From Paraburkholderia flagellata (GTDB lineage: Bacteria > Pseudomonadota > Gammaproteobacteria > Burkholderiales > Burkholderiaceae): a DNA stretch of 64,000 nt. The DNA is taken from positions 806,001 through 870,000 of the forward strand of contig NZ_JAJEJT010000002.1 of assembly GCF_021390645.1 (NCBI RefSeq), given 5' to 3'. The notes beneath the pieces were generated by a model. The model worked only from the letters and a program-made list of their open reading frames with translations. It was not told the DNA's origin and ran no database searches. Shown here piece by piece: positions 1 through 64,000 of this stretch (positions within the stretch are counted from its first letter, which is position 1; the number at the start of each line of letters is the position of its first letter). Position numbers and translations under genes: made by a program.

Positions 1-810
1 ATGCTGGCATCGCCGCCTTCCGTGTCGTCGTTGTCCGAATCATCGCCACCGCCGCCGAGCCAAGCACCCGCCGCCGATTTAACGAAGCCGGACAAGCCAA
101 AACCGTCGTCAGCCTTGGCCGTAGCCCCAAGGTCAGGCAATGGATCAAGCGTAGTGCCAACGCCACCGGCGGGCGCATCCACTGGAGCAAGTTCGCCGTT
201 GGCCCGCTGGAGTGCCTGAAACGCGTCGTAACTGATGACTTTTGGATACGCGGTACCACCGCCACCGCCCGTCGCGGGCCAGCGCTGCGGCGCGGGATCG
301 GGCTGTGCCACGCGCGGCAGGCCCCGATATTCGCGGTTGATTACCGGCACAAGCCGACCGGATACGACCGCGTCGCATAGCAGTTTGCGCACTCCCGCGA
401 TATCGGTCGGAAGATTCCAGTGCGCCAGTTTCAACCAGTCGCGGACAAACGTCTGAACCTCGCGTAGTGCCTTTTCCCCCGGGAATCGTACGCAAGTCCC
501 AGTTCGGGCGGAAATGACGGGCAAAGGCCGCCCGGTCTTCCGTGAGTTGTCTGAGACGGTCTTTTTCCCACAACTCGCCTTTGTCCACTTCGGGCAGCGC
601 ATTCCAAGACCAGGAGTCGCGCTCCCGACCTGCATTCGGGTAAAGCCAGCGGGCCGACAGATCCCGGTAGCCGCGTCCAAAACATGTCAAGTCGAAATAC
701 TGCGGCCCCGGAACCAGCGTGCATCGCCATCCAGTTTCGAGCGGTACGTATAGCGTGTTCCACGTCATAAGTTGCCCGTCCTGTTTTCGGGTTTTCAGCG
801 TACCTCGCAT
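1..810 (-). pseudogene. Frameshifted, left-truncated gene of unknown function
   Basis: The reading begins at the ATG complementary to 808-810 (an inner ATG at 766-768 follows an AGGACG-like ribosome site) and runs as good coding sequence with many aromatic residues and no stops to about position 480. There the minus strand has CCC then a run of five G. Removing one G would join it to an open frame that continues without a stop to position 1 and beyond the window, including a proline-rich stretch (PDPAPQRWPATGGGGG) and an acidic Gly/Asp tail. Without that change the product ends early at 145. I do not recognise a family. It could be a true pseudogene, a sequencing error in a homopolymer, or a slippery/phase-variable site. 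The Gly-rich, low-complexity tail resembles linkers of exported or secretion-associated proteins, but that is only an impression. Confidence 0.6.
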
Positions 811-1200
811 TCAGCTGCGAAACCGAAAAATCGGGTCAAGCCTTGTTCGCCGCCAAGACCCCGTCAATGAGATACGCGCTTTGCATGGTGAGTGGGGCAT
901 TTGATTTTTGATTGCAATTCAAGCTCGGGTCTCTGGGGGGCATCCCTCGCCGTTCCTAAGTGGCGTGGTCCGGCATATCTGCCATCGCGCTGCTCGTCTC
1001 GCGCCCGCTAGCGGTGTCACCCCCATTTATCTGCTTCTACTCCAGGTGCGCTGCATGGACCGACATTGCGCGATTGGCGACTCGCTTCATTATTTGATAG
1101 GCAATCAAGTGCTGCCCCAGAAATCCACACGAGCCGTGCGTCACGATGCGCTCGCGCCCGCCACCAGGCAGCAATGCCATTACTCATCATGGGAGATTAC
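811..1200. other. Intergenic stretch
   Basis: No convincing gene in either strand; short open frames here lack ribosome sites and coding-like composition. It separates the minus-strand broken gene from the TetR gene and should hold both promoters, but I see no clear hexamers. Confidence 0.5.
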
Positions 1201-1215
1201 TAGACGACTGGTCTA
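1201..1215. promoter_or_regulatory. NemR-like operator upstream of the TetR gene
   Basis: TAGACGACTGGTCTA: perfect inverted repeat TAGAC-N5-GTCTA. An almost identical copy lies at 1911-1925. The arms match the TAGAC...GTCTA form known for the E. coli NemR operator. It ends 23 bases before the regulator's ATG, a position suited to autorepression. Confidence 0.75.
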
Positions 1216-1238
1216 ATCGGTCTGTAACATGCCACCTC

Positions 1239-1841
1239 ATGAATGCAGCGGCAGCCGTTGAAGTGCGGCAACACATCCTCGATACCGCCATGCCCATTCT
1301 GCTGGGCAAGGGCTTTTCCGCAGTCGGTCTCAATGAGATCCTCGCGGCCGCCGGTGTGCCTAAAGGGTCGTTCTATCACTATTTCGGCTCGAAGGAAGCG
1401 TTCGGCGAAGCCCTGCTCACGTCGTATTTCGCCGAATATGCGGAGCGACTCGACGACATGCTTTTGCGCGCGCCGGGCACGGCGGCCGAAAAGTTGATGC
1501 GCTACTGGGACGACTGGCGCCTGATCCAGTGCGCTGACGATCCCGTAGGCAAGTGTCTCGCGGTGAAACTGGGCGCGGAGGTGAGCGACCTTTCCGAGGC
1601 CATGCGCGAGGCGCTGCGTCTCGGTACCGACGCGACCATTTCGCGCATTACCGCGTGTATCGAGGCAGGGCGCGCGGATGGCTCGCTCGCGGGTGTAAGC
1701 GATCCCGCGACCATGGCGGTGACGCTCTACGAACTGTGGCTCGGCGCGACGCTGCTCGAAAAGATCCACCGCGACCGCAAGCCGCTCGATGCGGCCATGG
1801 CGACCACGCGAATTCTGCTGAACCTGCCTCCGGGCAATTAA
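1239..1841 (+). CDS. TetR/AcrR-family repressor, NemR-like
   Basis: A 200-residue TetR regulator. The N-terminal helix-turn-helix (about residues 10-55) shows the typical block ending VPKGSFYHYFGSKEAF; the rest is the ligand-binding helical domain, containing a Cys in 'GKCLAVKLG' comparable to redox-sensing cysteines of NemR. The longer frame from 1146 runs through the operator, so the ATG at 1239 (MNAAAAVEVRQH) is preferred. The operator at 1201-1215 and its twin in front of the next gene, together with the old yellow enzyme two genes on, indicate a regulator that senses reactive electrophiles or quinones and controls itself and the downstream detoxification genes. The effector is inferred by analogy only. 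Confidence 0.85.
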   Translation: MNAAAAVEVRQHILDTAMPILLGKGFSAVGLNEILAAAGVPKGSFYHYFGSKEAFGEALLTSYFAEYAERLDDMLLRAPGTAAEKLMRYWDDWRLIQCADDPVGKCLAVKLGAEVSDLSEAMREALRLGTDATISRITACIEAGRADGSLAGVSDPATMAVTLYELWLGATLLEKIHRDRKPLDAAMATTRILLNLPPGN

Positions 1842-1910
1842 TCGAACGCGAAGCGGCGGCGCGCGCAGCGTATGAACCGCGCGCGATTGTCGCGCATTGT
1901 GCGGATGAGC

Positions 1911-1925
1911 TAGACGACCGGTCTA
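1911..1925. promoter_or_regulatory. Second NemR-like operator, upstream of the detoxification operon
   Basis: TAGACGACCGGTCTA, the same TAGAC-N5-GTCTA inverted repeat as at 1201-1215, differing by one base in the spacer. It overlaps a plausible -10 (TCTAAT, 1922-1927) and lies 69 bases before the ATG at 1995, so binding would block transcription of the DJ-1/OYE/ABM genes. Confidence 0.75.
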
Positions 1926-1994
1926 ATAGGTCATGAAGAGGCCGGTATCCAAAGGGCGCGCGGGCGCCCGAACCTAACCGATAAAGGAACGCCG

Positions 1995-2678
1995 ATGAAG
2001 GTACTGATCGTTTTGACCTCGCACGAGGACCTCGGCAATACGGGCAAGAAAACGGGCTTCTGGCTGGAGGAATTCGCCGCGCCGTACTACGCGCTGCGCG
2101 ACGCCGGCGCCGGGCTAACACTCGCATCACCCAAGGGCGGTCAGCCGCCGCTCGATCCGAAGAGCAGCGACCCGTCCGCGCAAACCGATGCGACGCGGCG
2201 TTTCACATCCGACACTGAAGCGCAAACGGCGCTTGCCAATACGAAACGTCTCGCCGATATCGACGCGAGCGCCTTCGACGCTGTGTTCTACCCGGGCGGC
2301 CACGGCCCGCTTTGGGATCTGGCCGAAGATCCTGTTTCGATCGCGCTGATCGAAAAGACCATTGCCGCGGGCAAACCAGTCGCTGCCGTCTGCCATGCGC
2401 CGGGCGTGCTGCGTCACGTGAAGGGTGCGGATGGCAAGCCGCTCGTGGCCGGCAAGTCGGTCACCGGTTTTTCGAATGACGAAGAAGCGGCTGTGCAACT
2501 GACCGATGTCGTGCCGTTCCTCGTCGAGGACATGCTGAAGGCCAACGGCGGCCAGTATTCGAAGGCCGCCGACTGGCAGCCGCACGTCGCAACTGACGGC
2601 CTGCTCATCACGGGCCAGAACCCGGCTTCATCCGAACCGGTTGCCGAAGCTTTGCTCGCGGCGCTTCGCCGCGGTTGA
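1995..2678 (+). CDS. DJ-1/PfpI-type class I glutamine amidotransferase-like protein
   Basis: A 227-residue single-domain protein of the HSP31/HchA-like branch of the DJ-1/PfpI superfamily. The nucleophile-elbow cysteine is Cys133 in 'AAVCHAPGVL', and 'FYPGGHGPLWDL' supplies the conserved glycine-rich loop and the acidic neighbour typical of glyoxalase III-like members. The ribosome site AAAGGAACGCCG precedes the ATG. Family members convert methylglyoxal to lactate without glutathione or act as deglycases/chaperones; which applies here cannot be read from sequence. Its place behind a NemR-like operator and ahead of an ene-reductase fits aldehyde detoxification. Confidence 0.85.
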   Translation: MKVLIVLTSHEDLGNTGKKTGFWLEEFAAPYYALRDAGAGLTLASPKGGQPPLDPKSSDPSAQTDATRRFTSDTEAQTALANTKRLADIDASAFDAVFYPGGHGPLWDLAEDPVSIALIEKTIAAGKPVAAVCHAPGVLRHVKGADGKPLVAGKSVTGFSNDEEAAVQLTDVVPFLVEDMLKANGGQYSKAADWQPHVATDGLLITGQNPASSEPVAEALLAALRRG

Positions 2679-2684
2679 CGCTTC

Positions 2685-2717
2685 GCGAACGCGCCTGTTT
2701 TCTGCGAGCGCGTTCGC
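2685..2717 (+). terminator. Hairpin after the DJ-1-like gene (attenuator or processing site)
   Basis: Perfect 10-base arms GCGAACGCGC (2685-2694) and GCGCGTTCGC (2708-2717), followed by a pyrimidine-rich TTCTCTCTATTTCC rather than a clean U run. It may only partly terminate, giving lower expression of the OYE gene, or stabilise the upstream message. Confidence 0.45.
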
Positions 2718-2815
2718 TTCTCTCTATTTCCTTTCGGCAACGCTGCGAGCCGTACTCGCAGCGCGTGTCCGACTGCGCATTGCCGCAAGGAAATCCCGAT
2801 TTTTGCCAACCGGCG

Positions 2816-2840
2816 CAGGTGCCGCGCGATGCGCGACCTG
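2816..2840 (+). promoter_or_regulatory. Stem-loop just upstream of the OYE ribosome site
   Basis: CAGGT (2816-2820) and CGCGC (2823-2827) pair with GCGCG (2831-2835) and ACCTG (2836-2840), with a two-base bulge and a GAT loop, ending about 8 bases before AAAGGAG. Probably affects mRNA stability or translation; no regulator is implied. Confidence 0.35.
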
Positions 2841-2860
2841 TGCCAAGAAAGGAGCTGTAG

Positions 2861-3958
2861 ATGTCCGCATTGTTCGAACCGTTCAAGCTCAAGGGCGTAT
2901 CCCTGCGCAACCGTATCGCCGTGCCGCCGATGTGCCAGTACATGGCTGTTGATGGCGTGATTAACGACTGGCACCACGTCCACTACGCGCAGATCGCGCG
3001 CGGCGGCGCGGGCCTCGTGATCGTCGAGGCGACGGCGGTTTCACCCGAAGGCCGCATCACGCCGGCTTGCACCGGCCTGTGGAACGACACGCAAATGGAG
3101 GCGTTCAAGCCGACCGTCGCCGCGATCAAGGCGGCGGGCGCCGTGCCCGGCATCCAGATTGCGCACGCGGGCCGCAAGGCAAGCGCGAACCGCCCGTGGG
3201 AAGGCGACGACCACATTGCCGAAGGCGACGCGCGCGGCTGGCAGACCATCGCGCCTTCCGCGACTGCGTTCGGCGCGCATCTGCCGAAGGTGCCGAAGGC
3301 GATGACGATTGACGACATCGCGCGCGTGCGCGAGGACTTCGTGGCCGCGGCGAAACGCGCGCTCGAAGCCGGCTTCGAATGGCTCGAACTGCACTTTGCG
3401 CACGGCTATCTCGGCCAGAGCTTTTTCTCGACGCACTCGAACCACCGTGACGACGCGTATGGCGGTAGCCTCGAAAACCGCAGCCGTTTCCTGATGGAAA
3501 CGCTGGCCGCGGTGCGCAAGGTCTGGCCGGAGCACCTGCCGCTGACGGCGCGCTTCGGCGTGATCGAATACGATGGCCGCGACGAGGAAACGCTCGCCGA
3601 ATCGATCGAACTGGCGAAGGGTTTCAAGCGCGAAGGCCTCGACATGCTGGGCGTGAGCGTCGGCTTCTCGACGCCCGCTGCGCAGATTCCGTGGGCGCCC
3701 GCGTTCCTCGCGCCGATCGCGCAGAAGGTGCGTCGCGCAACCGGTCTGCCGGTGTCATCGGCGTGGGGTATCGGCACGCCGGAACTGGCCGAGCGCTCGG
3801 TGGCGAAGGAGCAGCTCGACGTCGTGATGGTCGGGCGCGCGCATCTGGCCAACCCGCACTGGCCGTACTACGCGGCCCAGGAACTGGGTGTCGAGCGCGC
3901 CGCCTGGACGTTGCCCGCGCCGTACGCACACTGGCTCGAGCGCTACAAGGTCGGCTGA
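2861..3958 (+). CDS. Old yellow enzyme-family NADH:flavin oxidoreductase, XenA-type
   Basis: A 365-residue FMN-dependent ene-reductase (TIM barrel). It has the features of the XenA/YqjM class: Cys25 in 'PPMCQYM' that tunes the flavin, a Tyr two residues on (Tyr27), and the substrate-binding pair His178 and His181 in 'LHFAHGYLGQSFFS'. C-terminal 'VMVGRAHLANPHWPYYAA' is the usual phosphate-binding/active-site segment. Such enzymes reduce activated C=C bonds, quinones, N-ethylmaleimide and nitro esters with NAD(P)H. The start has a strong AAAGGAG. It shares the NemR-like control region with the gene before it and is followed after 52 bases by an ABM-domain gene, so it is the central enzyme of an electrophile-response operon. 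Confidence 0.92.
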   Translation: MSALFEPFKLKGVSLRNRIAVPPMCQYMAVDGVINDWHHVHYAQIARGGAGLVIVEATAVSPEGRITPACTGLWNDTQMEAFKPTVAAIKAAGAVPGIQIAHAGRKASANRPWEGDDHIAEGDARGWQTIAPSATAFGAHLPKVPKAMTIDDIARVREDFVAAAKRALEAGFEWLELHFAHGYLGQSFFSTHSNHRDDAYGGSLENRSRFLMETLAAVRKVWPEHLPLTARFGVIEYDGRDEETLAESIELAKGFKREGLDMLGVSVGFSTPAAQIPWAPAFLAPIAQKVRRATGLPVSSAWGIGTPELAERSVAKEQLDVVMVGRAHLANPHWPYYAAQELGVERAAWTLPAPYAHWLERYKVG

Positions 3959-3970
3959 ACCATGCCGAAA

Positions 3971-3986
3971 TTTGCCGATCGGCAAA
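3971..3986. repeat. 16-bp perfect palindrome between the OYE and ABM genes
   Basis: TTTGCCGATCGGCAAA is identical to its own reverse complement. It lies 25 bases before the ATG at 4011. It could be an internal operator or an intercistronic RNA hairpin; it does not resemble the two TAGAC operators. Confidence 0.6.
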
Positions 3987-4010
3987 ACCATTGAAGATGA
4001 GGGAGTTCCG

Positions 4011-4310
4011 ATGACTGTCTATTTAATCGCGAGCATCACGCCGAAGCCCGAACATGTCGCCGAAGTGGAAGCGCTGACGCGCGACATGGTCACGCAGACG
4101 CGCAAGGAGCCGGGCAATCTGCGCTACGACCTGCTGCGTCGCGCGGACGGCGCGCCGGTTTTTTACCTCTACGAAGCCTATGTCGATGAAGCCGCGGTGC
4201 AGGCGCATCGCGACAGCGCCCACTATGCTGCGTTCCGCGCGAAGATTGGCGCGTTGGTGGCGCAGCCGCCAGAGGTGAAGACATTGACGGGCGTGGACGT
4301 AGCCGACTGA
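4011..4310 (+). CDS. Antibiotic biosynthesis monooxygenase (ABM) domain protein
   Basis: A 99-residue ferredoxin-like-fold protein of the ABM/YgiN type ('MTVYLIASITPKPEHVAEVE' opening, 'YDLLRRADGAPVFYLYEAY' and 'HRDSAHYAAF' blocks). YgiN-like members oxidise quinols with oxygen, which matches a quinone/electrophile operon. The start is the ATG after GAGGGAG; a longer frame from 3888 only reads through the previous gene. It is the last gene of the unit, directly before a strong terminator. Confidence 0.85.
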   Translation: MTVYLIASITPKPEHVAEVEALTRDMVTQTRKEPGNLRYDLLRRADGAPVFYLYEAYVDEAAVQAHRDSAHYAAFRAKIGALVAQPPEVKTLTGVDVAD

Positions 4311-4348
4311 GTCTGCACTTTGCCGCATTCGCTGCGGCACTCCATTAA

Positions 4349-4390
4349 CGCGCCGGACATCGCTTCTCTGCGCTGTCCGGCGCGTTTTTC
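4349..4390 (+). terminator. Rho-independent terminator of the electrophile operon
   Basis: Eleven-base perfect arms CGCGCCGGACA (4349-4359) and TGTCCGGCGCG (4374-4384) followed by TTTTTC. Ends the plus-strand unit 27 bases before the stop of the convergent alcohol dehydrogenase gene. Confidence 0.85.
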
Positions 4391-4410
4391 TTTGAGCCGC
4401 CGCGCGCGGC

Positions 4411-5439
4411 TTAGCCAGCCATATCAAGCACGACGCGGCCTTCGATCGCGCCGCGCTCCATCCGCGCGAACACGTCGTTGATGTTCTCCAGCTTGTCGGT
4501 GGAGACGGTCGCCTTGACCTTGCCTTCCTGCGCGAAAATCAGCGACTCTTCGAGGTCGAGACGCGTGCCGACGATCGAACCGCGCACCGTCACGCCGCCT
4601 AACACCATGTCGAAGATCGGCAGCGGGAAGTCGCCGGGCGGCAGGCCGTTCAGCGACACCGTGCCGCCCCGGCGCACCATGCCGAGCGCCTGCGAAAACG
4701 CAATGGGCGAGACCGCGGTGACGAGCACGCCGTGCGCGCCGCCAATTTCCTTCTTCAGATACGCCGCGGGATCGGTGGTTTTCGCGTTGACCGTCACGGT
4801 CGCGCCGAGACGTTTCGCAAGTTCGAGTTTCGTATCGTCGACATCGACGGCGGCGACATTGAGCCCCATTGCGCGCGCGTATTGCACGGCCATGTGGCCG
4901 AGGCCGCCCACGCCGGAAATCACGACCCAGTTGCCCGGGCGCGTGTCGGTGACTTTCAGGCCTTTGTAGACCGTCACGCCAGCGCAAAGCACGGGCGCAA
5001 TTTCGATGAAATCGATATTTTTCGGCAGCAGGCCCACGTAATTCGCGTTGGCTTTCGCGTATTGAGCGAAGCCGCCATTGACCGAATAGCCGGTGTTTTG
5101 CTGCTGCTCGCAAAGCGTTTCCCAACCGCCGAGGCAATGTTCGCAATGGCCGCATGCGGAGTAGAGCCAGGGAATGCCTACGCGATCGCCTTCCTTGACG
5201 TGCGTGACGCCCGCGCCGACACCCACGACATAGCCCACGCCCTCGTGACCGGGAATGAACGGCGGCTGCGGCTTCACGGGCCAGTCGCCGTGCGCGGCGT
5301 GCAGATCCGTATGGCACACGCCACACGCTTCGATTTTCACGAGCAGCTCGCCGGGTCCCGGGGTGGGGACAGCCACTTCCTCCAGCACGAGGGGTTTGCC
5401 AAATGCGCGGACTACCGCGGCTTGCATCGTCTTGCTCAT
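4411..5439 (-). CDS. adhP: Zinc-dependent alcohol dehydrogenase AdhP
   Basis: A 342-residue medium-chain dehydrogenase/reductase. Catalytic zinc residues appear in '[16 protein letters not shown]' and 'GHEGVGYV'; the structural zinc lobe is '[15 protein letters not shown]'; the Rossmann turn is '[15 protein letters not shown]'. The size and order match propanol-preferring AdhP enzymes that oxidise ethanol and small alcohols or reduce aldehydes with NAD. Two adjacent ATGs exist; AGGAGG spacing favours the second (5437-5439, MSKTMQ). Much longer upstream frame is non-coding. It stands alone, convergent with the electrophile operon, and may also serve aldehyde detoxification. Confidence 0.95.
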
Positions 5440-5666
5440 CATCGGCCTCCTGTCGAAGCTGAGTGGCGGGGCGCGGCCGGATGCGTTGCGCATCGCGGTG
5501 CCGCCGGACGTCCGCCTGTCTTTCAAGTTTGAAGGAAAGGGTTTTCGCGTGCGATGAAGGTGCTCAATAGTTGGTAATAAAGGTGCTGAGAAGTTTTCGA
5601 AAGGAACTGCCGTTAATATTGGGAAAAGTTTGATAACGACCCCGTTGCACGAATTCACTGAGCCCG

Positions 5667-8021
5667 ATGGAGAACGAGCCCCTCTACGAGCGCGCCAGCG
5701 AGCGCCATTTCGCAGGCGACTTGCCGCTCGCGCGTCAGTTGTACACGCAACTGCTTGCAGTCGATGCAACGCACGCGGGTGCGATGTTTCGCCTCGGCGT
5801 GATCGGTTTGCAGGAAGGCGCGCCGGCCAATGCGATCGGCTGGTTGCAGCGCGCGCTCGCCGTCGACCCTGGTCAGCGGCGCTACCGCGAAGCGTTGGGG
5901 CAGGCGTATGCCATGGCCGCACGCCATGCCGATGCGGCGCAGATCTACCGCGCTCTGCTAGCGGACGACGCTTCGTCCGCCGATCTCTGGTGCGGGCTCG
6001 GCTCGGCGCTGCAGGCGCAGGGTGCACTGCCGGAGGCGGTGAAGGCGTGGCGCGCGGCGTTGGAGCGTGAGGCGATCCGGGCCGACGTCTGGAACAACCT
6101 CGGCAATTGCCTGCGTCTGCTGGGAGACCCCGGCGAGGCTCAGGCGGCTTATCGTCGCGCGCTCGCCTTGCAGCCGGACGATGCCAACGCGTTGACGAAC
6201 CTCGGCTCGCTGCTGCAGGCGGAAGGGCGGGACGAGGAGGCGCTCGAAAGTTTGCGCGCAGCGCTGGAGGCTGCACCGGACACCGCAGTTACGATGATCA
6301 ACCTCGGCGTCCTGCTGACTCTCCTCGCGCGTCTGGACGAAGCCTTGCCCTTGCTCGAACGCGCGGTGGCCATCGAACCGCATATCGCGCATGCGGCCTA
6401 CAACTATGGCGTCGCGCTTCAGTCATGTGGCCGTTTGCGCGACGCGCAAGCGCAATATCGCGGCGCGCTCGCGCTGGACCCCACGCACGCGGAAGCGGCC
6501 AACAACCTGGGGAATGTCTGCCGCGATCTCGGCGAACACCGGGCCGCCCAGGAGGCGTACGAAACGGCGATCCGCGCGCGGCCGGATTTCGTCGACGCGT
6601 TCAACAACGCAGCCAACCTGATGCGCACACTCGGCAGCTTCGACGAGGCGCGAGCGTTATTGCGCCAGGCCCTCGAACTCGATCCATCGCGCTCGGCCAC
6701 GCTCAACAATCTCGGCAACGTGCTCAAGGACAGCGGGGACCTGGACGAAGGCATCGAATGCTTTCGCCGGGCAGTGGCGAGCGAGCCGGGCAACCTCATC
6801 GCGCACAGCAACCTGCTGTACGCGTTGTCGTTTCAGGCCGCAGATCCGCAGGTGATTCTCGACGAGGCGAGACGCTGGTCTGCGCAGCACGAAGCGCCGC
6901 TGCGCGCGGAACAGTCGCACGTGTCTGCCGAATCCGCGGCGGGAAGGCGATTGCGCATCGGATACGTATCGGGCGATTTTCGTGAGCATTGCCAGGCATT
7001 GTTCATGACACCGCTCTTCACGCACCACGACCGCACGCGCTTCGAAATTCACGCGTATTCGAGCGTGGTGCGGCCCGATGCGACAACCGCACAACTCACT
7101 GCGCACGTCGAAAAATGGCACGACGTACGCACGTTGAGCGATGCGGCGCTGGCGGAGCGAATCCGCGCTGACGGCATCGATATCCTCGTCGATCTCACGA
7201 TGCACATGTCCGATGGGCGGCCTCTGCTGTTCGCGCGCAAACCGGCGCCGGTGCAGGTCGCCTGGCTCGCATATCCCGGCACGACCGGAATCGGCGCGAT
7301 GGACTGGCGGCTCACCGATCCGTGGCTCGATCCGCCCGCGCACGACGGCCACTACAGCGAAAAGTCGTGGCGCTTGCCGCACACGTTCTGGTGTTATGAC
7401 GCGCTTGCTTCGGAACCCGAAGTGAATGCGCTGCCAGCATCGAGCGCGGGACATGTCACGTTCGGTAGCCTGAACAACCCTTGCAAGCTCACGGATTCGA
7501 CGCTGAATCTGTGGGCCCGTGTATTCGCCCGCTTGCCGCACGTGCGCCTCGTGCTCATGGCGGCCGAGGGCGAAGCGAGGCGCCACCTCGTGCAGCGACT
7601 CGCACGGGCCGGCATCGACCCAGCGCGAGTGCGCTTCTTGCCGTTCAGGCCGCGCGCGGACTATCTGCGCAGCTATCACGAGATCGATCTCGGGCTCGAC
7701 ACGCTGCCGTACAACGGCCATACCACGTCGCTCGATGCGCTGTGGATGGGCGTGCCCGTCGTCACGCGTATCGGGCCGACGGTGGCGGGGCGCGCGGGCT
7801 TGAGCCAGCTTGCAAACCTTGGGCTCGCCGAACTGGCCGCCGATTCCGACGATGCGTTCGTGGAGACGGCGGTGAGTCTCGCGAACGACCTGCCGCGCCT
7901 CGCGAATCTGCGCGCGACGCTGCGCGAGCGCATGGCGGGCTCGCCGCTCATGGACGGCGAGCGTTTCGCGCGTGGCGTCGAGGCGGCGTACGAAGGCATG
8001 TGGCGCGCCGCAGCGAAATAG
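5667..8021 (+). CDS. TPR protein with SPINDLY/O-GlcNAc-transferase-like catalytic domain
   Basis: A 784-residue protein. Residues about 5-395 are a continuous array of roughly ten tetratricopeptide repeats (recurring 'NNLGN', 'A...YRRAL.L.P' signatures). The C-terminal half has the bipartite glycosyltransferase family 41 pattern: '[13 protein letters not shown]' at the start, '[19 protein letters not shown]', 'WLAYPGTTG', '[11 protein letters not shown]', '[23 protein letters not shown]'. Eukaryotic members add GlcNAc or fucose to Ser/Thr of proteins; bacterial ones are mostly uncharacterised, though some modify flagellin or adhesins. No target gene (flagellin, autotransporter) is adjacent. 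The ATG at 5667 has only a weak upstream site. Confidence 0.88.
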
Positions 8022-8087
8022 GGCGAACTGGCCCGTAAATACGGGGCATCTGGCGATATGTTCTCGGCCGTATGGCCATCCAGCGCC

Positions 8088-8103
8088 CTGTATAAATATA
8101 CAG
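8088..8103. promoter_or_regulatory. LexA (SOS) box upstream of the tandem uvrA gene
   Basis: CTGTATAAATATACAG is an exact CTGT-N8-ACAG match with an AT-only alternating core. A likely -10, TAGAAT, follows at 8104-8109, so bound LexA would cover the promoter. It is 119 bases before the ATG at 8223, indicating DNA-damage induction. Confidence 0.85.
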
Positions 8104-8222
8104 TAGAATCCTAGCCTGACAGCCAGGGCTGCGCGCCGATTTTCTTGCGCGCGCCGCGCTGCAAGCTTCCGGGCCGCGCCCCACGTGCGCCGCCCGGTCC
8201 CACGCGTGTGATCCCAGCCGGA

Positions 8223-11200
8223 ATGCCAGCGCAAGTGAGCGAAAACCGATCTATCCGAATCCGTGGTGCCCGCCAGCACAACCTCAAGAATCTCGACCTC
8301 GATCTGCACACCGGCGAAATGACGGTCGTCACCGGGCCTTCGGGCTCGGGTAAGTCGAGCCTCGTCTTCGACACGCTTTACGCGGAAGGCCAGCGCCGCT
8401 ACGTTGAAACGTTCAGCGCCTACGCGCGCCAGTTCCTCGACCGCATGGACCGGCCGCAGGTCGATCGCGTGGACGGCGTGCCGCCCGCCATCGCCATCGA
8501 CCAGACCAACCCCGTGCGCAGTTCGCGCTCCACGGTCGGTACGATGACCGAGCTGAACGACCACCTGAAGCTGCTCTACGCGCGCGCCGCGAATCTGTTC
8601 GACCGCGTCACGGCGCAGCCCGTACGCCACGACACGCCTGAGACGATCTACGCCGAGCTGATGGCGCGCACGGCCGCGGGCGACCCGCGCCTGGTCGTCA
8701 CGTTCCCGGTCGAGCTGCCCGACACGACCACCGAAGAAGAAGTCGCGCAATGGCTTTCCGCGAGCGGCTATACGCGCGTGCAGGCACAGCGCGAGGTGAA
8801 GACCGCCGATGGCACGCGCAAGCTGCTCGACGTGGTCGCCGACCGTTTCCGCATGCAGAACGTGGAGAAGAGCCGCGCGATCGAGGCGATCGAAGCGTCG
8901 CTCAAGCGCGGCAGCGGGCGCGTCAACATCTACGTGCTGGAGAGCGGCGACGCTGAAGCTGCGGCCGAGCCGCAAATCTGGCGCTTTTCGACCGGCCTGC
9001 ATTGCCCGGACAGCGATTTGCGCTACGCCGATCCGCAGCCCGCGCTGTTCTCGTTCAACTCGGCCTACGGCGCCTGCGACGCGTGCCGCGGTTTCGGCCG
9101 CGTGATCGGCGTGGACTGGGGTCTCGTGATCCCCGACGAGCGCAAGACGCTGCGCGGCGGCGCGATCAAGCCGCTGCAAACGCCGGCGTGGAAGGAATGC
9201 CAGGACGATCTGATGCGCTATGCCGCGAAAGCCGGCATTCCGCGCGATACAGCATGGTCCGAGCTTACGCAGGCGCAGCGCGACTGGGTCATCAACGGCG
9301 CGCCGGACTGGAAGGGTAGCTGGCAAACGCAGTGGTATGGCGTGAAGCGCTTCTTCCAGTACCTGGAGTCGAAAGCGTACAAGATGCACATTCGCGTGCT
9401 GCTGTCGAAGTACCGCAGCTACACCCCGTGCGAAACCTGCGGCGGCGCGCGCCTGAAAACCGAGGCCTTGCAGTGGCGTCTCGGCACGCAGCAGAACGCG
9501 GACGACGTCCTTGCGCCAGCGGGGCGCTTCCTGCCGCACGGCGTGGACTGGACGCGCGCGCAACTCGAAGCGCTGCCGGGCCTTACCGTCCATGACGTGA
9601 TGCTGCTGCCGATCGAGCGCATTCGCCGCTTCTTCGACAATCTTTCGCTTTCCTCAGCATTGCTCGACGACGCGCTCAAGCTGCTGCTCGAGGAAGTGCG
9701 CACGCGTCTGAAGTATCTCTGCGACGTGGGCCTCGGCTATCTCACGCTCGACCGCCAGAGCCGCACGCTTTCGGGCGGCGAAGTGCAGCGTATCAACCTG
9801 ACCACGGCGCTCGGCACGTCGCTCACGAAAACGCTGTTCGTGCTCGACGAGCCGAGCATCGGCCTGCATCCGCGGGACCTCAATCGCATCGTCGAAGCGA
9901 TGAAGCGTCTGCGCGACGCCGGCAACACGCTCGTCGTGGTCGAGCACGATCCTTCCGTGATGCTCGCGGCCGATCGCCTCATCGACATGGGCCCCGGTCC
10001 AGGCGAGCGCGGTGGCACGATCGTCTACGACGGCACGCCGAACGACATCCGCTCCTCGGGCACCCTGACGGGCGAGTACCTGGGCGGCCACCGCGCCGTT
10101 GCCGACGCTTCGCACTGGGAGCGCCGCCCGGTTGATGCGTCGACGCCGCATCTTCTGCTCGAAGGCGCGAGCGAGCACAACCTGCGCGACGTGACCGTGC
10201 AGATCCCGTTGCAGCGGCTCGTTTGCGTGACGGGCGTCTCGGGCTCGGGCAAATCGACGCTCGTTCAGGACGTGCTGTATCCCGCGCTCGCGCGGCATCT
10301 GGGCAAAGCGACAGAAGCGCCCGGCACGTTCCGCAAGCTGAGCGGCGCGGAGCAAATCAGCGACGCCGTGTTCGTCGACCAGTCGCCGATCGGCAAGACC
10401 GCGCGCTCGAATCCGGCCAGCTACGTGGGCGCGTTCGACGAGATCCGCAAGCTGTTCGCCAAGGCCACGCTCGCGAAGCAGCGTGGCTATACGGCGGGCA
10501 TGTTCAGTTTCAATTCGGGCGAAGGCCGCTGCCCGACTTGCGGCGGCTCCGGTTTCGAGCACATCGAAATGCAATTCCTGAGCGATGTATATCTGCGTTG
10601 CCCCGATTGCGACGGCAGCCGCTATCGCCCGGAAGTGCTCGAAGTGAAGATCGAGCGCGCCGGCCGCACGCTTTCGGTGGCGGACGTTCTCGACCTCACG
10701 GTGAGCGAAGCGGTGCAATGCTTCGCTGAGGATGCCGAAGTATTGCGCGTGCTCCAGCCTATCGTGGACGTGGGCCTCGAATACGTGAAGCTCGGCCAGC
10801 CGGTGCCGACGCTGTCGGGCGGCGAGGCGCAGCGCCTCAAGCTCGCGGGCTATCTCGCGGAGACCGCGCAGTCGCGCGGCAAGGAGGCGGGTAGCCGGCT
10901 CTTCATGTTCGACGAGCCGACCACTGGCCTGCATTTCGATGATATCGCCAAGCTCATGCGCGCGTTCGGAAAGCTGCTCACGGGCGGTCACTCGCTGCTC
11001 GTGATCGAGCATAACCTCGACGTGATTCGCGCCGCCGACTGGCTGATCGATCTCGGCCCCGAAGGCGGCGACGCGGGCGGCGAAGTGGTGTGCGTCGGCA
11101 CGCCGGAAGACGCGATCGCTTGTCCGCGCTCGCATACAGGCGCGGCGCTCGAACGCTACGAAGCGTCGCTTGGCAGCGGCGTCGAACTGCTCGCCGAAGA

Positions 11201-14132
11201 AGAGGGTGTGGCGCTGCAAACCGCGTTGCGTGCTGCGCAGGCGCGCCGCGACGTGCAGGGCGAGGACGTCGTGCGCATCGTGAACGCGCGCGAGCACAAC
11301 CTCAAGGCGCTCGACGTCGATATTCCGCATGGCCGCTTCAACGTCATTACGGGCGTGTCGGGCTCGGGCAAGTCCACGCTCGCCTTCGACATCCTCTTTC
11401 ACGAAGGCCAGCGGCGCTACCTCGAATCGCTCAATGCCTATGCGCGTTCGATCGTGCAGCCCGCGGGCCGTCCCGAAGTCGATGCCGTGTACGGCATTCC
11501 GCCGACCGTGGCGATCGAGCAGCGCCTGTCGCGCGGCGGCCGCAAGAGTACCGTCGCCACGACCTCGGAGGTGTGGCACTTCCTGCGTCTGCTTTACGTG
11601 AAGCTCGGCGTGCAGCACTGCGTGCACGACGGCACGCCCGTTACGTCGCAGAGCGTCGATGCGATCGTCGCGCAGCTGCTGCGCGAACATCGCGGCCAGC
11701 ATGTCGGTTTGCTTGCGCCGCTCGTCATCAATCGCAAGGGCGTCTATACCGATCTCGCGAAGTGGGCGAAGGCGCGCGGCAATACGCATCTGCGCGTGGA
11801 CGGCGAATTCGTGCCGGTCGCGCCGTGGCCCAAGCTCGACCGCTTCCGCGAACATACGATCGAACTGCCCGTGGGCGACCTCGTGATCGAGCCTGAAAAC
11901 GAGGCGCAATTGCGTGCAATGCTTGGCGCGACGCTCGAAGCGGGCAAGGGCATCGTGCATTTGCTTGCGCCGCTCGACGGTCTCGATCACGTGCTTGGCA
12001 ATGGCGGTTCGACGGCGAGCATCGGTGAGGTGAAGGTGCTGTCCACGCGGCGCGCGTGCCCGGTGTGCGGCACGAGCTATCCCGAACTCGATCCACGCAT
12101 GTTCTCGTACAACAGCAAGCACGGCTGGTGCACGACCTGCGTGGGCACGGGCCTCGCACTGACGCGCGAGCAGCGCGCCGCCTACGACGACACGATCGTG
12201 GCGGAAGACGGCCGTGGCCGTGAACAAACCTTGCCTTCGGAAGAGCAGGAGCCCGACGGCATGGTCGACGAGCCGTGCCACGATTGCGGCGGCACGCGCC
12301 TGAATCCCGTGGCGCGCGCCGTGACGTTCGACGCGCATCCCATCGTCGACGTCGCGCAGTGGACCGTGGCGGACACGCGCCAATGGATCGATACGCTGAA
12401 GCTTAACGGCCGCGATGCGCAAATCGCGCGTGACGTGGTGAGCGAAATCCGCAGCCGCCTGCAGTTCCTGGAGGAAGTGGGGCTCGGCTATCTGAGCCTC
12501 GATCGCGCCGCGCCGAGCCTTTCGGGTGGCGAGGCGCAGCGCATTCGTCTCGCGGCGCAACTGGGCAGCAATTTGCAGGGCGTGTGCTACGTGCTCGACG
12601 AGCCGACCATCGGCCTGCATCCGCGCGACAACCAGATCCTGCTGAACGCGTTGCGCAACCTCGGCGAGAAGGGCAACACGCTCGTCGTGGTCGAGCACGA
12701 CGAGGACACGATCCGGCGCGCCGATCACATCATCGACATTGGCCCGAGCGCGGGCAAACGCGGTGGCCGCGTGGTGGCGCAAGGCAGTGTTGCCGATCTC
12801 GCTGCGCAGCCCGATTCGCTCACGGGCCGCTATCTCGCGCATCCGATCCAGCATCCGCTGCAGCCGCGCCGCGAAGTGCGTCCTGCGCGCGCCGGGCGTG
12901 AAGCGGTGCCGGGACAATGGCTCACCGTGCATGGCGGCAAGCTGCACAACCTGCGCAACGTGACCGCGCAGATTCCGCTTGGCCGCCTCGTGGCGATTAC
13001 GGGCGTGAGCGGTTCGGGCAAGTCCACGCTCGCGCGCGACGTGCTGCTTTCCAATCTGCTCGACGCCGTGGGGCGCTCGGTGCTGTCCTCGCCTGCCGAG
13101 CGCCGCGCGCGCAAGGCGGTGAAGGAGAAAGCGCCGAGCGCGGCGGAGCGCCGTTCGAGCGTGCTCGCGCGCACGAGCACCCGGCCGAAGCTCGAGGTTT
13201 CGCATACGTGGCAGGGCTGCGACTCGATTAGCGGATGGGAAAGCATCGACCGCGTGCTCGAAGTCGACCAGACGCCGATTGGAAAAACGCCGCGCTCGTG
13301 CCCCGCAACCTATATCGGCGTGTGGGACGCGATCCGCCGCCTTTTCGCCGATACGCTCGAGGCGCGCGCCCGCGGCTACAGCGCGTCGCGTTTCTCGTTC
13401 AATACCGGCGACGGACGCTGCCCGGCGTGCGAAGGCCAAGGCGTGCGCACCATCGGCATGAGCTTCCTGCCCGACGTAAAGGTGCCGTGCGACGTGTGCC
13501 ACGGCCAGCGCTTCAATCCGGAAACGCTTGCCGTTACATGGCGCGGCCGGAACATTGGCGAAGTGCTGACGATGGAAATCGACGAGGCGGTGGAATTTTT
13601 CGGGGCGATCACGAGTATTTCGCATCCGCTGCAGCTCATGAAGGACGTGGGTCTCGGCTACCTCACGCTCGGCCAGCCATCGCCCACGCTCTCGGGCGGC
13701 GAGGCGCAGCGCATCAAGCTCGTGACCGAGCTTTCCAAGGTGCGCGATGACATCACGCGCCGCGGGCAGAAGGCGCCGCACACGCTCTACGTGCTCGACG
13801 AGCCCACCGTGGGCCTGCATATGGCCGACGTGGCGCGCCTCATCAGCGTGCTGCACCGGCTCGCGGACGCGGGGCATAGCGTCGTCGTGATCGAACACGA
13901 TCTCGACGTGATCGCCGAGGCCGACTGGATCATCGACCTCGGGCCGGAAGGGGGTGTGGGCGGCGGCACCATCGTCGCCGCTGCCGATCCCGAATCGCTC
14001 GCGAAGGTGCCGGCAAGCCATACCGGCGCGGCGCTCGCGCCTGTGCTGGCGCGTGGCCAGGGCGATGCGAACGTTGCCGAAATGAAACCTGCACCAGAGC
14101 GGCGCGCAAAGGGCGCAGCGGGTTCGCGCTAA
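8223..14132 (+). CDS. uvrA: Tandem-duplicated UvrA (four ABC modules)
   Basis: A 1969-residue protein, about twice normal UvrA length (about 950). It holds two head-to-tail UvrA units. Walker A motifs fall near residues 38 (GPSGSGKSS), 669, 1042 and 1593 (GVSGSGKST), and LSGGE signatures near 515, 863, 1432 and 1822. Each module keeps CxxC zinc-finger pairs (for example 'CDACRGFG', 'CETCGG', 'CPTCGGSG', 'CPDCDG', 'CHDCGG', 'CPACEGQG', 'CDVCHG'). The 'YFESLNAYARS/ETFSAYARQF' regions are also duplicated. Fused UvrAs are a known class (often called class III) in some proteobacteria, thought to be additional to the housekeeping UvrA that recognises helix-distorting damage with UvrB. ATG at 8223 (MPAQVSENR) is chosen because the upstream extension is Arg/Pro-rich and lies closer to the LexA box. 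No frameshift separates the halves. Confidence 0.93.
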   Translation: MPAQVSENRSIRIRGARQHNLKNLDLDLHTGEMTVVTGPSGSGKSSLVFDTLYAEGQRRYVETFSAYARQFLDRMDRPQVDRVDGVPPAIAIDQTNPVRSSRSTVGTMTELNDHLKLLYARAANLFDRVTAQPVRHDTPETIYAELMARTAAGDPRLVVTFPVELPDTTTEEEVAQWLSASGYTRVQAQREVKTADGTRKLLDVVADRFRMQNVEKSRAIEAIEASLKRGSGRVNIYVLESGDAEAAAEPQIWRFSTGLHCPDSDLRYADPQPALFSFNSAYGACDACRGFGRVIGVDWGLVIPDERKTLRGGAIKPLQTPAWKECQDDLMRYAAKAGIPRDTAWSELTQAQRDWVINGAPDWKGSWQTQWYGVKRFFQYLESKAYKMHIRVLLSKYRSYTPCETCGGARLKTEALQWRLGTQQNADDVLAPAGRFLPHGVDWTRAQLEALPGLTVHDVMLLPIERIRRFFDNLSLSSALLDDALKLLLEEVRTRLKYLCDVGLGYLTLDRQSRTLSGGEVQRINLTTALGTSLTKTLFVLDEPSIGLHPRDLNRIVEAMKRLRDAGNTLVVVEHDPSVMLAADRLIDMGPGPGERGGTIVYDGTPNDIRSSGTLTGEYLGGHRAVADASHWERRPVDASTPHLLLEGASEHNLRDVTVQIPLQRLVCVTGVSGSGKSTLVQDVLYPALARHLGKATEAPGTFRKLSGAEQISDAVFVDQSPIGKTARSNPASYVGAFDEIRKLFAKATLAKQRGYTAGMFSFNSGEGRCPTCGGSGFEHIEMQFLSDVYLRCPDCDGSRYRPEVLEVKIERAGRTLSVADVLDLTVSEAVQCFAEDAEVLRVLQPIVDVGLEYVKLGQPVPTLSGGEAQRLKLAGYLAETAQSRGKEAGSRLFMFDEPTTGLHFDDIAKLMRAFGKLLTGGHSLLVIEHNLDVIRAADWLIDLGPEGGDAGGEVVCVGTPEDAIACPRSHTGAALERYEASLGSGVELLAEEEGVALQTALRAAQARRDVQGEDVVRIVNAREHNLKALDVDIPHGRFNVITGVSGSGKSTLAFDILFHEGQRRYLESLNAYARSIVQPAGRPEVDAVYGIPPTVAIEQRLSRGGRKSTVATTSEVWHFLRLLYVKLGVQHCVHDGTPVTSQSVDAIVAQLLREHRGQHVGLLAPLVINRKGVYTDLAKWAKARGNTHLRVDGEFVPVAPWPKLDRFREHTIELPVGDLVIEPENEAQLRAMLGATLEAGKGIVHLLAPLDGLDHVLGNGGSTASIGEVKVLSTRRACPVCGTSYPELDPRMFSYNSKHGWCTTCVGTGLALTREQRAAYDDTIVAEDGRGREQTLPSEEQEPDGMVDEPCHDCGGTRLNPVARAVTFDAHPIVDVAQWTVADTRQWIDTLKLNGRDAQIARDVVSEIRSRLQFLEEVGLGYLSLDRAAPSLSGGEAQRIRLAAQLGSNLQGVCYVLDEPTIGLHPRDNQILLNALRNLGEKGNTLVVVEHDEDTIRRADHIIDIGPSAGKRGGRVVAQGSVADLAAQPDSLTGRYLAHPIQHPLQPRREVRPARAGREAVPGQWLTVHGGKLHNLRNVTAQIPLGRLVAITGVSGSGKSTLARDVLLSNLLDAVGRSVLSSPAERRARKAVKEKAPSAAERRSSVLARTSTRPKLEVSHTWQGCDSISGWESIDRVLEVDQTPIGKTPRSCPATYIGVWDAIRRLFADTLEARARGYSASRFSFNTGDGRCPACEGQGVRTIGMSFLPDVKVPCDVCHGQRFNPETLAVTWRGRNIGEVLTMEIDEAVEFFGAITSISHPLQLMKDVGLGYLTLGQPSPTLSGGEAQRIKLVTELSKVRDDITRRGQKAPHTLYVLDEPTVGLHMADVARLISVLHRLADAGHSVVVIEHDLDVIAEADWIIDLGPEGGVGGGTIVAAADPESLAKVPASHTGAALAPVLARGQGDANVAEMKPAPERRAKGAAGSR

Positions 14133-14165
14133 AAAAGCGGAGCGGGCCGCAGAGGCCCGCTCCGC
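14131..14165 (-). terminator. Strong hairpin with the T tract on the minus strand
   Basis: Twelve-base perfect arms GCGGAGCGGGCC (14137-14148) and GGCCCGCTCCGC (14154-14165), preceded on the plus strand by six A (14131-14136, overlapping the uvrA stop). As an intrinsic terminator it is oriented for minus-strand transcripts, so it would block antisense transcription into uvrA; for uvrA mRNA it is a stabilising 3' hairpin. Confidence 0.7.
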
Positions 14166-14437
14166 CTTGAAAGCGCTTGATCTGTGCCGCGAGCGCAAGG
14201 TATCATGGGCTCCGCTTGCAGCAAACGTTCGCTCACCTGTAGCGGCGTCACCTGAGAACGGAGCAGCGGACCGCAGATCCCCTCCGAACCGGTCGCGGGC
14301 TCCACACCTAGGCCAACTCATCAGTGCAGCAAGGCTTCGCAGTCTGTTCGCGAGGCCTTTGTCTTTTCAGGGAAGACGATTCTTTGCCGATCGTTGTATC
14401 GGTGCCTTGCCCTTGACGAAGCGAGAGGAATTAATCG
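14166..14437. other. Intergenic region before the H-NS-like gene
   Basis: Nothing recognisable; no plausible gene. Presumably carries the promoter and a long leader of the small H-NS-family gene. Confidence 0.4.
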
Positions 14438-14668
14438 ATGTTCGACCTCGATGGAGAGGCGCGCGAACGGCTCATCGTGTGGATTCGACGCCGCATGGAA
14501 GAGTACGGCATTACGTTCGAAGAACTTGAAGCGTCCATTGCCGAAAGCGAAAAACTACCCAAGTACCGCGACGCATACGGGAATACGTGGAATGGCGAGG
14601 GCGATATGCCGTCCTGGCTGTTGCGCTATAAGCACGCGGGACAGGATATCGAGCATTTTCGCTGCTAG
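14438..14668 (+). CDS. Small H-NS-family protein with altered DNA-binding loop
   Basis: A 76-residue protein after GAGAGGAATTAATCG. Residues about 42-60, 'KYRDAYGNTWNGEGDMPSWL', align with the H-NS/BpH3-type C-terminal domain (YRDP..G.TWSGRGR.P.WL). The basic Q/RGR hook that inserts into the AT-rich minor groove is replaced by acidic E-G-D. The N-terminal half is a short, mostly helical acidic/basic stretch rather than the full coiled-coil oligomerisation domain. Without the basic loop, direct DNA binding looks impaired, so it may act through other H-NS proteins. The family call is good; the function is inference. Confidence 0.75.
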   Translation: MFDLDGEARERLIVWIRRRMEEYGITFEELEASIAESEKLPKYRDAYGNTWNGEGDMPSWLLRYKHAGQDIEHFRC

Positions 14669-14988
14669 CCATGACGGTGCGTGAATGCGCGCCGGTGTTG
14701 CCGTTCGACCGCCAGACCGTACGCGGCGCATGCCGCAAAGCTCGCGCATTGGCGCGGCGCCCAGTATTATTCAGCATAGTTTTAAAATGCCTTTCGGCGC
14801 GAGCCGGGTATTAATTGCGCTTCCTGATCTGCCGCACCGGTTTAGGCGCGCAATGATTTACGCATTGTCTTTTGTTGGCAATTGCGCGCGCGTAATTAGT
14901 CAGCTTTTTTGAAAACTCCGGTTGGCCACGCGATCAAGCTGCGCGACAATCTCGCCCATTCCGTTCTTGCTGCGGCAGGGAGGTTGTC
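14669..14988. other. Intergenic region
   Basis: AT-richer than its surroundings in the middle (14765-14920), likely promoter DNA for nnrU. A possible 75-codon frame lacks a ribosome site and looks non-coding. Confidence 0.4.
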
Positions 14989-15567
14989 ATGGCGATACTC
15001 GTGCTGGGCCTCGTGATTTTCATTGGTGTCCATTCGATCCGTATCCTGGCGGCGCCCTGGCGCGCTGCGCAGATCGAGCGCTTCGGTCCGCGTGCCTGGC
15101 GAGGCGCGTTCGCGATGCTCTCCATACTGGGCTTCGTACTGATCGTCTATGGCTACGGTCTGTCACGCCGCTATCCGGTGCCGATCTGGCTGCCGCCGTT
15201 CTGGATGGCGCACGTCACGGCGCTCCTCACCGCCATTGCGTTCATCATGATCGTCGCTGCCTATGTGCCGGGCAATCACTTCAAGCGCGCGCTCGGCCAG
15301 CCCTTCGTGAGTGGCGTCGCGCTTTGGGCGTTTGCCCATCTGCTCGCCAACGGCACGCTCAACGACATCATTCTCTTCGCGGTTTTCCTCGTCTGGGCGC
15401 TGTTCGAACTCAGGGGCGAGAACCGGCGCGATCGCGAGGCCGGGGTCGTCTATCCTGCGGGGCAGGCGTCGCGCGATGTGATCGTCATTGTCATCGGCCT
15501 CGTGGTCTGGGCCGTGTTCGCCTTCTGGCTGCATGGCGTGCTGATTGGCGTGCGGCCACTCGGCTGA
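14989..15567 (+). CDS. NnrU-family membrane protein
   Basis: A 192-residue inner-membrane protein with about five to six hydrophobic helices. The NnrU signature is present: 'HSIRILAAPWRAAQIERFG', 'YGYGLSRRYPVPIWLPP', 'PGNHFKRALGQPFVSGVALWAFAHLLANG' and 'LFELRGENRRDRE'. NnrU was first linked to nitrite/nitric oxide metabolism in denitrifiers and is related to isoprenylcysteine-type methyltransferase membrane proteins, but its activity is unknown and no denitrification gene is next to it. GGGAGGTTGTC gives a good ribosome site. Confidence 0.85.
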   Translation: MAILVLGLVIFIGVHSIRILAAPWRAAQIERFGPRAWRGAFAMLSILGFVLIVYGYGLSRRYPVPIWLPPFWMAHVTALLTAIAFIMIVAAYVPGNHFKRALGQPFVSGVALWAFAHLLANGTLNDIILFAVFLVWALFELRGENRRDREAGVVYPAGQASRDVIVIVIGLVVWAVFAFWLHGVLIGVRPLG

Positions 15568-15603
15568 GCGCGCGGCAGGGCTCAAGTGCCGCAAGCCCGC
15601 AGC

Positions 15604-15633
15604 AAAAAAAGAAGCCTGCGCGTGGCAGGCTTC
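15604..15633 (-). terminator. Rho-independent terminator of pcaHG
   Basis: Arms GAAGCCTGC (15611-15619) and GCAGGCTTC (15625-15633) with seven A on the plus strand at 15604-15610, that is a T7 tract for minus-strand transcripts. Lies about 110 bases past the pcaG stop. Confidence 0.8.
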
Positions 15634-15745
15634 ACAAGGTACAGCTCGGAGTTCCGCGATCAGATCGCAGCGGCACGATCATAGGGCCAGTTCATGAAAG
15701 GCGTATGAAAGTCCGCGCGATTCGGCTCGCGTATCCGTCGATACA

Positions 15746-16333
15746 TTAAAGGTCGAAGAACACCGTTTCCTGTTCACCTTGCATGTGGATGTCGAACGTG
15801 TAGACGATGCTGCCGGCCTGCTCGCTGCGGCGCGCGATGAGCGTGTCGCGGCGCGCTGCGGGCACGGCGGAGAGCACCGGGTCCTGGGCGTTGGCGGCGG
15901 CTTCGTCTTCGAAGTAGATGCGCGTGAAGGTATGCGTGAGCATCCCGCGCATCATCACGATCACGTTCAGATGCGGCGCTTCGCCGGCGCTCTCGACGCC
16001 CGGCTTCACCGTGTGCACGACGAAGCGGTGCTGCGCGTCCGTGCCCGTGCCGACGCGTGCAAAACCGCGGAAGCCGTTTCTCGCGATTTCCTCGCGCGAA
16101 GACGGATAGCGGCCATTCGCGTCGACCTGCGAAAACTCGAGCATCGCGTCGAACACGGCGTTACCGTCGCCGTCGATCACGCGGCCCATCAGCGTGATGT
16201 GCTCGCCCGGCGTTTCAGGCCCGACCACGTCGGCTGTAAAGAGGCTCTTCAGATCGAAGTCGTATTGCTGCGGACACAGGCCGTAGGCGAAGTACGGGCC
16301 GACCGTTTGCGAAGGCGTTTCCTTGAGTGCCAT
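15746..16333 (-). CDS. pcaG: Protocatechuate 3,4-dioxygenase, alpha subunit
   Basis: A 195-residue subunit of the intradiol dioxygenase that opens protocatechuate to 3-carboxy-cis,cis-muconate, the entry to the beta-ketoadipate pathway. Opening 'SQTVGPYFAYGL', 'LMGRVIDGDGNAVFDAMLEFSQVDANGRYP' and 'HTFTRIYFEDE' are typical of PcaG; as expected it lacks the complete iron-ligand set found in the beta subunit. It starts three bases after the pcaH stop, so the two are translated together as parts of one oligomer. Confidence 0.96.
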   Translation of the reverse strand: MALKETPSQTVGPYFAYGLCPQQYDFDLKSLFTADVVGPETPGEHITLMGRVIDGDGNAVFDAMLEFSQVDANGRYPSSREEIARNGFRGFARVGTGTDAQHRFVVHTVKPGVESAGEAPHLNVIVMMRGMLTHTFTRIYFEDEAAANAQDPVLSAVPAARRDTLIARRSEQAGSIVYTFDIHMQGEQETVFFDL

Positions 16334-16336
16334 GGT

Positions 16337-17041
16337 TCAACGCTCCGTGGGGGTTTGGTTCGGGCCGCGCAGCACGATGTCGAATTCGTAGCCGAGTGCG
16401 AAGCCTTCTTCGGTGGTGTCGAGCGAAAAGCGCGAAATCATGCGCTCGCGTGCGTCTTCGGGCGTGCCCTGATAGATCGGGTCGAACGCGAGCAGCGGGT
16501 CGCCGGGGAAATACATCTGCGTGACGAGGCGCGAGCCGAAGTAATCCCCGAACAGCGAGAAGTGGATGTGATTCGGACGCCACGCGTTCGGGTGATTGCC
16601 CCAGGGATACGCGCCCGGCTTGATCGTCAGGAAGCGATAGCGGCCGTCGTTATCGGTGATCGCGCGGCCCGCGCCGAGGAAGTTGGGATCGAGCGGCGCG
16701 TCGTGCTGGTCCTGCTTGTGCACATAGCGGCCGGCGGCATTGGCCTGCCAGATTTCCACGAGTGTGTTGCGCACCGGCTTGCCGCCTTCGTCGAGCACCC
16801 GGCCCGTCACGATGATGCGCTCGCCGAGCGGCGCACCGTTTTTCGCGGCGTTGCGCGTGAGATCGTGATCGAGCGCGCCGAGGTCGTCGGTGCCGTACAC
16901 GGGCGCATGCTGGTTGCGCAGCTTTTCCTTCAGGGGGATGAGCGGGAGCGTGGGGCCGCGTTTGACCGACGAACGGTACGGCGGATAGACGTACGCCGGG
17001 TGCGAGTCGAAGTCGCGCGGCGACAGGATGGACTCGGCCAT
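16337..17041 (-). CDS. pcaH: Protocatechuate 3,4-dioxygenase, beta subunit
   Basis: A 234-residue catalytic subunit with the non-heme Fe(III) site: Tyr ligands in 'AAGRYVHKQD' and 'PGAYPWGNHP', and His ligands in 'RPNHIHFSLFG'. AGGAGA lies seven bases before ATG (17039-17041, MAESILSPRDF); the longer open frame upstream crosses the operator region. Divergent from pcaQ with a 141-base shared control region that holds the LysR-type motif, as in other PcaQ-controlled pcaHG operons. Other pca genes are not in this window. Confidence 0.96.
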   Translation of the reverse strand: MAESILSPRDFDSHPAYVYPPYRSSVKRGPTLPLIPLKEKLRNQHAPVYGTDDLGALDHDLTRNAAKNGAPLGERIIVTGRVLDEGGKPVRNTLVEIWQANAAGRYVHKQDQHDAPLDPNFLGAGRAITDNDGRYRFLTIKPGAYPWGNHPNAWRPNHIHFSLFGDYFGSRLVTQMYFPGDPLLAFDPIYQGTPEDARERMISRFSLDTTEEGFALGYEFDIVLRGPNQTPTER

Positions 17042-17137
17042 GGGGTGTCTCCTGGGGTGGATTATTGGGGGAAGAGGCTCGCCGCCGGCAGCGGTTGGCA
17101 TTGCGAGCCGATGCAGCCACTTTATCCAAAGCGAAAA

Positions 17138-17190
17138 GTTATGCAAAATGATGTTTTCTCGCATCTCGTATAACGAACCGTTATGCAAAA
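17138..17190. promoter_or_regulatory. PcaQ-type operator in the pcaQ-pcaH intergenic region
   Basis: ATAAC-GAACC-GTTAT (17170-17184) is a perfect inverted repeat matching the ATAAC...GTTA half-sites described for PcaQ boxes; its right arm includes the first bases of the pcaQ ATG (17183). The sequence GTTATGCAAAA occurs twice, at 17138-17148 and 17180-17190, 42 bases (four helical turns) apart, as expected for two LysR dimers on one DNA face. Confidence 0.7.
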
Positions 17191-18199
17191 CCGGCTCGCG
17201 GACGGACGCGTCAAGTTCCGCCATCTACAGTGTTTCCTCGCCGTGGCCCAGATGGGCAGCGTGCAGCAGGCCGCCGAGAGTCTTTCGGTCACGCAGCCAG
17301 CAGTGTCGAAGACGATCGCCGAGCTGGAGTTGGTGCTGGGCGTGAAGCTATTCGAGCGTGGCCGGCACGGTGCGGTGCCCACGCGCGAGGGGCAGCTTTT
17401 CATGCCGCACGCGAGCGCTTGCGTGAGCGCGCTGCGCCAGGGCGTGGCTTTGCTCGCGCGCGACGAGGGCGCGGTGACCGCGACGCTCGATATTGGCGTG
17501 CTGCCGACGGTGGCGACGGCGTTGTTACCAGCCGCGCTGCGTCACTTCGGGGAGGAGTGGCCGCGCGTGAGCGTGCGGCTGCTGACGGGAGCCAACACCG
17601 AACTTCTCGAGCGGCTGAAGACCGGGGCGATCAGCTTCGCGGTGGGCCGCCTTGCCGACCCCGAGCGCATGGTGGGCCTGAGCTTCGAGCAGTTGTACAA
17701 CGAGCCCCTCGCCGTGGTGGTGCGCGCCGGGCATCCGCTCGCGCAGGGGGCGGGGCTGCCAGCGCAACTCGCGTCGTTCCCGCTCGTGCTGCCGCCGTTC
17801 GGCACATTGATCCGCCAGGCTGCGGATAGCCTGCTCGCGGCGTGGGGCGCGCTGCCGCTGTCCGCGTTCGTCGAATTGCTTTCGGTTTCGGTGGGGCGCG
17901 CGCTCGCGCTCCAGAATGACGCGGTGTGGTTCGTGCCGGCCGGCGCCGTCGAATACGACCTCCGGCGCGGCACGCTGGTGCGGCTGCCGCTGCCTTCGGC
18001 GGGCGGCGAAGAGCCTGTGGGGCTGGTTCAGCGCACCGATACCCAGCCCACGCCTGCCGGTCGCGCGCTGATCGAGGCCGTGCGGCGCGCGGCGCGCGAG
18101 CGCGAAGTGCGACCGGATGGCTCCGCCGCGCCGCGGAAGCGGCGAGCGCGTGCTGCAAACATTTCCGCTGACAAGCGTTCGCCCAGCGCGAAGCGTTGA
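17183..18199 (+). CDS. pcaQ: LysR-family activator of protocatechuate catabolism
   Basis: A 338-residue LysR regulator with the PcaQ-type start 'RLADGRVKFRHLQCFLAVAQ', a winged helix (residues about 12-70, 'VTQPAVSKTIAELE') and the substrate-binding domain. The C-terminus is extended by a basic Arg/Ala/Lys tail of about 30 residues beyond the usual family length. It is divergent from pcaHG, whose activator it should be, responding to beta-carboxy-cis,cis-muconate in characterised relatives. Its own start codon is inside the operator, so binding should also repress pcaQ. Confidence 0.92.
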   Translation: MQNRLADGRVKFRHLQCFLAVAQMGSVQQAAESLSVTQPAVSKTIAELELVLGVKLFERGRHGAVPTREGQLFMPHASACVSALRQGVALLARDEGAVTATLDIGVLPTVATALLPAALRHFGEEWPRVSVRLLTGANTELLERLKTGAISFAVGRLADPERMVGLSFEQLYNEPLAVVVRAGHPLAQGAGLPAQLASFPLVLPPFGTLIRQAADSLLAAWGALPLSAFVELLSVSVGRALALQNDAVWFVPAGAVEYDLRRGTLVRLPLPSAGGEEPVGLVQRTDTQPTPAGRALIEAVRRAAREREVRPDGSAAPRKRRARAANISADKRSPSAKR

Positions 18200-18232
18200 G
18201 GCTTCCAGCAGACCTGAAGCCGCGCTCTGGAT

Positions 18233-18895
18233 TCAGCCGGTCGAGAGCTTCGTCTTGGCGCGCGACTTCGACGTAGCCGGTGCGTCAGGCGCGACGCCGG
18301 GCAAACGCGCGCTCGTGGCCATCCACAGCACTTCGGCGTCTTCCTCGCCCGTCGAAATGGCCGCGTGCCCGGTGCGGCTGTCGAAGTAGAGGCTGTCGCC
18401 CGTTTCAAGGTAGGTCGGCGCGTAAAGCTCCGAATACAGGCACACGCTGCCGCTGATCACATAGAGAAACTCTTCGCCTTCGTGGCGGCCCCAGTCGTCG
18501 AATGCGTCGAGCGAATGTGCGGTGATGCGGATGCGAAACGGCAACATCGCCTTGTGTGCGAGATCGGTGGCGAGCAACTCCATTTGATAGCCGCGATAGG
18601 CGTGGCGCTGACCCGCGCCGTTGCGCGTGAGCGCGCGGCGGCCGCCGGCATTAAGCTTGGGCGGGGTGCCGAACAGTTCGGCCAGGTCGATCCTGAGCCC
18701 GCCGACGATCTTTTGCAGCACGTCGAAGGTTGGCGACATCAACCCGTTTTCGACCTTCGACAAGGTCGAGCGCGAGACGCCGCACAGGCGGCTGGCGGTA
18801 TCGAGCGTAAGGTCCTGGGCGACGCGTGCGGCGCGCACGCGGCGGCCGAGGTCGGTAGTCGCCGTGCTGGCGGAGGGGGTGAGCGTGGAATCCAT
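18233..18895 (-). CDS. XRE-family regulator with C-terminal cupin sensor
   Basis: A 220-residue protein: helix-turn-helix at residues about 15-75 ('DLTLDTASRLCGVSRSTLSKVENGLMSPTFDVLQKI') and a cupin_2 barrel about 105-190 ('HEGEEFLYVISGSVCLY', 'YLETGDSLYFDSRTGHAA'). Such proteins (PuuR/SutR-like) usually repress neighbouring catabolic genes and sense a small ligand in the cupin. It is convergent with pcaQ and no obvious catabolic gene follows, so the target is unknown. Confidence 0.87.
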   Translation of the reverse strand: MDSTLTPSASTATTDLGRRVRAARVAQDLTLDTASRLCGVSRSTLSKVENGLMSPTFDVLQKIVGGLRIDLAELFGTPPKLNAGGRRALTRNGAGQRHAYRGYQMELLATDLAHKAMLPFRIRITAHSLDAFDDWGRHEGEEFLYVISGSVCLYSELYAPTYLETGDSLYFDSRTGHAAISTGEEDAEVLWMATSARLPGVAPDAPATSKSRAKTKLSTG

Positions 18896-19253
18896 GGGCG
18901 ACGTTCGAAGACTGACGAAAAGCCCTGGTTGGGCCGCGCGATCTGTTACCGATCATATCAAACGGTTGCTCGCGCGAAAGCCTGGCCGAATGGCGCGGCC
19001 CGGCCGGTGGTCATGGCGTCGGCGGCTGGCAGGAGCAAGTCATCGAGCATCATTGCACTGGTTAATTGAAAAATAAAACGACTCGATTTAAAGATTTTTA
19101 AAATTTAATCCGCCGCTAATTTGACAAATTTTAAAGATTTCTTGGGTTTGATATTAGAGTGGCGCTTCAATATGCGTCCATGCGTCGCGGCTCACACGGA
19201 AATTGATATTTATCATTGTAATCAGATGATGTAGATCAAGTGGAGAGAGCGAA
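18896..19253. other. AT-rich control region with two FNR/ANR-like boxes
   Basis: From about 19060 the DNA is strikingly AT-rich compared with the rest of the window. It holds a TTGACA inside the palindrome AATTTGACAAATT (19118-19130), and two near-consensus FNR/ANR sites: TTGAT-ATTT-ATCAT (19203-19216) and ATGAT-GTAG-ATCAA (19226-19239), each 9 of 10 matches to TTGAT-N4-ATCAA, with centres 23 bases apart. The consensus is established; use here is inference. Confidence 0.55.
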
Positions 19254-19457
19254 ATGCATGACGAACGACTCGAATTATTGCTGGCAATCTCGCGAAGAAC
19301 GCTCGGGATCGAGACCTTCGAGCTGACAGGGAAGCCGACGGCCGACGCACGCCTCGTGAGCGTGGAGGATATTGGCCGCGCGCTGGAGTCGGCGTACGAC
19401 GCCGGGCTGATCGTCGGTTACCGCATGGGCCGCGCGGAGTGCGAGCAGAGCGCCTGA
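19254..19457 (+). CDS. Small DUF6900-like protein
   Basis: A 67-residue protein with GGAGAGAGCGAA before the ATG. 'LLLAISRRTLGIETFELTG' followed by 'ALESAYDAGLIVGY' resembles the small DUF6900 proteins found in Burkholderia, of unknown function. No membrane segment or signal peptide. A clear terminator follows, so it is a single-gene unit. The FNR/ANR-like boxes directly upstream suggest oxygen-dependent expression. Confidence 0.75.
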   Translation: MHDERLELLLAISRRTLGIETFELTGKPTADARLVSVEDIGRALESAYDAGLIVGYRMGRAECEQSA

Positions 19458-19480
19458 ATACCACGTGAAGCGATTTAGGG

Positions 19481-19511
19481 ACGGCGTTCTTTAAACAGGA
19501 CGCCGTTTTTC
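19481..19511 (+). terminator. Rho-independent terminator of the DUF6900-like gene
   Basis: ACGGCGTTCT (19481-19490) pairs with AGGACGCCGT (19497-19506, one G-U), followed by a T tract at 19506-19510. Confidence 0.85.
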
Positions 19512-19624
19512 ATTTTCGCTGGTATTAATTCGTTAATAAACCGTGCTCCTGAATAGCACATCGACGTTGCTCAATCACGAATGCTTTTGTGCGTTTGCGG
19601 CGATTACCAGGGAAACCTGATCAA

Positions 19625-20131
19625 TCAAACAAGCCGACGCAACGGCGCGAGCGACCAGTCGTGTGGCACGCCATGCACAGCGAAAAACCACGCGGCAACC
19701 CATGACGCAGCGACGACGATCAGGTCGCAACGTCCGCTGCGCCACCAGTTCAGAGAGTGGCGCTGAAAGATCCACGGCACACCCAGCGGATTGGGCCAGT
19801 CGGCGAACAGGTGGATCAAGCCTCCGCAAGCGAAGCCGAACGCGGGCGCCGCGAGTGGCACGTGCCCGAGTCTGTGATACGACCATACGAGCAATGCAAT
19901 CCAGCCGATGCCCCAGTGCGTGAGCGTGCGATGCGTGATCCAGAGGCGCCGCTTCTTGCGCCACCATGCGACTTCCAGCCAGTCGGGCGCCGAGCCGCCC
20001 GCGACACCCGCCGCGAAGGCGAGCGCGGCATAAAGATGCCAGGCGCTATCAGCGCCCTGATGCGTGACGATTGCGGCGGCGATGACGCCTGCGGCCCAAC
20101 CCGTGGCGTGATGTGCGGTGCCTGATGCCAT
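19625..20131 (-). CDS. YdjM-type membrane-bound metal-dependent hydrolase (DUF457)
   Basis: A 168-residue polytopic protein. 'MASGTAHHATGWAAG', 'GGSAPDWLE', 'THRTLTHWGIGW' and 'GGLIHLFADWPNPLGVPW' are the conserved His/Asp motifs of the YdjM/DUF457 family, placed at helix ends where they could bind metal. Family members are annotated as phospholipase C-like hydrolases, and E. coli YdjM is LexA-controlled; no LexA box was seen here. Substrate unknown. Confidence 0.82.
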   Translation of the reverse strand: MASGTAHHATGWAAGVIAAAIVTHQGADSAWHLYAALAFAAGVAGGSAPDWLEVAWWRKKRRLWITHRTLTHWGIGWIALLVWSYHRLGHVPLAAPAFGFACGGLIHLFADWPNPLGVPWIFQRHSLNWWRSGRCDLIVVAASWVAAWFFAVHGVPHDWSLAPLRRLV

Positions 20132-20262
20132 GAAGCGGTATGTTGCGAAGTCGAAGGGGGCGCAATCTTCGCAGATGTGTCGCCGTTATGACAGGGGTGA
20201 CATGCGGGCGACATGAGGTACGTCGTGCGGCCCGGGCGCTGCCCGTGCCAGCCGCTCGGGCG

Positions 20263-20619
20263 TCAGGTCGTGCAGCGCGCTACGTCGAAGCGCAGTTCTT
20301 CTTCAGGCGGATCGTTCGACGCGGAAGCGCCATGCGTCACGCGAATGACCGAACCGTGGCCGTTCGGCGTGAGCGTGACGAAGTACGCTGCGTCCGAGCG
20401 CGAGCCCACGCTCAGCTCGGTCGTATTGCCGTCTCGCGAAGCATGCACGTGCGGCAAGCGGTCTTCGAGGCAACTCGCAACCGACGACGCCGAACGCGCC
20501 GACGAAGCGTAGATCATCGGCTCACCGTTTGAAGCCGTGCCGGACGGCGGTGTCGAACCGCAAGCGGCGATGAGTGCGAGCGGGGTAGCGGCGAGAAGTC
20601 GTAGCGTGAGCGTTTTCAT
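20263..20619 (-). CDS. Putative lipoprotein of unknown function
   Basis: A 118-residue protein beginning MKTLTLRLLAATPLALIAAC: a lipoprotein signal peptide with lipobox IAAC. The mature part has a Ser/Thr-rich segment and then a compact domain ('LEDRLPHVHASRD', 'YFVTLTPNGHGSVIRVTHG'). Probably anchored in the outer membrane facing the periplasm. I do not recognise the domain; similar short lipoproteins are common in Burkholderia. The start at 20617-20619 is chosen over a longer frame because it gives the signal peptide. Confidence 0.75.
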   Translation of the reverse strand: MKTLTLRLLAATPLALIAACGSTPPSGTASNGEPMIYASSARSASSVASCLEDRLPHVHASRDGNTTELSVGSRSDAAYFVTLTPNGHGSVIRVTHGASASNDPPEEELRFDVARCTT

Positions 20620-20812
20620 GGCGGCGTGACAGTATCGAAGCAGCGGATTATGCCAATGAGTATACGCACCCTGATCTGGATCACGGTCCACGCAGACGTA
20701 AAAAGATGCAACAGCTAACAAGAAGAAACGCACATGCGCGTGTGACGCATGTGCGTTTCGCGAAGGAAAGGCAGCGCTGCGGGTCGTGCCGCGTTTGCCT
20801 TAATCCGAGCGA

Positions 20813-21976
20813 TCAGAAGCGGTGACGCAGGCCGATCGTCGCCGCTACCTGGTTGTTTGTCGACGAAGGCGAGAGCGTATTGATCGCGGCCACGTTCGCG
20901 ATGCCCGAGCCGTCGGCGTTATAGCCGAGCGAGCCCGAAGCGTGCTGGTAGACGCCGGCGAGATAAACGTCCGTGCGCTTGCTCAACGAGTAGTCGGTGC
21001 CAAGCACCACCGTGTGCCACTTCGGGCTGTTGTTGCTGCCGTTGCCCGTGACTGTGCCGTCGGTGAACGTGTAGGAGCCAACGAACGCGAGCGCTGGCGT
21101 CAGATGGTAGGCACCGTTGATCTCATAGTTGTCGAGGTGCAGGTTCAGGCCCGAGAGGCCCGGCAGCGGCGCGCTGCCGCCACTCGAGAGACTCTGCATG
21201 CCGTCGATCTGCGAGTGCGTCCACACGAAGCCAACTTGTGCCGGGCCGTACGTGTAGTTCACGCCCGCGCCAAATGAGCGTTGCAGTTGCGCCGAGATGT
21301 TCTGGTCAGCCGAGGCCGCGCTGTTCGCGGCACCCAGACCGCCGGAGTTGTTCTGCTGTGAATAGGCGGCCGCGAACTCCAGCGGACCGTTGCCGTATGA
21401 CGCGCCGACGCTCCACGCGCGGCCATTCGCGAAGCCGTTCGCGTCGTTGCTGAAACCGTACAGGCCGCCGAACTGGAAGCCCGAGTAATTGGCGCTGGCG
21501 TACTTGACCGAATTCTTGATCGAATAGCTTTGGGCGAGGTTGTCGTTGTCGAATGGGTGGCCCGCGAGGTTGTTGCCGAAGCCCGCACCGGCTTCCGAGA
21601 GCGGCGAGAGGTAATCGACCATCGAGTCATACTGCCGGCCGAGCGTGAGCGTGCCGAACTGATCGCTCTTAAGACCGACGTAGGCCTGGCGGTTGAAACC
21701 GTTGTCGCCGTTCTTGTAACCGCCGTTGTTGAGATTGAATCCGCTCTCCAGAGTGAAGATCGCTTTCAAGCCGCCGCCCAGGTCTTCGGCGCCGCGAAAG
21801 CCGAAGTAGTTGTTGGAGAGGGCGCCGCTGCCCTGAGCCCACAGGCTGTGACCGCCGACGTTATTCGCGTAGACGATGCCGGCGTCGAGTGAGCCGTAAA
21901 GGGTGACGCTGCTTTGCGCATGGGCACTGATGGCGAATGCGCCGAGGACGCCTGCAAGAATGAGTGCTTTTTTCAT
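20813..21976 (-). CDS. Gram-negative general porin
   Basis: A 387-residue Burkholderia/Neisseria-type trimeric porin. Signal peptide MKKALILAGVLGAFAISAHA with cleavage before QSSVTLYGSLDAG; alternating beta strands, 'YFGFRGAEDLGGGLKAIFTLESGF', 'RQAYVGLKSDQFGTLTLGRQYD' (loop-3 region), and the C-terminal aromatic signature ending RHRF for BAM recognition. GGAG lies six to seven bases before the ATG. Allows passive diffusion of small hydrophilic solutes. Stand-alone gene. Confidence 0.95.
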   Translation of the reverse strand: MKKALILAGVLGAFAISAHAQSSVTLYGSLDAGIVYANNVGGHSLWAQGSGALSNNYFGFRGAEDLGGGLKAIFTLESGFNLNNGGYKNGDNGFNRQAYVGLKSDQFGTLTLGRQYDSMVDYLSPLSEAGAGFGNNLAGHPFDNDNLAQSYSIKNSVKYASANYSGFQFGGLYGFSNDANGFANGRAWSVGASYGNGPLEFAAAYSQQNNSGGLGAANSAASADQNISAQLQRSFGAGVNYTYGPAQVGFVWTHSQIDGMQSLSSGGSAPLPGLSGLNLHLDNYEINGAYHLTPALAFVGSYTFTDGTVTGNGSNNSPKWHTVVLGTDYSLSKRTDVYLAGVYQHASGSLGYNADGSGIANVAAINTLSPSSTNNQVAATIGLRHRF

Positions 21977-22327
21977 GTTTTTCTCCGGTCAGAACTTGGG
22001 GAATCTCAGGTCGAATATTCTGAAAATCGATTTCGCGCCCGGTTGATTCGAAACGAAGTGTAGGCCCGGGATTCGGAGTATTTACGCGGGTCGGCGCAAC
22101 AATAGATCCATCTCATTTCGCGATTGGCATTAATCGTCGTAAGTCACTGCATTTAAAGGGATTTGTAATTTCATTATCCCGTGCGACAAAATGATCCGTA
22201 GGAATAATCCGTTGCGTACTTGCGACGGTGCGGCAAAGCCGCGCGGGTGCTGACTTAGCGTGAATTCAATTCTTTTTCAAGAGTGATTCTCGTCGTTTCG
22301 TGAAAGGTACTGTTCCAGATCATGAGC
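21977..22327. other. Long upstream region of the porin gene
   Basis: About 350 bases of AT-richer DNA between the porin start and the candidate sRNA promoter. It must hold the porin promoter and leader on the minus strand; no clear operator was recognised. Confidence 0.4.
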
Positions 22328-22430
22328 TGAACACGCACACCGCATGGGGCTACAATCTCTTCAGCCCTCGACCAAGGGTGGTCTTTTTTCATCTGTTTTT
22401 ACGCGGCTCTCGGGCCGCGTTTTTTTGGCC
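22328..22430 (+). ncRNA. Candidate small RNA with its own promoter and two terminators
   Basis: A -35-like TGAACA (22328-22333), 17-base spacer and -10 TACAAT (22351-22356) predict a start near 22363. Two intrinsic terminators follow: GACCA-AGGG-TGGTC with six T (22370-22389), and ACGCGGC-TCTCGG-GCCGCGT with seven T (22401-22426). No ORF fits between. CCCT (22365-22368) can pair with AGGG (22375-22378), while the loop GACCA pairs with TGGTC (22379-22383), so the 5' part could form a pseudoknot. Predicted RNA about 25 or 64 nucleotides. Family unknown. Confidence 0.55.
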
Positions 22431-22650
22431 CGTGGAAAATCATTTGCAATTAATGCGCGCAGCGGAATGGTGCGTTGCGGAAAATGCAGTGATTCAAATT
22501 GCTGGCGGATATTCGGATTCGGTGGCCGGATAATCGGAAATTCGCGAAAGAGCAAGACGGGGCGCCCGGCACGCTGCGCGATCCGGGTAGAATCTTGCCC
22601 TTGCCCCGCGACGGGCCAGTCCCGCCGCAGACCCCGATGAAAGCCCTGCC

Positions 22651-23172
22651 ATGACCGATTCTTCTCCCGCAACCGATCCCGATTTCCCCGCCGAAGACCC
22701 TGCTGCCGAGGCCGAGGTGATCCAGGAAGCCCGCCTGTGGCGCAAGGACGGCTGGACCGCGCGCGTGATCAAGAATGAGGACGACGACGGCTGGGCCGTC
22801 GAAATGATCAAGGACGGCGAGCCGGAGCCTGCGTTAGTCGGCCCGTGGACCATGGGTCGCGACAAGAAAAATCCCAAGCCGCTCGATACGTCGGCGTTCA
22901 ACACGCTCGTGAAGACCGCTTCCGAGGTGTTGCGCCGGCACGAGCAGCAATTGCGCGCGCTGCTGCACAAGCGTGTGAGCGTGCAGACCGCTGAGGGCGA
23001 CGTGGACGTGACGCTCGATATCGTTCCCGACGAGTACGAGCCTTACGCGCTCGTCAGCGCGATCGACGCGTTTGGCGCACAACTCGCGCAGGCGCGCGTC
23101 GCGCCGAACTTCAAGCTCACGAAGGCGCGTGCCGAGTCCTGGGCCGAAGGCGGTTTCGGGCGGATCGAGTAA
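22651..23172 (+). CDS. Conserved hypothetical soluble protein
   Basis: A 173-residue acidic cytoplasmic protein without signal peptide or membrane helices. A disordered acidic N-terminus (about 25 residues) is followed by an alpha/beta region ('EARLWRKDGWTARVIKNEDDDGWAVEMIKDGEPEPALVG') and helical stretches 'FNTLVKTASEVLRRHEQQLRALLHKRVSV'. I do not recognise a named domain; composition and codon use match the host. It starts 224 bases after the candidate sRNA. Confidence 0.78.
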   Translation: MTDSSPATDPDFPAEDPAAEAEVIQEARLWRKDGWTARVIKNEDDDGWAVEMIKDGEPEPALVGPWTMGRDKKNPKPLDTSAFNTLVKTASEVLRRHEQQLRALLHKRVSVQTAEGDVDVTLDIVPDEYEPYALVSAIDAFGAQLAQARVAPNFKLTKARAESWAEGGFGRIE

Positions 23173-23190
23173 ATATCAGCGGCCGCCTGC

Positions 23191-23625
23191 TCACTCCTGC
23201 TTGCAGAAGATCGCAGTCAATAGCGGACCGGCATGGTGGACGATGGCGTTATTGCCTGCCGCCGTGAGCGCCGCCTGCACCCTGGCCTGGGTGCCGACCA
23301 CGACCGCCCCATAGGCGGAAGGGGCGATGGGCTTGCCGTCGCCGGTCTTGAAAAGCGGGTCGTCCTTCTGGAAACCCACTATGGCGAACACGCTGAAGCC
23401 ATAGGCGGTCATGTGCCCGCCGCGCGCAGGCCAGAACGCGTTGATCGAATTGCTTTCGACCTTCATGGGTTTCGGATCGATCAGGCTTTGCGTGATCAGC
23501 CCCGAGATGAAGTCGTGCGCGGACTCGCTGCAGGTCAGCGAGTCGTCGATGACGGCGGCGCGGGCATTGCCGGCGAGAAGTGTCAGGAAAGCGAGAAAAA
23601 GGGCGGCAAAGGTAAAGCGTTTCAT
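23191..23625 (-). CDS. Secreted/periplasmic hypothetical protein
   Basis: A 144-residue protein with a clear signal peptide (MKRFTFAALFLAFLTLLAGN, cleavage about ARA-AVID). The mature protein contains two cysteines ('DDSLTCSE' near its start and 'AIFCKQE' at the end) that could form a disulfide, and motifs 'MTAYGFSVFAIVGFQKDDPLF' and 'YGAVVVGTQARVQAAL'. No family recognised. Convergent with the preceding hypothetical gene. Start chosen for the signal peptide; the longer frame upstream looks non-coding. Confidence 0.75.
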   Translation of the reverse strand: MKRFTFAALFLAFLTLLAGNARAAVIDDSLTCSESAHDFISGLITQSLIDPKPMKVESNSINAFWPARGGHMTAYGFSVFAIVGFQKDDPLFKTGDGKPIAPSAYGAVVVGTQARVQAALTAAGNNAIVHHAGPLLTAIFCKQE

Positions 23626-23843
23626 TGCATGAATGGCGAAAGTGCGTGCGCCAGGGCCGCAATGCGGCGGGCGCACAACGCCCGGGCTGGCGCGAAGGGT
23701 GCACTCTACGCGTGTTCGGACGATTCCGCTTGCTGCGTTGCGAGAGCCGATCTGGCGCCTTGACTTACAAAGCCACAAGTTAAACGTTGTAAGAACGTCG
23801 GAATGCCTGCAAGTTTTTTGGAAGGCGTATATATTTCGCGGTT

Positions 23844-24545
23844 ATGACCGAAAAAGACAAACCTGCAAAAACGGCTCCGCGAGCGGTGCCGCTGCCGCGC
23901 ACGTGGGACGCTCGCGCGGCGCGTTGGCTCGTCACTCCGCTTGTACCCACGCGCGTTACCCCGAATCACCTGACCACGCTGCGACTCCTGATTGGCGTTG
24001 CCGGCGGCTTATATCTGGCGCGCGGAGGCTTTCTGCACGTCAATATTGGCGCATTTCTGATCGTATTGTCGAATTTTGTTGATCATACCGACGGCGAACT
24101 GGCGCGTATCAGCGGCAAAACCAGCCGTATCGGACATTTCTACGATCTCGCGGCGGACGCTCTCGTCACCGTCCTGCTGTTCCTGGGCATGGGCTATGGC
24201 CTCGGCGCCGTGGCCGGCCACTCGGGCGCCGGATGGCGTGTGCCGCCGGCCGTGCTCGGCGGCATCGCGGGCGTCGCGGTCGCCGTGATTTTTTTCCTGC
24301 GCATGCGCATCGAGGAAATGGCCGGCAAGGCGGGCACGCAACAGGCGTTCGCCGGCGGCTTCGAGACCGAGGACGTGCTGTATCTGCTACCCCTTGTCAC
24401 GCTGACGGGCGTCGTGTCGCCGTTCATTATCGCGGCTTCGATCGGGGCGCCGCTGTTCGCCATCTGGGTGGTGCTCGACTACGTGCGCATGACGCGCCGC
24501 CTGCGCCCCGCCAAGGAAACCGGTCAGGTGTGGAGCAGCCGATGA
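23844..24545 (+). CDS. CDP-alcohol phosphatidyltransferase-family enzyme
   Basis: A 233-residue integral membrane enzyme. The full catalytic signature D-x2-D-G-x2-A-R-x8-G-x3-D-x3-D is intact: Asp80, Asp83, Gly84, Ala87, Arg88, Gly97, Asp101, Asp105. About six transmembrane helices surround it. The family joins an alcohol or alcohol phosphate to a CMP-activated partner (diacylglycerol or a polar alcohol). Its stop overlaps the next start (ATGA), coupling it to a 2OG oxygenase. With the NTP transferase at the end of the set, it most simply uses a CDP-alcohol made by that enzyme. The head group is not predictable here; pgsA- or pssA-like housekeeping function is unlikely from context. Confidence 0.88.
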   Translation: MTEKDKPAKTAPRAVPLPRTWDARAARWLVTPLVPTRVTPNHLTTLRLLIGVAGGLYLARGGFLHVNIGAFLIVLSNFVDHTDGELARISGKTSRIGHFYDLAADALVTVLLFLGMGYGLGAVAGHSGAGWRVPPAVLGGIAGVAVAVIFFLRMRIEEMAGKAGTQQAFAGGFETEDVLYLLPLVTLTGVVSPFIIAASIGAPLFAIWVVLDYVRMTRRLRPAKETGQVWSSR

Positions 24546-25351
24546 GCTTGCAAGCAGAACAAGAACAGGTCGTAGTGCCTTCCGTCGCCGCTGTACCCCG
24601 CGTCGCACGTGCCGCGGCCGGCGAACCGGACGGCGCGATCGGCCGCGCGCTGCAGCCGTTGAACACCGCGCGCCTGCGCAGCGACTACGAGAGCCAGGGC
24701 TCGTTCCTGTACCTCTCCGATTTCCTGCCCGCCGACGCCACGCAACAGTTGATCGACGCGGCCAACGCGCTGCTTCCCGAAGTCAACCGCAACTATCTGC
24801 CGGGCCACAAGGCGGGCGGCAGCGTGAGCCGTCACACCATCGACCGCCTCGCGCCGTACATCGCCGAGCTTTACCGCTCGCCGCAACTGATCGCGTGGCT
24901 CGAAAAGATCACGGGCGACCGCCTCCAGCTTTCACCCGAAGACGACCCGCACGCGTACGCGCTCTATTACTACACGCGCGCCGGCGACCATATCGGCTGG
25001 CATTACGACACGTCGTATTACGACGGCCGCCGCTATACGGTGCTGCTCGGCGTGATCGACGAGTCGTCTTGCAAGCTCGACTACGAACTGCACACGAAAG
25101 ATCCGAACAAGGCGGATGAACCGGGCTCGGTGCAGTACCCGCCGGGCGCGCTCATCGTGTTCGATGGCGACAAGCTTCGCCATCGCGTCACGCCGAGCCT
25201 CGAAGGCGAAGTGCGCGTTTCGCTCACGCTCGAATACGTGACGAACCCGAACATGCGCCCGTGGCGCCGTTTTATCTCGAACATGAAGGACGCCATTGCG
25301 TACTTCGGTTTCCGCCAGGTGTTCCGCAAGGCGTTTGGAGGCAAGGCGTGA
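24542..25351 (+). CDS. 2-oxoglutarate/Fe(II)-dependent oxygenase
   Basis: A 269-residue double-stranded beta-helix oxygenase. The iron triad is complete: His154 and Asp156 in 'GWHYDTSYYDG' and His214 in 'LRHRVTPS'; Arg225 in 'GEVRVSLTLEY' would hold 2-oxoglutarate. The first 50 residues are low-complexity and likely disordered. Related proteins are sometimes grouped with HalD/BesD halogenases, but those have Gly in place of the Asp, so hydroxylation rather than halogenation is expected here. Translationally coupled on both sides (ATGA with the phosphatidyltransferase, GTGA with the flippase-like gene), which ties its substrate to the lipid these genes make. No membrane segment. Confidence 0.87.
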   Translation: MSLQAEQEQVVVPSVAAVPRVARAAAGEPDGAIGRALQPLNTARLRSDYESQGSFLYLSDFLPADATQQLIDAANALLPEVNRNYLPGHKAGGSVSRHTIDRLAPYIAELYRSPQLIAWLEKITGDRLQLSPEDDPHAYALYYYTRAGDHIGWHYDTSYYDGRRYTVLLGVIDESSCKLDYELHTKDPNKADEPGSVQYPPGALIVFDGDKLRHRVTPSLEGEVRVSLTLEYVTNPNMRPWRRFISNMKDAIAYFGFRQVFRKAFGGKA

Positions 25352-26358
25352 GCCGTGCTGCCATCCTGCTGCTGTCGATCGGCACGGCACTCTTCATTGC
25401 GCTGCTCGCCTGGCAGGGCCTCGGCTCGGTAACGGGCGCGCTTGCGGCCGCCGGTTGGGGGCTCGTGCTCGTCGCGGCGTTCCACATCGTGCCGCTCGCG
25501 CTCGACGCGGGTGCGATCGCCGTGCTCTTTGGAAAAGGCGAACGCGTCGATCAGCGTGATGCGCTGCTCGCGCGCTGGACGGGCGAATCGGTGAACAGCC
25601 TGTTGCCGGCAGGCCAGATCGGCGGCCCCGTAGCGATGGTGCGCCAGCTTGCCCAACGTGGCATGTCGATGCGCGACGCAGCCGCGGCCATCACCGTGAG
25701 CACCACGCTGCAGGCCGTTGCGCAGATCGTATTCGCCGTATTCGGCATCGTGCTTTTTTCGGCCTATGCCGCGAACGGCGCGCCGCGCGATCTCGGCATC
25801 GCGGCGCTGATCGCGACCGCCGTGCTCGGCGGCCTGATCGCGCTGTTCTATCTCGCGCAGCGCCGCGGTCTGTTCGGCCGCCTGCTGCGTCTCGCCTCGA
25901 AAGTGTTCGGCAAGCGCGACTGGTCGACGCTCGCCACGCGCGCCGATGCCATCGACGAGGCCGTGATGTCGCTTTACGCCCAGCGTGGCCGCGTGGCGGC
26001 CAGCTTCGTGCTGAGCCTCGCGGGCTGGCTCGTGGGCACGGTGGAGGTGTGGCTCGCGCTGCGTTTTCTCGGCCATCCCGTAGGCTGGATCGATGCGCTG
26101 CTGCTCGAGAGCATCGGCCAGGCCATTCGCGGTGCGGCCTTCGCCATTCCTGGCTCGCTGGGCGTGCAAGAGGGCGGCTATCTGCTGCTTGCGCCGCTCG
26201 TCGGCCTGCCGCCCGAGGCGGCGCTCGCGCTCTCGCTCGCCAAGCGCGCGCGCGAAATCCTGCTCGGCTTGCCGGGCCTTCTGTATCTGCATTTCAGCGA
26301 ACGTAGCTGGCAACGCCGGCGCGCCTCGCGCGTCTGCGCTGTCGAAGTCGCCGATTGA
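25348..26358 (+). CDS. Lysylphosphatidylglycerol-synthase TM-domain (flippase-like) protein
   Basis: A 336-residue polytopic membrane protein of the LPG_synthase_TM/UPF0104 family (about seven to eight helices), with the conserved 'SVNSLLPAGQIGGPVAMVRQL' and 'AFAIPGSLGVQEGGYLLLAPL' motifs. Only the flippase-like part is present; the C-terminal aminoacyl-transferase domain of MprF is missing. Start is GTG at 25348 overlapping the previous stop, with GGAGG nine bases before. HpnN/HpnL-like and MprF relatives move or handle lipids across the inner membrane, which suits translocation of the product of the two upstream genes. Confidence 0.85.
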   Translation: MSRAAILLLSIGTALFIALLAWQGLGSVTGALAAAGWGLVLVAAFHIVPLALDAGAIAVLFGKGERVDQRDALLARWTGESVNSLLPAGQIGGPVAMVRQLAQRGMSMRDAAAAITVSTTLQAVAQIVFAVFGIVLFSAYAANGAPRDLGIAALIATAVLGGLIALFYLAQRRGLFGRLLRLASKVFGKRDWSTLATRADAIDEAVMSLYAQRGRVAASFVLSLAGWLVGTVEVWLALRFLGHPVGWIDALLLESIGQAIRGAAFAIPGSLGVQEGGYLLLAPLVGLPPEAALALSLAKRAREILLGLPGLLYLHFSERSWQRRRASRVCAVEVAD

Positions 26359-26386
26359 CCTTTTTTCTCCCAAGGAACGTTTGCGC

Positions 26387-27166
26387 ATGCGCGCCATCAT
26401 TCTCGCGGCAGGCCTCGGCCTGCGCCTTCAGCAACAAGCTGGAGAACAGTTTCCGAAATGTCTGCTGCAGTTCGAGGGCGTGACGCTGCTCGAACGCCAT
26501 CTGCAATTGCTGGAAGAGGCGGGCGTGACGGAAGTCGTGCTCGCGCTCGGTTTCCAGCCTGAACTGGTCGAGGCCGAACTCAAGCGCATCAACTGGCCGC
26601 ACAAGGTCGAGGTCGTGATGAATCCGCGCTTCGATCTCGGCAGCGTGCTCACGGTGCATCGCACGGCAGAGGCGCTCACGCGCGGCGACGACGTGCTGCT
26701 CATGGACGCCGATGTGCTCTACGACGAACGCGTGTTCGCGCCGCTCGTCGCGGGCGAGGCGCCGGCCAATCGCTTGCTGATCGACCGCGACTTCGAAGCC
26801 GGCGACGAGCCCGTGAAGCTGTGCCTGCGCGACGGCGTGCCCGTCGAACTGCGCAAGCAACTGGCGGTCGGTCTGCAATACGACATGATCGGCGAGTCGG
26901 TGGGCTTCTTCCGCCTGAACGAAGCAACGGCCCGTCGCTTTGCGCAGATCGTCGAAGGCTATGTCGATACGGGCCGCGCGAACCTGCCGCATGAAGAAGC
27001 GCTGCGCGACCTGCTGCTCGAGCGCGGCAACGAGTTCGAAACCGCGGACGTGACCGGCGCGCCGTGGATCGAAATCGACTTCCCCAATGACGTGACGCGC
27101 GCCGCGGAACAGGTGCTGCCGCAACTGCGTCCGGTGGTGAGCCGTGTGAAGCAGGCGGCTCTCTGA
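26387..27166 (+). CDS. NTP transferase (sugar/alcohol-phosphate nucleotidylyltransferase)
   Basis: A 259-residue Rossmann-like nucleotidyltransferase. The nucleotide-binding signature is N-terminal: 'AIILAAGLGLRL' followed by F-P-K (Lys24), as in LicC/PntC/IspD-like cytidylyltransferases and sugar nucleotidyltransferases. 'LLMDADVLYDERVF' gives the metal-binding Asp pair, and 'WIEIDFPNDVTRA' the C-terminal Asp seen in this family. 'AAG.G.RL....FPKCLL' favours a CTP:alcohol-phosphate type. AAGGAACG precedes ATG 26387, 28 bases after the flippase-like gene. It probably makes the CDP-activated head group for the first enzyme; substrate unknown. Confidence 0.85.
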   Translation: MRAIILAAGLGLRLQQQAGEQFPKCLLQFEGVTLLERHLQLLEEAGVTEVVLALGFQPELVEAELKRINWPHKVEVVMNPRFDLGSVLTVHRTAEALTRGDDVLLMDADVLYDERVFAPLVAGEAPANRLLIDRDFEAGDEPVKLCLRDGVPVELRKQLAVGLQYDMIGESVGFFRLNEATARRFAQIVEGYVDTGRANLPHEEALRDLLLERGNEFETADVTGAPWIEIDFPNDVTRAAEQVLPQLRPVVSRVKQAAL

Positions 27167-27396
27167 AGCGCACCTGCGCTGGTTGCATGACGCTTATTGT
27201 TTGATATGGGCCGCGAGGTCTGTCGCCGGTTGAAAGCGGCGGTGGGCTCCGCGGCTTTTGCTTTTGCGCGCGCCTTTGCTTCGTGCCGCACCTGCCAAAG
27301 CGCGCCGCTTCATCTGTTGCCGGGTTCCCGTTTTCCGCAACAAGGGCCATAATGGCAGCTTTACGCCATCAGCCACGCTGATCGTCGTTTCTGCCC

Positions 27397-28800
27397 ATGC
27401 CATTAGCCCTCGGCACATTCATCGTTCCGCTCATTGTCGCGTGCTCGATGTTCATGGAGAACGTGGACGGGACGGTCATCGTCACCTCGCTCCCCGCACT
27501 GGCCCGCGATCTCGGCCAGGACCCCATCACACTCAAGCTGGCCGTCACGAGCTATGTGATCGGCTTGGGCGTGTTCATCCCGATTTGCGGCTGGGTGGCC
27601 GATCGCTTCGGCTCGCGCAATGTGTTTCGCACGGCCATCGGCATCTTCATGGCGGGGTCGCTGTTGTGCGCGGCTTCGAGGTCGCTCGAGATGTTCGTGG
27701 CCGCACGCTTCGTGCAGGGCATCGGCGGCGCGATGATGGTGCCGGTGGGCCGCATCATCATCTTCCGTTCGCTGCCCAAGTCGGACTTCATTCGCGCGGT
27801 CAACTATCTCACGGTGCCCGCGTTGCTCGGGCCGGTCGTGGGGCCGCCGCTTGGCGGGTTCATCACCACGTATCTGCATTGGCGGCTGATTTTCTTCATC
27901 AACATTCCGATTGGCGTGCTCGGCATCTGGCTCGCGAACCGGCATATCGCGAACATGCACGAGGAGCATCCGGGGCGGCTCGACTGGCCGGGCTTCGTGC
28001 TCTCGGCGGGCGGGGCGTCGCTATTTATGCTCGGCCTTTCGCTCGTGGGCGGCGAACTCGTCGCCACTGGCACGGCGGTGACGATGTGCGTGATCGGCGC
28101 GTTGCTGCTCGCAGCCTATTGGTTGTATGCGCAACGTGTCGAGCGGCCCGTGCTCGATCTGAAATTTCTGCGCATTCCCACGTTCAACGCGAGCGTGGCC
28201 GGCGGGTCGCTTTTTCGCATCGGGCTCGGCGCCGTGCCTTTTTTGTTACCGCTCACGCTGCAGGAAGGGCTCGGCATGACGGCGTTCGCCTCGGGCGCCA
28301 TCACTTGCGCTTCGGCGTTCGGCTCGATCTTCATGAAGGCGATCGTTTCGCGCGTCCTCGGGCGCTTTGGCTTTCGCCGCACGCTGATGGTCAACGCGGT
28401 GCTCGCGGGGACGGCCATCGCGATATGCGGCTCGTTTTCGCCTGGCATGCCGGTGTGGCTCATCTGGGTCATCGTGCTCGCGGGCGGGATCTTTCCTTCG
28501 CTGCAATTCACCGGCCTCAACTCGCTCGCCTATGCCGATATTCCGACGCGCGACATTGGCCGCGCTACGAGCGTAGCAAGCGTGATCCAGCAGGTATCGC
28601 TCGGCCTCGGCGTGACGATTGCGGGCCTCGTGCTGCAGATTTCGCATCGTGTGCAAGGGCATTCGACCATCGTCTGGTCCGATTTCTGGCCGGCGTTTCT
28701 CGTGGTCGGGCTCTTTTCGGTGGCGTCGATTCCGGTGACGATGCGTTTGCCCGCGAATGCCGGAGAAGAAATTGCGCGCGGCCGGCGCGGCAAGGCTTGA
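27397..28800 (+). CDS. DHA2-family MFS drug exporter, MdtD-like
   Basis: A 467-residue transporter with about 14 helices. Motifs of drug:H+ antiporters: 'MENVDGTVIVTSLPALARDLG' (helix 1), 'GWVADRFGSRNVFR' (motif A), 'RFVQGIGGAMMVPVGR' (motif B) and 'LGPVVGPPLGGFIT' (motif C). Stand-alone gene between the lipid cluster and ggt. The 35819-37246 gene is a paralogue with the same blocks. Substrate unknown. The 230 bases before it hold no gene. Confidence 0.92.
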   Translation: MPLALGTFIVPLIVACSMFMENVDGTVIVTSLPALARDLGQDPITLKLAVTSYVIGLGVFIPICGWVADRFGSRNVFRTAIGIFMAGSLLCAASRSLEMFVAARFVQGIGGAMMVPVGRIIIFRSLPKSDFIRAVNYLTVPALLGPVVGPPLGGFITTYLHWRLIFFINIPIGVLGIWLANRHIANMHEEHPGRLDWPGFVLSAGGASLFMLGLSLVGGELVATGTAVTMCVIGALLLAAYWLYAQRVERPVLDLKFLRIPTFNASVAGGSLFRIGLGAVPFLLPLTLQEGLGMTAFASGAITCASAFGSIFMKAIVSRVLGRFGFRRTLMVNAVLAGTAIAICGSFSPGMPVWLIWVIVLAGGIFPSLQFTGLNSLAYADIPTRDIGRATSVASVIQQVSLGLGVTIAGLVLQISHRVQGHSTIVWSDFWPAFLVVGLFSVASIPVTMRLPANAGEEIARGRRGKA

Positions 28801-28936
28801 TGCAGGACGCAACGTTCGTCTTGCACAGCAGCGGAATCAGCGGATCGCCGGATCGCAATCGTTTGACTGGCGTGCTATAAGGCCAAGGCAGGTATCAGGT
28901 AGGTAGGTCAACAAACCGAATCATGGGGTGAACTCA

Positions 28937-30667
28937 ATGAAGCTGGTTGAAAAAACGAAAATTTCCGCTGCCGCTCTCGCACTGCTTTCGCTATCCGCCT
29001 TGTCCACGGGCTTCCTCGAAGCCACACCGGCCTTTGCGAAGGATACGCAGCAACGCCCTGCGGTCCTCAACGCGTCGGCGGTGGCCGTTGCTGACAAGTA
29101 CGCGGCCGACGCCGCGGAGCAGATCTTCAAGGAGGGCGGCAACGCCGTCGACGCGGCGGTCGCCATCGCCTTCTCGCTCGCCGTGACATACCCGGAAGCC
29201 GGCAACATCGGCGGCGGCGGGTTCATGACGCTCTACGTGAACGGCAAACCGTACTTCCTCGACTATCGCGAGCGCGCGCCGCTCGCCGCCACGCGCACGA
29301 TGTACCTCGACGACAAGGGCAACGTGATCAAGGGCAAGAGCTTGTTCGGCTATGACGCCGTGGGCGTGCCGGGCACGGTCGAGGGCATGTGGGAAGCGCA
29401 AAAACGCTTCGGCAAGCTGCCGTGGAAGCAGGTGCTGGCCCCCGCCATTGCCTACGCGCGCGATGGCTTCGTCGTGGACGAACAGCTCGCGAAGCGCCGC
29501 GACGACGCCGCGAAGGACTTCGCCGGCAAGACCAATTTCGACGAATACTTCGGCAACCTGAAGGAGGGCGTGACGTTCAAGCAGCCCGATCTCGCCAATG
29601 TGCTCACGCGCATTGCGAACCAGGGCGCGAAGGACTTCTACGACGGCAAGACCGCTGACCTGATCGCCGCCTCGATGAAGGGCCACGGGCTCATCACGAA
29701 GCGCGACCTGCAGGAGTACAAGGCCGTGTGGCGCCAGCCGGTCGAGGCGAAGTGGAACGGCTATGAAATCATCACCGCGCCGCCCCCGAGTTCGGGTGGC
29801 GTGGGCCTCGTGCAACTGCTCAAGATGAAGGCGATGCTCGCGCCGCAATTCAAGGACGTGCCGCTCAATTCGCCGCAGTACATCCACCTGACCGCGGAGA
29901 TCGAGAAGCGCGTGTTCGCGGATCGCGCGCAATATCTCGGCGACCCCGACTTCTACAAGGTGCCGGTCGCGCAGCTCACCGACGACGCGTACCTCGCGAA
30001 GCGCGCCGCCGAAGTCGATCCCGACAAGCCTTCGGACACGAAGAGCGTGCAGCCGGGCCTCGGCACCTCGATGCCGGAGAAGGCGGAAACGACGCACTTC
30101 TCCGTGGTCGACAAGTGGGGCAACGCGGTCTCGAACACGTACACGATCAACGGCTACTTCGGTTCGGGCGTGGTTGTGCCGGGCGCCGGCATCGTGCTGA
30201 ACGACGAAATGGACGATTTCGCGTCCAAGCCTGGCGTGCCGAACATGTTCGGCGTGGTGGGCAGCGATGCGAACGCGATTGCGCCGAAGAAGCGTCCGCT
30301 TTCCTCGATGACGCCGACCATCCTCACGAAGGACGGCAAGGTGGCGCTCGTGATCGGCACGCCGGGTGGGTCGCGCATCTTCACGTCGGTGTTCCAGGTC
30401 ATCAACAACAACTACGACTTCAACATGCCGTTGAAGGAAGCGGTGGCGGCGATGCGCTTCCACCACCAGTTGCTGCCACCCAACACGATTTTCTGGGAAC
30501 CGTACCAGCCCATTGACGGCGAACTCGCCAAGCAGGTCGAGGCGAAGGGCTACGTGCTGAAGGGGCAGGACTTCAACGGTGACATTCAGGCGATCCGTAT
30601 CAACGGCGATACGCCCGATGCGGTTTCCGATCCGCGCGGTCGCGGCGTGTCGCGCCTGATCCAGTAA
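28937..30667 (+). CDS. ggt: Periplasmic gamma-glutamyltransferase
   Basis: A 576-residue proenzyme of the N-terminal-nucleophile family. Signal peptide about residues 1-35 (positively charged start, hydrophobic core, cleavage near AFA-KDTQQ). Autocleavage is expected before Thr385 in 'AETTHFSVVDKWGNAVS', creating the small subunit; 'SGGVGLVQLL' and 'RPLSSMTPTI' line the gamma-glutamyl pocket. Degrades glutathione and transfers gamma-glutamyl groups in the periplasm. The ATG at 28937 follows GGGGTG; a GTG nine bases earlier is possible but less well placed. Confidence 0.95.
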   Translation: MKLVEKTKISAAALALLSLSALSTGFLEATPAFAKDTQQRPAVLNASAVAVADKYAADAAEQIFKEGGNAVDAAVAIAFSLAVTYPEAGNIGGGGFMTLYVNGKPYFLDYRERAPLAATRTMYLDDKGNVIKGKSLFGYDAVGVPGTVEGMWEAQKRFGKLPWKQVLAPAIAYARDGFVVDEQLAKRRDDAAKDFAGKTNFDEYFGNLKEGVTFKQPDLANVLTRIANQGAKDFYDGKTADLIAASMKGHGLITKRDLQEYKAVWRQPVEAKWNGYEIITAPPPSSGGVGLVQLLKMKAMLAPQFKDVPLNSPQYIHLTAEIEKRVFADRAQYLGDPDFYKVPVAQLTDDAYLAKRAAEVDPDKPSDTKSVQPGLGTSMPEKAETTHFSVVDKWGNAVSNTYTINGYFGSGVVVPGAGIVLNDEMDDFASKPGVPNMFGVVGSDANAIAPKKRPLSSMTPTILTKDGKVALVIGTPGGSRIFTSVFQVINNNYDFNMPLKEAVAAMRFHHQLLPPNTIFWEPYQPIDGELAKQVEAKGYVLKGQDFNGDIQAIRINGDTPDAVSDPRGRGVSRLIQ

Positions 30668-30772
30668 AACCGCGACGCCGATGCGAAACCATGCGCCGCG
30701 CATGAAAGCAAACCATTTCGCATCGGCAACCTGGCACGGGGTGGCAAAAGTTTGCATGACGTGAGCGTTTGT

Positions 30773-30786
30773 CCCCAAATTTGGGG
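30773..30786. repeat. Perfect palindrome CCCCAAATTTGGGG
   Basis: Fourteen-base perfect palindrome between ggt and the LuxR gene; a good dimer-binding site or the tip of a transcript hairpin. A weak -10-like TACTAT follows at 30810-30815. Confidence 0.55.
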
Positions 30787-30861
30787 ATGCCGCTCCGTTA
30801 TTCATCGCGTACTATGCAACCTCCGGCGGAAGACAGCCCTTTGCCGGCGTGTGTTTTTCTT

Positions 30862-30891
30862 GGGGCGGCGTTTGCCGCCCCATTTTCTTTT
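30862..30891 (+). terminator. Rho-independent terminator in the ggt-LuxR gap
   Basis: GGGGCGGC (30862-30869), loop GTTT, GCCGCCCC (30874-30881), then ATTTTCTTTT. It is 195 bases after the ggt stop, leaving room for a long 3' untranslated region or a separate short transcript starting near 30820. Confidence 0.75.
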
Positions 30892-30985
30892 CCGCATTTC
30901 GGCTTCACAGCTTCACTGTCGGACCGCATATTGAATTCGTCAGGCTGGGATCACCAGGCTCTGACGTTCGCGCCGCCGCGCAAGT

Positions 30986-31561
30986 ATGGCGCGCACCCAC
31001 TTCTCATCGCACCCGAGCATGGACCTGACGAGCCGCGAACTCGCGTTGATCGCCGACGTCTTCAAGCTGCTGGCCGACCATATCTTGCCGGAGGGCGCCT
31101 TGCGCCTCGAGGTGGGGCGGCGCCTGCTCGAACTGCTGCGCGCCGATGGCCTGTATGCGGGCGCGGACCTGTTCATCTGGTCGGGCGAAGAGAATCTCGA
31201 TCATCTGCGCATTAGGCGCGGCAAGCAGCGCGATCATTTTTCCGATCGGGAACTGGTGTTGTTCGATCTGCTGCGCCCGGCTTTCGTCGCGGCGCTGGCG
31301 CGTTCGCGCGCGCAGACGGGGCACGTCCAGCCGACGGCGGGCGACGCATCCGCCGCGGATAACGAAGCGATCAGCCGCTTGACGCGGCGCGAGCGCGACG
31401 TGGTCGCGCTCGTGGTGGAAGGGCTGCTCGACAAGGAGATCGCCGAGCGGCTAGGCATTTCCTATACGACCGTGCGCACTCATCTCGATCGTTCGTTTCA
31501 GAAACTCGGTGTCACCAACCGCTCGCGCCTCGCGCGGCTCGTGCAGTCGGCTCAGCGCTGA
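30986..31561 (+). CDS. LuxR-family helix-turn-helix regulator
   Basis: A 191-residue regulator. The C-terminal GerE domain is clear (about residues 128-185: 'LTRRERDVVALVVEGLLDKEIAERLGISYTTVRTHL'). The N-terminal 120 residues do not match an autoinducer-binding domain or a receiver; they look like a small helical/PAS-like sensor. Alternative start at 31019 (MDLTSREL). It converges on the DUF2783/FAD-hydroxylase genes and may regulate them. Confidence 0.85.
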   Translation: MARTHFSSHPSMDLTSRELALIADVFKLLADHILPEGALRLEVGRRLLELLRADGLYAGADLFIWSGEENLDHLRIRRGKQRDHFSDRELVLFDLLRPAFVAALARSRAQTGHVQPTAGDASAADNEAISRLTRRERDVVALVVEGLLDKEIAERLGISYTTVRTHLDRSFQKLGVTNRSRLARLVQSAQR

Positions 31562-31579
31562 GGCGCGCTGCGTTTCCCT

Positions 31580-31771
31580 TTATTTTGGCGCGGCCGCCGA
31601 AACGTTTTCACCCGCCGCATCGATCAGGCCGACGCAGGTTTGCGCGTTGCCGATCCGCTCGATCGCAAGCAGCGCGAAGCGCGCGAGAAAGAGCGGGCCG
31701 TTGGCTTCGCCCAGATTGGTCATGGTCTTGCACAAGTGCGTGTAGACGGTGTCGAGTTCGCTGTCGGTCAT
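31580..31771 (-). CDS. DUF2783 small partner protein of the FAD hydroxylase
   Basis: A 63-residue protein ('DTVYTHLCKTMTNLGEANGPLFLARFALLAIERIG') typical of DUF2783 proteins encoded directly behind MhpA-like hydroxylases. GGAG six bases before favours ATG 31769-31771; an ATG four codons upstream is possible. Encoded 34 bases after the hydroxylase stop. Function unknown. Confidence 0.8.
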   Translation of the reverse strand: MTDSELDTVYTHLCKTMTNLGEANGPLFLARFALLAIERIGNAQTCVGLIDAAGENVSAAAPK

Positions 31772-31805
31772 GGCTTTCTCCATCTGTACTTGATTGCGGC
31801 AGCGC

Positions 31806-33521
31806 TCAGGCGCGCAGCGCATGGTCGAGGGCGGCGAGCGCATGCGCGGCTGCCGTGCCGGCACCGTCGTGCCAGCGGCCGAGCACGTGGCCGTCCGGGC
31901 GCACGAGGTAGAGCGTGCCGGGCTGTGCGCCGTACATCGGGAACAGGCGTCCCGTGTGGTCCCATCCGCTGCGGCGTGGCGTGTCGGCGCTCCGGCGCTG
32001 CGCGAGCGGCACCAGTGCGAACGGCAGCGCGCGTGCGGCCAGCGTCGTTTCGAGCGCGGTGATCGGGGCGGGCGTCGAGCCATCCTCGCTGAAGTAGAAC
32101 GCCGTGAAGCACGGTGCGATCAGGTCGGTCACGTGGCCTTCGCTCGCGCCTGCCTGATCGACGATCGTGAGCGGGCATTCGGGCAGCACCGTGCCCGGGG
32201 CCGGACCGTTCGCGAATGCGTCGGAGGCCGCGTTGAGCGGCGAGGCCGTGTAGGCGATGGCCGAAGTCTGGCGCGGATTGATCAGCGAGCGCACGGCGGC
32301 GTGCTCTCGCGCGAGGCTCAGCACGGCGGTGCGCATCAGATCGAAGGCGAACGACGGCGGCGCCATGAACTCTGTGCTCTTCGTGCCGTAGCTCAAGTTT
32401 TCATGCGCGGCGTAGACGCGCTCGTCGGAGTAGCTGTCGAGCAACGCGTCGCTCGCGAGCCCCTTCACGACATAGGCGAGTTTCCACGCCAGATTGTCGG
32501 CATCGTCGATGCCTGAATTTGCACCCCGCACGCCGAAGATCGGGACGAGGTGCGCCGCGTCGCCCGCGAACAGCACGCGGCCGTGGCGATAGCGCTCGAG
32601 CGTGAGTGCGTTGGCCTTGTAGATCGTGATCCAGACCGGCGACCACGTCGCTTTCTCGCCCATCATGTCGAGCAGGCTCTGCACGCGCGGCATGACGTTT
32701 TCGGGCTTGATCGCCTCGTCGGCGTCCTCGCCGTCGCGCAGCTGATAGTCGATGCGCCACACGTTGTCGGGCTGCTTGTGGACGAGCACGGTCGAGCCGG
32801 GATTCGATGCCGGGTCGAAATACGCGAGCCGTTCCGTGGGCCGCGCGCTGTCGAGCAGGATATCGACGATCACGTAACGGCCCTCGTAGCTCGTGCCCTG
32901 AAGCTTCAGGCCGAGCGCATCGCGCACCGTGCTGCGGCCGCCGTCCGCGGCGATGAGCCAGTCGGTCTGCGCGGTGTAGTCGCCGGCGGGCGAGGAGAGC
33001 GACAGCGTGGCGCCATGCGCGTCGTGCTGGACCGCGGTCACTTTCGTGCGCCAGCGGATGTCGATGAGGTCGGCGTGCCGCTCAGCCGCGTCGAGCAGGA
33101 ACTGCTCGATGTGGTACTGCGCGAGGTTGACCATCGGCGGCAGCTTCTGGTTTTCGTCCTGCGGCATCGTGAAGTGCAGCACTTCGTCGTTGCGATAGAA
33201 GCTGCGCCCGCCCGTCCACGGCAGGCCTTTGGCGAGGAAGCCGTCGAGCGCGCCGAGGCGCTCGATGATTTCGAGGCTGCGGCGCGAGATGCAGATTGCG
33301 CGGCTGCCGTAGCAGACCGACTCGTCGGCTTCGATCAGCACCGAACGCACGCCGTGCTTCGCGAGGCCGAGCGCGATAGCGAGGCCCACCGGGCCGCCGC
33401 CGACGATCGTCACGGCGTGGCGCTGCGCTTCACGGGCACTGCTGTGGCCGCCTTCGAGTTCGGGCAGGCGGGCGGCGTACTGCTTCGCCTCGAACGGATA
33501 GGGTTTGAATTCGGCGCTCAT
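31806..33521 (-). CDS. FAD-dependent aromatic hydroxylase (MhpA-like)
   Basis: A 571-residue class A flavoprotein monooxygenase. FAD-binding GxGxxG near residue 40 ('VTIVGGGPVGLAIALGLA'), the DG motif 'LIAADGGRSTVRDALG', and the GD motif 'VLFAGDAAHLVPIFGVRGANSGIDDADNLAWKL' are all intact; the C-terminal thioredoxin-like domain ends 'LYLVRPDGHVLGRWHD'. Such enzymes hydroxylate phenolic acids with NAD(P)H and oxygen; the exact aromatic substrate cannot be read. Followed by its DUF2783 partner and preceded by a codirectional LuxR gene. No ring-cleavage gene is adjacent, so the product is probably passed to a pathway elsewhere. Confidence 0.92.
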   Translation of the reverse strand: MSAEFKPYPFEAKQYAARLPELEGGHSSAREAQRHAVTIVGGGPVGLAIALGLAKHGVRSVLIEADESVCYGSRAICISRRSLEIIERLGALDGFLAKGLPWTGGRSFYRNDEVLHFTMPQDENQKLPPMVNLAQYHIEQFLLDAAERHADLIDIRWRTKVTAVQHDAHGATLSLSSPAGDYTAQTDWLIAADGGRSTVRDALGLKLQGTSYEGRYVIVDILLDSARPTERLAYFDPASNPGSTVLVHKQPDNVWRIDYQLRDGEDADEAIKPENVMPRVQSLLDMMGEKATWSPVWITIYKANALTLERYRHGRVLFAGDAAHLVPIFGVRGANSGIDDADNLAWKLAYVVKGLASDALLDSYSDERVYAAHENLSYGTKSTEFMAPPSFAFDLMRTAVLSLAREHAAVRSLINPRQTSAIAYTASPLNAASDAFANGPAPGTVLPECPLTIVDQAGASEGHVTDLIAPCFTAFYFSEDGSTPAPITALETTLAARALPFALVPLAQRRSADTPRRSGWDHTGRLFPMYGAQPGTLYLVRPDGHVLGRWHDGAGTAAAHALAALDHALRA

Positions 33522-33649
33522 GGGGAATGCGTCTCCGATACGAAAATCTTGTTCTTGCCGGCTTGCCCCGAAAGGAGGCGCTGGCGATGAAGGCAGTATG
33601 GAGCGCGAGGCGAGGCCCGCTGTCCTCAATTTGGGTACAGGGGGCTTAC

Positions 33650-33658
33650 GGGGGGGGG
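33650..33658. repeat. Nine-G homopolymer upstream of the hydroxylase gene
   Basis: GGGGGGGGG on the plus strand (C9 on the coding strand), about 130 bases before the hydroxylase ATG. Long enough to slip during replication and change promoter spacing; also a place where assemblies err. Confidence 0.6.
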
Positions 33659-33708
33659 ATGAGCGGGAAATGTGCAGGCGTTCTGCTTCGCGCGCCTGCA
33701 GCGGTGGT

Positions 33709-34527
33709 TCAGCCCTGATCCGTCGCCAGACAAAGCGCAAAAAGCTGCCGCTGGCTCGAGATGCCCAGCCGCTGATACGCGCGTTTCTGATAGGTCACGA
33801 CGCTGCTGGGCTTCACGCCCATGCATTCGGCGATCTCAACCGCGCTGCGTCCTTCGAGCACGCCGCGCAGGGCGTCGAGTTCCCGTTTGGATAGCGTGGG
33901 GCAGAGCCCGCGCAGGCGTGCGAGCATCATCTGAGGAATGCCGAGCTGGCTCTGGCCGCGAATCGTATAGTGATGCCGCGCCGATTCGCCGATCAGCGGC
34001 GCGAGCGATTCGACCAGTTCGACTTCGCCCGGCTGAAAATTCCCGGCGTCGCTTTCGCGATACAGGTTCACGGAAAGCCAGATATCGGCGGCCGGCTGCA
34101 GCAGCAGCGAGAGCCGGTCGGACACGTTGGGCGTGGCGTAGCACGCGGTGCGGTAACCGTCGTGCGCAATGTCGGCGCTACTTTGCCAGTGCAGCACGAG
34201 CGACGAGCCCGGCTTGTCGGCCGAACCACCGGTGACGATCTGCTGATTGCCGTCGAGCGCGTAGAAGAGGCGCGCGTAGGTATCGGCGACGTCGCGCAAA
34301 AAGCGGCCGCCGCGATGATCGGCGACGGAAACCGTGCGCGGCCGGTTGCCGAATTCGTAGGCGAAGACTGTGCACTGTGTGACCGAAGTCGCCGGGCCAA
34401 GCATGTTCAGCACTTCGGCGGCGAGCGCGTTGGCGTCGTCGCGGCCGATGGCCGAAACGAGGCTGGTGACGCGCGAGAGGTCGAATTGACCTGCCTGCCT
34501 CGGTCGATCGAGATGCCAGTAACGCAT
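33709..34527 (-). CDS. LuxR-family regulator
   Basis: A 272-residue regulator with a C-terminal GerE helix-turn-helix (about residues 205-265, 'LSKRELDALRGVLEGRSAVEIAECMGVKPSSVVTYQKRAYQRLGI', quoted in part: LSKRELDALRGVLEG). The N-terminal 190 residues form an unknown sensor; no receiver Asp pattern. It lies upstream of and in the same direction as the FAD hydroxylase and is the likely controller. ATG 34525-34527 (MRYWHLDRP) is preferred to a longer frame. Confidence 0.85.
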   Translation of the reverse strand: MRYWHLDRPRQAGQFDLSRVTSLVSAIGRDDANALAAEVLNMLGPATSVTQCTVFAYEFGNRPRTVSVADHRGGRFLRDVADTYARLFYALDGNQQIVTGGSADKPGSSLVLHWQSSADIAHDGYRTACYATPNVSDRLSLLLQPAADIWLSVNLYRESDAGNFQPGEVELVESLAPLIGESARHHYTIRGQSQLGIPQMMLARLRGLCPTLSKRELDALRGVLEGRSAVEIAECMGVKPSSVVTYQKRAYQRLGISSQRQLFALCLATDQG

Positions 34528-34755
34528 GTTTCTTAACGGAAAACGGCTATAAAAAGGAAGTTTCACGAGATTAGCATCGTTTCGCTTAGGCACGAAAGCG
34601 CCAGCAGCGGGGCCGGATCGTCGTGCGCAATGCCGTCGTGAGGCTTGCGTCAACGTAAGCAAGGAACGGCACGTTGGGGTAATCTCCACCCTCGGCCGGC
34701 GCGGTATGCGCGCCATGTTTCCTTACCTGAACATCCCTGCGCGCAGGTTATCCAA

Positions 34756-35778
34756 ATGTTGACGCTCCCCACCGCGATTCCACCCGATTTCGGCGCCGGA
34801 GCGGTCTTTCTCAGCGTACTCGTCACGCAACTGGGCGTGCCCGTGCCGGCCGCGCCGGTGCTGATTCTCGCGGGCACGATGGCGGCTGGCGGCGAGACAT
34901 CCTACGGGAGCCTGCTGGCGGCGGCCGTGATTGCCACGCTACTCGCCGATTCGCTGTGGTTCGCCGCGGGCCGCAAGCGCGGGCGGCGTCTGCTCAACGG
35001 GCTCGTGCGCTTTTCGCTGTCGCTGGACACCACCATCCGCATCGCGCGCAATGTATTCGAGCGCTACGGCGCGCCCATTCTCGCAGTGGCGAAGTTCGTG
35101 CCGGGGCTCGGCCTGATTTCCGCGCCGCTGCTCGGCACGACGACGGTGGCGGTGCACGTCTTCCTGCTTTGGGACACGGTTGGCGCAGCGTTGTGGGCGG
35201 GTACCTGGCTGCTCGGCGGCGCGGCGCTGCATGCGGAAATCGTGCGTTTCGCGGCGTTCGTGCGTGCGAACGGCATGACGATCTTCGACGTGCTCGCCGT
35301 GGCGGGCGTGCTGTTCCTCGCCTGGCGCTGGCTGCGGCGCATGCAGTTCCGCCACTGGCTCGCCACGCATCGCATTTCGCCCGATCAGCTCGACGAGATG
35401 ATGAAGTCGAGCGCGCCGCCCATCGTGCTCGACGCGCGCCCGCAAACCGTGCGCGAGAAAGAGGCCTACCGGATTCCTGGCGCGCGGCCGCTGAATCTCG
35501 AGTCGAGCGAAGAGCTTTCGCCCGAGTTGACGGGGCGTCCGATCGTCGTGTACTGCGTGTGCCCGAACGAAGCGACGGCCAAGCGCATCGTCGATCAGTT
35601 GCGCAACAAGCACATCTACCATGCGCGCGCGCTCAAGGGCGGCCTCGACGCCTGGGAGCGCCACGGTTATCCGGTCGTGCCGCTGTCCAACGAGTTCCAC
35701 GCGGCGCATGCCCATGCCGATGAACTCGAAGCGGGTGAGGAACCCGAATACACCGTACGGGCAAGTCTCTCCAAATAA
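34756..35778 (+). CDS. DedA membrane protein fused to a rhodanese domain
   Basis: A 340-residue fusion. Residues about 1-210 are a DedA/SNARE-associated membrane domain ('VTQLGVPVPAAPVLILAGTMAAGG', 'FERYGAPILAVAKFVPGLGLISAPLLG'). Residues about 225-320 are a rhodanese with the active-site Cys in 'VVYCVCPNEATA' and 'VLDARPQTVREKEAYRIPGARPLN'. DedA proteins are linked to undecaprenyl-phosphate/phospholipid flipping and membrane potential; the fused cytoplasmic rhodanese could sense or transfer sulfur. ATG 34756 is the first giving a proper DedA N-terminus. Confidence 0.9.
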   Translation: MLTLPTAIPPDFGAGAVFLSVLVTQLGVPVPAAPVLILAGTMAAGGETSYGSLLAAAVIATLLADSLWFAAGRKRGRRLLNGLVRFSLSLDTTIRIARNVFERYGAPILAVAKFVPGLGLISAPLLGTTTVAVHVFLLWDTVGAALWAGTWLLGGAALHAEIVRFAAFVRANGMTIFDVLAVAGVLFLAWRWLRRMQFRHWLATHRISPDQLDEMMKSSAPPIVLDARPQTVREKEAYRIPGARPLNLESSEELSPELTGRPIVVYCVCPNEATAKRIVDQLRNKHIYHARALKGGLDAWERHGYPVVPLSNEFHAAHAHADELEAGEEPEYTVRASLSK

Positions 35779-35788
35779 CGGTAGTGCC

Positions 35789-35816
35789 GCCGCGCGTCGC
35801 CCGGCGCGCGGCGTTT
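35789..35816 (+). terminator. Terminator-like hairpin between convergent genes
   Basis: GCCGCGCGTC (35789-35798) pairs with GGCGCGCGGC (35803-35812, one G-U) followed by only GTTT. Probably ends the DedA-rhodanese transcript. Confidence 0.55.
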
Positions 35817-35818
35817 GC

Positions 35819-37246
35819 CTACGCGCGCTGCCTGCGGGAGCCGCCGCCCACGTTCTGTCCCGCGTCGCGCGCCATCTGCGCATAACCCCACACCGAAATC
35901 AGCGTGAGCACGCCGGCACCGAGAAAGGCGAGCCGGAAGTCGTCGAGCGTGAACACATGGCCGGTCGTTTCGCCGTTGAGATGCGCGGCCACACGCAGCG
36001 CAAGCGCGCCGAATGCAATGCCAAGGCCGATGGTCATCTGCGCCGCCGCACTCCAGAGCGTGCTGGCCGCGCTCATTTGCGGCTGCGCGACATCGGCGTA
36101 GGCCAGCGTGGCGAGGGTGGAAAACTGCATCGAGCGCGCCATGCCGTACACGAACACGACGATCAGCACGAGGGCGAGCGGTGTGCCGGGCGTGAGCAGG
36201 CCGCACGCGATCAACGAGACGCCCGCAACGCTGACGTCGACGACCGAAACGAGCCGGAAGCCCCAGCGTTCGAGAATGCGCGTCGTGAGCGCCTTCATGC
36301 CGAGATTGCCGAGCGCGCTTGCGAGCAGCAGCAGGCCGGACTTGAACGCCGAGAGACCGAAGCCGATCTGGAACATCAGCGGCATCAGATAAGGCGCCGC
36401 ACCGATGCCGATACGCGTGAGCGAGCCGGTCACGATCGTGACGGAAAACGTCGGTATTTTCAGCGTGGAAACATCGACGAGCGGATGCGGATGACGCTTC
36501 GCATGCACGAACGCGACGACGCCGATCGCGACGCCCGCCGCAACGATCGCCATCGCGCGCCACGGATTCTGGCCGACCTGACTCGCGAGTTCCGCGCCGT
36601 AGAGAATGGCGGTCAGCGCGGTCCCGCTCAGGACGAGGCCCGTTACGTCGAGCGGCCGGCGCTGTTCGCCGCGCAGGTTCGGCACGATCGCGGCGATGGC
36701 CGCGAGCACGGCAATGCCGAATGGCACATTGAGCAGAAAGATCCAGCGCCACGACGCATAGGTCGTAATGAAGCCGCCGATGGGCGGTCCCACCACGGGC
36801 GCGGCGATGGCGGGCCAGGTGATCGTCGAGATCGCTTGCATGAGCTTGCTTTTCTCAGTGCTGCGCACGACGATCATGCGCCCGACCGGCACCATCATCG
36901 CGCCGCCGATGCCTTGCAGGATGCGCGCGGCCACGAACTCATCGACGTTCTGCGAGATCCCGCACAGCACGGACGCGACCGTGAACGTGACCACGGCGCT
37001 GAAGAACACGGTGCGCGCGCCGCAGCGGTCCGCCACCCAGCCGCTGGCCGGAATGAAGATGGCGAGCGCGAGCATATAGGCCGTCACGCCGAGGCTCAGA
37101 CTATTCGGGCCGATGCCGAACGAGCGCGCCATCTGCGGCAGCGCCGTTGCGATGACGGTCGTGTCCAGATACTCCATGAAGAACGTGGCGGCGACGAGGT
37201 ACGGCAGCCAGCCGACGCCGGAAGAACGTTGCGCGGGAGCGGTCAT
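35819..37246 (-). CDS. DHA2-family MFS exporter, MdtD-like
   Basis: A 475-residue 14-helix transporter with 'FFMEYLDTTVIATALPQMARSFG', 'GWVADRCGARTVF', 'RILQGIGGAMMVPVGRMIVVRS' and 'VVGPPIGGFITTYASWRW'. It shares the motif B/C wording of the 27397-28800 exporter, so the two are paralogues. Convergent with the DedA-rhodanese gene. Substrate unknown. Confidence 0.92.
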   Translation of the reverse strand: MTAPAQRSSGVGWLPYLVAATFFMEYLDTTVIATALPQMARSFGIGPNSLSLGVTAYMLALAIFIPASGWVADRCGARTVFFSAVVTFTVASVLCGISQNVDEFVAARILQGIGGAMMVPVGRMIVVRSTEKSKLMQAISTITWPAIAAPVVGPPIGGFITTYASWRWIFLLNVPFGIAVLAAIAAIVPNLRGEQRRPLDVTGLVLSGTALTAILYGAELASQVGQNPWRAMAIVAAGVAIGVVAFVHAKRHPHPLVDVSTLKIPTFSVTIVTGSLTRIGIGAAPYLMPLMFQIGFGLSAFKSGLLLLASALGNLGMKALTTRILERWGFRLVSVVDVSVAGVSLIACGLLTPGTPLALVLIVVFVYGMARSMQFSTLATLAYADVAQPQMSAASTLWSAAAQMTIGLGIAFGALALRVAAHLNGETTGHVFTLDDFRLAFLGAGVLTLISVWGYAQMARDAGQNVGGGSRRQRA

Positions 37247-37545
37247 TGCGCCTCCACGCTGCAGGGGGGAATCAACGTCATCGTGGTGCGGATCATGTGT
37301 GGTCTGCGGGCGATTTTGGACGACTTGTGCCGATCGGAATATTGCGGATCGGATAGTGAAACAGAAAGCCAGCGGCGAAAGGCGTCAGTTTCCAATACGC
37401 AAAAGCAGCTGTACAGCCGCGCGGCGAGCGGTGGCGTTGTGAGTCCTTCGCCGTGGGACCTTCGCGGCAAGGCCAGATCGAAGCGCGTAGACTCGTGCGC
37501 TGTCGGCATCTCATCGTCAACTCCTTGATCAATGGAGGATCGGAA

Positions 37546-38571
<1,026 letters not shown>

Positions 38572-38598
38572 GGCGCTTTCTCGCTCAGTGAGCTTGCT

Positions 38599-38775
38599 TC
38601 AAGCCGCTTCGGCCTGGCGCAGGATCTGGGTCGCGCCCAGATGCAGCGCCAGCGCAAAGAACTCGCGTTCCGCGAGATTGAGGGTCTTCGCGGCGGCCAT
38701 CGCGCGGTAATGGTCTTCCGGGTGCAGGAACAGCTTGACTTCGACTTTCGACTGACGGTTCTGCGCGGACTCCAT
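38599..38775 (-). CDS. Small 58-residue protein, possible ribbon-helix-helix regulator
   Basis: Begins MESAQNRQSKVEVKLFLHPE after AAGGAGAAGCATTC and ends TQILRQAEAA. An alternating strand (KVEVKLFL) followed by two helices ('HYRAMAAAKTLNLAEREFFA', 'ALHLGATQILRQ') fits a ribbon-helix-helix dimer. The ribosome site, host-like codon use and the dedicated promoter at 39123-39151 support a real gene. RHH function is inference from pattern only. Confidence 0.65.
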   Translation of the reverse strand: MESAQNRQSKVEVKLFLHPEDHYRAMAAAKTLNLAEREFFALALHLGATQILRQAEAA

Positions 38776-38969
38776 GAATGCTTCTCCTTCGGTAACCGGG
38801 CGCTCGGCCCGTGACGGGTGCGAAGCCCATTACCGGGCGTCCATACGCGCAAAGGCGCGCGCCGTTTGCCGCGATGTGAGCGGCGGCATGAAAACGGCGA
38901 TGACGCGGAGTGGGCCTTGAAAGTTCGCCTGCCGTGGCGCGTGCGCGACGGCAGGACACGCGCGCTGAA

Positions 38970-39059
38970 CTAGTGACGCGTGGGACGGCGCAATGCGCCG
39001 GTAGTGCGATTGAAGCCGGGATGAGACAGGTGATGCGACGGCGGGGCAACGTGCTGCAT
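38970..39059 (-). CDS. Possible 29-codon leader ORF
   Basis: ATG at 39057-39059 follows a strong GGAGGTTGGTCGCTT; encodes MQHVAPPSHHLSHPGF...RPTRH, rich in His, Pro and Arg. It lies between the promoter and the 58-residue gene on the same predicted transcript, about 195 bases upstream of it. Could be a regulatory leader peptide or a chance ORF. Confidence 0.35.
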   Translation of the reverse strand: MQHVAPPSHHLSHPGFNRTTGALRRPTRH

Positions 39060-39122
39060 AAGCGACCAACCTCCGGAATTCTTCTTCTTGTGCGGCAGGG
39101 CGCCGCATGTAGTACGGCCGCA

Positions 39123-39157
39123 AGTGTAGTCGCGTTTTGTCCTAGGGTAAACCCCTA
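39123..39157 (-). promoter_or_regulatory. Promoter with overlapping inverted-repeat operator for the small-protein unit
   Basis: Read on the minus strand: -35 TTTACC (39151-39146), 17-base spacer, -10 TACACT (39128-39123). TAGGG-TAAAC-CCCTA (39143-39157) is a perfect inverted repeat covering the -35. Points toward the leader ORF and the 58-residue protein. Confidence 0.6.
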
Positions 39158-39333
39158 ATTCGAAAAGAATTATTGCGCGAATTGAGAAAATCGCACGGCA
39201 AGATCTGAAATGCGTTGCGTACGCACTTCAATTCATGCGTAATGAGTAAGCGGGTTTGATGGGGCAGCGAGAACCGCCGCCCCGGAGCTGGCCTGAACGC
39301 CAGCGTTAAAAGGGGCGCGTCAGCGCCCGGCCG

Positions 39334-40035
39334 TTATTCCTCGACACGCTTGCGCAGGCGCGCGCGCGCTTCGCCGAGCGACAGGAACTTGCCGTGTGCT
39401 TCGTCCAGCACGGTGACCTTGCCGTGCCCGATGTCATAGACCCAGCCCTGCAGTTCGAGCTGGCCCTGGGCCACGCGCGCGGCCACCGCGGGGTGCGTGC
39501 GAAGGTGAGTGAGTTGCAGGCGGACGTTTTCTTCCACGAGCGCCTGGACGACCTGGTCGTCGTCCAGACCGCGGGTCTTCACCACGCTGCGCGCCGCTTC
39601 CGCGTTGCGCAGCCACGCCTGCACGGTGGGCATGTCGGCCGTGGCTTCCGCGCCCGAGGCGAGGCCCTTCATCGCGCCGCAGTCGGTATGGCCGCACAGC
39701 ACGATCTGCTTCACGTTGAGCGCGAGCACCGCGAATTCCACGACGGCCGACACGCCGCCGAGCATTTCGCCATAGGCCGGCACGATATTGCCGATGTTGC
39801 GGCAAACGAACAGATCACCGGGCTTGGCTTGCGTGATCATTTCCGGCGAAACGCGCGAGTCGGCGCAGGTGATGAAGAGCGTGTGCGGCGCCTGGCTGTG
39901 GGCGAGACTGTGGAACAGCTCTTTGTTGCCCGGGAAAACGTGATGAGTGAATTCGTCCACGCCGTCGAGCAGGTGTAACAGATCGCAGCCGCACGATTCG
40001 GAGTGACCGTCGTGCGAGTGGGTGTTGTCTGGCAT
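39334..40035 (-). CDS. Beta-class carbonic anhydrase
   Basis: A 233-residue zinc enzyme. Zinc ligands sit in 'LFITCADSRVSPEMI' (Cys, with the Asp-Arg dyad) and 'VLCGHTDCGAMKG' (His, Cys). Converts CO2 and bicarbonate in the cytoplasm. 'AAAGAGAG' nine bases before supports the ATG at 40033-40035 (MPDNTHSHDGH) over one seven codons upstream. The N-terminus has a His/Cys-rich stretch (HSHDGHSESCGCD). Monocistronic. Confidence 0.95.
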   Translation of the reverse strand: MPDNTHSHDGHSESCGCDLLHLLDGVDEFTHHVFPGNKELFHSLAHSQAPHTLFITCADSRVSPEMITQAKPGDLFVCRNIGNIVPAYGEMLGGVSAVVEFAVLALNVKQIVLCGHTDCGAMKGLASGAEATADMPTVQAWLRNAEAARSVVKTRGLDDDQVVQALVEENVRLQLTHLRTHPAVAARVAQGQLELQGWVYDIGHGKVTVLDEAHGKFLSLGEARARLRKRVEE

Positions 40036-40376
40036 GGATGTTTCTCTCTTTATCATGAATCGACACTATCGAATGGCAACAGCGGGAGTTTACGCTGAGC
40101 CGACCCCTTGCGGATCGGAAAACTTCGCGCCACGTTACGCGGTATAGCCGTTCTCGCGGTATCCAGGCGTCGAACCGGCGGGATATGTCGATAAACCGGC
40201 CGAAAAGACAGCTAAGTACAGGAAAGTGGGCTTGCTGCGTGGGCGCTTGCGCGTCGTGCGTTTCCGTTCGAAGAGAGATTTTCTCACGCCGCGCGTGATT
40301 GGCCCATCCGGGTGTCGCCGGGAGTGTCGGGATCATGAGGAGGGGTGAAGCGCGACCGGCCAGTCGGTCGGCGCGC
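40036..40376. other. Intergenic region upstream of the carbonic anhydrase
   Basis: Between two minus-strand genes; should contain the carbonic anhydrase promoter and the end of the ABC operon transcript. No clear gene, terminator or operator seen. Confidence 0.4.
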
Positions 40377-41210
40377 TCACCACGCCATGCGCCATTGACC
40401 TGAAGAGTGGGCAGGGGTGTCGGGCAACAACGTGGCGCCGGGCGGTATCGTCGTGTCCGAGAAGTCGGCGAGAATTTCATCGCGCAGCCGCACGAAGCGT
40501 GGGTCGGCGCGCTCGCGCGGGCGCGGCAACGTCACGTCGACGATACGACGGATGCGGCCGGGACGCGGCGCCATCGTCACGACACGGTCGCCCAGGTAGA
40601 TCGCCTCGTCGACATCGTGCGTGACGAGGATCATCGTGATGCGTTCGCGCTCCCAGATGCGCAGCAATTCGTTTTGCAGGCGGCCGCGCGTGAGGGCGTC
40701 GAGCGCGCCGAAGGGTTCGTCCAGCAGCAGCACGCGCGGGCGATTGACGAGGCCGCGCGCGATCGCCACACGCTGCGCCATGCCGCCCGAGAGTTGATGG
40801 GGATACGCCCGCTCGAAACCCGCAAGGCCCACGAGTGCGATGTGCTCAGCCACGGCTTCGTGCTTTTCGCGCGCCGACAGCGGGGCATTGCGCAACGCTG
40901 CCAGGATGTTCTGCTCGGCGGTGAGCCAGGGAAACAGCCGATGATCCTGGAACACGATGCCGCGCTCGAGCGAGGTGTCGCCCACGCGTTCGCCGCGCAT
41001 CATGATTGCGCCGCTATAGCCCGCGTCGAGGCCGGCGATGAGGCGCAACAGCGTGGATTTGCCGCATCCGCTCGCACCGAGCACGCTTACGAATTCACCG
41101 GGGCGCACATGCAGCGTCACGTCGTCGAGCACGACGAGCGCGGACTCGCCCGTGCCGTAACGCTTGCTCACATGCAGAATGTCGAGTCCCTCGGGGTCAA
41201 TGGTGTTCAT
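40377..41210 (-). CDS. ABC transporter ATPase, sulfonate/nitrate/taurine type
   Basis: A 277-residue ATPase: Walker A 'GASGCGKST', Q-loop 'FQDHRLFPWLT', signature 'LSGGMAQR', Walker B 'VLLLDEPFGALD', His switch 'VTHDVDEAI'. Close to SsuB/TauB. Fourth and last gene of an operon with two permeases and a binding protein, so it energises import of a small anion such as an aliphatic sulfonate. Start at ATG 41208-41210 with GAGAG upstream. Confidence 0.92.
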   Translation of the reverse strand: MNTIDPEGLDILHVSKRYGTGESALVVLDDVTLHVRPGEFVSVLGASGCGKSTLLRLIAGLDAGYSGAIMMRGERVGDTSLERGIVFQDHRLFPWLTAEQNILAALRNAPLSAREKHEAVAEHIALVGLAGFERAYPHQLSGGMAQRVAIARGLVNRPRVLLLDEPFGALDALTRGRLQNELLRIWERERITMILVTHDVDEAIYLGDRVVTMAPRPGRIRRIVDVTLPRPRERADPRFVRLRDEILADFSDTTIPPGATLLPDTPAHSSGQWRMAW

Positions 41211-41248
41211 CTGGGTTTCTCTCAGGTTCGTTTGATTTGCAATGCGAA

Positions 41249-42082
41249 TCATTGGGCGGTGATGTGTAACCGCGCCAGCACCGTTCGCTCCACACGCCGT
41301 GCGAGCGCATTGAGCGCCCAGCCAATCGCGCCCACGACGACGATGCCAAACAGCACGAGGTCCATGCGGAATTGCTCGCTGCCGTCGATCAGCAGGTTGC
41401 CGATACCACTGCCCGCAACGAGCAAATATTCCGCGCCGAGCGTGGCGAGCCACGAATAGATGAGTGCGAGATAGAGGCCCGTGAAAATCGAGGGCAGTGC
41501 GGCCGGCAACAGCACGTAGCGGATTAGCTGCAGCCGCGAATAGCGCAACGCCTGTGCGAGTTCGACATATTTGCGCGGAACGGCGTGAATGCCGTCGCAA
41601 GTGTGGGCAGCAACGGGCAGCAATGCCGCGAGCGAAAGAAAGACGACCTTGGCGGCGTCGCCGAGCCCGAACCACACGGAAATGAGCGGAATCCACGCGA
41701 ACAGCGAGATCTGCTTGAACGTGTCGAAGCTCGGCCCCACGACGCGCGCGGCGATGCGTGAGAGACCCAACGCGCCGCCCAGCAGGAATCCCGCCGTTGC
41801 GCCGATGGCGAAGCCACAGGCTTCGCGTGCAAGCGACGCCGAAAGCGCACGGGCCAATGCGCCGCTCTCGAACTGTTCGTAAGCGGTGCGAATTACATCG
41901 GCGGGACTTACGAGCAGGCCGCTCTTCACGAGATGCGAGGCGCTCAAGGCCCACCACAGCGCAATGGCGACGAGGGGCAGCGCGGCGCCACGCAGATCGA
42001 CACGTCGTCGCGGCATGGTTTCGGTGACCGCTTCACAGGCGCAATCGGGACGCGCTGCCTTGCGTGCAAGCGACAATCTCAT
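41249..42082 (-). CDS. ABC transporter permease, SsuC/TauC type
   Basis: A 277-residue inner-membrane permease with about six helices and the EAA-like loop 'ELAQALRYSRLQLIRYVLLPAALPSIFTGL'(shortened: LRYSRLQLIRYVLLPAALPS). First of two permeases in the operon; they probably form a heterodimer. An N-terminal basic stretch (RLSLARKAARPDCACEA) precedes the first helix. 38 bases separate it from the ATPase gene. Confidence 0.9.
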   Translation of the reverse strand: MRLSLARKAARPDCACEAVTETMPRRRVDLRGAALPLVAIALWWALSASHLVKSGLLVSPADVIRTAYEQFESGALARALSASLAREACGFAIGATAGFLLGGALGLSRIAARVVGPSFDTFKQISLFAWIPLISVWFGLGDAAKVVFLSLAALLPVAAHTCDGIHAVPRKYVELAQALRYSRLQLIRYVLLPAALPSIFTGLYLALIYSWLATLGAEYLLVAGSGIGNLLIDGSEQFRMDLVLFGIVVVGAIGWALNALARRVERTVLARLHITAQ

Positions 42083-42134
42083 GGCGAATTCTCCTCTGGC
42101 TCGAATGTTGTCAAGCAGGCGCTATCTAGCACCA

Positions 42135-42995
42135 TCAGGCCCGAAACGCCGATGGCGTGCCGCGCCGCAAACGTCGCTCAAGCACATCGAGCAGTCGATT
42201 AATGGCGAGGCCGATCGCTCCGACCACGACCACCGACGCCATCACGAGATCGAGCTGAAAGAGCTGTCGGCCATACACGATCAGATAGCCGAGTCCTTCC
42301 GACGACGCCACGAGCTCGACCACGACGAGCGCGAGCCAGGCCTTCGTGAAGGCGAGGCGCACGCCGGTTGCGAGCGTGGGAATCGCCGCGGGCAGCACGA
42401 GCCTCACGATACGTTGCCAGCGTGTGTAGGCGAATACGCGCGCGACTTCGTCCAGCGCAGCGGGTGTCTGCCGAAAGCCTTGCATGGTGCTGAGCGTGAC
42501 CGGCACGAGCGCCGCATGAGCGATGAGCAGATACTTGAGCGGTTCACCCACGCCGACGAGCAACAACAAAAACGGCAGCCAGCCGAGCACGGGAATCTGC
42601 ACGATGGCGTTGAAGCTGGGCAGCACCCAGGCTTCTAGCGTGCGCGATAGCCCAAGCGCGCCGCCGATCAGGAAGCCGAGCACGGTCCCGCCTGCGAAGC
42701 CCAGCAGCACGCGTTGCAGGCTGATCAGCGTATTGCGCGCAAGCTCGCCGCTCTGGGCGAGATCGACGAACGTTTCATAAACGCGCTGCGGCGCAGGCAG
42801 GATTTGCGGCGCGATCCAGCCACGCGCGCAGCCCACGCTCCATAGCAGGAAGAGCAGTGCGGGCAGCAGCCAGGGCGCGAGATGCCACGCGCATGCGCGC
42901 AGCGCGACGCGCCAGCGTGTGGTTGCTGTTGCCGCGTCGATACGTGGCGCTGCACGCGGCGTGTTCCCGGCAATCGTGATTGTGGTTTCCGTCAT
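42135..42995 (-). CDS. ABC transporter permease, SsuC/TauC type
   Basis: A 286-residue permease, paralogue of the next gene, with about six helices and coupling loop 'EVARVFAYTRWQRIVRLVLP'. 'SSEGLGYLIVYGRQLFQLDLVMASVVVVG' near the end is characteristic of this family. Many related importers use a single permease gene; here two different ones are kept. Follows the binding-protein gene by 21 bases. Confidence 0.9.
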   Translation of the reverse strand: MTETTITIAGNTPRAAPRIDAATATTRWRVALRACAWHLAPWLLPALLFLLWSVGCARGWIAPQILPAPQRVYETFVDLAQSGELARNTLISLQRVLLGFAGGTVLGFLIGGALGLSRTLEAWVLPSFNAIVQIPVLGWLPFLLLLVGVGEPLKYLLIAHAALVPVTLSTMQGFRQTPAALDEVARVFAYTRWQRIVRLVLPAAIPTLATGVRLAFTKAWLALVVVELVASSEGLGYLIVYGRQLFQLDLVMASVVVVGAIGLAINRLLDVLERRLRRGTPSAFRA

Positions 42996-43016
42996 GATGC
43001 GGCTCCTCTCGCGCGT

Positions 43017-44081
43017 TCAGCCAAGCGGCTTGCCGGCGGCGTCGTAGCGGGTCCAGTAGTGCTCGAGCTTTTGCGTGCGCAGCGCGTTGTCGAGATAGCG
43101 CGGCTCGAACCACGAATCGACGTCCACGGGCTGGCGAATCAGCTTCAGGCGCAGCGCGTCCTGCGCAACGGCCTTGTAGCGCGCCACGATGAACGGATCG
43201 ATTAGCGGCGAATTGCGGTACTTCAGAGGCTGCTCGGCGAATTCGGCTTGCCAGGATGTGTAGCTCACGCCGCTCTTTGCCCAGAGTTTGAAAAGCGCGT
43301 CGCGGTTTGCTTCATCGGAAGACCATTGCGCCGCTTGCACGAAGACGTTGACTACGCGCTGCACGATATCGGGGTGCGCCTTCTCGAAGCCGTCGAGCAC
43401 GAGCAGATGCGCCTGGCGCGTCAACTGCGGCCCATCATGCTGCGATTCGTAGACGATGCGGGCAAGCCCCTGATCGCGCAGCCGGTAAAGGTGATAGTCG
43501 TTGACCGAGGCATCGATGCCTTTCGATGCGAGCGCCGCGAGCGAGCTTGCGGTATCGAGGTTGATCACGCGTAGCGCACGCTCGTCGAGCTGGTTCTCGG
43601 CGAGTGCATTGTCGGCCACGAGTTGCAGATTCGTGCCCCGAAAAATGGCGACCCGCCGGTCCTTGAGGTCCTTGATCGATTTGATGTCCGAATCGGCTGG
43701 CACGCCCACCTTCACGCCGGAACGCACGCCCGATTCCAGCAGGATGCGGGTCTTGAGACCGTTGGCGCGCGCGAGGACCGAGGGTAAGTCGCCTTGATAC
43801 GCGAAGTCGAGTGCATTGTTGGCAATGGCCTCATTCACAGCCGGGCCCGCGCCCTTGAAGAAGAGCCACTCGACTTTGATGCCGTCGGCGGCGAACTCCT
43901 TTTCGAGCAACTGCTGGCCGCGCACCGTGGCAGCGGTCGAACCGCCGAAGGTCGGGGGATCGCCGGCGCCTTGCTGCGCGACGCCGATCCGGATCACGGT
44001 GGGCTCACCGGCCGCGGCATGCAGGGAGATGAACGAGAGCGCTGCGCAAAGCAGGTACTGCAGAACGCGATGTGAACGCAT
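43017..44081 (-). CDS. Periplasmic substrate-binding protein of the sulfonate-type ABC importer
   Basis: A 354-residue SsuA/NrtA-like binding protein. Signal peptide 'MRSHRVLQYLLCAALSFISL' with cleavage about HAAAG-EPT. Mature part shows 'FFKGAGPAVNEAIANNALDFAYQGDLPSVLARANG' (in part: GAGPAVNEAIANNALDFA) and 'DLKDRRVAIFRGTNLQ', typical of aliphatic-sulfonate binders. A start 21 codons upstream (44144) is possible but would spoil the signal peptide. First gene of the operon; no ssuD/tauD oxygenase is linked, so the ligand remains open. Confidence 0.88.
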   Translation of the reverse strand: MRSHRVLQYLLCAALSFISLHAAAGEPTVIRIGVAQQGAGDPPTFGGSTAATVRGQQLLEKEFAADGIKVEWLFFKGAGPAVNEAIANNALDFAYQGDLPSVLARANGLKTRILLESGVRSGVKVGVPADSDIKSIKDLKDRRVAIFRGTNLQLVADNALAENQLDERALRVINLDTASSLAALASKGIDASVNDYHLYRLRDQGLARIVYESQHDGPQLTRQAHLLVLDGFEKAHPDIVQRVVNVFVQAAQWSSDEANRDALFKLWAKSGVSYTSWQAEFAEQPLKYRNSPLIDPFIVARYKAVAQDALRLKLIRQPVDVDSWFEPRYLDNALRTQKLEHYWTRYDAAGKPLG

Positions 44082-44373
44082 GGGCAGGTCGGATTTGAGT
44101 GACGAAACGGGGTGCGCAGACTGGCGAGCTTGCGTCGCCGTCATTGCCGTTGGGTCATTCTTTTCCGGGTACGCCGATCAGGACAACCAATGATTCGAGA
44201 TTTGCATTTCTCGACAAGAGCGCTGCGTGTTGTGGGGAAAATGAACGGCAGGGCGCCTCCATGATAGTAGAGCGCCGCCCGTACCGAAGGAAGAAATCGT
44301 GCTATCGATGTGAGCACAAGCGCAAAGCCGCAGGGCGCACAGAGCGTGATGCAGCTTTGCGCAAAAGCGCGCC

Positions 44374-45621
44374 TTATTGCGTTTCGACTGCGTGGCGCGT
44401 CGCGGCGGCGCGCCGCGACGGCATGAAATACCACACGGCGCAGAGCACTTGCAGTACGACGAGGACTGCCCATACGGTCTGATGCGCAATCGCCGGGTAG
44501 TGGCCGTCGAGTGCCGGCCAGTGCGCGAGCGCGGCGCCAATCGCGATCTGCAGAAAGAAGATGCCGATGAAGATGACAAGCGTGAACGTGGTGTTCACAC
44601 GCCCAATCAGGCGCGGCGGGAAATATTCGGCGAGCACCGCGTAAGTGAGGATGCCGGTGCCGCCGAACGCGCCGTACGCCGCCCAAAGCAAAGCTGCGGG
44701 CAGCGGCGCACGCGCCGCGAGCAAAGCTTGCACGAGCACGAAAATGAGCATTGTGACGCCGGAAAAGAGCTGAACGCTCACGCCGCGCCGCTCGAAGCTG
44801 CGTGCGAGCGCGCCAAAGCCGATATTGCCGACAATGAACGCGCCGCCCAGCACGGAAACGAGCGAGGCCGCACGCGCACCGACATCGGCGGTGCCGGCCG
44901 GCACGACGTCGCGCAGGAACGCGCCGACCCACAGCGACTGCATGGCATAGAACACGGCCTGGGTCAGCGACGAGAACGTTGCGGTCTTCCAGAACGCATG
45001 GCTGCGCAGGATGTGCGCGGTGCCCTTGAACTGTTCGAGCACGCTCGCCTGATGGTGCGTGTCGCGCGTGCGCGGCCCACCGATCCAGATGATGGCGGCC
45101 ACCAGCACCGTGAGTGCCGCGAGCCCGAGGCTCACCGCGCGCCAGGGTGCGATCGAGAGCAGCCATGAGAGCGGGGCGCCCACGGCCACGCCGCCGAGGC
45201 CCCCCACGGCCATGACGAGCCCGTTCACGAGCGTGAGCTGCGCGACGGGAAAGTGCTGGGCTGTGGCCTTGAACGCGCCGCCGAGGCAAACCGACACGCC
45301 CACGCCGATCAGCAGCCGGCCCACCATCATCGCGGCCATGTTGTGCGAGACGCCGAAGATCAACGCGCCCGCCGCGGCCACGAGCATGACGCACGCGGTG
45401 ACGCGGCGCGGGCCGTAATGGTCGAGCAGCACGCCGCCGGGGATCTGTGCGCCGGCGAAGCCGAGGAAATAGAGGCTCGTGAGCGTGCCGAGATCGGTCG
45501 CCGTGAAGCCCAGTTCACGCGAAAGAAACGGCGCAAAGCCGAGATTGACGCCGCGAAACAGGTACGAAATGAAATAGCCGAGCGCGAATACGGCGAAGAC
45601 GCGCAGTCTGAGTGAGGTCAT
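44374..45621 (-). CDS. MFS transporter of unknown substrate
   Basis: A 415-residue, 12-helix major facilitator ('FRGVNLGFAPFLSRELGFTA', 'GGVLLDHYGPRRVTACVML', 'GRLLIGVGVSVCLGGAFKA'). Divergent from a LysR gene across 110 bases, so probably LysR-controlled. No strong ribosome site; an upstream start at 45711 would overlap the regulator's promoter and is less likely. The 292 bases after the gene (44082-44373) hold nothing clear. Confidence 0.88.
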   Translation of the reverse strand: MTSLRLRVFAVFALGYFISYLFRGVNLGFAPFLSRELGFTATDLGTLTSLYFLGFAGAQIPGGVLLDHYGPRRVTACVMLVAAAGALIFGVSHNMAAMMVGRLLIGVGVSVCLGGAFKATAQHFPVAQLTLVNGLVMAVGGLGGVAVGAPLSWLLSIAPWRAVSLGLAALTVLVAAIIWIGGPRTRDTHHQASVLEQFKGTAHILRSHAFWKTATFSSLTQAVFYAMQSLWVGAFLRDVVPAGTADVGARAASLVSVLGGAFIVGNIGFGALARSFERRGVSVQLFSGVTMLIFVLVQALLAARAPLPAALLWAAYGAFGGTGILTYAVLAEYFPPRLIGRVNTTFTLVIFIGIFFLQIAIGAALAHWPALDGHYPAIAHQTVWAVLVVLQVLCAVWYFMPSRRAAATRHAVETQ

Positions 45622-45731
45622 GTTTGGGGCGGGCGAAAGCGGATTGAATGCCTGGTTGTCGATTATTGGCGATTGACGTGCACGAGGCCAGCGAGAGATT
45701 TCAGACGGCATTGTGAGTAGAATTTGACGTC

Positions 45732-46613
45732 ATGGCCCGATCTCTCCCACCTCTGCAGGCGCTGCGCGCCCTTGAAGCCGCCGCACGGCGGCGCAGTTTC
45801 AGCCGCGCCGCGGAAGAATTGCATTTGACGCACAGCGCCGTGAGCCATCACCTGCGCGCGCTCGAAACGGAACTGGGCGTCGAGCTGTTCCGCCGCGCCG
45901 GCAGCCGCATGATCCCCACCGCGGCTGGCGCGCAACTCGCCGAGCGTGTGCGCCGCAGTCTCGACGACCTGCGCGACGCGCTCGACGCCACGCGCCCCGG
46001 CGTGAGCGGCGTCACGCGCCTCGAGTTGAGCGTCATGTCCGACTTCGCCTCCGTCTGGCTGATTCCGCGCCTGGGCGACTTCTACGATCGCCATCCCATG
46101 GTCGACCTTTCGCTGCGCATGCATGCCGACGTCACGCCGCCCGACCCCTATCCCTTCGACATCGGCATCTGGCATCGGCGGGTGGACGAACCCGGTTTCC
46201 AGATCCGCAAACTGCTGGACGACCAGGTCGTTGCGGTATGCAGCCCGGCCTTGCTCGCGCGCCATCCCGGCTTTCGCATCGAGGATCTCGCGAGCATGCC
46301 GCTCCTGCGGTTTTCGCGCCGCTCGTGGCGCGACTTCTTCGAGGCCGCGGGCGTGGCCGGCGATGAACCGGAGCGCGGACCGGTGTTCGACGACGCGGGC
46401 CTGCTGCTGCAGGCCACGGTGGCCGGGCAAGGGGCGGCCACGGCGCGCCTGCAACTCGCGCGCGGCTTCATCGAGCGTGGCGAACTGGTGCAGTTGGGGC
46501 AGGTCCGCATTCCGGCCTCACTCGACTATTACTTCACGTGGCGCGAAGGGCATCCGCGCGAGGCGGCGATCCAGCAGTTCTATCGATGGATAAAGGCGCA
46601 ATTGGCCAATTGA
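45732..46613 (+). CDS. LysR-family regulator, GcvA-like
   Basis: A 293-residue regulator opening 'RSLPPLQALRALEAAARRRSFSRAAEEL' with helix-turn-helix 'LTHSAVSHHLRALE', typical of the GcvA/AmpR branch. The effector domain is full length. Likely regulates the divergent MFS gene. Confidence 0.9.
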   Translation: MARSLPPLQALRALEAAARRRSFSRAAEELHLTHSAVSHHLRALETELGVELFRRAGSRMIPTAAGAQLAERVRRSLDDLRDALDATRPGVSGVTRLELSVMSDFASVWLIPRLGDFYDRHPMVDLSLRMHADVTPPDPYPFDIGIWHRRVDEPGFQIRKLLDDQVVAVCSPALLARHPGFRIEDLASMPLLRFSRRSWRDFFEAAGVAGDEPERGPVFDDAGLLLQATVAGQGAATARLQLARGFIERGELVQLGQVRIPASLDYYFTWREGHPREAAIQQFYRWIKAQLAN

Positions 46614-47120
46614 TGCCGGCCAGCCTCTCCTATTGCGCAATGGGTATTCGGGTTAACCGCTGTCCGTATTGTCAACGCCGCTTGTGTGATGCGCGTTGCT
46701 CTTTGATTAAAGCGGCTCAATCCCGCTCGCGAATACGCGATTAGCGATCTTATTCATATCGCATGCACCAAAGCGGATCATGGCTGAAGGCATGACACTG
46801 GGCGTTTGAATGCCGCAATGAAATGGCGGTGACTGGGCAGCAAAGCGGACCTAAAGGGATATGAAGCGGGCTGATGACGCCATTTCAATTGCATTGTTGA
46901 ATAGTGGCTTCACTATTTGGACAATCAACGCATTCGTCTGTGGAAAGCAGCACGAAGTGTGGCGTGGAATCACAGATTGGGCACGCTTCGTGTCAAGAAT
47001 GAAATAGTTGCGGTATTGTTACTTCCCATCGCGGTCTGGCGCGCGAATGTTTTGTAGTCAATGGTGTAGTTAACGGCCCATTCCTGGGCCAGCAATAAGA
47101 CTGACAACAGGAGAAACTGC
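46614..47120. other. Long intergenic region ahead of the BON gene
   Basis: About 500 bases of lower GC with no convincing gene. Contains the palindrome ATTGCGCAAT (46632-46641) and, near its end, the hairpin GGCCCA-TTCC-TGGGCC (47075-47090) in the presumed leader, 30 bases before the BON start. Confidence 0.5.
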
Positions 47121-47516
47121 ATGAAGGCTATTCAGATGTTCAAGCTGGCCGCAGCCACGGCACTGGTGGCGGCGTCGTTCCAGGTCTATGCGCAGGACGC
47201 GTCGGCCCCGGCCGCCGCTGCCCCCACCAGCGGCCCGACGGCCGCTGCCCAGCACAACGTCAATCAATCGAAGGCAGCACTGCGTCAAGCGCGCGCAGCG
47301 AACCGTGCGCTCGGCCGCAAGGTCCGTTCGGCCCTCGCGCGTGACCGGAACATCAGCGTGTCCAACATTACCGTGCGCGCGAAAGACGGCGCCGTTATCC
47401 TGCAAGGCACCGTGCCCGAGCAGTCGCAGATCGAGCGCGCTGGCGATGTCGCCAAGGGCGTGGAAGGTGTAACGTCGGTGCGTAACGCGCTGACGATCCG
47501 CCCGGTTGGGACCTGA
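47121..47516 (+). CDS. Periplasmic BON-domain protein
   Basis: A 131-residue exported protein. Signal peptide MKAIQMFKLAAATALVAAS, cleavage near VYA-QDAS. An Ala/Pro/Gln-rich linker (about 25-60) leads to a single BON domain (about 62-128, 'LGRKVRSALARDRNISVSNI', 'AVILQGTVPEQSQIE', 'VEGVTSVRNALTI'). BON domains bind phospholipid surfaces and occur in OsmY-like stress proteins. CAGGAG precedes the ATG. Own long leader and a very strong terminator, so a highly expressed single-gene unit is likely. Confidence 0.9.
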   Translation: MKAIQMFKLAAATALVAASFQVYAQDASAPAAAAPTSGPTAAAQHNVNQSKAALRQARAANRALGRKVRSALARDRNISVSNITVRAKDGAVILQGTVPEQSQIERAGDVAKGVEGVTSVRNALTIRPVGT

Positions 47517-47600
47517 GCATCGGCTAGCCGGCGCGCGCCGACCGTGCGTGGAGGTGCGGACGGCGACGCTGGAGCGGGTGCAGCCAGATTCTTCCTGAAG

Positions 47601-47646
47601 GCCGCACATGCAGTCCCGTTCGTGGACTGCATGTGCGGCTTTTTTG
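47601..47646 (+). terminator. Strong rho-independent terminator of the BON gene
   Basis: Sixteen-base perfect arms GCCGCACATGCAGTCC (47601-47616) and GGACTGCATGTGCGGC (47624-47639), then six T. Lies about 85 bases past the BON stop and 30 before the convergent LysR stop. Confidence 0.92.
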
Positions 47647-47677
47647 TTGCTTGTCGAGGCTCTAGAGCAAGGAGCGC

Positions 47678-48607
47678 TCAGGCTTCGACGTAATGCATTT
47701 CCGGCGATTCGCCCATTAGCAGCGGGCGATTGGCGTCGGCGGCCGCGCGCAGGTAATCCCAGAGCGACGTAATGCGCCGCAGCTTGCGCAGATCCTCGCG
47801 GCTGCACAGCCAGAAGCGCCGCGTCACCACGACTTCGTCGGGCAGGATCGGCACGAGGCGCGGGTCAGGCTCGGCCATGAAGCAAGGCAGGATGGCGAGC
47901 GCGCTGCCCTGCAGCGCAGCATGGTATTGCGCGATCACGCTGGTGCTGCACAGGTTTGCAGTCACGTTAGGCGCGGTTCGTTCGAGATAGAGCAACTCGT
48001 GGCTGAACGCCAGATCGGCGACATAGCTGATGAAGGCGTGATTGCGCAGGTCGGCGCCTGTGCGAATGGGCGGATGGCGCTCGAGATAGGCGGGTGTGCC
48101 GTACAGACGCAACCGGTAGTCGCACAGCTTCGTGTAGACATACTGCCCGCGCTCGGGGCGCTCCAGCATGATCGCGAGGTCGGCCTCACGCTTTGAAAGG
48201 CTCACGAAATGCGGCACCGGCAACAGGTCGATCGACATGTCGGGATGCTGGCCCGTGAAGCGCGCCAACTGCGGCGCGAGAAAGAAGCAACCGAAACCCT
48301 CCGTCGAGCCCACGCGAACATGGCCCGAAAGCGACTGCGCGCCAATCGCGAACTGCTCGCTGGCCGATTGCACCGTCGTTTCCACGGCATCCGCGTAGGC
48401 CAGCAGGCGCTGGCCTTCGGCAGTCAGCACGAAGCCGCCCGAGCGTGATTTGTCGAACAGGACGGTGCCTAGCGCCGCCTCCAGTTCCCGCACCCGGCGC
48501 GCGACCGTGGTGTGGTCAACGCCCAGGCGCTTCGCGGCGCCGCTTGCGCGCTGCGTGCGCGCCACTTCCAGGAAGTAGCGCAGATCGTCCCAGTTCAAGG
48601 TCTCCAT
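47678..48607 (-). CDS. LysR-family regulator divergent from mmsAB
   Basis: A 309-residue regulator with 'NWDDLRYFLEVARTQRASGA' and helix-turn-helix 'GVDHTTVARRVRELE'. Divergent from mmsAB and therefore the probable activator of valine/beta-alanine-type catabolism, though LysR rather than the AraC-type MmsR of pseudomonads. A start eight codons upstream (48631) exists; the inner ATG gives the normal family N-terminus. Confidence 0.88.
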   Translation of the reverse strand: METLNWDDLRYFLEVARTQRASGAAKRLGVDHTTVARRVRELEAALGTVLFDKSRSGGFVLTAEGQRLLAYADAVETTVQSASEQFAIGAQSLSGHVRVGSTEGFGCFFLAPQLARFTGQHPDMSIDLLPVPHFVSLSKREADLAIMLERPERGQYVYTKLCDYRLRLYGTPAYLERHPPIRTGADLRNHAFISYVADLAFSHELLYLERTAPNVTANLCSTSVIAQYHAALQGSALAILPCFMAEPDPRLVPILPDEVVVTRRFWLCSREDLRKLRRITSLWDYLRAAADANRPLLMGESPEMHYVEA

Positions 48608-48664
48608 ACTGCTCGTTGTGTGTTTTTGCATATCGGATGGGCTTTTTCATCACTATGCCGTGGA

Positions 48665-48682
48665 TATTCGAATAACTATACT
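48665..48682 (+). promoter_or_regulatory. Putative mmsAB promoter with LysR-type palindrome
   Basis: Perfect palindrome TATTCGAATA (48665-48674) directly before a near-ideal -10 TATACT (48677-48682); the -35 position is poor, as in activator-dependent promoters. Sits between the divergent LysR and mmsA. About 280 bases of leader follow, containing a 48-codon frame of doubtful reality (48742-48888). Confidence 0.5.
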
Positions 48683-48963
48683 CGTTCAAAGAGGCGACAG
48701 AAACAGACACGGTCGCACGACAACAAGGATGGAGACAGACGATGCAAATGCAGTTGTTCCCCGCGCGGGCGCCGCAGGTGTGCCCGTGTTCAGCAGGACT
48801 CTTCTCGACTTCGCCCGGCTCCATTCCCAGCACGCTCGACATGACTGCACGCGTTTGCATAGGGTTCTCGCGCGCGTGCTGCAATTGAGATTTCGCTGAC
48901 TCCACACATTTCGCTATATCCGGCTACGGCCGGCCCGTTCGAATCCATCAGGGAGAGTTCACG

Positions 48964-50490
48964 ATGAACGCAGTGACCCAGGCATCCAACGCACATGTTT
49001 CCACCGTCAAACTGCTCATCGACGGCGAGTTCGTCGAATCGAAAACGAAGGAATGGCGCGACATCGTCAATCCGGCCACGCAGGAAGTGCTGGCGCGCGT
49101 GCCGTTCGCGACCGTCGAGGAAGTGGACCAGGCTGTGAAGGCCGCGCACGCCGCGTTCGCCACGTGGAAGAACACGCCGGTCGGCGCGCGTTTGCGCATC
49201 ATGCTCAAACTACAGGCGCTGATTCGCGAGCACATGCCGCGCATCGCGAAGACGCTCACCGCCGAACAGGGCAAGACGCTGCCTGACGCCGAGGGCGATA
49301 TTTTCCGCGGCCTCGAAGTCGTCGAGCACGCTTGCTCGATCGGCACGCTGCAGCAAGGCGGTTTCGCCGAGAACGTGGCGGGCGGTGTGGACACCTACAC
49401 CCTGCAGCAGCCGCTAGGCGTATGCGCCGGCATCACGCCGTTCAACTTCCCCGCGATGATCCCGCTGTGGATGTTCCCGATGGCGATCGTTTGCGGCAAT
49501 ACGTTCGTGCTCAAGCCATCGGAGCAGGACCCGCTTTCGACCATGCAGCTCGTCGAACTCGCGATCGAAGCGGGCATTCCGAAGGGTGTGCTCAACGTCG
49601 TGCACGGCGGCAAGGAAGTCGTCGATGCGATCTGCACGCACGAACTCGTGAAGGCAATATCGTTCGTCGGCTCGACGGCCGTGGGTACGCACGTTTATCG
49701 TCTGGGCAGCGAGCACGGCAAGCGTGTGCAGTCGATGATGGGCGCGAAGAATCACGCCGTCGTGCTGCCCGATGCGAATCGCGAGCAGGCGCTCAATGCG
49801 CTGGTCGGTGCGGCGTTCGGCGCGGCGGGCCAGCGTTGCATGGCGACCTCGGTGGCCGTGTTCGTGGGTGCGGCGCAGGAATGGGTGGACGAACTCGTCG
49901 AAAAGGCGAAGACGCTCAAGGTCAACGCGGGCCACGAGGCCAGGACGGACGTCGGGCCGGTCGTGTCGCGCGCCGCGAAAACGCGCATTCTCGGCCTGAT
50001 CGACTCGGGCGTGAAGCAGGGCGCGACGCTCGCACTGGATGGCCGTGACGTGACGGTGCCGGGCTATGAGAGTGGCAACTTCGTCGGGCCCACGGTGTTC
50101 ACGGACGTGAAGACCGATATGGACATCTACACGAACGAGATTTTCGGGCCCGTGCTCGTGGTGCTCACGGCGAAGACGCTGGACGAAGCGATCGCCATCG
50201 TCAACGCGAATCCGTTCGGCAACGGCGTGGGCCTTTTCACGCAAAGCGGCGCGGCGGCGCGCAAGTTCCAGAGCGAGATCGACATTGGCCAGGTGGGCAT
50301 CAACATTCCGATTCCGGTGCCGGTGCCGTATTTCAGCTTCACGGGCTCGCGCGGTTCGAAGCTCGGCGACCTGGGCCCGTATGGCAAGCAGGTCGTGCAG
50401 TTCTACACGCAGACCAAGACGGTCACCGCGCGCTGGTTCGACGACGCGACTGTGAGCGACGGCGTGAACACGACGATCAGCCTGCGCTGA
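48964..50490 (+). CDS. mmsA: Methylmalonate-semialdehyde dehydrogenase (CoA-acylating)
   Basis: A 508-residue aldehyde dehydrogenase. Catalytic Cys292 in 'GQRCMATS'; '[19 protein letters not shown]' and '[16 protein letters not shown]' are the MmsA fingerprints that separate it from ordinary ALDHs. Converts (methyl)malonate semialdehyde to acetyl- or propionyl-CoA in valine, myo-inositol and beta-alanine breakdown. GGGAG precedes the ATG. Operon with mmsB. Confidence 0.96.
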
Positions 50491-50541
50491 TACGCCGCCT
50501 GAGATAAACATGGAGTACTGAACAATAACGGAGACAGGCTC

Positions 50542-51432
50542 ATGAAAATTGGATTCGTCGGGCTGGGCCACATGGGCGCACCAATGGCGCTCAACCTGCT
50601 CAAGGCGGGACATACCGTGGCGGTGTTCGACCTGAGTGCGAGCGCGATGCAAACGCTCGCCGAGGCCGGCGCGCAGAAAGCCGTATCGGCGAAGGCGGCG
50701 GCAAGCGGTGCGGAGTGCGTCATCACGATGCTGCCCGCGGCGGCGCACGTGCGCGGCGTGCTCACGGCGCAAGACGGCGTGCTGGCGGGCATCGCGAAGG
50801 GCGTGACGATCATCGATTCGAGCACGATCGATCCGGCGAGCGTCAAGGAGTTCGCGAAGCTCGCCGCCGCGCAGGGCAACGCGTTTGTCGATGCGCCAGT
50901 CTCGGGCGGCACGGGCGGCGCGGCCGCGGGCACGCTCACCTTCATGGTGGGCGGCAGCGCCGAGAACTACGAGAGCGTGAAGCCGGTGCTCTCGGGCATG
51001 GGCAAGAACATCGTCCATTGCGGCGAGACCGGCACGGGGCAGGTGGCGAAGATCTGCAACAACCTCGTGCTCGGCATCACGATGGCCGGCGTGGCCGAAG
51101 CGATGGCGCTGGGCGAGGCGCTCGGCATTGACCCGAAGGTGCTGGGCGGCATCATGAACACGTCCACGGGACGCTGCTGGAGTTCGGACACGTACAACCC
51201 GTACCCGGGCGTGATCGAAACGGCGCCTTCTTCGCGCGGCTACACGGGCGGCTTCGGGACGGATCTCATGCTCAAGGACCTGGGTCTTGCCACCGACGCC
51301 GCAAGAGGCGTGCATCAGCCCGCGTACATGGGGGCGCTCGCGCAGCAGCTCTATCAGGCCATGAGCAGCCACGGCGACGGCAAGCTCGACTTCTCGGCGA
51401 TCATCAAGCTGTATCGCGCTCAGAAAGGTTGA
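50542..51432 (+). CDS. mmsB: 3-hydroxyisobutyrate dehydrogenase
   Basis: A 296-residue NAD-dependent beta-hydroxyacid dehydrogenase. 'GFVGLGHMGAPMALNLLKAG' is the Rossmann signature, 'FVDAPVSGGTGGAAAGTL' the substrate loop, and Lys in 'GQVAKICNNLVLGI' the catalytic residue. 'GRCWSSDTYNPYPGV' is diagnostic for 3-hydroxyisobutyrate. Supplies MmsA with methylmalonate semialdehyde in valine degradation. Confidence 0.96.
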   Translation: MKIGFVGLGHMGAPMALNLLKAGHTVAVFDLSASAMQTLAEAGAQKAVSAKAAASGAECVITMLPAAAHVRGVLTAQDGVLAGIAKGVTIIDSSTIDPASVKEFAKLAAAQGNAFVDAPVSGGTGGAAAGTLTFMVGGSAENYESVKPVLSGMGKNIVHCGETGTGQVAKICNNLVLGITMAGVAEAMALGEALGIDPKVLGGIMNTSTGRCWSSDTYNPYPGVIETAPSSRGYTGGFGTDLMLKDLGLATDAARGVHQPAYMGALAQQLYQAMSSHGDGKLDFSAIIKLYRAQKG

Positions 51433-51453
51433 GTCACGCAGTTTCGAGTCGCG

Positions 51454-51483
51454 AAAGGCGCGCTGCGAAGCGCGCCTTTTTTT
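51454..51483 (+). terminator. Rho-independent terminator of mmsAB
   Basis: GGCGCGC (51457-51463), loop TGCGAA, GCGCGCC (51470-51476), seven T (51477-51483); flanking AAA can extend the stem. Confidence 0.88.
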
Positions 51484-51495
51484 GCGCCTGTGTTT

Positions 51496-52551
51496 TCAGC
51501 CCTTGATACGAGCCTCGACACGCGCGAAGAGTCGCTCGAACCAGACGCCGAGCAGCGCATTCGAAGGCGCGAGCGCGGTGGAGCAGGCGAGAATGCGATA
51601 GACGTCGTTGCGCCTGACCTTCGAGGTCTTCGCGGGATCGAGCCAGTCGTCGTTGTCGACGAGGCGCTCGAGCGTTTCCAGGCCGATGAGAATGGGCCAC
51701 AGGCACGCAAGCCGCAGGCGCACCGAAAGGCGCGGCAGCGCGAACGTATAGTCGATGGCCGCGCGGAAATGATCGAGCGCGATGCGCACGAGTTCGAGCA
51801 TGATCGGCCGCGCGCGCGCCGAGGCGCCGGGCTTGAGCAGGTCCTGCGCGGTGAGCCCGGCCTGGGCCAGCATCGAAGCGGGCAGATAACATCGGCCGAT
51901 GCGCAGATCCTTGCCGCAGTCGCGCAGCACGTTCACCATCTGCAAGGCCTTGCCGAAGCGGATGCCGCGCGCGTACATGGTTTGTTCCAGCGAGGGCGCG
52001 AGGGTGCCCGGCAAGTGCATGTACGTCATCTTCGTCCAGAACTCGCCCACGCAGCCCGCCACGAGATACGTATAGCGGTCGAGTTCGTCCCACGTGTTCA
52101 GCGCGGCCACCTGACCCGAGCGCTCGTCGGGGAATGTGCGCAGATCGAATTCCATGCCTTCGGTGAGCGTGGTGACGATCTCGCGGACGGCACGGCGATC
52201 GGCGTCGTCGAGTTGCGCGAGCACATCGAGCGCGCCGCCGAGCGATTCGAGCAGCAACTTCTCGTCCGATTGCGTTTGCTGGCCCGCAACTTCGCCTGCG
52301 AGATCGGCGAGCAGGGTGTCATCGTTCGCCGCGCCGTTCACGCGCTCGCGCAGCGCGAGCAGCAGGGCGAGCCGCCGCTCGGGCGGAATCAGCGCGGTGT
52401 CGGCAATGGTGTCGGCGGCGCGCGCGAGCAGATAGGCTTCGCCCACGGGGTCGCGCATGCCAGCGGGCAGAACGCGCATCGTGAGGTAGAACGAACGGGA
52501 AACGCCTTTGAGCAACGGGCCCAGCAGGAAGGCCCGGGTAGAATTCTGCAT
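51496..52551 (-). CDS. Squalene/phytoene synthase-family enzyme
   Basis: A 351-residue isoprenoid head-to-head condensing enzyme, length close to one-gene bacterial squalene synthases rather than the shorter HpnC/HpnD pair (about 270-290). First Asp-rich motif 'LLARAADTIADT', central 'YLVAGCVGEFWTKM' and second Asp-rich motif 'NVLRDCGKDLRIGRCYLP' are intact. Condenses two farnesyl diphosphates to squalene or a related product for hopanoids/carotenoids. No cyclase or hpn gene is adjacent. Start at 52549-52551 (MQNSTRAF) has a weak ribosome site. Confidence 0.88.
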   Translation of the reverse strand: MQNSTRAFLLGPLLKGVSRSFYLTMRVLPAGMRDPVGEAYLLARAADTIADTALIPPERRLALLLALRERVNGAANDDTLLADLAGEVAGQQTQSDEKLLLESLGGALDVLAQLDDADRRAVREIVTTLTEGMEFDLRTFPDERSGQVAALNTWDELDRYTYLVAGCVGEFWTKMTYMHLPGTLAPSLEQTMYARGIRFGKALQMVNVLRDCGKDLRIGRCYLPASMLAQAGLTAQDLLKPGASARARPIMLELVRIALDHFRAAIDYTFALPRLSVRLRLACLWPILIGLETLERLVDNDDWLDPAKTSKVRRNDVYRILACSTALAPSNALLGVWFERLFARVEARIKG

Positions 52552-52622
52552 GTCGGATAGGGGCAGCGAGGGACGGATCGGACGCAGCCGCATTGTATCG
52601 TGGACGAAGGAGACGAGGCCCG

Positions 52623-53369
52623 GTGAGACCCGAACGCGCGTTTTACGACCTCCAGGTGCGCTTCGCGCGCACGGCGGCGCGCCTCGCGGACATGCCCCTT
52701 GCGGCGGCGTTGCTCGACTGCACGAACCTCTATGTGCGCTTCGGCGCGGGGCGGGCGTTCGATCGCACGCATCCCCTCTGGGCAGCCTACGTGCGCGGCC
52801 TCGATGAGCGCGCAAGTGTTGATGAGCAGTGCGAGTGGACGTGGCGTTATTTGCAGCGCTGCCCGACGCATCAGGCTGCGCCTGCCATCGTCGCGACGGT
52901 TGGGTGCTTCTCTTACGCGCGTGAACCGCATGGCGGAGTGCGCCTGCACTTCGAAAACACTCAAACCGATAACGGCATGTCGCCACTTGATTCCCGACAA
53001 CTGGCCGCACGGCACGTTGAGTTGCGTGCGTTAATCAGGCATCTGCGCGGCCATCTCCGGGAAAGCGGCTGTGCGTCGAGCGACGTGCTCATTCACGGCA
53101 CTTCCTGGCTCTACAACGTGCCCGCCTACCGGCGGCTCTTTCCCGCGGCCTACGTCGCGAGCGCGCAGCCCGTGGCCCGCTTGCGCGCGCTTTCGCTTTG
53201 GGGCCAATTTCTCGACCGTCACGGCGGCGTGCGCAACGACGCGGCCGCGCTGCTGCTCGCGCGCGTCGAGCGAGTCCGCGCTTTCGCTGATTTGCTGCCT
53301 TGCTTTCCCTTACAGGCTCTCGCGGTGCATGCGAGCCTCGCGGAGTTTCAGGATTTTTTTGATAAGTGA
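52623..53369 (+). CDS. Hypothetical protein divergent from the squalene synthase-like gene
   Basis: A 248-residue soluble protein, GTG start with AAGGAG upstream (52606-52611). Contains 'AALLDCTNLYVRFGAGRAFD', 'HPLWAAYVRGL', 'ATVGCFSYAREPHGGVRLHF' and 'SSDVLIHGTSWLYNVPAYRRLFP'. The last block looks like a GNAT- or nucleotidyl-type loop, but I cannot assign a family. Its start is 71 bases from the divergent isoprenoid enzyme's start, so the two may share control. Confidence 0.75.
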   Translation: MRPERAFYDLQVRFARTAARLADMPLAAALLDCTNLYVRFGAGRAFDRTHPLWAAYVRGLDERASVDEQCEWTWRYLQRCPTHQAAPAIVATVGCFSYAREPHGGVRLHFENTQTDNGMSPLDSRQLAARHVELRALIRHLRGHLRESGCASSDVLIHGTSWLYNVPAYRRLFPAAYVASAQPVARLRALSLWGQFLDRHGGVRNDAAALLLARVERVRAFADLLPCFPLQALAVHASLAEFQDFFDK

Positions 53370-53682
53370 CAGCAGGCGTTCGCCGCGACGCCAGCCACGC
53401 CGCGCGCACTAAAACGCCTGTTTGCCTATAGAAAGCAAGCGTAATCGCTACGGTTACCAAAAATTTTTCAAGATAACCGCGGTGGCGTGCAATCGCGAGC
53501 AGATTGAAAGCCGCTGCGTGCACGCAGGGCATTGGTCTCGCGCGGAAATGGGTGCGTGCGAAACGAACGGAACCGCCCTCTGCACAATATTGATGAAAGT
53601 AATCCCTGTAATGATGGGGTAACGCGCGTACCGCGCTCAACGCACTAGACTCCGCCGATGCTTTTGTAACGGAGCGTCGCTC
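53370..53682. other. Intergenic region with an AT-rich inverted repeat
   Basis: CGGTTA (53451-53456) and TAACCG (53474-53479) flank the palindrome AAAAATTTTT (53459-53468). No gene is evident. Could be a binding site or a weak terminator of the upstream hypothetical gene. Confidence 0.45.
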
Positions 53683-54081
53683 ATGCCCTCGTCCCCGGCT
53701 CTTGCCATTCATTCCCTGCGCGATTTCGAGCTGACTGCGGACGGCCAGTACTTGATGGTGAACGGCAATCAGCCGGACAGCGTCGCGCTGCATTGCTCGG
53801 TGATGCATGAACTGCTCGCCGCGCTTTCGAATGCGATTGGCCGCTCCGAGCGCATCCGCCACAAAACCGCGAGCGTGAAATTCACCATGCCTTGCGAGGC
53901 CTGGGAGGTCGGTCGCGAGTCGGGCGACGTGCAGCATCTCGTGGTGAGCTTTCGCTTGCCCGGGGGCGCCGAATTGTCGTTCCGTCTACACCCCGCGCAA
54001 GCCGTGCACATGACCGAGGTGCTCTCGCTCGCAACGGGGCTCGCGAAGATGCGCCTGCCTGGCGGTGCGAGCATGCAATAG
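53683..54081 (+). CDS. Conserved hypothetical protein upstream of bamA
   Basis: A 132-residue soluble protein with ACGGAG before the ATG. 'SLRDFELTADGQYLMVNG', 'FTMPCEAWEV' and 'LVVSFRLPGGAELSFRLHP' suggest a beta-rich fold ending in an amphipathic helix. No signal peptide. It ends 148 bases before bamA and runs in the same direction; it may or may not share the transcript. Family not recognised. Confidence 0.78.
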   Translation: MPSSPALAIHSLRDFELTADGQYLMVNGNQPDSVALHCSVMHELLAALSNAIGRSERIRHKTASVKFTMPCEAWEVGRESGDVQHLVVSFRLPGGAELSFRLHPAQAVHMTEVLSLATGLAKMRLPGGASMQ

Positions 54082-54229
54082 GCGTGGCGCGCCGGCCTTT
54101 CTTGCCGCACCCGTTGTACACCCTGCATCCGTGGATGCCAGCCGCGCGCGTCTCGCGCCGGTAATGGACCATTCGGCAATCTCACGGCACTTTCACGGCT
54201 CTTTCGTTGCTTCACATTCGACCTCCCGC

Positions 54230-56545
54230 ATGACGGCATCAACTACCACGGCGCGCTATGCACGCGTACTGACTCTCGCCGGCTTCGGCATCGGCGTGAC
54301 TGCTGCGGCGCACGCCACCGAGCCCTTCGTGGTCCAGGACATCCGCATCGACGGGCTCACGCGCATCGAGCCGGGCACCGTATTCGCCTATCTGCCGATC
54401 AAGCAGGGCGAGACCTTCACGGACGACAAGGCCTCCGACGCCATTCGCGCGCTCTACGCGACGAGCCTCTTCAGCGACGTGCGCATTTCCACGCAGGGCA
54501 GCACGGTTGTCGTGCAGGTGCAGGAGCGTCCCGCTATCGGAACGATCGACTTCGCGGGCATCAAGGAATTCGATAAGGATAACTTGACGAAGGCGCTCAA
54601 GTCGGTCGGGCTCTCGCCGGGCCAGAGCTACGACAAGGCGCTGGTCGACAAGGCGGAGCAGGAACTCAAGCGCCAATACCTCACGCGCGGCTACTACGCA
54701 GCAGAGGTCACGACCACGGTCACGCCGATCGACCGCAATCGCGTGGGCCTGCTGTTCTCCGTGGTCGAAGGGCCGAGCGCGAAGATCCGCCAGATCAATT
54801 TCATCGGCAACAAGACGTTTAGCGACGGCACGCTGCTCGATGAGATGCAGCTTTCCACGCCGAACTGGTTCTCGTGGTACACGAAGAACGACTTGTACTC
54901 GAAGGAAAAGCTCACGGGCGACCTCGACAACGTGCGCTCGTACTATCTGGACCGCGGCTATCTGGAGTTCAACATCGACTCGACGCAGGTCTCGCTGTCG
55001 CCCGACAAGAAGGACATGTATCTGACGATCGGGATTCACGAGGGCGAGCCTTATACGATTTCGAGCATCAAGATGGCCGGCAATCTGCTCGACCGCGAAG
55101 CGGAGTTGAAGAAACTCGTCGGCATCAAGCCGGGGCAGCGTTTTTCGGCGCAAAAGCTCAAGGACACGACCAAGGCGATCGTCGACAAGCTCGGTGAATA
55201 CGGCTACGCGTTCGCGACGGTGAACGCGCTGCCCGAGATCGACCAGAAGGACCACACGGTCGCGCTCACGCTACAGGTGGACCCGAGCCGCCGCGTGTAC
55301 GTGCGCCGCGTGAACGTCACCGGCAATACCCGCACGCGCGACGAAGTCGTGCGCCGCGAAATGCGCCAGCTCGAAAGCTCGTGGTTCGATTCGAACCGTC
55401 TCGCGCTTTCGAAGGACCGCATCAACCGCCTTGGCTACTTTACCGACGTGGACGTGACCACGGTGCCGGTGGAAGGCACGCAGGACGAAGTGGACGTGAA
55501 CGTGAAAGTGACCGAGAAGCCCACCGGCACGCTTTCGCTTGGCCTCGGCTACGGCTCGGGCGAAGGGCCGATCATCTCGGCGGGCATTTCGCAGGACAAC
55601 GTGTTCGGCTCCGGCAACAGCCTTTCGCTGAACGTGAATACGGCCACGACGTATCGCACGCTCTCGGTCACGCAGGTCGATCCGTATTTCACGGTGGACG
55701 GCATCAAGCGCATTACCGATGTCTACTACCGCACGACCGAGCCGCTTTACTACTCGAGCACGAACGACACGAGCTTTCGCATCATCTCGTATGGTGCGGA
55801 CATGAAGTTCGGCATTCCGTTCTCCGAGACCGACATGGTGTATTTCGGGCTCGGCATCGAGCAGGACCGCCTCGACGTCGATTCCAGCACGCCGCAGACC
55901 TATATCGACTACGTGAACGAATTCGGGCGCGTCTCGAACACCGTGCCGCTCACCGTGGGCTGGTCGCGCGACAACCGCGACAGCGCGCTGGTGCCGAGCC
56001 GCGGCTACTACGCGCAGGCCAACGCCGAATACGGTACGCCGGCGGGCACGCAGTACTACAAGGGCGATGCCCAAATGCAGTACTACTACTCATTCGCGCG
56101 CGGCTTCGTGCTGGGGCTGAACTTCCAGGGTGGCTACGGCAACGGTCTGGGCGGAAAGCCGTATCCGATCTTCAAGAACTACTATGCGGGCGGTATCGGG
56201 TCGGTGCGTGGCTACGAGTCGGGTTCGCTCGGCCCGCGTGACGCCACGACGAACGATCCGATCGGCGGCTCGAAGATGGTGGTGGGCAATATCGAGCTGA
56301 CGTTCCCGCTGCCCGGCACGGGTTACGACCGCACGCTGCGCGTGTTCACGTTCGTGGACGGCGGCAACGTGTGGGGCACGGAAGGCAGCAGCACCGGCGC
56401 GAACGGTCTGCGTTACAGCTATGGCGCGGGCCTCGAATGGATCTCGCCGATCGGGCCGCTCAAACTCGATCTGGGCTTCCCGATCGTCAAGCACGCGGGC
56501 GACCAGTACCAGAAGTTCCAGTTCCAGATCGGTACGTCGTTCTAA
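54230..56545 (+). CDS. bamA: BamA-family outer membrane assembly protein
   Basis: A 771-residue Omp85 protein. Signal peptide about residues 1-29 (cleavage after AAAHA), five POTRA domains (about 32-430, beginning 'FVVQDIRIDGLTRIEPGTVF'), then the 16-strand barrel with the lid-loop motif 'IGSVRGYESGSLGPRD' and C-terminal 'FQFQIGTSF'. The VRG[F/Y] arginine is present. Normal bamA lies between rseP and lpxD; here none of those genes is adjacent, so this is probably a second copy. No good ribosome site; the ATG at 54230 is chosen because it yields the signal peptide. Confidence 0.92.
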   Translation: MTASTTTARYARVLTLAGFGIGVTAAAHATEPFVVQDIRIDGLTRIEPGTVFAYLPIKQGETFTDDKASDAIRALYATSLFSDVRISTQGSTVVVQVQERPAIGTIDFAGIKEFDKDNLTKALKSVGLSPGQSYDKALVDKAEQELKRQYLTRGYYAAEVTTTVTPIDRNRVGLLFSVVEGPSAKIRQINFIGNKTFSDGTLLDEMQLSTPNWFSWYTKNDLYSKEKLTGDLDNVRSYYLDRGYLEFNIDSTQVSLSPDKKDMYLTIGIHEGEPYTISSIKMAGNLLDREAELKKLVGIKPGQRFSAQKLKDTTKAIVDKLGEYGYAFATVNALPEIDQKDHTVALTLQVDPSRRVYVRRVNVTGNTRTRDEVVRREMRQLESSWFDSNRLALSKDRINRLGYFTDVDVTTVPVEGTQDEVDVNVKVTEKPTGTLSLGLGYGSGEGPIISAGISQDNVFGSGNSLSLNVNTATTYRTLSVTQVDPYFTVDGIKRITDVYYRTTEPLYYSSTNDTSFRIISYGADMKFGIPFSETDMVYFGLGIEQDRLDVDSSTPQTYIDYVNEFGRVSNTVPLTVGWSRDNRDSALVPSRGYYAQANAEYGTPAGTQYYKGDAQMQYYYSFARGFVLGLNFQGGYGNGLGGKPYPIFKNYYAGGIGSVRGYESGSLGPRDATTNDPIGGSKMVVGNIELTFPLPGTGYDRTLRVFTFVDGGNVWGTEGSSTGANGLRYSYGAGLEWISPIGPLKLDLGFPIVKHAGDQYQKFQFQIGTSF

Positions 56546-56574
56546 GGGTTGTCTGTGGCGGCGTTTCGCGGCGC

Positions 56575-57525
56575 TCAGATCAGCAATTCGAGCGTGTGAT
56601 AGAGCCGCCGGCGATCAGGGTTCGTCGAAGCCTCGCCCGCATGGATGGCCTCCTTGAGGCATTCCAGAAAGCATTCGGCCGCGGCGGACAGTGGTACGCC
56701 GCGCCGCGCGACCACGCTCACTACCGTCCGGTCCACTTCCTCATGGAGCGCGAGCGCGCGCAAGTTGTCGCGCGCGAAGCGCGTCTCCACGAGCGGCCAC
56801 GGGAAGATGCTCACCATGTCCGTATTCATGATGAGCCCCATCGCCACCACGAACGAATGCGCCAGGTGCACGCTGCGTGGCATCGGCAGGCCGTGACGCA
56901 GGAACACGTCGTCGGCGACCATCTCCTTGCTTGCCGGGTCCCAGTTGAGCAACCATTCGCAATCCTGAAGTTCATTCAGCGATTGTGCATGCGAGAGCGG
57001 ATGGTCCTTGCGCACGACCACGGCCGACTCCGTGGCGAAGATCGGCGTTTGCGTGAATTCTGCGTGGAGCGAAGCGGGCCCGGGCTTGCCTAGCGAGAAG
57101 TCGAGCGAGCCGTCGCGCAGCCGCGGCATCACGATATTGAGCAGGCCTTCGTAGAATTCGAGCTGCATGCCGGGCATGCGCTCGCGAAACAGTGTGACGG
57201 CGTCGGGCAGGAAGGAGAGGGCGAGCCACGGCGTCACGCCGATCGCGAGCTTGCCGCCGCCGCGCCCGCGCCGCGCGTCGAGTTCGTCCTGGGCGCGCGA
57301 CATCTGATGCACGACGAGCCGCGCGTGCACGAGCAGCGCCTGGCCCGCTTCCGTAAAGGCGATGCCGTTCGCGTTGCGCGTAACGAGCGCGATTTGCTGC
57401 TCGGCTTCCAGCTCGCGCACTGCCTTCGTCGCCGCAGCGGGCGAGATGCCAAGCTGACGCGCGGCCGCGCGAATGCTGCCGGTATCGGCCATCGCGACGA
57501 GCGCGCGGAACTGGTGGAACTTCAT
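56575..57525 (-). CDS. LysR-family regulator of the M20/MHS genes
   Basis: A 316-residue regulator: 'KFHQFRALVAMADTGSIRAA' with helix-turn-helix 'GISPAAATKAVRELE' and a complete effector domain. Divergent (122 bases) from the M20 amidohydrolase and its transporter, and therefore their likely regulator. Confidence 0.9.
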   Translation of the reverse strand: MKFHQFRALVAMADTGSIRAAARQLGISPAAATKAVRELEAEQQIALVTRNANGIAFTEAGQALLVHARLVVHQMSRAQDELDARRGRGGGKLAIGVTPWLALSFLPDAVTLFRERMPGMQLEFYEGLLNIVMPRLRDGSLDFSLGKPGPASLHAEFTQTPIFATESAVVVRKDHPLSHAQSLNELQDCEWLLNWDPASKEMVADDVFLRHGLPMPRSVHLAHSFVVAMGLIMNTDMVSIFPWPLVETRFARDNLRALALHEEVDRTVVSVVARRGVPLSAAAECFLECLKEAIHAGEASTNPDRRRLYHTLELLI

Positions 57526-57647
57526 AAGGGATAACCCGAGTGCGCACTTCTGGTTGGCGGGCCAACTATTTTAGGGCTGTCGGCCGATAAGAGACGTCAT
57601 TATTCTCAAGCGAATTCACACTCACGCTCGCCCTGGAGGGAATTCGT

Positions 57648-58823
57648 ATGAACACGATGGCTATCCCGGCCGCAATCGCCGCGATCGAAGACGAGATGAT
57701 CGCGCTGCGTCACGAGATCCATGCGCATCCCGAACTGGGCTTCGAAGAATTCGTCACCAGCGACCTCGTGGCGCAGCGCCTCACCGAGTGGGGCTACGAG
57801 GTGCATCGCGGGCTGGGCGGCACGGGCGTCGTGGGCACGCTCAAGGTGGGCGACGGCAAAGCGCGCCTCGGCCTGCGCGCCGACATGGACGCGCTGCCGA
57901 TCCACGAGAACACCGGCCTCGACTACGCGAGCCGCATTCCGGGCAAGATGCACGCATGCGGCCACGACGGCCACACGGCCATGCTGCTCGCGGCGGCGAA
58001 GCATCTCGCGCAGTCGCGCAACTTCAGCGGCACGCTGCACCTCATTTTCCAGCCTGCCGAAGAAGGCATGGGCGGCGCGAAGCGCATGCTCGACGAAGGC
58101 CTTTTCGAGCGCTTTCCCTGCGACGCCGTGTTCGCCATGCACAACATGCCCGGCTTCCCCACGGGCAAGCTCGGCTTTCGCGCGGGGCCGTTCATGGCTT
58201 CGTCGGACACGGTGATCATCGACATCGACGGGCGCGGCGGTCATGGCGCGGTGCCGCATAAGGCGATCGACCCCGTGGTGGTGTGCGCCAACGTCGTGCT
58301 CGCGCTGCAGACCATCGTGTCGCGCAACGTGCCGCCGCTCGACATGGCGATCGTCACCGTGGGCGCGATCCATTCGGGCGACGCGCCCAACGTGATTCCG
58401 CAAACAGCGCAGATGCGCCTCTCGGTGCGCGCGCTGCGCCCCGAAGTGCGCGATTTGCTGCAGGAGCGCATCACGGCGCTCGTGCACGCGCAGGCGAGCG
58501 CGTATGGCGCGACGGCGCGCATCGACTATCAGCGCCGCTACCCGGTGCTCGTGAACGACGTGGCGATGACCGAATTCGCGCAGGACGTGGCGCGCGACTG
58601 GCTGGGCGTTGATGGCCTCATTCACGACATGGCGCCGCTCACCGGCAGCGAGGACTTCTCGTTCCTGCTCGAACGCTGCGCGGGCAGCTACCTCATCATC
58701 GGCAATGGCGACGGGGAGGGCGGCTGCATGGTGCACAACCCCGGCTACGACTTCAACGACGACTGCCTCGCCACCGGCGCGGCATACTGGGTGCAACTCG
58801 CCGAACGCTTCCTGCGCGGCTGA
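57648..58823 (+). CDS. M20-family amidohydrolase (hippurate hydrolase-like)
   Basis: A 391-residue metallo-amidohydrolase with motifs 'LRHEIHAHPELGFEE', 'GLRADMDALPI', 'HACGHDGHTAMLLAAAK' (Cys and His metal ligands) and 'QPAEEGMGGAKRML'. C-terminal 'TGSEDFSFLLERCAG' completes the bimetal site. Hydrolyses N-acyl or N-aroyl amino acids (hippurate, indole-acetyl conjugates, peptidoglycan-derived or carbamoyl substrates). TGGAGGG precedes the ATG. Operon with an MHS transporter. Confidence 0.92.
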   Translation: MNTMAIPAAIAAIEDEMIALRHEIHAHPELGFEEFVTSDLVAQRLTEWGYEVHRGLGGTGVVGTLKVGDGKARLGLRADMDALPIHENTGLDYASRIPGKMHACGHDGHTAMLLAAAKHLAQSRNFSGTLHLIFQPAEEGMGGAKRMLDEGLFERFPCDAVFAMHNMPGFPTGKLGFRAGPFMASSDTVIIDIDGRGGHGAVPHKAIDPVVVCANVVLALQTIVSRNVPPLDMAIVTVGAIHSGDAPNVIPQTAQMRLSVRALRPEVRDLLQERITALVHAQASAYGATARIDYQRRYPVLVNDVAMTEFAQDVARDWLGVDGLIHDMAPLTGSEDFSFLLERCAGSYLIIGNGDGEGGCMVHNPGYDFNDDCLATGAAYWVQLAERFLRG

Positions 58824-58849
58824 AGCCCATAGCCAGTGGGCGAATGCGC

Positions 58850-58873
58850 CGACAAGCGCACCGACAAGCGCAC
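58850..58873 (+). repeat. Two-copy 12-bp tandem repeat
   Basis: CGACAAGCGCAC twice in tandem in the gap between the amidohydrolase and the transporter. Probably incidental. Confidence 0.5.
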
Positions 58874-58910
58874 CACGCTACGAAACACGAGACACACGAG
58901 GAGACACCCG

Positions 58911-60236
58911 ATGAATGCCACGTCGATTCAGGCGCCGGCCGCAGCCGCCCAGGCTTCCACGCGCCGCTCGCGCGCGAAGGCCATCTTCGCGATCACGCTC
59001 GGCAACGGGCTCGAGTTCTTCGATTTCACGGTCTACAGCTTCTTCGCCTCGATCATCGGCTCGCTGTATTTTCCGGTGCATGGCTCGCTGAACCAGTTGA
59101 TGCTCGCGGTGGGCAGCTTCGGCGTGGGTTTCGTCGTGCGTCCGATCGGCGGCATCGTGATTGGTGCGTTCGCGGACCGCGTGGGCCGCAAGGCGGCCAT
59201 GACGCTCACGCTCTGGCTCATGGCGCTCGGCTCGGCGCTCATCGCGTTCGCGCCCACCTATGCGCAGATCGGGCTCGCGGCGCCCGCGCTGATCCTGCTC
59301 GCGCGTCTCGTGCAGGGCTTCGCGGTGGGCGGCGAAGTGGGCGCCTCGACGTCGCTCCTGCTCGAATACGCCGATGACCGCTCACGCGGCTTTTACGGAA
59401 GCTGGCAGTTCGTGAGCCAGGGGCTCAATACGGTGTGCGGCGCGCTCATCGGCGTGACGCTTTCCACCACGCTCTCGCAGGCCGCGCTGGAAAGCTGGGG
59501 CTGGCGCGTGCCGTTTGTGATCGGCATGCTGGTCGTGCCGGTCGGCGTGTACATTCGCCGCCATCTCGACGAAACGCTCGCGCACCCCGTCGAAGTGGAA
59601 GACACCGAACCCGTGGCTGACATGGCGCGGCCGCTGCGCGAGATTTTCGGGCGTCATCGCACTTCGCTCGTGGCCGGCATCGTCACGACCATCGGCGGCA
59701 CGGCGGCGAACTATATCGTGCTGTTCTACATGTCGACGTATGCGATCAAGATTCTCGGCCTGCCGATGTCGGTCGGCATGAGCGCGGCCCTCGTTGCGGC
59801 GCTCGTCACCGCTGTGTGCTCGCCGTTCGCCGGCTCGCTTTCCGATCGCCTGGGGCGCAAGTGGGTGATGGGCGTCTCACGCGTGCTGCTGATCGCGGTG
59901 ATCTATCCGGCGTTCATGCTCATTCATGCCGCGCCGACCGTCACAACCGTGCTCGCGGTCGTGGCCGTGCTGGGCGCGCTCGTCGCGTTCACGGCGGTCC
60001 CCAACATCGTGATGCTGCCCGAACTCTTTCCTCAGTCGATTCGCGTCACGGGCATGTCCGTGGTGTATTGCGTGGGCGTGTCGATCTTCGGCGGCTTCGC
60101 GCAGTTTTTCGCGACCTGGCTCATCAAACTGCTCGACAACCCGCTCGCGCCCGCCTGGTATCTGATCGGCTGCGGAGCAGTCTCGCTGCTCGCGCTGCCG
60201 CTCATTCGCGAACCGGCGGGCCGTCCACTCGATTGA
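58911..60236 (+). CDS. MHS-family MFS transporter
   Basis: A 441-residue 12-helix importer of the metabolite:H+ symporter group ('TLGNGLEFFDFTVYSFFASI', 'RPIGGIVIGAFADRVGRKAAM', 'VQGFAVGGEVGASTSLLLE', 'SLSDRLGRKWVM'). GAGGAGACACCCG precedes ATG 58911. Follows the M20 gene in the same operon, so it probably imports the amidohydrolase substrate. Confidence 0.93.
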   Translation: MNATSIQAPAAAAQASTRRSRAKAIFAITLGNGLEFFDFTVYSFFASIIGSLYFPVHGSLNQLMLAVGSFGVGFVVRPIGGIVIGAFADRVGRKAAMTLTLWLMALGSALIAFAPTYAQIGLAAPALILLARLVQGFAVGGEVGASTSLLLEYADDRSRGFYGSWQFVSQGLNTVCGALIGVTLSTTLSQAALESWGWRVPFVIGMLVVPVGVYIRRHLDETLAHPVEVEDTEPVADMARPLREIFGRHRTSLVAGIVTTIGGTAANYIVLFYMSTYAIKILGLPMSVGMSAALVAALVTAVCSPFAGSLSDRLGRKWVMGVSRVLLIAVIYPAFMLIHAAPTVTTVLAVVAVLGALVAFTAVPNIVMLPELFPQSIRVTGMSVVYCVGVSIFGGFAQFFATWLIKLLDNPLAPAWYLIGCGAVSLLALPLIREPAGRPLD

Positions 60237-60257
60237 GCGCGATTGTGTGCTGCAATT

Positions 60258-60295
60258 CGGCCGCTATGCACTTTTAGCGGCCGTGTCGTGTTTAT
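60258..60295 (+). terminator. Terminator-like hairpin after the MHS transporter
   Basis: CGGCCGCTA (60258-60266) and TAGCGGCCG (60275-60283) pair perfectly; TGTCGTGTTTATTT follows. Confidence 0.65.
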
Positions 60296-60382
60296 TTACC
60301 AGACGTTTACGCGGCGCTGCCTAGAATCGGTTCGTGTTCAACTCAAGCGCGCCGGCCGAAACGGAGCGTGCGCACAACACGT

Positions 60383-60742
60383 ATGCCGTCTATCGTCTCG
60401 CAGGGCTCGATTTCCCGAGGTTCCCGCTCCGCCGCCACACCGCGGCCCGTTCTTTCACTGCGCAACTCGCGCAAGCCGCTTCATCCGCCAATCCATCGCA
60501 CAACGGTGCAGCTGGTTGTACGCGTGCCTACGAGCGAAGCGCAACTCGCGCGATGCACACTGCATGGTCTCGTTGGCGACGCGCTCGGCGTGCACACGAT
60601 CGATATCGATCGCCGCAGCGACCTTGCTTGTTTGCACGTCGAACTCGATCGCCGCCGCGTGGCCGAGGCCATGGCGCTGCTCATGCGCACGCTCTCGTGT
60701 GCGGAATTCGGCTCGGTGCGCCAGCTCGATCGCGGCGCCTGA
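60383..60742 (+). CDS. Hypothetical protein with ACT-like C-terminal half
   Basis: A 119-residue frame. The first 50 residues are Ser/Arg/Pro-rich and probably disordered. The rest ('TVQLVVRVPTSEAQLARCTL', 'VHTIDIDRRSDLACLHVELD') has a beta-alpha-beta pattern similar to small ACT-type ligand-binding domains. ATG 60383 is used; a GTG 15 bases earlier is also open. Coding character is fair but the ribosome site is weak. Confidence 0.5.
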   Translation: MPSIVSQGSISRGSRSAATPRPVLSLRNSRKPLHPPIHRTTVQLVVRVPTSEAQLARCTLHGLVGDALGVHTIDIDRRSDLACLHVELDRRRVAEAMALLMRTLSCAEFGSVRQLDRGA

Positions 60743-61138
60743 TTCGCAACGCGTGGCGCTACCGACACTGCGACGGTTGCGCCACGCCTGAATATTCTCC
60801 CGCCCGCAACTTCACGCGGCGCATGCTTCGTGCGTCCGCAACCTTCGCTTCCCCCCTTTCTCTATACGCAAGCGTTACGCATATCCGTGCGAACGTTAGC
60901 GAACGACTAGCGCGTCTTCATTTCGGATTTCGAAACGAATTCCACAACTGTTGCCCCGCGTGTGCCGGATTCATCATCGCGTGCAAATTTTTGGCCATCC
61001 TGAGTCTGCACTCTCCCGAAAAACAGTAGTATTTGGTCGAGCACCAAAGTCAGTGGCGGTGATTCGATTGGATCGCCCGCGCGCGCCTGATTTGGTTTCG
61101 TCGGTCCAGCGCAGATCGTCGACAACACGGAGAACAGC
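60743..61138. other. Promoter region of the RND efflux operon
   Basis: No gene. Contains TTTCGAAA within a partly symmetric segment around 60921-60945, possibly an operator. CACGGAG is the ribosome site of the next gene. No divergent regulator is present. Confidence 0.4.
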
Positions 61139-62806
61139 ATGACTCACGGTATTCGGGTGGCCAGCTTGTGTCTGTCGTTGGGGTTGCTGGTAAGTGTCGT
61201 TGGATGTCATGAAAACAAACCTGCTGCTGAAGCACGACCTGCCGCGAACGTCGATGTGATCAATGTTGCGCTGCGCGACGTGCCCGTGGTTTTCGAGTAC
61301 GTGGGGCAGACGGAAAGCTCGCAGCAGGTTGAAATTCGCGCGCGCGTGAACGGCTTCCTCGAAAAGCGCGTGTATACAGAAGGCTCGCTGGTCCATGCGG
61401 GCGACGTCATGTTCATCATGGACCGCAAACCGTTCGAGGCCACGCTCGACGCCGCGAAGGCCGAGCTTGCGCAGCAAAAGGCGCGGCTCCAAACCGCGCA
61501 GGCCAACCTCGCCCGCGTGCGTCCGCTGGCCGCGAAGAACGCGTTGAGCCAGAAGGATCTCGACGATTCGATCGGCCAGGAGCAGGCGGCGGCCGCCGCT
61601 GTCGAAGGGGCGCAGGCGAATGTCATCAGCGCTTCGCTCAATCTCGGCTATACGACGATCGTCGCGCCTGTTACCGGCCTTTCGAGCTACGCCAAGAAGC
61701 AGGACGGCTCGTATATCGATGCTGCCAACAGCCTGCTCACCTACGTGGCCAAGCTCGATCCCATGTGGATCAACTTCTCGCTCTCCGAGAACGAGATGCT
61801 CAATCTGCGCACGCAAACGCAGAACGGCACGCTCAAGCTGCCGCCGGTGGGCAAGCTCGAAGCGGTGATCGTGCTTGCGGACGGCAGCATCTATCCGGAG
61901 CGCGGCCGCATTGCATTCACCGATGCCTCGCTTAGCTCGGAAACCGGCACCTACCTGATTCGCGCCGCCATGCCAAACCCCACGGGCTCGTTGCGGCCCG
62001 GTCAGTTCGTGCGCATCAAACTGCTGGGCGCGCAGCGCAGTTCAGCGGTGGCCGTGCCCCAGGCGGCGGTGCAACAGGGGCCGCGCGGCGCGTACGTGTG
62101 GACCGTCGACAAGGACAATAAGGCGCAGCAGCGCGTGGTGGAAACGGGCGAGTGGAACGGCAATGCCTGGGTGATCAAGTCGGGCTTGCATCCGGGCGAT
62201 CACGTCGTCATCGACAATACGCTGCGTCTCATGCCTGGTGCGCCGGTCAAGGCGAATCTCGTGGCGACGCCGCCCGCTGACGTGAACATTGGCGCAGCGG
62301 CCGAGGGCCAGGACAGCGGAGCAGGCGGTGGGGAGCAGGCTGGCGCGGCAGGGGCTTCCGGCCCGGCTGCGGCGAGTGCGAGCCCGAGCCCGGGCGCGAA
62401 TGGCCAGGCCAACGCGCAAGCCAAGGCGGGAACGAACGCCGCTCAGCCGGCTGCTGCTTCCAGCGAACCCGACGTGCTGGGCGAACACACTGCGCTTTAC
62501 TTCGCATCGGGCAGCGCAAGCCTCGACGCCCAGTCGGCCGACGCGCTCGCGGGCGTGGCACGCCGTCTCGTCGCCGAGCCGGGCCTGCGCGTGGTGATTT
62601 CCGGCTACACCGATTCGACTGGCTCGCTGCCCGCGAACCAGCGTCTCGCGGCCGCACGCGCGGCCACGGTGCGCGCTGCGCTGGTCGTGGCCGGCGTGAA
62701 AACCGAGCGCATCGAGATGCGCAAGCCGGCGCAGATCATAGCCAATGATCCGCCCGACAAATCCCGCCGCGTGGACGTCACCTTCTCGCCCGCAGCGGGA
62801 GGTTGA
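61139..62806 (+). CDS. RND efflux periplasmic adaptor fused to an OmpA-like domain
   Basis: A 555-residue lipoprotein adaptor. Lipobox VVG-C23. Residues about 40-380 are a standard MFP: 'ESSQQVEIRARVNGFLEKR' lipoyl half, long hairpin with 'ALSQKDLDDSIGQEQAAAAA', 'GYTTIVAPVTGLSSYAKKQ', and 'RAAMPNPTGSLRPGQFVRI'. An Ala/Gly/Ser-rich linker (about 385-445) leads to an OmpA/MotB domain (about 450-553, 'LYFASGSASLDAQSADALAG', 'ISGYTDSTGSLPANQRLAAAR', 'DKSRRVDVTF') with the Asp and Arg that bind diaminopimelate. Ordinary adaptors end near 380-400. Four-base gap to the pump gene. It may tie the pump to the cell wall. Confidence 0.93.
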   Translation: MTHGIRVASLCLSLGLLVSVVGCHENKPAAEARPAANVDVINVALRDVPVVFEYVGQTESSQQVEIRARVNGFLEKRVYTEGSLVHAGDVMFIMDRKPFEATLDAAKAELAQQKARLQTAQANLARVRPLAAKNALSQKDLDDSIGQEQAAAAAVEGAQANVISASLNLGYTTIVAPVTGLSSYAKKQDGSYIDAANSLLTYVAKLDPMWINFSLSENEMLNLRTQTQNGTLKLPPVGKLEAVIVLADGSIYPERGRIAFTDASLSSETGTYLIRAAMPNPTGSLRPGQFVRIKLLGAQRSSAVAVPQAAVQQGPRGAYVWTVDKDNKAQQRVVETGEWNGNAWVIKSGLHPGDHVVIDNTLRLMPGAPVKANLVATPPADVNIGAAAEGQDSGAGGGEQAGAAGASGPAAASASPSPGANGQANAQAKAGTNAAQPAAASSEPDVLGEHTALYFASGSASLDAQSADALAGVARRLVAEPGLRVVISGYTDSTGSLPANQRLAAARAATVRAALVVAGVKTERIEMRKPAQIIANDPPDKSRRVDVTFSPAAGG

Positions 62807-62809
62807 ACG

Positions 62810-64000
62810 ATGAAGTTCTCCCACTTCTTCATTGACCGGCCCATTTTCGCGTCGGTCCTCTCGATCGTGCTCGTCGTCGCGGGTCTCGTGGCGATGTTCA
62901 ACCTGCCGATCGCACAGTTCCCGGACATCGCGCCGCCGACCATCACGGTGAGCGGCACGTATCCGGGCGCGAGCGCCGATATCGTCGCGCAGAACGTGGC
63001 CGCGCCGATCGAGCAGCAGGTGAACGGCGCGGACAACATGATGTACATGAACTCGTCGAGTTCCTCGACGGGAAACATGACGCTCACGGTGTACTTCAAT
63101 ATCGGCACCGATCCGTCACTTGCCCAGGTTGACGTGCAAAACCGCGTGAACCTCGCGTTGCCGTTCCTGCCCGATTCGGTGACGGCGCAAGGCGTGTCGG
63201 TGCAGAAGCGCTCTTCGGCGTTCATGATGGTGATCGCGATCTATTCGCCCGATAACGCCTACGATGCGGCCTACGTGGCGAACTACGCGAACGTCTACGT
63301 GCTCGACGCGCTCAAGCGTATTCCCGGCGCGAACCAGGCGTCGATCTTCGGTTCTGCTGACTATGCGATGCGCGTCTGGCTCAAGCCCGACCGCATGGCG
63401 AAGCTCGGCATTACCGTGGCCGACGTGCAGAACGCGATCGCGCAGCAGAACCAGCAGTTCTCAGCGGGCCGTCTTGGCCAGGCGCCAACCAACAAGCCCG
63501 TGAACCAGACCTTCCCGGTGACGACGAAAGGCCGTCTCACCGAGCCCGCCGATTTCGACAACATCATCCTGCGCGCGGCGTCGGGCGATGCGGCGATCGT
63601 GCGCCTCAAGGACATCGGCCATGCGGAGCTCGGCGCGAAAGACTATACGCTGCGCGGCCGCTACAACGGCAAGACGGCCACACTGCTCGCCGTGTATCAG
63701 CAGCCGGGGGCGAACGCACTGCAAGTGGCCAAGCAGGTACGCCAGACGCTCGAGCAGTTGAACAAGAATTTTCCGCCCGGCCTCAAGTATGAAGTCGCGC
63801 TCGATACGACCGAGTTCGTGCACGAGTCGATCAACGAGGTGGTCCATACCCTGCGCGATGCGGTGATTCTCGTGATCATCGTGGTGTACATCTTCCTGCA
63901 GAGTTTCCGGGCGACGCTCGTGCCGCTGCTCGCCGTGCCCGTGTCGATCATCGGCGCGTTCATCGGCATGTCGGCGTTCGGCTTCTCGATCAACATGCTC
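62810..64000 (+). CDS. RND efflux pump permease (truncated at the window edge)
   Basis: First 397 codons of an HAE1-type RND transporter: 'FFIDRPIFASVLSIVLVVAG' helix 1, 'FPDIAPPTITVSGTYPGAS' porter loop, 'MMYMNSSSSSTGNMTLTVYF', 'RVNLALPFLPDSVTAQGVSV', and entry into helices 2-3 ('AVILVIIVVYIFLQSF', 'ATLVPLLAVPVSIIGAF'). Proton-driven export of drugs or lipophiles with the adaptor encoded just upstream; the outer-membrane channel is expected beyond the edge. GGGAGG gives the ribosome site. Confidence 0.95.
   Translation, partial: MKFSHFFIDRPIFASVLSIVLVVAGLVAMFNLPIAQFPDIAPPTITVSGTYPGASADIVAQNVAAPIEQQVNGADNMMYMNSSSSSTGNMTLTVYFNIGTDPSLAQVDVQNRVNLALPFLPDSVTAQGVSVQKRSSAFMMVIAIYSPDNAYDAAYVANYANVYVLDALKRIPGANQASIFGSADYAMRVWLKPDRMAKLGITVADVQNAIAQQNQQFSAGRLGQAPTNKPVNQTFPVTTKGRLTEPADFDNIILRAASGDAAIVRLKDIGHAELGAKDYTLRGRYNGKTATLLAVYQQPGANALQVAKQVRQTLEQLNKNFPPGLKYEVALDTTEFVHESINEVVHTLRDAVILVIIVVYIFLQSFRATLVPLLAVPVSIIGAFIGMSAFGFSINML

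Follow-up and report, generated by a model that had tools for sequence, protein, structure and literature searches.

The four genes considered here raise the question of which head group, if any, they attach to a membrane lipid in Paraburkholderia flagellata. They lie on the forward strand of the 64,000-nucleotide stretch analysed (the window), and a preliminary description had presented them as an undescribed cluster for a head group that was unknown. The genes and their family matches are as follows:

23844-24545, + strand: CDP-alcohol phosphatidyltransferase (PF01066, 47.4 bits)
24542-25351, + strand: 2OG/Fe(II) oxygenase of the HalD/BesD family (HalD, PF23169, 41.6 bits)
25348-26358, + strand: flippase-like membrane protein of the HpnL family (LPG_synthase_TM, 105.3 bits; NCBIfam HpnL, TIGR03476, 358.9 bits, cut-off 195.65)
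26387-27166, + strand: NTP transferase, PntC/LicC-like (NTP_transf_3, 51.2 bits)

The transferase and oxygenase genes are joined by an ATGA overlap and the oxygenase and membrane-protein genes by a GTGA overlap, and the NTP transferase gene starts 28 bases past the stop codon of the membrane-protein gene. Coordinates, family matches and conserved alignment rows bear out the four genes, their overlaps and their catalytic residues as originally described. Conservation of gene order across genomes had been suggested as a check, and the order is identical in all 38 oxygenase loci compared, of which the window's own is one, so that the arrangement is not due to chance; outside those loci, the HpnL gene has been lost from the set in one genome (G009).

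Residue conservation was judged on alignment rows spanning over 75% of the query, with shorter rows left out. Some few repeat one another or come from the same strain, such that the 97 transferase rows and 98 oxygenase rows reduce to 95 and 96 distinct sequences. The motif D..DG..AR.{8,9}G...D...D, with D80, D83, D101 and D105 in the window protein, is present in 97/97 transferase rows. On curated profile scores, as distinct from a phylogeny, the transferase groups with neither PgsA (TIGR00560, 28.7 bits, cut-off 109.1) nor PssA (TIGR00473, 18 bits, cut-off 107), and both identities were rejected. Two further PF01066 genes occur in the genome.

For the oxygenase, H154, D156, H214 and R225 are invariant in 98/98 rows, and the His-x-Asp...His triad of a 2OG/Fe(II) enzyme is intact. 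Some of its relatives, among the best 120 of 3773, carry the public name 'HalD/BesD family halogenase'. In the halide site of halogenases Gly or Ala replaces the iron-binding Asp, and both HalD and BesD carry Gly at the position where the window oxygenase has D156; because this Asp is invariant, a halogenase function was rejected. The protein scores 27.2 bits against the L-lysine 4-chlorinase BesD profile NF042920, far below its 450 bits. A structure model of modest confidence (pLDDT 68.7) has HalB, HalD and BesD as its closest solved folds, with the lysine hydroxylase 7jsd appearing from rank 19, and the enzyme would thus share fold and family with both halogenases and hydroxylase, a membership that fixes no substrate.

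The best profile match of the NTP transferase is PntC (6pd1, Tde1415; E 5.9e-13, positions 2-246 of 250), and the canonical residues G9, G11, R13, K24, D107, D109, E229 and D231 are present in 106/106 rows. The two PntC enzymes assayed favoured 2-aminoethylphosphonate (AEP) over phosphocholine, and residue roles in the respective pockets of PntC and LicC are described in the same source (PMC6697681). In our alignment D107 faces Glu104 of Tde-PntC and is as in LicC, and Glu196 of Tde-PntC aligns with L206, with E203/E204 two to three residues away. As regards AEP versus phosphocholine the pocket is mixed, a result that tells in part against an AEP substrate.

An indication of the head group comes from gene neighbourhoods elsewhere in the family. 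In ten other genera the same four genes are immediately followed by those for PEP mutase, phosphonopyruvate decarboxylase and AEP transaminase, and the seven genes keep one order in 11/11 regions. Among 80 named loci, PEP mutase and decarboxylase lie directly downstream in 17 (by title 13 Caballeronia, two Cupriavidus and two Burkholderia), accompanied by the AEP transaminase in 12; the genomes of the five Caballeronia loci lacking it show only 25-37% identical relatives, which counts against an AEP-derived phosphonolipid. An MFS gene replaces PEP mutase at its position in 62 loci, titled Paraburkholderia or Burkholderia, and one locus lies on a contig too short to reveal its arrangement. In the window's genome the single-locus arrangement does not occur; the set is split, with the second part on the same contig:

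G000:C2:309598-313509: PEP mutase, phosphonopyruvate decarboxylase and AEP transaminase

The earlier statement that no PEP mutase is present thus holds within the window and fails for the genome, which encodes one, with its two partners, about 516 kb away. With this set adjoining the four genes in ten genera and present in the genome itself, neither the dismissal of a phosphonolipid nor the verdict of an unknown head group is supported. All three genes exceed the cut-offs of curated profiles (PEP mutase, TIGR02320, 401.8 bits, cut-off 319.55; decarboxylase, TIGR03297, 462.9 bits, cut-off 312.5; transaminase, TIGR03301, 416.8 bits, cut-off 360.8), and the EDKxxxxxNS motif occurs in 31/31 PEP mutase rows, that of this genome included. 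The NTP domain fused to PEP mutase has lost the canonical residues and is still recognisably LicC-like. Moreover, since a copy of the NTP transferase gene adjoins the remote PEP mutase, intact in one genome (G557) and as fragments in two others (G593 and G003), both halves were apparently linked ancestrally.

The two halves are also inherited together. Among 120 genomes of the family, 59 carry both oxygenase and PEP mutase, one the oxygenase only, none PEP mutase only and 60 neither, counts whose p values leave shared ancestry out of account, although clustered genes are co-inherited on that ground alone. Of 41 genomes of the genus examined for both, the corresponding numbers are 32, three, none and six. 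Phosphonopyruvate decarboxylase was not found in nine genomes without PEP mutase (9 of 13 such genomes searched), and one of these relatives, G009, shows decay of its four-gene half.

The sequences show which genes are present and in what order, which residues are conserved, how the genes are linked in other genera and that they are inherited together; from this we infer every reaction, where and when hydroxylation takes place, the acceptor and the transport. The window probably contributes the lipid-forming half of a pathway divided between two loci, whose product would be an AEP-derived phosphonolipid. Given such a pathway, AEP is probably hydroxylated. The remote enzymes would produce AEP, and the oxygenase, a proposed AEP hydroxylase on grounds of gene linkage, would convert it to 1-hydroxy-2-aminoethylphosphonate (HAEP), most likely at C1 and most likely while AEP is still a free small molecule. 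Activation of AEP or HAEP with CTP would then fall to the NTP transferase, a putative CTP:(H)AEP cytidylyltransferase. From the resulting CMP conjugate the CDP-alcohol transferase would pass the phosphonyl group on to a lipid alcohol, for which diacylglycerol is the simplest candidate. This would yield a phosphono-analogue of phosphatidylethanolamine (PE), and the HpnL-type protein, a putative translocator of the lipid, would carry it across the membrane. The logic of the preliminary description is supported as regards activation as a CMP/CDP conjugate, CDP-alcohol transfer, an oxygenase with an intact triad and a dedicated membrane protein. In the Kennedy pathway of eukaryotes a CDP-alcohol donor is likewise moved to diacylglycerol; the proposed pathway differs in its C–P head group and bacterial setting.

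The gene set itself is not undescribed. The Figure 7 legend of PMC5987646, after Yu et al. 2013, gives a phosphonolipid cluster of a lichen Nostoc and a homologous one in Burkholderia. It comprises a CDP-alcohol phosphatidyltransferase, a 2OG-Fe(II) oxidase, an NTP transferase, pepM, ppd, an AEP transaminase and hpnL, and the paper lists HAEP as an abbreviation. The comparison is one of gene content, not of Nostoc sequence; it differs in that the genus of the window carries these genes at two loci far apart. The Pnt pathways, as covered in PMC6697681, share PEP mutase, decarboxylase, transaminase and the logic of a LicC-like cytidylyltransferase; the present pathway differs in the added CDP-alcohol transferase, oxygenase and HpnL protein, and in the residue loss of the NTP domain fused to PEP mutase. 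HAEP as a lipid head group has been reported for Bdellovibrio stolpii (Watanabe 2001, cited in PMC8154272), where the backbone is that of a sphingolipid; the likeness concerns the hydroxylated AEP head group, proposed here from genes alone, and not gene sequence. In the literature searched, mostly outside subscription papers, neither the split arrangement nor a lipid measurement for this cluster was found. The NTP-transferase relics, the residue loss in the fused domain and the isobarism of an HAEP lipid with PE, considered below, were likewise not encountered in print.

Several alternatives were weighed. As a variant within the two-locus pathway, the head group could be plain AEP, with the oxygenase hydroxylating some other target, for instance an acyl chain, a different carbon of the head group or another small molecule. 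The HalD/BesD family leaves the substrate free, AEP hydroxylation being deduced from gene linkage, and the solved relatives were, by their structure titles, crystallised with amino acids and not phosphonates, which counts against AEP as substrate. We nevertheless consider plain AEP unlikely, as the oxygenase gene sits between those of the transferase and membrane protein in 38/38 loci, PEP mutase accompanies the oxygenase in 59 of 60 family genomes, and the solved relatives act on small amine-bearing molecules.

Two genomes, G008 and G122, retain all four genes intact with neither PEP mutase nor decarboxylase found, and these count against the two-locus pathway. In them, and perhaps in the window's lineage, the four-gene half could have become a free-standing head-group module, freed from PEP mutase, which would activate and hydroxylate a scavenged aminophosphonate or other small amine phosphate, such that the head group would change with the compounds imported or produced by the cell. 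We regard this as distinctly unlikely. Transfer of the phosphonate to a glycan is a still fainter prospect: according to PMC6697681, most bacterial AEP clusters probably direct their product to glycans or lipids, but the transferase belongs to the CDP-alcohol phosphatidyltransferase family and neither LicD nor a glycosyltransferase occurs among the seven window flanking genes scanned.

The window itself carries no phosphonate gene and this, together with the two genomes that keep the four genes alone, would suit a conventional phosphate-ester head group, be it ethanolamine, choline, inositol or glycerol, which the linkage in ten genera and the 59/60 co-occurrence render very improbable; on the same evidence, with the PEP mutase set of the genome, a new head group without phosphonate was rejected. 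A hopanoid-decorating role, raised because the membrane protein belongs to HpnL (358.9 bits), is rejected as extremely improbable, since the genome has two further HpnL copies (with 32 and 30% identity to that of the window) and it is these that lie near HpnJ genes (825.6 and 826.2 bits, cut-off 577.6) and the seven scanned flanking genes include no hopanoid family.

If the two-locus phosphonolipid pathway is correct, about half of the sampled family genomes (59/120, carrying both halves) would make a C–P membrane lipid. Soil, plant-associated and clinical bacteria of the Burkholderia type are among the named records in which the oxygenase occurs. HAEP and phosphoethanolamine share the formula C2H8NO4P; an HAEP lipid would therefore be an exact mass isomer of PE and could pass as PE in routine lipidomics. 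The oxygenase gene would, in addition, be a candidate for a biosynthetic AEP hydroxylase, in a family different from that of the catabolic enzyme PhnY*. Genome mining centred on PEP mutase, or on lipid genes alone, would overlook such split pathways.

Two features upstream of the four genes have no family match:

22651-23172: flanking gene
23191-23625: conserved divergent ORF

The other flanking genes scanned encode an MFS transporter, a YdjM protein, a porin, a gamma-glutamyltranspeptidase and a LuxR-type regulator; none of these seven is a lipid gene, in keeping with the earlier observation that no housekeeping lipid gene is near. The divergent ORF was rejected as an eighth pathway gene; 51 of the 120 family genomes carry it, often twice, and it is not pathway-specific because six of the 51 (G071, G092, G108, G132, G135 and G170) lie outside the 60 oxygenase genomes. 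A promoter scan found nothing, and nine terminator-like sites were detected, with 4.0 (sd 2.5) expected, the majority within genes.

Re-examination bore out the coordinates, gene overlaps and residues that the preliminary description had given for the four genes at 23844–27166, which are listed here with two flanking genes.

22651–23172, + strand: 173-residue protein, no match in Pfam or NCBIfam
First gene of 23844–27166, + strand: CDP-alcohol phosphatidyltransferase
24542–25351, + strand: 2OG/Fe(II) oxygenase, ATGA overlap with the transferase gene
Third gene of 23844–27166, + strand: HpnL-type membrane protein, GTGA overlap with the oxygenase gene
Last gene of 23844–27166, + strand: NTP transferase, starting 28 bases past the HpnL-type gene
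27397–28800, + strand: MFS transporter gene, DHA2/MdtD-like

The four-gene order is identical in all 38 oxygenase loci compared, the window's among them; it is broken in the locus of genome G009, which lies outside that set. Within the genus, 30 of 35 genomes carry the oxygenase, and at family level it occurs in 60 of 120 genomes and 11 of 25 genera. In a phylum sample, screened with an E limit of 1e-10 and no more than six scored candidates for each genome, it was found in 5 of 398 genomes, all from the window's family, and a passage of PMC5987646 describes a Nostoc cluster with a 2OG-Fe(II) oxidase, which places the oxygenase beyond that family in print. The closest named relatives are Paraburkholderia (P. 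silvatlantica, P. heleia, P. hiiakae and P. guartelaensis), with 94–96% oxygenase identity.

Comparison of 14 regions of 16–18 kb around the cluster, 11 from ten other genera and three from the window's genus, linked these genes to phosphonate synthesis. All 11 regions from other genera show the order transferase, oxygenase, HpnL, NTP transferase, PEP mutase, phosphonopyruvate decarboxylase and 2-aminoethylphosphonate (AEP) transaminase, and their PEP mutase carries a fused NTP domain. In the window and the three same-genus regions the last three genes do not adjoin the four-gene set; in the window's genome they occur together elsewhere on the same contig, and all three exceed NCBIfam cut-offs.

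Contig C2, 309598–313509, located about 516 kb ahead of the four genes: PEP mutase, phosphonopyruvate decarboxylase and AEP transaminase

The spacing between the halves varies, being for example about 54 kb in G026 and 97 kb in G003. Among 80 named loci, the NTP transferase is followed by an MFS transporter gene in 62, titled Paraburkholderia or Burkholderia, and by PEP mutase and decarboxylase in 17 (13 Caballeronia, 2 Cupriavidus and 2 titled Burkholderia), 12 of which also carry the AEP transaminase; the contig of the remaining locus is too short to show the downstream gene. In five Caballeronia loci (L121, L131, L138, L158 and L159) PEP mutase and decarboxylase are present and the transaminase is missing, and their genomes carry only 25–37% identical relatives; these loci may specify a different head group or be served by another transaminase.

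The two halves tend to be inherited together. Among the 120 family genomes, 59 carry both oxygenase and PEP mutase (one of them, G109, matching the mutase domain only), one carries the oxygenase alone (G122), none PEP mutase alone and 60 neither. PEP mutase is present in 84 of 97 genus genomes, and the 41 examined for both genes comprise 32 with both, three with the oxygenase alone (G008, G009 and G122), none with PEP mutase alone and six with neither. Fisher p values of 1.3e-33 (family) and 1.9e-5 (genus) are overstated, since they ignore shared ancestry. Of the 13 genus genomes lacking PEP mutase, nine were searched for the decarboxylase, and none yielded it. In G009 the four-gene half is decayed, with the HpnL match absent and the other three genes truncated. 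The main exceptions to the linked fate of the halves are G008 and G122, where the four-gene half is intact and neither PEP mutase nor decarboxylase was found.

We consider it probable that the two loci form one pathway for an AEP-derived phosphonolipid and, if so, about equally probable that AEP is hydroxylated. The remote locus would convert PEP via phosphonopyruvate and phosphonoacetaldehyde to AEP, and the four-gene half would take AEP through 1-hydroxy-AEP (HAEP) and CMP-HAEP to a lipid that is then translocated; we infer when and where hydroxylation takes place, which lipid acts as acceptor and in which direction the product is moved. HAEP is an isomer of phosphoethanolamine (both C2H8NO4P); by arithmetic, a diacylglycerol lipid bearing HAEP would therefore weigh the same as phosphatidylethanolamine, which may be why it escaped notice. 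The un-hydroxylated lipid would be 16 Da lighter, in agreement with the mass difference suggested in the preliminary description. The head group had there been called undescribed, and this does not stand, since the Fig. 7 legend of PMC5987646, a paper that cites Yu et al. 2013 as reference 75, lists a phosphonolipid cluster with the same gene set, together with a homologous Burkholderia cluster; the kind of cluster is thus known. The split arrangement, the NTP-transferase relics and the altered fused domain (both treated below) were not found in the literature searched.

The transferase motif D..DG..AR.{8,9}G...D...D is kept in 97 of 97 rows, and oxygenase residues H154, D156, H214 and R225 in 98 of 98. 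Profile and fold comparison, the latter with a structure model of pLDDT 68.7, placed the oxygenase closest to HalD, HalB and BesD, followed by a lysine hydroxylase. HalD and BesD carry Gly where the window's oxygenase family has Asp, and hydroxylation rather than halogenation is therefore expected from the sequence. Some relatives are publicly labelled 'HalD/BesD family halogenase' or 'alkylated DNA repair dioxygenase AlkB'; the halogenase label is disfavoured by the Asp at the iron site.

Canonical residues of the NTP transferase are kept in 106 of 106 rows. Its best solved relative is PntC (6pd1, Tde1415; E 5.9e-13), but the amine pocket mixes PntC and LicC features, so that sequence leaves the substrate unsettled. 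In PEP mutase genes such as L073:7602–9236 and L051:10923–12599, the fused NTP domain has neither the LAAGxGxRL motif nor the E-I-D metal site (31 of 31 rows); hence the stand-alone enzyme of the window is likely to be the activating one, the fused domain being perhaps retired or structural. Against this, LicC remains the best match of the fused domain (E 5.1e-14), which also matches Pfam NTP_transf_3, and a passage of PMC6697681 treats such fusions as functional partners.

A copy or remnants of the NTP-transferase gene lie near the remote PEP mutase in 3 of 13 genomes inspected. G557 has a second intact copy adjoining it, 71% identical to the window's (80% for its main-cluster copy). In G593 and G003 only fragments remain there, in each genome one from the C-terminal part (E 8e-6 and 1e-11, respectively) and a short one from the N-terminal part that is weak alone (E 0.002 and 1.5). 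A tree built from 35 of the 106 rows gives weak support (90/65) to a position of the G557 remote copy outside the genus's 17 main-cluster copies. These relics and the tree position fit a seven-gene ancestor in which at least the NTP-transferase gene was duplicated and one copy then lost.

The window's HpnL copy is the third in its genome; the other two lie near hopanoid HpnJ in separate loci (C1:1926000–1945000 and C4:844000–863000), and the third thus looks recruited to a different lipid.

The 173-residue protein and the MFS transporter bracket the four genes in 60 of the 80 named loci. A 144-residue protein (23191–23625, − strand), secreted-looking by eye, matched nothing in Pfam or NCBIfam. 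Relatives of it are present in 77 of the 80 named loci and in six family genomes without the oxygenase, and in 14 of 15 PEP mutase loci titled Caballeronia or Burkholderia the relative lies at the far end, directly past the transaminase or decarboxylase.
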